13,714 nt of DNA from an uncultured Gemmatimonadota bacterium. GTDB lineage: Bacteria > Gemmatimonadota > Gemmatimonadetes > Gemmatimonadales > Gemmatimonadaceae. The DNA lies in the NCBI GenBank assembly GCA_946478895.1, contig CAMLDY010000061.1, positions 1 through 13,714 of the forward strand, read 5' to 3'. The notes beneath the pieces are model-generated. The model was not told the origin of the DNA and did no database searches. It was given only the letters and a program-made list of their open reading frames with translations. The position numbers and the translations under genes were made by a program. Shown here one piece after another: positions 1 through 13,714 of this stretch. Numbering within the stretch: the stretch's first letter is position 1; each line of letters starts with the position of its first letter.

Positions 1-896
1 GATTGGCGCGCTATGTACTGCGCCTCGATCTCCGGAGATGACGAGAACGCGCCACGCACCGAGCCGGACGGCCAGCCGCCTTCGACCACCATCACCGGCA
101 ATGCGCGCTGACCCTTAATCCGCGAGTAGTAGTCGAGCGGGATGTCGGCCGGGGTTTTGAAACCGCCCAGATAAGGGTACGACGACAGGCCGATCAGGTT
201 CATGAACGGGAAATCGTGCAGATCCTGCGCGATACCGACGAATAGTGTCTGCTTGCCGAGCTTTCCCCACGCGGTTTCAACCTGCACGCTGACGTACAGC
301 GGAAGCGCGGACGCCGAATGCGTGCGACGCACATCGGCCGCCGCGTCGTTGGTCATCCGAACAACGGCCTCGTAGACCGGGCGCGGCGCAATCGCGCGCA
401 CAAGGTTGGTCTCTGCCGCGAGTCCGAGATAGTCAGGGTGCAGCATCTCGACCAGAGTGCCGACGTAGTCGCGATACAGGCGTTGCACCGCCGGCTCGGT
501 AATGCTGCGATGCGCCGCGACCAATGCCGCCGCTTCGCTCTCGCGTGCCAGGCCGTTGGTCACATCGATCGTCACCACGAGCTTGAGATGCTTCGACCGA
601 TAGTAGTGCTCGAGGTCGACGCCATCCTTTCGCAACGCTTCCGCTGCAGATCCGCCGCCCAACAACTGCGCCCATGGAACGTCGAGGTGCATGATCGCGG
701 CATCCGCACGCTTGCTCCAGATGTCCAGCGACTTGAGAGCAATGGCGATGTCCGGTTTCGGCGGTACAACCGAGAATCCCATGAAGTACGAGCGTGTTCC
801 GGTGGCCACGACATCCGGCTCCGCGGCAGGCCGGGCACAGGAGATCATTACGGCGCATGCAACGGTCGCGAGTAGGAGCTTGCGGCGGGATCTCAA
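1..896 (-). CDS. Glycoside-hydrolase-like TIM-barrel lipoprotein (C-terminus beyond window)
   Basis: Partial gene; 298 codons are visible and the 3' end lies off the left edge. I start it at a TTG (896-894) because that gives a complete lipoprotein signal: RSRRK, a hydrophobic run, then M-I-S-C20 as the lipobox. The first internal ATG would leave no usable signal. The mature part looks like a clan-A-type (beta/alpha)8 barrel. It opens with a strand-like MGFSVVPP, has a possible acid/base Glu in GLAAETN (E162) and a possible nucleophile Glu in VVEGGWPSG (E272), which recalls the GH53/GH17 'E-x-G-W/Y-P' strand. These catalytic roles and any carbohydrate substrate are inferred; the exact family is not recognised. 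The TTG overlaps the TGA of the upstream SBP-permease gene (TTGA), so the two are probably translationally coupled. The coupling to a small-solute transporter is unexpected. No strong Shine-Dalgarno is seen. Confidence 0.72.
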   Translation of the reverse strand, partial: MRSRRKLLLATVACAVMISCARPAAEPDVVATGTRSYFMGFSVVPPKPDIAIALKSLDIWSKRADAAIMHLDVPWAQLLGGGSAAEALRKDGVDLEHYYRSKHLKLVVTIDVTNGLARESEAAALVAAHRSITEPAVQRLYRDYVGTLVEMLHPDYLGLAAETNLVRAIAPRPVYEAVVRMTNDAAADVRRTHSASALPLYVSVQVETAWGKLGKQTLFVGIAQDLHDFPFMNLIGLSSYPYLGGFKTPADIPLDYYSRIKGQRALPVMVVEGGWPSGSVRGAFSSSPEIEAQYIARQ

Positions 897-2482
897 GGCT
901 TCGTCCGTCGGTGCGCCGGTGCGAGCAGTCGTTCTACAAGAGCCAGGACGCCGTCGACCGCCAGCGCCAGAAGAGCGGCCGGCAGCGCGCCGGACAAAAT
1001 CATGCGCGTATCGGCCAGCGCGAGTCCCGCCACGATCGGCTCGCCAAGTCCGCCGGCGCCGATGAACGCAGCCAGCGTTGCCGCTCCGACCGTGATTACT
1101 GCCGCCGTTCGAATACCGGCCATGATCACCGGAGCCGCGAGTGGCAATCTGACCCAGACGAGACGCTGCCGCGCCGTGGTTCCCAACGCCTCCGCTGCAG
1201 CGACCGCATCCGGGTCGGCGTCACGCACTCCGGTGTAGGTCCCGCGCGCGATCGGATAAAGCGCGTACAGCCAGAGCGCCACCAGCGCCGGGATGACTCC
1301 AACGCCGAGCAGTGGAATCATGAACGCGAGCAGCGCGATGGATGGAATCGTCTCGAGGACGCCCAACGTTCCAATGGTGGGCTCGGCAATTCGCCGTGCT
1401 CGCTCCAGCGCCAGGCCCAGCGGCACCGCGACCAGCACCGCTGCCAACAACGCTACGGCGACGAGAAGTAGATGCCGCGCGGTCAGCGAGCCGATGCTGG
1501 CGCGACGGTCCCAGAGGTAACGCCAGAATCCCTGGCCGGCGGATGCAGTCGCGCCGGCTGCCCGCGGACTCGCGCTGATCAGTCCGAGCACGGCGAGCTC
1601 ACTTCGCGCAACCTCGGTGATGTCTTCCCGATCGACCTCTATGCGCTTGTTCAGAGAGCGCATGGTCAGCTCGTCGAGGCGTCCGCTCAACAACACGAGT
1701 GTCGCCACTGCTCCGGGCATTTCGCGCTCGAGCGTTCCGGACACAAGCGCGGCTGCTTCGTACGGCGGAAAGAAGTGGCGGTCGTCGTTCAGCGTCACGA
1801 GATCGTAGCGCGCCAGCAGACCGTCGGTCGAATAGCCATCGATGACGTCCACGGCGCCGGAAACGAGCGCCTGATATTTCACCGCCGGCGCGAGCGGTCT
1901 GACCGCCTTCGGCTTGATGCCATAGACCCGGGCGAGTCCAACGAGCCCATCGCTCCTGCCGATGAAATCCGCGGTAAATCCTGCCGTGAGATGCGGACTC
2001 TCCCGCGCCAGATCACTCAGGGTGCGCAGGTGATATCGGTCCGCGGTCGAGCGCGTAACTGCGATCGCGTAGGTGTTCTGAAATCCGAGTGGCGGAAGCC
2101 AGCGCGTGTCATAGAGCGCGGCGAATCTTCCCGCGACGTGCGCGAATACCGCTCGCGGGTCAGCGAGAACGGAGTCGGCCAGGGTGTCGTGAAGAATCGC
2201 GACGAGTCCGGTTCCGGTGTACTCGGGATACACGTCGATCGCGCCGCGCCTAAGAGCGCCGAACGCGATCTCAGTCGCGCCGAGTCCGCGTCGGCGATCA
2301 ACCGTGAAGCCGCGCGACTCCAGCAGCTGCGCGAACATTTCCGCCAGCACATACGATTCCCCGAACGGCTTCGACGCGACGACGACCGACCGGCGCTCCT
2401 GCGCTTGCGCCGCACCCGCCGAAAGCATCGCTATGAACAGAGCGATTCCGACGACGATGCGCAGCGGATGCATTCGGATCAC
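893..2482 (-). CDS. OpuBC/ProX-type substrate-binding protein fused to ABC permease
   Basis: A 529-residue fusion from the glycine betaine/choline/carnitine (or ergothioneine) uptake family. A signal peptide (about 1-27, AQA before Q28) leads a periplasmic OpuAC-like binding domain (about 30-305) with the family motif YPEYTGTGL at 85-93 and a later VDVIDGYSTDG strand. From about 320 there is a BPD_transp_1 permease with about five membrane segments and an EAA loop (AAAEALG, then a conserved L-P) in a predicted cytoplasmic loop. The order, binding domain first and permease second, is the reverse of the commoner permease-SBP fusions such as EgtU and OpuABC-type proteins. The topology still works: the binding domain is outside and the first permease helix runs inward. 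The start is GTG at 2482, overlapping the ATPase TGA (GTGA); an ATG three codons later is an alternative. The solute cannot be assigned from sequence alone. Confidence 0.9.
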   Translation of the reverse strand: MIRMHPLRIVVGIALFIAMLSAGAAQAQERRSVVVASKPFGESYVLAEMFAQLLESRGFTVDRRRGLGATEIAFGALRRGAIDVYPEYTGTGLVAILHDTLADSVLADPRAVFAHVAGRFAALYDTRWLPPLGFQNTYAIAVTRSTADRYHLRTLSDLARESPHLTAGFTADFIGRSDGLVGLARVYGIKPKAVRPLAPAVKYQALVSGAVDVIDGYSTDGLLARYDLVTLNDDRHFFPPYEAAALVSGTLEREMPGAVATLVLLSGRLDELTMRSLNKRIEVDREDITEVARSELAVLGLISASPRAAGATASAGQGFWRYLWDRRASIGSLTARHLLLVAVALLAAVLVAVPLGLALERARRIAEPTIGTLGVLETIPSIALLAFMIPLLGVGVIPALVALWLYALYPIARGTYTGVRDADPDAVAAAEALGTTARQRLVWVRLPLAAPVIMAGIRTAAVITVGAATLAAFIGAGGLGEPIVAGLALADTRMILSGALPAALLALAVDGVLALVERLLAPAHRRTKP

Positions 2483-3228
2483 GCGAGGAGTGGCTCGAGG
2501 CCCGCGCGGGCTTTCTCTATCAGCTGCGCCACGTAATCCGTCGCTGGACTTCGGACGAGTGCGCCCATGGGACCTCGCTGCTCGATCTTTCCGCTGCGCA
2601 TCACCACCACCTGGTCGCCGAGTCGAGCCGCTTCCGCGAGGTCGTGGGTGACGAGCAGCGTCGTCAGCACCAGCTCTGTCCGAAGGGCGGCGAAGGTTTC
2701 CTGTAGCTCGGCGCGTGAGATTGCGTCGAGCGCGCCGAAGGGCTCGTCGAGCAGAATCACACCGGGCCGCGCGGCGATGCTTCGCGCCAGCGCGACCCTC
2801 TGCCGCTGTCCGCCCGAGAGCTCGTGCGGAAAGCGCGATCCGAAATCGGCGACGGGCAGACCAACCAGATCGAGCGCGCGTCCGGCCGCATCGTTCGCGT
2901 CGCCCATCCCTCTCAGCACCGGCACCAACGCGACGTTACGCAGCACCCGCCAGTGCGGGAGCAGTCCTCCGTGCTGCTGCACATAGCCGATGCTCCGTCG
3001 CAGCTCGACCGGCGACTGCAGCCGGACATCCCGATCGCCGACGGTAATTTCTCCGGCGTCCGGCTCGACCAGGCGGTTGAAGCAGCGGAGCAGCGTGGTC
3101 TTGCCGGAGCCACTCTCGCCGACGATCGCGGTCGACTCGCCCGCCGCGACGTCGAGGCTGACCCCGTCCAGAGCTACGACATCGCCGAACCTGTGGGTGA
3201 CGTTGCGCGCAGAGAGCCCAATCGGCAT
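2479..3228 (-). CDS. ABC transporter ATP-binding protein, OpuCA/ProV type without CBS domains
   Basis: A 249-residue nucleotide-binding subunit that powers the fused SBP-permease encoded immediately downstream. All motifs are intact: Walker A GESGSGKT (37-44), Q-loop around Q84-Q85, signature LSGGQ (137-141), Walker B ILLDEP (158-163), D-loop GALD (165-168) and H-loop H195 in VTHD. The order and sequence match the osmoprotectant/choline ATPases (OpuBA, OpuCA, ProV). The protein ends at about 249 residues, so it lacks the C-terminal tandem CBS domains that sense ionic strength in OpuAA-type osmoregulated importers. That weakens a purely osmotic role and leaves other members such as ergothioneine or choline importers possible. 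The ATG at 3228 has no clear Shine-Dalgarno, but a short upstream ORF stops 3 nt before it, so re-initiation is plausible. Confidence 0.93.
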
Positions 3229-3231
3229 GCG

Positions 3232-3318
3232 TCAGGCCGGATCAGCCGCAGGCCGGCCGAGAAACACGCCGCACAGCAAGCAGACGGACATCTCGCGTTT
3301 CATCTTCGACAGATCCAT
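3232..3318 (-). CDS. Putative 28-aa leader ORF upstream of the ABC operon
   Basis: A short ORF starts at ATG 3318 with a GGAG Shine-Dalgarno at 3327-3324, 5 nt from the start, and ends at TGA 3234-3232. One codon (CGC) then separates it from the ATPase ATG, in the same frame. The peptide reads [10 protein letters not shown], then a hydrophobic centre with two cysteines (CLLC), then GRPAADPA. It has no recognised family. It could be a leader whose translation delivers ribosomes to the ATPase start, which lacks its own ribosome-binding site, or it could be chance. No transcription attenuator could be made out. Confidence 0.35.
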
Positions 3319-3343
3319 GACATCTCCACGAGGTCGCGCGATC

Positions 3344-3371
3344 TTGAATTCGCCGGGTTTCTCGATATCTG
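3344..3371 (+). promoter_or_regulatory. Possible promoter of the aldo/keto reductase gene
   Basis: TTGAAT (3344-3349) and TATCTG (3366-3371) are separated by 16 nt and lie about 30 nt upstream of the start. The -35 is good but the -10 matches the consensus at only three positions, so this is a weak prediction. The gene itself has an AGGA ribosome-binding site at 3394-3397, 5 nt before the ATG at 3403. Confidence 0.28.
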
Positions 3372-3402
3372 TTCGATAGATCCTCTAACGTCCAGGAACC
3401 GG

Positions 3403-4407
3403 ATGACTCCAGCCACCACGAAGATACGCCGCCTCGGCGCGCAGGGCCTGCAGACTTCCCCCATCGGCCTTGGCTGCATGGGAATGTCGGACTTCTATGG
3501 CCCCAGCAACGAGCAACAGTCGATCGCCACCATCCACCGCGCCATCGAGCTCGGCATCAACTTTCTCGATACAGCCGACATGTACGGTCCGCACACCAAT
3601 GAGGAGCTGGTCGGGCGCGCGATCAAGGGCAAACGCGACCAGGTGATCATCGCCACCAAGTTCGGCAACGTGCGCGATCCGAAGACCCGCGCTTTCCTCG
3701 GCGTCAACGGAAAACCCGACTACGTGAGGCAGGCGTGCGAGGCGTCGCTCAGGAGACTGGGAATCGACACGATCGATCTCTACTACCAGCATCGCGTCGA
3801 CAGAAACACGCCTATCGAGGATACGGTTGGAGCGATGGCGGATCTCGTGCGCGAGGGGAAGGTGCGCTACATCGGACTTTCGGAGGCGTCGGTCGCGACG
3901 ATTCGCCGCGCTCACAAGGTTCACCCCATCACAGCAGTACAGACCGAGTACTCGCTCTGGTCACGCGATCCCGAAGACGGATTGCTCGAGGCGCTCCGCG
4001 CGCTGGACATCGGCTTCGTCGCCTACAGTCCGCTCGGCCGCGGCTTTCTCACGGGCCAGATCAAGAGCGTCGACGACCTTGCCGACGACGATTTTCGTAA
4101 GCACCACCCGCGCTTCCAGGGCGAGAACTTCCAGCGGAATCTGGATCTCGTCGCGAAAGTCGAGGAGATCGCCGAAGAGCACAAATGCACACCCGCGCAG
4201 CTCGCACTCGCATGGCTCCTCGCCCAGGGCGACGACATCGTGCCGATTCCTGGTACGAGACATCCCGAGCGCGTTGAGGAGAACTGGCACGCGGTCGATA
4301 TCGTGCTGTCGGAGAATGATCTGCGTCGCATCGACGCTGCGGCCCCGAAAGGTGTCACCGCCGGCGATCGTTATCCCGAAGCCGGGATGCGAACCATCAA
4401 CGGCTAG
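3403..4407 (+). CDS. Aldo/keto reductase (AKR13-like)
   Basis: A 334-residue NADPH-dependent oxidoreductase of the aldo/keto reductase superfamily, expected to be a soluble single-domain TIM barrel that reduces aldehydes or ketones to alcohols. The catalytic tetrad is visible: D56, Y61 (in DTADMYG), K86 (in ATKFG) and H130 (in YYQHR). The N-terminal [13 protein letters not shown] and the C-terminal cofactor-binding [14 protein letters not shown] are typical of the branch containing plant and bacterial AKR13-type enzymes. The frame stays open far upstream of 3403, but those codons cover the opposite-strand ABC genes. The ATG at 3403 has an AGGA ribosome-binding site and gives the usual family length. 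The gene diverges from the ABC operon. Its TAG shares a CTAG tetranucleotide with the stop of the convergent DUF5916 gene. The physiological substrate is unknown. Confidence 0.93.
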
Positions 4408-6725
4408 AGCCGGAAGAGATAGCTGATCTTTCCGAAGAATCCGTCGCGGGTGCGCTGCAGATTCTGAAATCTGAATTCGCGCGGCTCCTCGAGCGTCGAG
4501 CCGTAACCCAGATACACGAGCGTGCCCGGAACCGGACGATAGCTGAATAGCCAGTCCGTCGAGAATTCGTTGGTGGTCTCGCCGGTGTCGAGCACGCCAT
4601 TGACCAGGATCCGAGTGCCGTTTCGGTCCTGCAGGGCCGACCGCGAGCGCGCCGCATACTGGCTGACAACCCGCACGAAGATCGGGCGACTCACCTGGTA
4701 CTCGACCTTGATGCGTGGAATGGTTTCGGTCGAAAAGCGAGATCCGTCGAGCCGGCGATCGATCGCCAATCGCGAGAACTGGAGCGTGCTTCGAAGCGCT
4801 GTCGTGGGACGCACTGCAATCGTCGCATCGATTCGCGAGCTCGAGCCGGGCGACGCCTCGCGGAAGATCGGGACCTGGCCTTTCGTCACGCTGGCGGTTC
4901 CAGTGAAGATCCGATAAGTGGGCGTCGTCAGGCTCAGTGATCCACCCCACTGATCCTTCTCGGGCGGCGGCACGACGAATGGCGCGGTAAACGCTCCCTC
5001 CGAGAGGGACAATCCCGAATACAGCGCCGGATCGAAGGCGAAGTACCCATGGGTCACCGCACCACCGAGCTGCCACCCGCCGCGCAGTGTCGCGCTCGGC
5101 GTAATCGACTCGCTGCTCTCCGCGAGACCGTGGCCGGCGCCGAGGTTGTTCCAGATGCGGTCCCAGCCAAAGAACGTGCTGATTGTCTGGAGCAGCGCAC
5201 CCTGCTTGCCGTAGAAGCTGAGTCGGTTGAAGGCGCGTCCTTCGATGATACCCGTGCGATTGACGAAGCCGGCGGCGGCGCGGAAGCCGGGGTCGAGCGA
5301 TCTCAACGTGTAATGAAATCCCCAGGCGCGTCCGGTTCGATCCCAATCGCCCTGCAGGATCGATCCGCGCAGGCGGTTGCGAAGACTGTCCGTCCATGAG
5401 CTCGCCGCCTGAAATTGCGCGAAGTACAGCTTCGAGTGGTAGAAACGGAAATCCCCCGACGCGACGCGCGAGAAGTTGTCGCCATCTTCGCGACTGGTGA
5501 GCGCCGCACCGAGCGTGTTCCCGGAACCGAAGTCGTAGCGCAGCCGCGAGACTCCGAACAACGGGGTGTTGCGGTTCTCCCACGAGTAGAGCTTGTCGTC
5601 AGCGACCACCATCGACGCGATGTTCATCCCGCCGAGCTTGCCGGTGAGCTTTACTCCGCCGATTGGCGCGACGATCTGCCGAGTGTAGATCAGCTGGTTG
5701 GGTGAGTCGAACAGCTCGAGTCCGTCAAGGAAGAACGGACGCTTCTCCGGATAGAACAGCGCGAACCGCTCGTTGAGCAGAACCTGCCCGACGTCGGCTT
5801 CGACCTGGGAGAAGTCGGGATTGATGGTGCCGTTGAGGGTGAGATTCTGCCTGATTCCCCAGCGTATGTCACCACCCAGCTCGCCCTTCTGTTGGTAGCC
5901 GCCATCACCGACTGTGGGCGAGCGGTCAGCGTGCGCGGTCAGCGTCGGCGTGGCTTCGAGAACGAGACCGCGTTTCAGATCGTGGAGTCCATCGAGGGTG
6001 CCCGATTGCGCGAGGAAGTTTGCGTTGGCCCGGACCGCCGGCGCCCAGGTGTCCTGAAATCCCGAGTGCTGAACGCGCCGCAGGATGTGCAGGCCCCAGC
6101 TCTGGACCCGCGCGTCCTGATAGCGCAGGCTCTTGAACGGAATTCGAACTTCGACTTCGTAACCGCCGTCGACGAGCCTGCCTTTGGACTCGAAGAAATA
6201 GTCCGGATTGAGATCGACGCTGCCCTCGAGCGGATTGATGGTGCGGAATCCGCCGCCGGTGGCCGACGGCCCCCCGGCGCCGCCCGAGAACTGCGCGCTT
6301 CGCGTCCCGTCCTGCTGAACGCCGTATGGGTTCACGCCGAAGAGAAACGCTATCTGTCGCGCGTTGTCGGTATCGAGAAGAATCTGGATCTGATCTTCGC
6401 TGTCGATGTTGTCGCGATTGGCGTGGGTTGCCCGCACGACGTTGCCGTGGATCTCACGCGCTCTGATGCCGAAGTAGATCGCGTCGGGCGCGTACCACAC
6501 AAGGACTTCGGTCGGCTCGTCGGCCGGTCTGCCGTCGACGGGCTGGTACTGCGAGAAACCCGTAAGCTTCGCCGCGCTTCGCCAGACCGGCTCATCGAGC
6601 TGTCCGTCGATCGTCGCGCTCGCATCGATGCGTGGCACCGGGACCTGGACGCGATGCGATCTGCCGTCGTAGATGAGCGTGGAATCCTGCAGCAACGCCA
6701 GCGCGAGCAATGCGTTAACGAGCAT
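4404..6725 (-). CDS. CBM9-like / DUF5916 outer-membrane protein
   Basis: A 773-residue envelope protein. The N-terminal third (about 30-225) is the carbohydrate-binding family 9-like beta-sandwich found in DUF5916 proteins, with the opening [12 protein letters not shown] and later [15 protein letters not shown]. The rest (about 235-773) is DUF5916, rich in amphipathic beta strands and aromatic residues, and ends YLFRL. It is likely an outer-membrane barrel. Such proteins are common in Bacteroidota and Gemmatimonadota and have no settled function; carbohydrate binding is a fold-based inference. The leader ([12 protein letters not shown], then QDS) is short and lacks a basic N-terminus. No in-frame upstream start repairs this, so the export signal is atypical or the start is imperfectly placed. 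There is no Shine-Dalgarno, but a TAAATT hexamer lies 7 nt before the ATG. The gene is divergent from the MgtC-like gene and convergent, with overlapping stops, with the reductase. Confidence 0.88.
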
Positions 6726-6732
6726 GCGCCAG

Positions 6733-6738
6733 AATTTA
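6733..6738 (-). promoter_or_regulatory. -10-like hexamer abutting the DUF5916 start (possible leaderless promoter)
   Basis: TAAATT on the minus strand ends 7 nt before the ATG at 6725. It fits the TAnnnT pattern seen before leaderless genes, and the gene has no Shine-Dalgarno. No convincing -35 was found. Confidence 0.35.
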
Positions 6739-6821
6739 CACGTCGCCGCCGTCGCGCATTAGTCTGGGCCGCCGCCCATCACCGAGCGGTGCGACCCGGC
6801 TTCGGCAGCGCGGGCAGCAGC

Positions 6822-6849
6822 TTGTGGAACGCTACGGTTGGCGTATAAC
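6822..6849 (+). promoter_or_regulatory. Sigma70-like promoter of the MgtC-family gene, probably leaderless
   Basis: TTGTGG (6822-6827) and TATAAC (6844-6849, five of six matches to TATAAT) are separated by 16 nt. The -10 ends 7 nt before the ATG at 6857, so transcription would begin at or just before the start codon. No Shine-Dalgarno precedes the ATG, which agrees with a leaderless mRNA. Confidence 0.5.
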
Positions 6850-6856
6850 GTCCCGC

Positions 6857-8122
6857 ATGGATCAGGACGTTCTCTGGCCTTACCTGCCGACTCTGTCGCG
6901 GCTCGCGCTTGCTGCGGCGATTGGCTTGTTCGTCGGAATCGAGCGCGAGCGTCGTCGCAAGGAAGCCGGCCTCCGCACCTTCGCTTTTTCGGCGATGATC
7001 GGCGCGGCCGGCGGGCTGCTGGGCGATCCCTACGCGCTCATTGCACTCGGACTCGTCGGCGTGTTGGTGATCCTGCTCAATATCGAGACAATCCGTACCG
7101 GCGAAGGCGCCGAGATCACCTCGTCGGCAGCGTTGATCGTCGTGACTTTCGCCGGAGTTCTCGCGGGGCGCGGGCACACCTTCGCGCCGGTGACTCTGGC
7201 TGTAACCACCGCCGCGCTTCTGGCCTGGAAGGAACCACTCGCCGGCTTCAGCCACGCGCTGACGGAGTCGGAGCTCAGGTCGGCTGTACTGCTGGCGATT
7301 CTCGCTTTCGTCGTCTTTCCGGTCTTGCCGCCCGGCACCGTCGACCCATTCGGTCTGTTCAATCCCAGCGAAGCGTGGGTGACCGTGATTCTCATTGGCG
7401 CGCTCGGTTTCGGGAACTACCTGCTATTCAAGATCTACGGCGCGAGGGCGGTGGAGTTGACCGGCTTTCTCGGCGGGCTGGTGAACAGCACCGTCACGGT
7501 TACCGAGTTGGCGAGCCGGACAAAGTCATCCGGCGCCGCGCTGTCCGATTTCACCTACCGCGGAATCATCCTCGCGACAGCCGCAATGTTGCTGCGGAAC
7601 GGGGTGATCCTGGGAATCCTCGCGCCCACGGCTCTTCTCTCCGCCGCCATTCCGCTGGGGCTCATGTTCCTCGGCGCGGCACTGGCAGCGACTTTCGGCC
7701 GTCACCGGACGACGACCCGCCACACCGACACCGACGCCCCACTCACCACCCTTCAGTCACCGTTCTCTCTGACCGCTGCCCTTCGTTTTGGATTCCTGTT
7801 TCTTCTCATTCAGGTCGCCGGCACTCTGGCCCAGAGAACGCTCGGCAATTCCGGATTTTATGGCGTGAGCTTGATCGGTGGTGTCGTCTCCAGCGCGAGC
7901 GCGGTAGCATCCTCCGCCAACCTTGCCGCCTCCGAAACTCTGTCGCCGCGGGTCGCCGCGATGGGTGCCGTTCTTGCGAGCGCCATGAGTGCTCTGGTGA
8001 GCTTGCCACTGGTCAAGCGCGTCGCGAACGAGAAATCCCTCACCAAACGAGTAGCGCTGGCGCTCGCCGTCATCGTTTTCCTCGGCGCCATTGGAGTCGT
8101 GGTCGAAACGATCCTGTACTAG
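6857..8122 (+). CDS. MgtC/SapB family membrane protein with DUF4010 domain
   Basis: A 421-residue polytopic inner-membrane protein. The N-terminal MgtC/SapB domain carries the family signature, a hydrophobic helix followed by GLFVGIERERRR (23-34). It continues through several helices including GAAGGLLGDPYALIALGLVG. The C-terminal half (about 190-415) matches DUF4010, with NSTVTVTELASR and the helical segment containing GGVVSSASAVASS. Proteins with this pairing are widespread but not functionally characterised; the short MgtC of pathogens, linked to magnesium stress and ATP-synthase control, is only a partial relative. A GTG at 6824 opens the same frame, but I chose the ATG at 6857 because the family normally starts just before the first helix and the best promoter lies between the two. 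The gene is convergent with the TonB receptor; the 87-base gap holds no good terminator. Confidence 0.88.
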   Translation: MDQDVLWPYLPTLSRLALAAAIGLFVGIERERRRKEAGLRTFAFSAMIGAAGGLLGDPYALIALGLVGVLVILLNIETIRTGEGAEITSSAALIVVTFAGVLAGRGHTFAPVTLAVTTAALLAWKEPLAGFSHALTESELRSAVLLAILAFVVFPVLPPGTVDPFGLFNPSEAWVTVILIGALGFGNYLLFKIYGARAVELTGFLGGLVNSTVTVTELASRTKSSGAALSDFTYRGIILATAAMLLRNGVILGILAPTALLSAAIPLGLMFLGAALAATFGRHRTTTRHTDTDAPLTTLQSPFSLTAALRFGFLFLLIQVAGTLAQRTLGNSGFYGVSLIGGVVSSASAVASSANLAASETLSPRVAAMGAVLASAMSALVSLPLVKRVANEKSLTKRVALALAVIVFLGAIGVVVETILY

Positions 8123-8209
8123 GAGGCGAGGCGTACGCCGCCGCGATCCGGAATCAGAAACATCTAACGCGAACGTTCAGCCGATGAAGGCGATTGGCAA
8201 GCACACCGG

Positions 8210-11023
8210 TCAGAAATCGTAAGCAATGCCAAGCTGCACCAGCCGGGGAAGGATTCCGAGCCCGGTGGTGAACTGACTGGACGTCGTCGTCCCCGCTCCT
8301 GTGCCCGATGTCACGAGCGACACCGCGGTACCGTCGGCATTGACGCTCAAAATGTCCTCGCCCGTCCGCTGCGCCATTTGCTGGATTGCCTGCTTGTTCA
8401 GGAGGTTCAGCCCCTGAAGCGTCAGTCGGAACTGACCGAAGCGGTAGCCCACACCGCCATTGAGCTCACCCCACCCGGGAATTGTCACCGTATTCGGACG
8501 GTTGGCAGGGCGGTCACCGCTGTAGCGATAGTCACCGAACAAGTCGAAGCTTGCACGTGTGTACGACGCGCCCAGATCGGCCATCACCGAAGCGATGTCG
8601 ATCAACTTGTTGCCTGAATAGTCGCGTACCTGTGGCCCACTGAGCGGACCGTTTCCGGGAACGAAGAAATCGTAGTGGAAGCGCGTGAATCGCGGATTCT
8701 GCAGGGTGCCGACCGCGCGCAGCTGCAGTCCGTCGGCCGGGCTCACTGCTCCCTCCATCTCGAGACCTGTGGTGCGTGTATCGGTGCTGATCGGAAGGAA
8801 CGCAAACCCGCCGTTGGCCTGACCGCGGTCCAGCGTGACGAGCATGTTCTTGCTCGTACCATAGAATCCGGTGAGTTGCAGCGACCAGCGCTGCGCCGAA
8901 GTCTTCACGCCAATTTCGCCTTGAACCGTAGTCTCGACCTCGCCTCGCTTGGTGTCGCCCGTAACCTGACTGCCATCGGTGGTCTGGAACGTCCACTGCT
9001 GCGGCGTCGGCATGCGAGTGCCGCGGCTCACGCGCCCGTACATGGCCGTGCGATCAGTCAGGCGGTAGTTGGCGCCGGCTGAAGCGCTCCACGTGCCGAA
9101 GGTATAATCCCACGTTCTATAGATCCCACTCCCAAACATCCCCGCCCGGGATTGCTCGGGAGTTGGGGTGAAGGCGGGATATCCTGCCGGCACTTCCTGG
9201 CCGACGACCTGGCCGTTCTCCACATCGCCCGGAACGACGGGGCGTTCGTTGCGTCCGTTGCTCATGTTGTGATCGAGCCGGGCGCCAAGATCGACGTTGA
9301 AGCGGTCTGACACGCGCCAGGTATCGCCGAGGTACAACGCCGCGATAGTAGTGCGGTTTGTCAGATTCCAGAAGCCGGCGTTGTATCCGGCGAAGCCGTC
9401 CGGAGGTGTGAGACCGATGAACGACCCGTCGGGTGCCGGCATCCCGACCTGGATCAGGCGTGGGTTGTCTGCCACCTCGACGAAAACCCCCTGTTGTGTG
9501 AGCTTGAGCCGCGTTTTGTAGGCGCTCAAGTAGAGTCCACCGGTAAGACCGTGCCGGCCAGTCTGGTGCGTGAGCTCAAGGTTTGCGATTCCATTGGTCA
9601 CTGGCTGGTCGACGAACGCCAATCCTTGCACGGTCATCAACCCGTTGCCATTGAGGTTTGCGACTTGTGCCGGGTCGGTGATCGTTTGTCCGCTGATCAC
9701 GTATCGCAGCTGGCGCGGTCCCGGTGGGCCGATAACGCTGATCGGAAACGGATCCGCAACATCTACCATGAGGTTGGTGAGATTTTGCGAGTGCAGGACC
9801 TTACCCCGGAATGTGAGCGACCAGCCTGGCGTGAGCTCGCGCAGCAGGTCCGTGCCCAGCATTTCGTAGCGAGTGATGTTGCCGTTCAGATCGTGACGTA
9901 CAGTGCCTCCCGGATTGAATGCGTCGGGCACAGTAAGGGTGAGCCGTTCACGTGCGAACATTGTTCCGGCGCCGATTTCCGGACCGCCGGAGATCGCTTC
10001 GGGATCCTTATAATTCTGGATCGGGATGCCAAGGTACCAGAGATCCCTCTCGTTCAGATACTTCCCGTAGAACTGGGCATGGCCCGACGCGAATTCACGC
10101 GTCACGTTAAGGCGTAGCTGTCCACCTTTGTTCGCGGGAAAACCGGGATCGCGCAGGCCGCGATCATAACGCCAATAACCTCCGGTGTTGAACCGCCACG
10201 CGGCGTAGAGCGGCCCCCCTATGTTTGCATCGAGCCGGCCCATCCCCTGGGCGCCGCCAGTGGTGCGCACGGTACCCGCCAGCGTCGGGCCGCCGGTCTT
10301 GCTGATCAGATTCACAATCCCGCCGGGCGTGCTGGAACCAAATACCGCGGCACTTCCGCCGCGCACTGCTTCGACTCTCGCGACCGTTTCATCCAGTCGC
10401 GCCATTGCATCGGGAAACGCGAATAGAAGACCGGGCGCCTCGAAGGCGGGAAGCCCGTCCTCCTGCAAGCTGACGTACCGGAACGAGCTCTGGTCCGACA
10501 CCGGAAGCCCGCGAACAGTCACATCGGCGCCGGTTTCTCCGGAGTTGCTCATTACCTGAAACCCGGGTACGCTCTTGAGCAGCTCCGCGGTGCCGCGCGG
10601 TGCCTGCTGCTCGACCTGTTCGTCGGTGAAGGTGGTGATCGCTGTGCTCGACTCGAGCTTCGAGGCAGCGTTGAAGGTGCCCGACACCACTACTGCGTCG
10701 AGAGAGAACGGATCTGCAGCGAGGCGAAAGGTGGCGCTCGCGCCTTCTGCAGTGGGCACGTTCACCTGCTGGACGGCCAGCCGATAGCCAATGTGTTGCG
10801 CGCGGACGGTGTGATTGCCGATTGGAACCCCCCGGAGCTCGAAGGTGCCGTCGGTGCGCGATTCGGCGACGAGCGTGCTGCCCACGACGATTATTCGGGC
10901 GCCCGCAAGCGGACGCCCAGTGTCGTCAAATACGTTACCGCGAATAGAACCGGACTGCGCGTCGAGCGTCGATGCAGCCGTGGACAACGCGAAGAACAGG
11001 GCAGCCGACAAACCAGGACGCAT
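8210..11023 (-). CDS. TonB-dependent receptor with N-terminal carboxypeptidase-regulatory-like domain
   Basis: A 937-residue outer-membrane gated channel energised by TonB-ExbBD. In order it has: a signal peptide (about 1-22, ending LDA before QSG); a CarboxypepD_reg-like beta-sandwich (about 26-104, SGSIRGNVFDDTGRPLAG); a SLDAVVVSG segment that may act as TonB box; a plug (about 120-235, with SVPGFQV, VTVRGLP, RVEAVRGGSAAVFG and TPGGIVNLIS); then a 22-strand-type barrel ending in the OMP signature AYDF. The plug resembles ferric-siderophore receptors, so iron-chelate uptake is possible, but the ligand is not determined. The frame remains open upstream to 11302, but those codons run antisense into the peroxidase gene. 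The ATG at 11023 has both a signal peptide and a GGGAGA ribosome-binding site at 11033-11028. The gene is divergent from the peroxidase gene. Confidence 0.94.
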   Translation of the reverse strand: MRPGLSAALFFALSTAASTLDAQSGSIRGNVFDDTGRPLAGARIIVVGSTLVAESRTDGTFELRGVPIGNHTVRAQHIGYRLAVQQVNVPTAEGASATFRLAADPFSLDAVVVSGTFNAASKLESSTAITTFTDEQVEQQAPRGTAELLKSVPGFQVMSNSGETGADVTVRGLPVSDQSSFRYVSLQEDGLPAFEAPGLLFAFPDAMARLDETVARVEAVRGGSAAVFGSSTPGGIVNLISKTGGPTLAGTVRTTGGAQGMGRLDANIGGPLYAAWRFNTGGYWRYDRGLRDPGFPANKGGQLRLNVTREFASGHAQFYGKYLNERDLWYLGIPIQNYKDPEAISGGPEIGAGTMFARERLTLTVPDAFNPGGTVRHDLNGNITRYEMLGTDLLRELTPGWSLTFRGKVLHSQNLTNLMVDVADPFPISVIGPPGPRQLRYVISGQTITDPAQVANLNGNGLMTVQGLAFVDQPVTNGIANLELTHQTGRHGLTGGLYLSAYKTRLKLTQQGVFVEVADNPRLIQVGMPAPDGSFIGLTPPDGFAGYNAGFWNLTNRTTIAALYLGDTWRVSDRFNVDLGARLDHNMSNGRNERPVVPGDVENGQVVGQEVPAGYPAFTPTPEQSRAGMFGSGIYRTWDYTFGTWSASAGANYRLTDRTAMYGRVSRGTRMPTPQQWTFQTTDGSQVTGDTKRGEVETTVQGEIGVKTSAQRWSLQLTGFYGTSKNMLVTLDRGQANGGFAFLPISTDTRTTGLEMEGAVSPADGLQLRAVGTLQNPRFTRFHYDFFVPGNGPLSGPQVRDYSGNKLIDIASVMADLGASYTRASFDLFGDYRYSGDRPANRPNTVTIPGWGELNGGVGYRFGQFRLTLQGLNLLNKQAIQQMAQRTGEDILSVNADGTAVSLVTSGTGAGTTTSSQFTTGLGILPRLVQLGIAYDF

Positions 11024-11027
11024 GTGG

Positions 11028-11033
11028 TCTCCC
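11028..11033 (-). promoter_or_regulatory. Ribosome-binding site fixing the TonB receptor start
   Basis: GGGAGA on the minus strand, 4 nt before the ATG at 11023. Together with the signal peptide it rules out the longer reading from 11302. Confidence 0.65.
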
Positions 11034-11095
11034 GGAATAGGTGGATCGCTTTTCGTGCGCAACCCGAGGTGGAGCGTGTTCGGGTGGCCTCGGAA

Positions 11096-11119
11096 GCGGC
11101 CCATAATTTTGGGTGCCGC
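11096..11119. repeat. Imperfect inverted repeat between TonB receptor and peroxidase genes
   Basis: GCGGCCCA and TGGGTGCCGC flank an AT-rich core (TAATTT). The arms GCGGC/GCCGC and CCA/TGG are complementary with a 2-nt offset. It sits about 75 nt upstream of the receptor start in a divergent promoter region, so an operator is possible, but no known regulator site is recognised. Confidence 0.25.
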
Positions 11120-11162
11120 CGCAAAGCTCGCCAGCCCGTTTCTGGCCGGCCGGCGCGCACCC

Positions 11163-11190
11163 TTGCGGAGTTCGGTGCGCAGGATACAGT
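11163..11190 (+). promoter_or_regulatory. Possible promoter of the selenoprotein-MFS operon
   Basis: TTGCGG (11163-11168) and TACAGT (11185-11190, four of six matches) with a 16-nt spacer, about 38 nt upstream of the ATG at 11229. Weak prediction. Confidence 0.28.
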
Positions 11191-11228
11191 TGTCCTCCCA
11201 AACCACCCGTTGCCCGCACAGAACTCTC

Positions 11229-11798
11229 ATGACGTGGATCGAAACAATTAGTCCGGCGCAAGCCGACGACTCGCTGGCGAAGGCGTACGCCATGCAGCGC
11301 ACTCTTTATCCCGCGATGTACGGCGAGCCCTCCGCGCCGCGCGACGGGCGAGTCTCCGAGAGCATCGTCGCCTCGCACAGCCTCATCCCTGACGCGCTGC
11401 ACCACGCCTTTGCTACCTTCGGCGCGCTCATGTCACCCGATCTGCCACTCGGCCGGCGACAGCACGAGATGATCGCGACAGTGGTGTCGGTGACGAATCG
11501 GTGCAGGTATTGAATGGACTCGCACGCAGAGTTTCTGCGTAAGGTTACGCTCGACGAAAAACTGGTTGAAGCGCTTCGCACCGACTGGCGGAGCGCACCG
11601 ATCACCGACGCCGAGCACGTGATGCTTGACTACGTGGTCCAGCTAACGGACGACGCGACGCGCATTTCGCGCGCAGATCACGAACGGCTCCATGCGGCAG
11701 GCTTCGACGATCGTGCGATTCTGCAGATCACGCTCATCGCCAGCTGGTTCAACTACATCAACCGCGTTGCCGACGCGCTCGGTGTGGGACGCGATTGA
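11229..11798 (+). CDS. AhpD-like peroxidase-related selenoprotein (in-frame TGA = selenocysteine 95)
   Basis: Read through one in-frame TGA (11511-11513), this is a 189-residue alkylhydroperoxidase/carboxymuconolactone-decarboxylase family protein, close to the usual length of the 'peroxidase-related enzyme' subfamily. The N-terminus MTWIETISP is typical of it. The redox motif reads C92-R-Y-U95-M-D-S-H99, with the TGA where the second cysteine belongs. E80, C92, position 95 and H99 have the same spacing as M. tuberculosis AhpD E118, C130, C133 and H137; in AhpD, C133 is the residue that attacks peroxide. Homology runs on across the TGA (SHAEFLRK before it fades, then the helix [22 protein letters not shown] typical of the family C-terminus). 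A SECIS-like hairpin lies just after the TGA. Expected role: cytoplasmic hydroperoxide reduction. The MFS gene begins on the stop codon. A TGC-to-TGA sequencing error or a decaying gene are the alternatives, made less likely by the hairpin and intact 3' half. The ATG at 11229 lacks a clear Shine-Dalgarno. Confidence 0.82.
11524..11540 (+). promoter_or_regulatory. Bacterial SECIS-like stem-loop
   Basis: ACGCAGA (11524-11530), loop GTT (11531-11533), TCTGCGT (11534-11540): a perfect 7-bp stem lying inside the coding sequence. The loop starts 17 nt after the TGA and its first base is G. Known bacterial SECIS elements have a short apical loop with a G in its first two positions, roughly 16-37 nt after the UGA, and are bound by SelB. 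Confidence 0.75.
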
Positions 11799-13099
11799 GT
11801 TTGCCGCGCGCGCAGAAACCCGACGGCATCCCATGGCGAACGTCGCTCCTGCTGGGCGGCGGCAGCTTCGTCATCGGAGCGGTCTCACCACTCTACGATA
11901 CATACGTCCCGCCGCTCCTCGAGCGGCATCTGAGCAGCAGCTCGATGATCGGCGCCGCGATGGGTATCGACAATGTGCTCGCGCTTTGCCTGGTCCCGAT
12001 TGTGGGCGTTGTCTCCGACGCAACCCGCACCCGCCTCGGTCGCCGCGTTCCATTCCTTCTCGCAGCGCTACCGTTAACCGCCTTTGCGCTGGCCGCTATC
12101 CCGTTCGCTGAGCGATTCGGCCTGCTCGCACTGCTTGCCGCGATGATCGCTGTCGACATCGCGCTGGCAATTTGGCGCGCACCGTTCCTCGCCCTCCTCG
12201 CCGAGCTGGTTCCTTCGCTGCAGCGACCGAAGACTGAGGGCGTCCTCGGCGTTGCCATGTGCCTTGGAGCGATGCTGGTGCTCGGTGGAGCGCGTGGCCT
12301 GGCCGAGCATCACCCGGACCTTCCCTTCGTCCTCGCTTCCGTCCTCGTCGCTGCCGTGTGGCTGATCTACGCGGTGGGTCTGCGAGAACCCGCACATGGA
12401 ACTCCGGAGCAAGACCAGGTAACGAGCTCTTCCGCGGCGATCGCGCCTTTTCGATCGCTGCGCGAATCGTTCACCGCCGGTGGGGGCAAGGCAATGCGCT
12501 TCTTCGGCGCTTGCCTGCTGTTCAACATGGCGTTCCAGTCCTTCTCGAGCTGGTTCACTCTCTACGGTTCAGAGCGATACCACACGACTGTGGCCAACGC
12601 TTCACTCGGCTTCATCGCCGTCGCGGTATCGACACTGATTGGATCGATGCCGGCGGGCTGGCTCGGCGCGCGCTATGGCAGGCGGCGGATGTCTCTGATT
12701 GGTTTCGGCGGCATGGCGGCCGCATGCATGGTGATGTATTTCGCGCCGACGCTCAGCGTTGCGGTCGGAATTCTTTTCCTGTTCGGGCTGTCATGGTCGC
12801 TTCCGGTCGCGAATCTGGCACCGATGGCCCTCGAGCTCAGAAGCTCGGCGCGCGCGGGATCACTCGCCGGTGCGTTTCTGCTCGTGCAGAGCGCCGCTGG
12901 ACTCTTGGGGCCGTCACTCGTCGGCGTGTGGTTCGACATGACCCGAACACGGCGGGGGTTGTTTGCCCTTCTTGCGATTTTCCTTGCCGGAGCGTTCGCG
13001 CTGCTCGGGACGTTGGCATCCGGTTTTGGCGAGGCGCGCAGCAGTGCACCCGTGCTGGACGCGGAGGGTCTCGCCGCATCAGTCGCCTCGGTGGCGTAA
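11795..13099 (+). CDS. Major facilitator superfamily transporter
   Basis: A 434-residue inner-membrane transporter with about 12 hydrophobic segments in two halves separated by a polar cytoplasmic loop near residue 205-235. The loop between helices 2 and 3 carries [11 protein letters not shown] (74-84), a form of MFS motif A that recalls sucrose and glycoside-pentoside-hexuronide transporters. The second-half counterpart is [14 protein letters not shown]. The substrate is not identifiable. The start is TTG at 11795, whose last two bases belong to the TGA stop of the selenoprotein gene (TTGA). A weak GGGA lies 5 nt upstream, and a second TTG follows two codons on. Translation is therefore probably coupled to the upstream gene. 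A hairpin lies directly over the stop codon and may end the operon. The C-terminus ([10 protein letters not shown] onward) is polar and probably cytoplasmic. Confidence 0.9.
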
Positions 13100-13125
13100 C
13101 GGTCGATGTGGTACGGACCGTTTCT
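13098..13125 (+). terminator. Possible intrinsic terminator after the MFS gene
   Basis: AACGGTC (13098-13104) and GACCGTT (13116-13122) form a perfect 7-bp stem with an 11-nt loop, followed by TCTCC. The left arm includes the last two bases of the TAA stop. The U tract is short, so strength is doubtful. In the other direction no U-rich tail follows. Confidence 0.4.
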
Positions 13126-13166
13126 CCAGGAGATACGGTGCCCCTGGTCGACCGCCCGCAAATTCG

Positions 13167-13385
13167 CTACGCAGATTTCCTGCGGCCGACGATTACCAGG
13201 CCGGCGCCAACCACGATGGCAATCACTCCGACGTAGGCTGGAACCAGTCCTTTCTCCTGTGCTGTCACCTTGAGCGGACCCACCTCTACTTCATTGCGGC
13301 TCTTGGTGTACGGAATTCCGCCCACCGCAACGATGTCGATACCGGCGAGAATGACGAGGATACCGATCCAGCCGAGTAGGCGCAT
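13167..13385 (-). CDS. Small two-helix membrane protein, DUF3185-like
   Basis: A 72-residue protein with two hydrophobic helices (about 4-24 and 50-68) around a polar centre, GGIPYTKSRNEVEVGPLKVTA in shortened reading: an IPYTK turn, then EVEVGPLKVTAQEK. It ends in the basic tail GRRKSA. The layout, with a K-x-x-x-x-x-V-GP-x-x-V/A-T-A centre between helices, resembles DUF3185 and related small inner-membrane proteins of unknown function. The reading frame continues upstream to 13568, but the ATG at 13385 has a strong AGGAGG ribosome-binding site and a clean N-terminal helix, while the upstream part is low-complexity and polar. The gene follows ettA on the same strand after 222 nt and converges with the MFS gene. 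Confidence 0.75.
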   Translation of the reverse strand: MRLLGWIGILVILAGIDIVAVGGIPYTKSRNEVEVGPLKVTAQEKGLVPAYVGVIAIVVGAGLVIVGRRKSA

Positions 13386-13389
13386 GTCT

Positions 13390-13395
13390 CCTCCT
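13390..13395 (-). promoter_or_regulatory. Strong ribosome-binding site deciding the small membrane protein start
   Basis: A full AGGAGG on the minus strand, 4 nt before the ATG at 13385. It is the best Shine-Dalgarno in the window and excludes the longer 133-codon reading. Confidence 0.75.
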
Positions 13396-13482
13396 GACAA
13401 GCTTCGTAGCCGTCGAGCTATCGACGCAGAAGATGCGCCTGGGGTCCTGCCCGCACTAGCACCAACCACGCTCCTAAACCTG

Positions 13483-13506
13483 GGGCTCCCTGGGGCTAGG
13501 GAGCCC
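13483..13506. repeat. GC-rich perfect hairpin between ettA and the small membrane protein gene
   Basis: GGGCTCCC (13483-13490) and GGGAGCCC (13499-13506) form an 8-bp stem with an 8-nt loop. The left side also holds a direct repeat, CCTGGGGCT at 13479-13487 and 13489-13497. It could end ettA transcription or sit in the 5' leader of the small gene. The only T-rich flank (TTCTCT) is on the plus-strand side, where no upstream gene needs it, so its role is open. The remainder of 13386-13607 shows no gene. Confidence 0.5.
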
Positions 13507-13607
13507 TTCTCTGACTGCCGTCTTATATGCCCACCGGCCGTCAACCCGGATTCCTCGAGATAAAGCAAAGCTTTCCGCGGCCAGATGACGGCGTCGGCTG
13601 GACACCG

Positions 13608-13714
13608 CTAAGCGCGAACTAGCTTCTTGTAGGCGATGCGATGCGGCTGGTCGGCATCCGCGCCCTTCCTTCGCTTGAGATCCTCGATGTAGCTCTGATA
13701 GTTCCCCTCGAACC
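13608..13714 (-). CDS. ettA: EttA, energy-dependent translational throttle ABC-F protein (C-terminal fragment)
   Basis: Only the last 34 residues and the TAG stop (13610-13608) are inside the window; the rest of the gene lies off the right edge. The visible tail, FEGNYQSYIEDLKRRKGAD followed by ADQPHRIAYKKLVRA, closely matches the conserved EttA end (W-F-EGN-(Y/F)-Q-x-Y-E-x-D-(K/R)-KRR, then P-x-RI-x-Y-(R/K)-(K/P)). EttA is a soluble ABC-F ATPase that binds the ribosomal E site and gates entry into elongation according to the ATP/ADP ratio. The ATPase domains are outside the window, so their integrity cannot be judged. Another ABC-F member is the main alternative. Confidence 0.85.
   Translation of the reverse strand, partial: FEGNYQSYIEDLKRRKGADADQPHRIAYKKLVRA

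Follow-up and report, generated by a model that had tools for sequence, protein, structure and literature searches.

The window, by which we mean the whole stretch of 13,714 nt that was analysed, has two ORFs on the plus strand, 11229-11513 and 11514-11798 (94 aa), which lie in the same frame and are interrupted solely by the TGA codon at 11511-11513. The frame 11229-11798 stops only at this TGA and at the terminal TGA (11796-11798), and the ORF listing thus bears out the sequence-only reading, which had described two same-frame ORFs parted by a single TGA. The codon directly after the internal TGA is ATG. With this TGA translated as U, the joined frame encodes a predicted AhpD-like selenoprotein of 189 residues, with selenocysteine (Sec) at residue 95 in the motif C-R-Y-U. 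No tRNA gene was found in the window, and no Rfam match was obtained at 10900-12000 with E up to 1.

Family, active site and gene neighbourhood

The joined 189-residue product is a member of TIGR01926 (115.9 bits, cut-off 81.8) and also matched Pfam CMD (37.7 bits, cut-off 23), which confirms the earlier description of the joined ORFs as a full-length, peroxidase-related protein of the AhpD family. Comparisons of sequence and of fold both gave “peroxidase-related” and AhpD-like proteins as the closest solved structures, and the AhpD-type fold with its site of Glu, CxxU and His is present in the product. Membership in TIGR00777 (AhpD proper) was rejected with 21.3 bits against a cut-off of 191.95, and so was membership in NF041238, a model of 357 positions, with 57.7 bits against 175.

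The predicted proton-relay glutamate E80 (11466-11468, plus strand) and the predicted active-site histidine H99 (11523-11525, plus strand) are invariant in the alignments A1 and A2. At the predicted resolving cysteine C92 (11502-11504, plus strand), A1 has Cys in 19 of its 20 rows and A2 in 22 of its 24, and the remainder have Thr. At position 95 the other rows have Cys (14/19 in A1, 17/23 in A2) or Trp (four and five rows), with one gap or Leu each. E80, C92, position 95 and H99 are placed as the sequence-only reading stated, and Cys homologues do align their Cys with position 95, both in A1 and A2 and in 45 of 120 listed homologues. Together with Y94 and U95, these residues have the same spacing as the relay residues described for PA0269 of Pseudomonas aeruginosa (E36, C48, Y50, C51, H55) and for M. 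tuberculosis AhpD (E118, C130, H132, C133, H137) (PMC3141380), so the catalytic spacing of the latter is reproduced as had been claimed.

Neighbouring genes were surveyed in 51 different close loci, 46 of which had at least 900 nt upstream. In 23 of these 46 loci, tblastn places an amino-acid permease gene immediately upstream and in the same orientation, and the number rises to 25 when L015 and L022 are added on the basis of their ORF clusters. These loci span three phyla (L001, L004-L006, L008, L015, L016, L022, L025, L027, L041, L044, L045, L047, L052, L067-L069, L071, L073, L076, L077 and L080-L082); L009 has the permease gene downstream instead, and none of 24 distant loci has one beside the gene. 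The permease of L071, the only one scanned, matched PF13520 with 163.2 bits; its nearest NCBIfam model, the L-type amino acid transporter TIGR00911, gave 186.2 bits against a cut-off of 701.8 and was thus not reached. In the window there is no amino-acid permease gene beside the selenoprotein gene, and a divergent TonB-dependent receptor lies upstream.

An MFS transporter gene (PF07690; 11795-13099, plus strand) follows and shares the letters TTGA with the selenoprotein gene, the predicted TTG start of the one lying over the end of the other. The two genes are possibly translationally coupled in this genome. The MFS gene is not supported as a conserved partner: the linkage is not conserved in the loci examined, a match at E <= 1e-60 occurs in only one of the 298 Gemmatimonadota genomes, and the 4.2 kb around that match contain no clear relative of the selenoprotein (best E 0.08). 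Elsewhere in the window, 893-3228 on the minus strand encodes a betaine/choline-type ABC transporter made up of an ATPase and of one protein in which permease and substrate-binding parts are fused; both score below NCBIfam cut-offs. The aldo/keto reductase encoded in the window shares 99-100% identity with proteins assigned by name to a Gemmatimonadaceae bacterium.

The frequent permease neighbour allows a speculative reading, to which we give a low probability: a conserved selenium-dependent module of the AhpD-like enzyme and an L-type amino-acid permease in Gemmatimonadota, Acidobacteriota and Latescibacterota, in which uptake would be coupled to a selenoperoxidase, as a bacterial counterpart of the animal pairing of cystine importer and GPX4. 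The substrate would then perhaps be cystine, and the window would be an offshoot whose permease was lost or moved; both points share the low probability of the module.

Peroxidase activity is predicted from the fold and the active site, and we hold peroxide to be the main substrate with moderate confidence. A selenoprotein that is not mainly a peroxidase is a less probable but serious possibility, and it is compatible with the selenoprotein part of our explanation; such a protein could reduce disulfides or selenenyl-sulfides, serve as an adaptor, or act reductively on some other substrate. The name of TIGR01926 says merely “peroxidase-related”, the AhpD-type fold of the product is common to the Bmp8 debrominase, a permease gene precedes so many of the related loci, and the available text of PMC3141380 describes weak peroxidase activity for PA0269 and a role of AhpD as adaptor for AhpC. 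Against these points, the product has every one of the five relay positions described for PA0269, Sec taking the place of the second Cys.

The TGA codon and the Sec machinery in relatives

The genome contigs were searched with the degenerate pattern C-x-Y-TGA-x-D-(Ser/Thr-type codon)-H-x-E-F. It gave 28 matches, of which 27 are real homologues, labelled as 12 Gemmatimonadota, 10 Acidobacteriota and five Latescibacterota; the remaining one (L014) failed to align with AhpD-like loci and was discarded as a chance match. Some phylum labels may be wrong, because L008, L025 and L027, labelled Gemmatimonadetes, cluster with Latescibacterota in the tree. A protein search at E <= 1e-20 found matches in 108 of 298 Gemmatimonadota and 41 of 199 Acidobacteriota genomes, where for matches without fetched DNA the form was assigned by the count of stops inside the match alone.

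The codon alignment was made from the window and 100 loci, of which 100 of the 101 sequences could be aligned. At the Sec site, 90 of these 100 sequences (the window included) have TGA, eight TGC and two TGT, and none has TAA or TAG; several loci in the set are one place fetched twice, the 90 TGA sequences collapse to 74 different 48-mers, and the relatives are not mutually independent data points. TGA is also found in distant AhpD-like subfamilies of Gemmatimonadota and Acidobacteriota (L053-L066, L084-L096, L107, L108), which are 34-43% identical, and most of them have a SECIS-like hairpin of equal spacing with other letters. Only one close Cys form was among those with DNA examined (62% identical). 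This form, L083/L105 from the Acidobacteriota genome G332, has T-R-Y-C, in which Cys replaces Sec and Thr replaces the first Cys, and has no hairpin; neither tRNA-Sec nor selB was found in G332.

Because TGA stands at the aligned codon in so many sequences, the interrupted frame is more than chance. Judged from the window by itself, the gene could be a pseudogene whose frame is broken by a nonsense mutation or a sequencing error, but this is hardly credible when the TGA is so widely shared, when the stretch behind it is conserved and constrained in its codons, and when P0123, an N-terminal half from another source with 93% identity, ends at the same place. Searched by itself, the N-terminal half gave 7999 matches, and the best 120 all stop two residues past the cysteine aligned with C92, with C-x-Y in 119. 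Where named, such entries are called “hypothetical protein” or “alkylhydroperoxidase family enzyme”, mostly of 92-97 aa.

A stop at the TGA with restart at the adjoining codon would yield two proteins, as the ATG in the window may suggest. This is very improbable, since the codon at this place in 49 different close Sec genes is mostly Ile (39; GTG four, ATG three, CTG three) and since the active site would be divided between C92 and H99.

In 298 Gemmatimonadota genomes, tRNA-Sec (E <= 1e-10) was detected in 214 and selB (E <= 1e-65) in 219. Among the 101 genomes of this phylum with the TGA form, 100 have tRNA-Sec and/or selB (tRNA-Sec 91, selB 94, both 85), and in the remaining one, G182, neither was found; being related, these genomes do not count as independent data, and MAGs are not complete genomes. 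None of the seven Cys-only Gemmatimonadota genomes has tRNA-Sec or selB, where the homologues are distant (32-38% identical to that of the window), and 132 of 190 genomes without an AhpD-like match have one or both. In Acidobacteriota, all 40 TGA-form genomes have tRNA-Sec and/or selB, and the single Cys-only genome has neither. In the 28 genomes with pattern matches, selA (25), selB (24) and selD (26) were over their cut-offs and tRNA-Sec reached at least 65 bits in 23, while G014, the genome of the chance match, has none of the four. All this evidence on sel genes comes from relatives of the window's organism.

A side observation concerns selD: in 13 of the 26 genomes having a selD match, the match contains one in-frame TGA (G003, G009-G011, G013, G015, G017, G019-G022, G024 and G026). 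Sec-containing SelD is already known (PMC2398784).

For the joined protein, 120 homologues were listed; position 95 of the motif is Trp in 66 of them and Cys in 45, and nine do not fit the motif, three of these having Trp. In the matches listed, all 66 Trp-written homologues continue with I-E, I-D or I-T, and 41 of the 45 Cys homologues continue with S or T. A quick tree was built with 122 rows, namely 49 Sec rows, 48 Cys rows and, of the Trp-written rows that fitted, the first 25; in it 55 of 119 inner branches have support under 80. In this tree 45 of the 48 Cys rows fall together in a single group, whose support of 91 is not starred, and the 25 Trp rows are scattered among Sec rows. Because of this position and their Sec-type context, the Trp entries are probably TGA codons translated under another genetic code. 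A literature search on such misreading gave nothing of use among the matches listed.

The 66 or more Trp-written entries among the 120 listed homologues could also mean that UGA is read as tryptophan, or is generally suppressed, in this lineage. We give this almost no weight: the gene's own terminal stop is TGA, the Trp rows stand among Sec rows with Sec-type context, and TGA forms accompany tRNA-Sec and selB.

The hairpin behind the TGA

A SECIS-type hairpin lies at 11524-11540 on the plus strand, with a 7-bp stem and a 3-nt loop (GUU) that begins after 17 nt from the TGA; the last two bases of the H99 codon open the stem. It is within all limits of the bacterial SECIS model published in section 5 of PMC13188914. 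The 19-nt core folds with -9.0 kcal/mol (z -4.89, 0/200 shuffles as good) and a 31-nt stretch with -10.9 kcal/mol (z -2.74), and for a 53-nt stretch z is only -0.94, as 34 of 200 shuffles fold equally well. Four of the 327 TGAs in the window have a 7-bp stem inside the same limits, TGA 11511-11513 included. The window's hairpin by itself is weak evidence for Sec.

Among close Sec forms, the stretch CACGCAGAGTTTCTGCGT behind the TGA is nearly invariant. In the 49 different close Sec genes, H99 is always encoded by CAC, and the codons GCA, TTT and CGT hold 47, 48 and 47 of 49 sites, although they are minor codons elsewhere in the same genes (0.08, 0.22 and 0.08). The 74 different Sec sequences keep the pairing in 485 of 518 cells, and this falls to 22-62% if the stem is slid by 1 to 4; in nine different Cys sequences, eight of them distant, it is kept in 30 of 63 cells. 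Most distant Sec forms retain the stem but spell it differently. At pair +16/+26, C-G is replaced by G-C or G-U in 20 of the 74 Sec sequences, a count of sequences and not of events as both-side changes fall mostly between subfamilies, and the pair is broken in five; the innermost pair (+19/+23) is broken in 16. In Sec forms, rare synonymous codons and compensatory changes preserve the hairpin, and Cys forms do not retain it.

An extended lower stem (GACUCG/CGGGUC) was also considered. Some relatives seem to form it well, but in a set of 47 different close sequences its conservation is poor (innermost pair in 12 of 47), so only the upper hairpin is claimed.

Interpretation and comparison with known systems

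Because the TGA is conserved, the hairpin is conserved and the TGA form is tied to the Sec machinery in relatives, we conclude with high confidence that 11229-11798 is an AhpD-like (TIGR01926) selenoprotein gene in which TGA 11511-11513 is read as selenocysteine. SelB with Sec-tRNA-Sec would bind the hairpin, and the UGA would be decoded. The second Cys of the motif (C133 in M. tuberculosis AhpD, U95 here) we take to be the peroxide-reactive residue; the selenolate of U95 may attack peroxide and C92 may resolve it as a selenenyl-sulfide. E80, Y94 and H99 would act as a proton relay like the one put forward for PA0269 and M. tuberculosis AhpD, where both active-site Cys are named responsible (PMC3141380). 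Under selenium shortage, only a 94-residue product would be expected.

The AhpD-like selenoprotein, known chiefly from marine surveys, is the usual form in the sampled Gemmatimonadota and Acidobacteriota genomes. Automatic annotation tends to overlook such genes, and many of their database entries are either cut short and called “hypothetical protein” or probably carry a wrong residue. The 17-nt hairpin and the frequent permease neighbour are handles with which these genes can be found, re-annotated and tested.

The family itself is not new. Among matches listed, which mostly leave aside subscription journals, no paper on AhpD-like selenoproteins in Gemmatimonadota was found, and the word Gemmatimonad is absent from the available text of the 2005, 2008 and 2026 papers. 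The Sargasso Sea paper of 2005 gives 27 AhpD-like CxxU sequences (COG2128), a 2006 paper two AhpD-like (COG2128) selenoproteins, the GOS paper of 2008 299 “AhpD-like 1” sequences, and the 2026 catalogue (PMC13188914) a TIGR01926 CxxU row with one accession. The sequence-only reading was therefore right that AhpD-like selenoproteins are known from metagenomic surveys, but they are known more than in principle, for the TIGR01926 CxxU form is catalogued. As far as the available text of the 2005, 2008 and 2026 papers goes, the window gene agrees with their members in COG or family model, CxxU motif and SECIS behind the UGA, and it differs from the marine sets of 2005 and 2008 in being a Gemmatimonadaceae member. 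It is thus a new example of a known family. NF041238 (AhpD_rel_CFYUT (seleno)protein) has a related AhpD-type domain, its model being named for the CFYUT motif. PA0269 has Cys where the window protein has Sec, and a shorter chain; M. tuberculosis AhpD has His132 where the window protein has Tyr, and likewise Cys for Sec.
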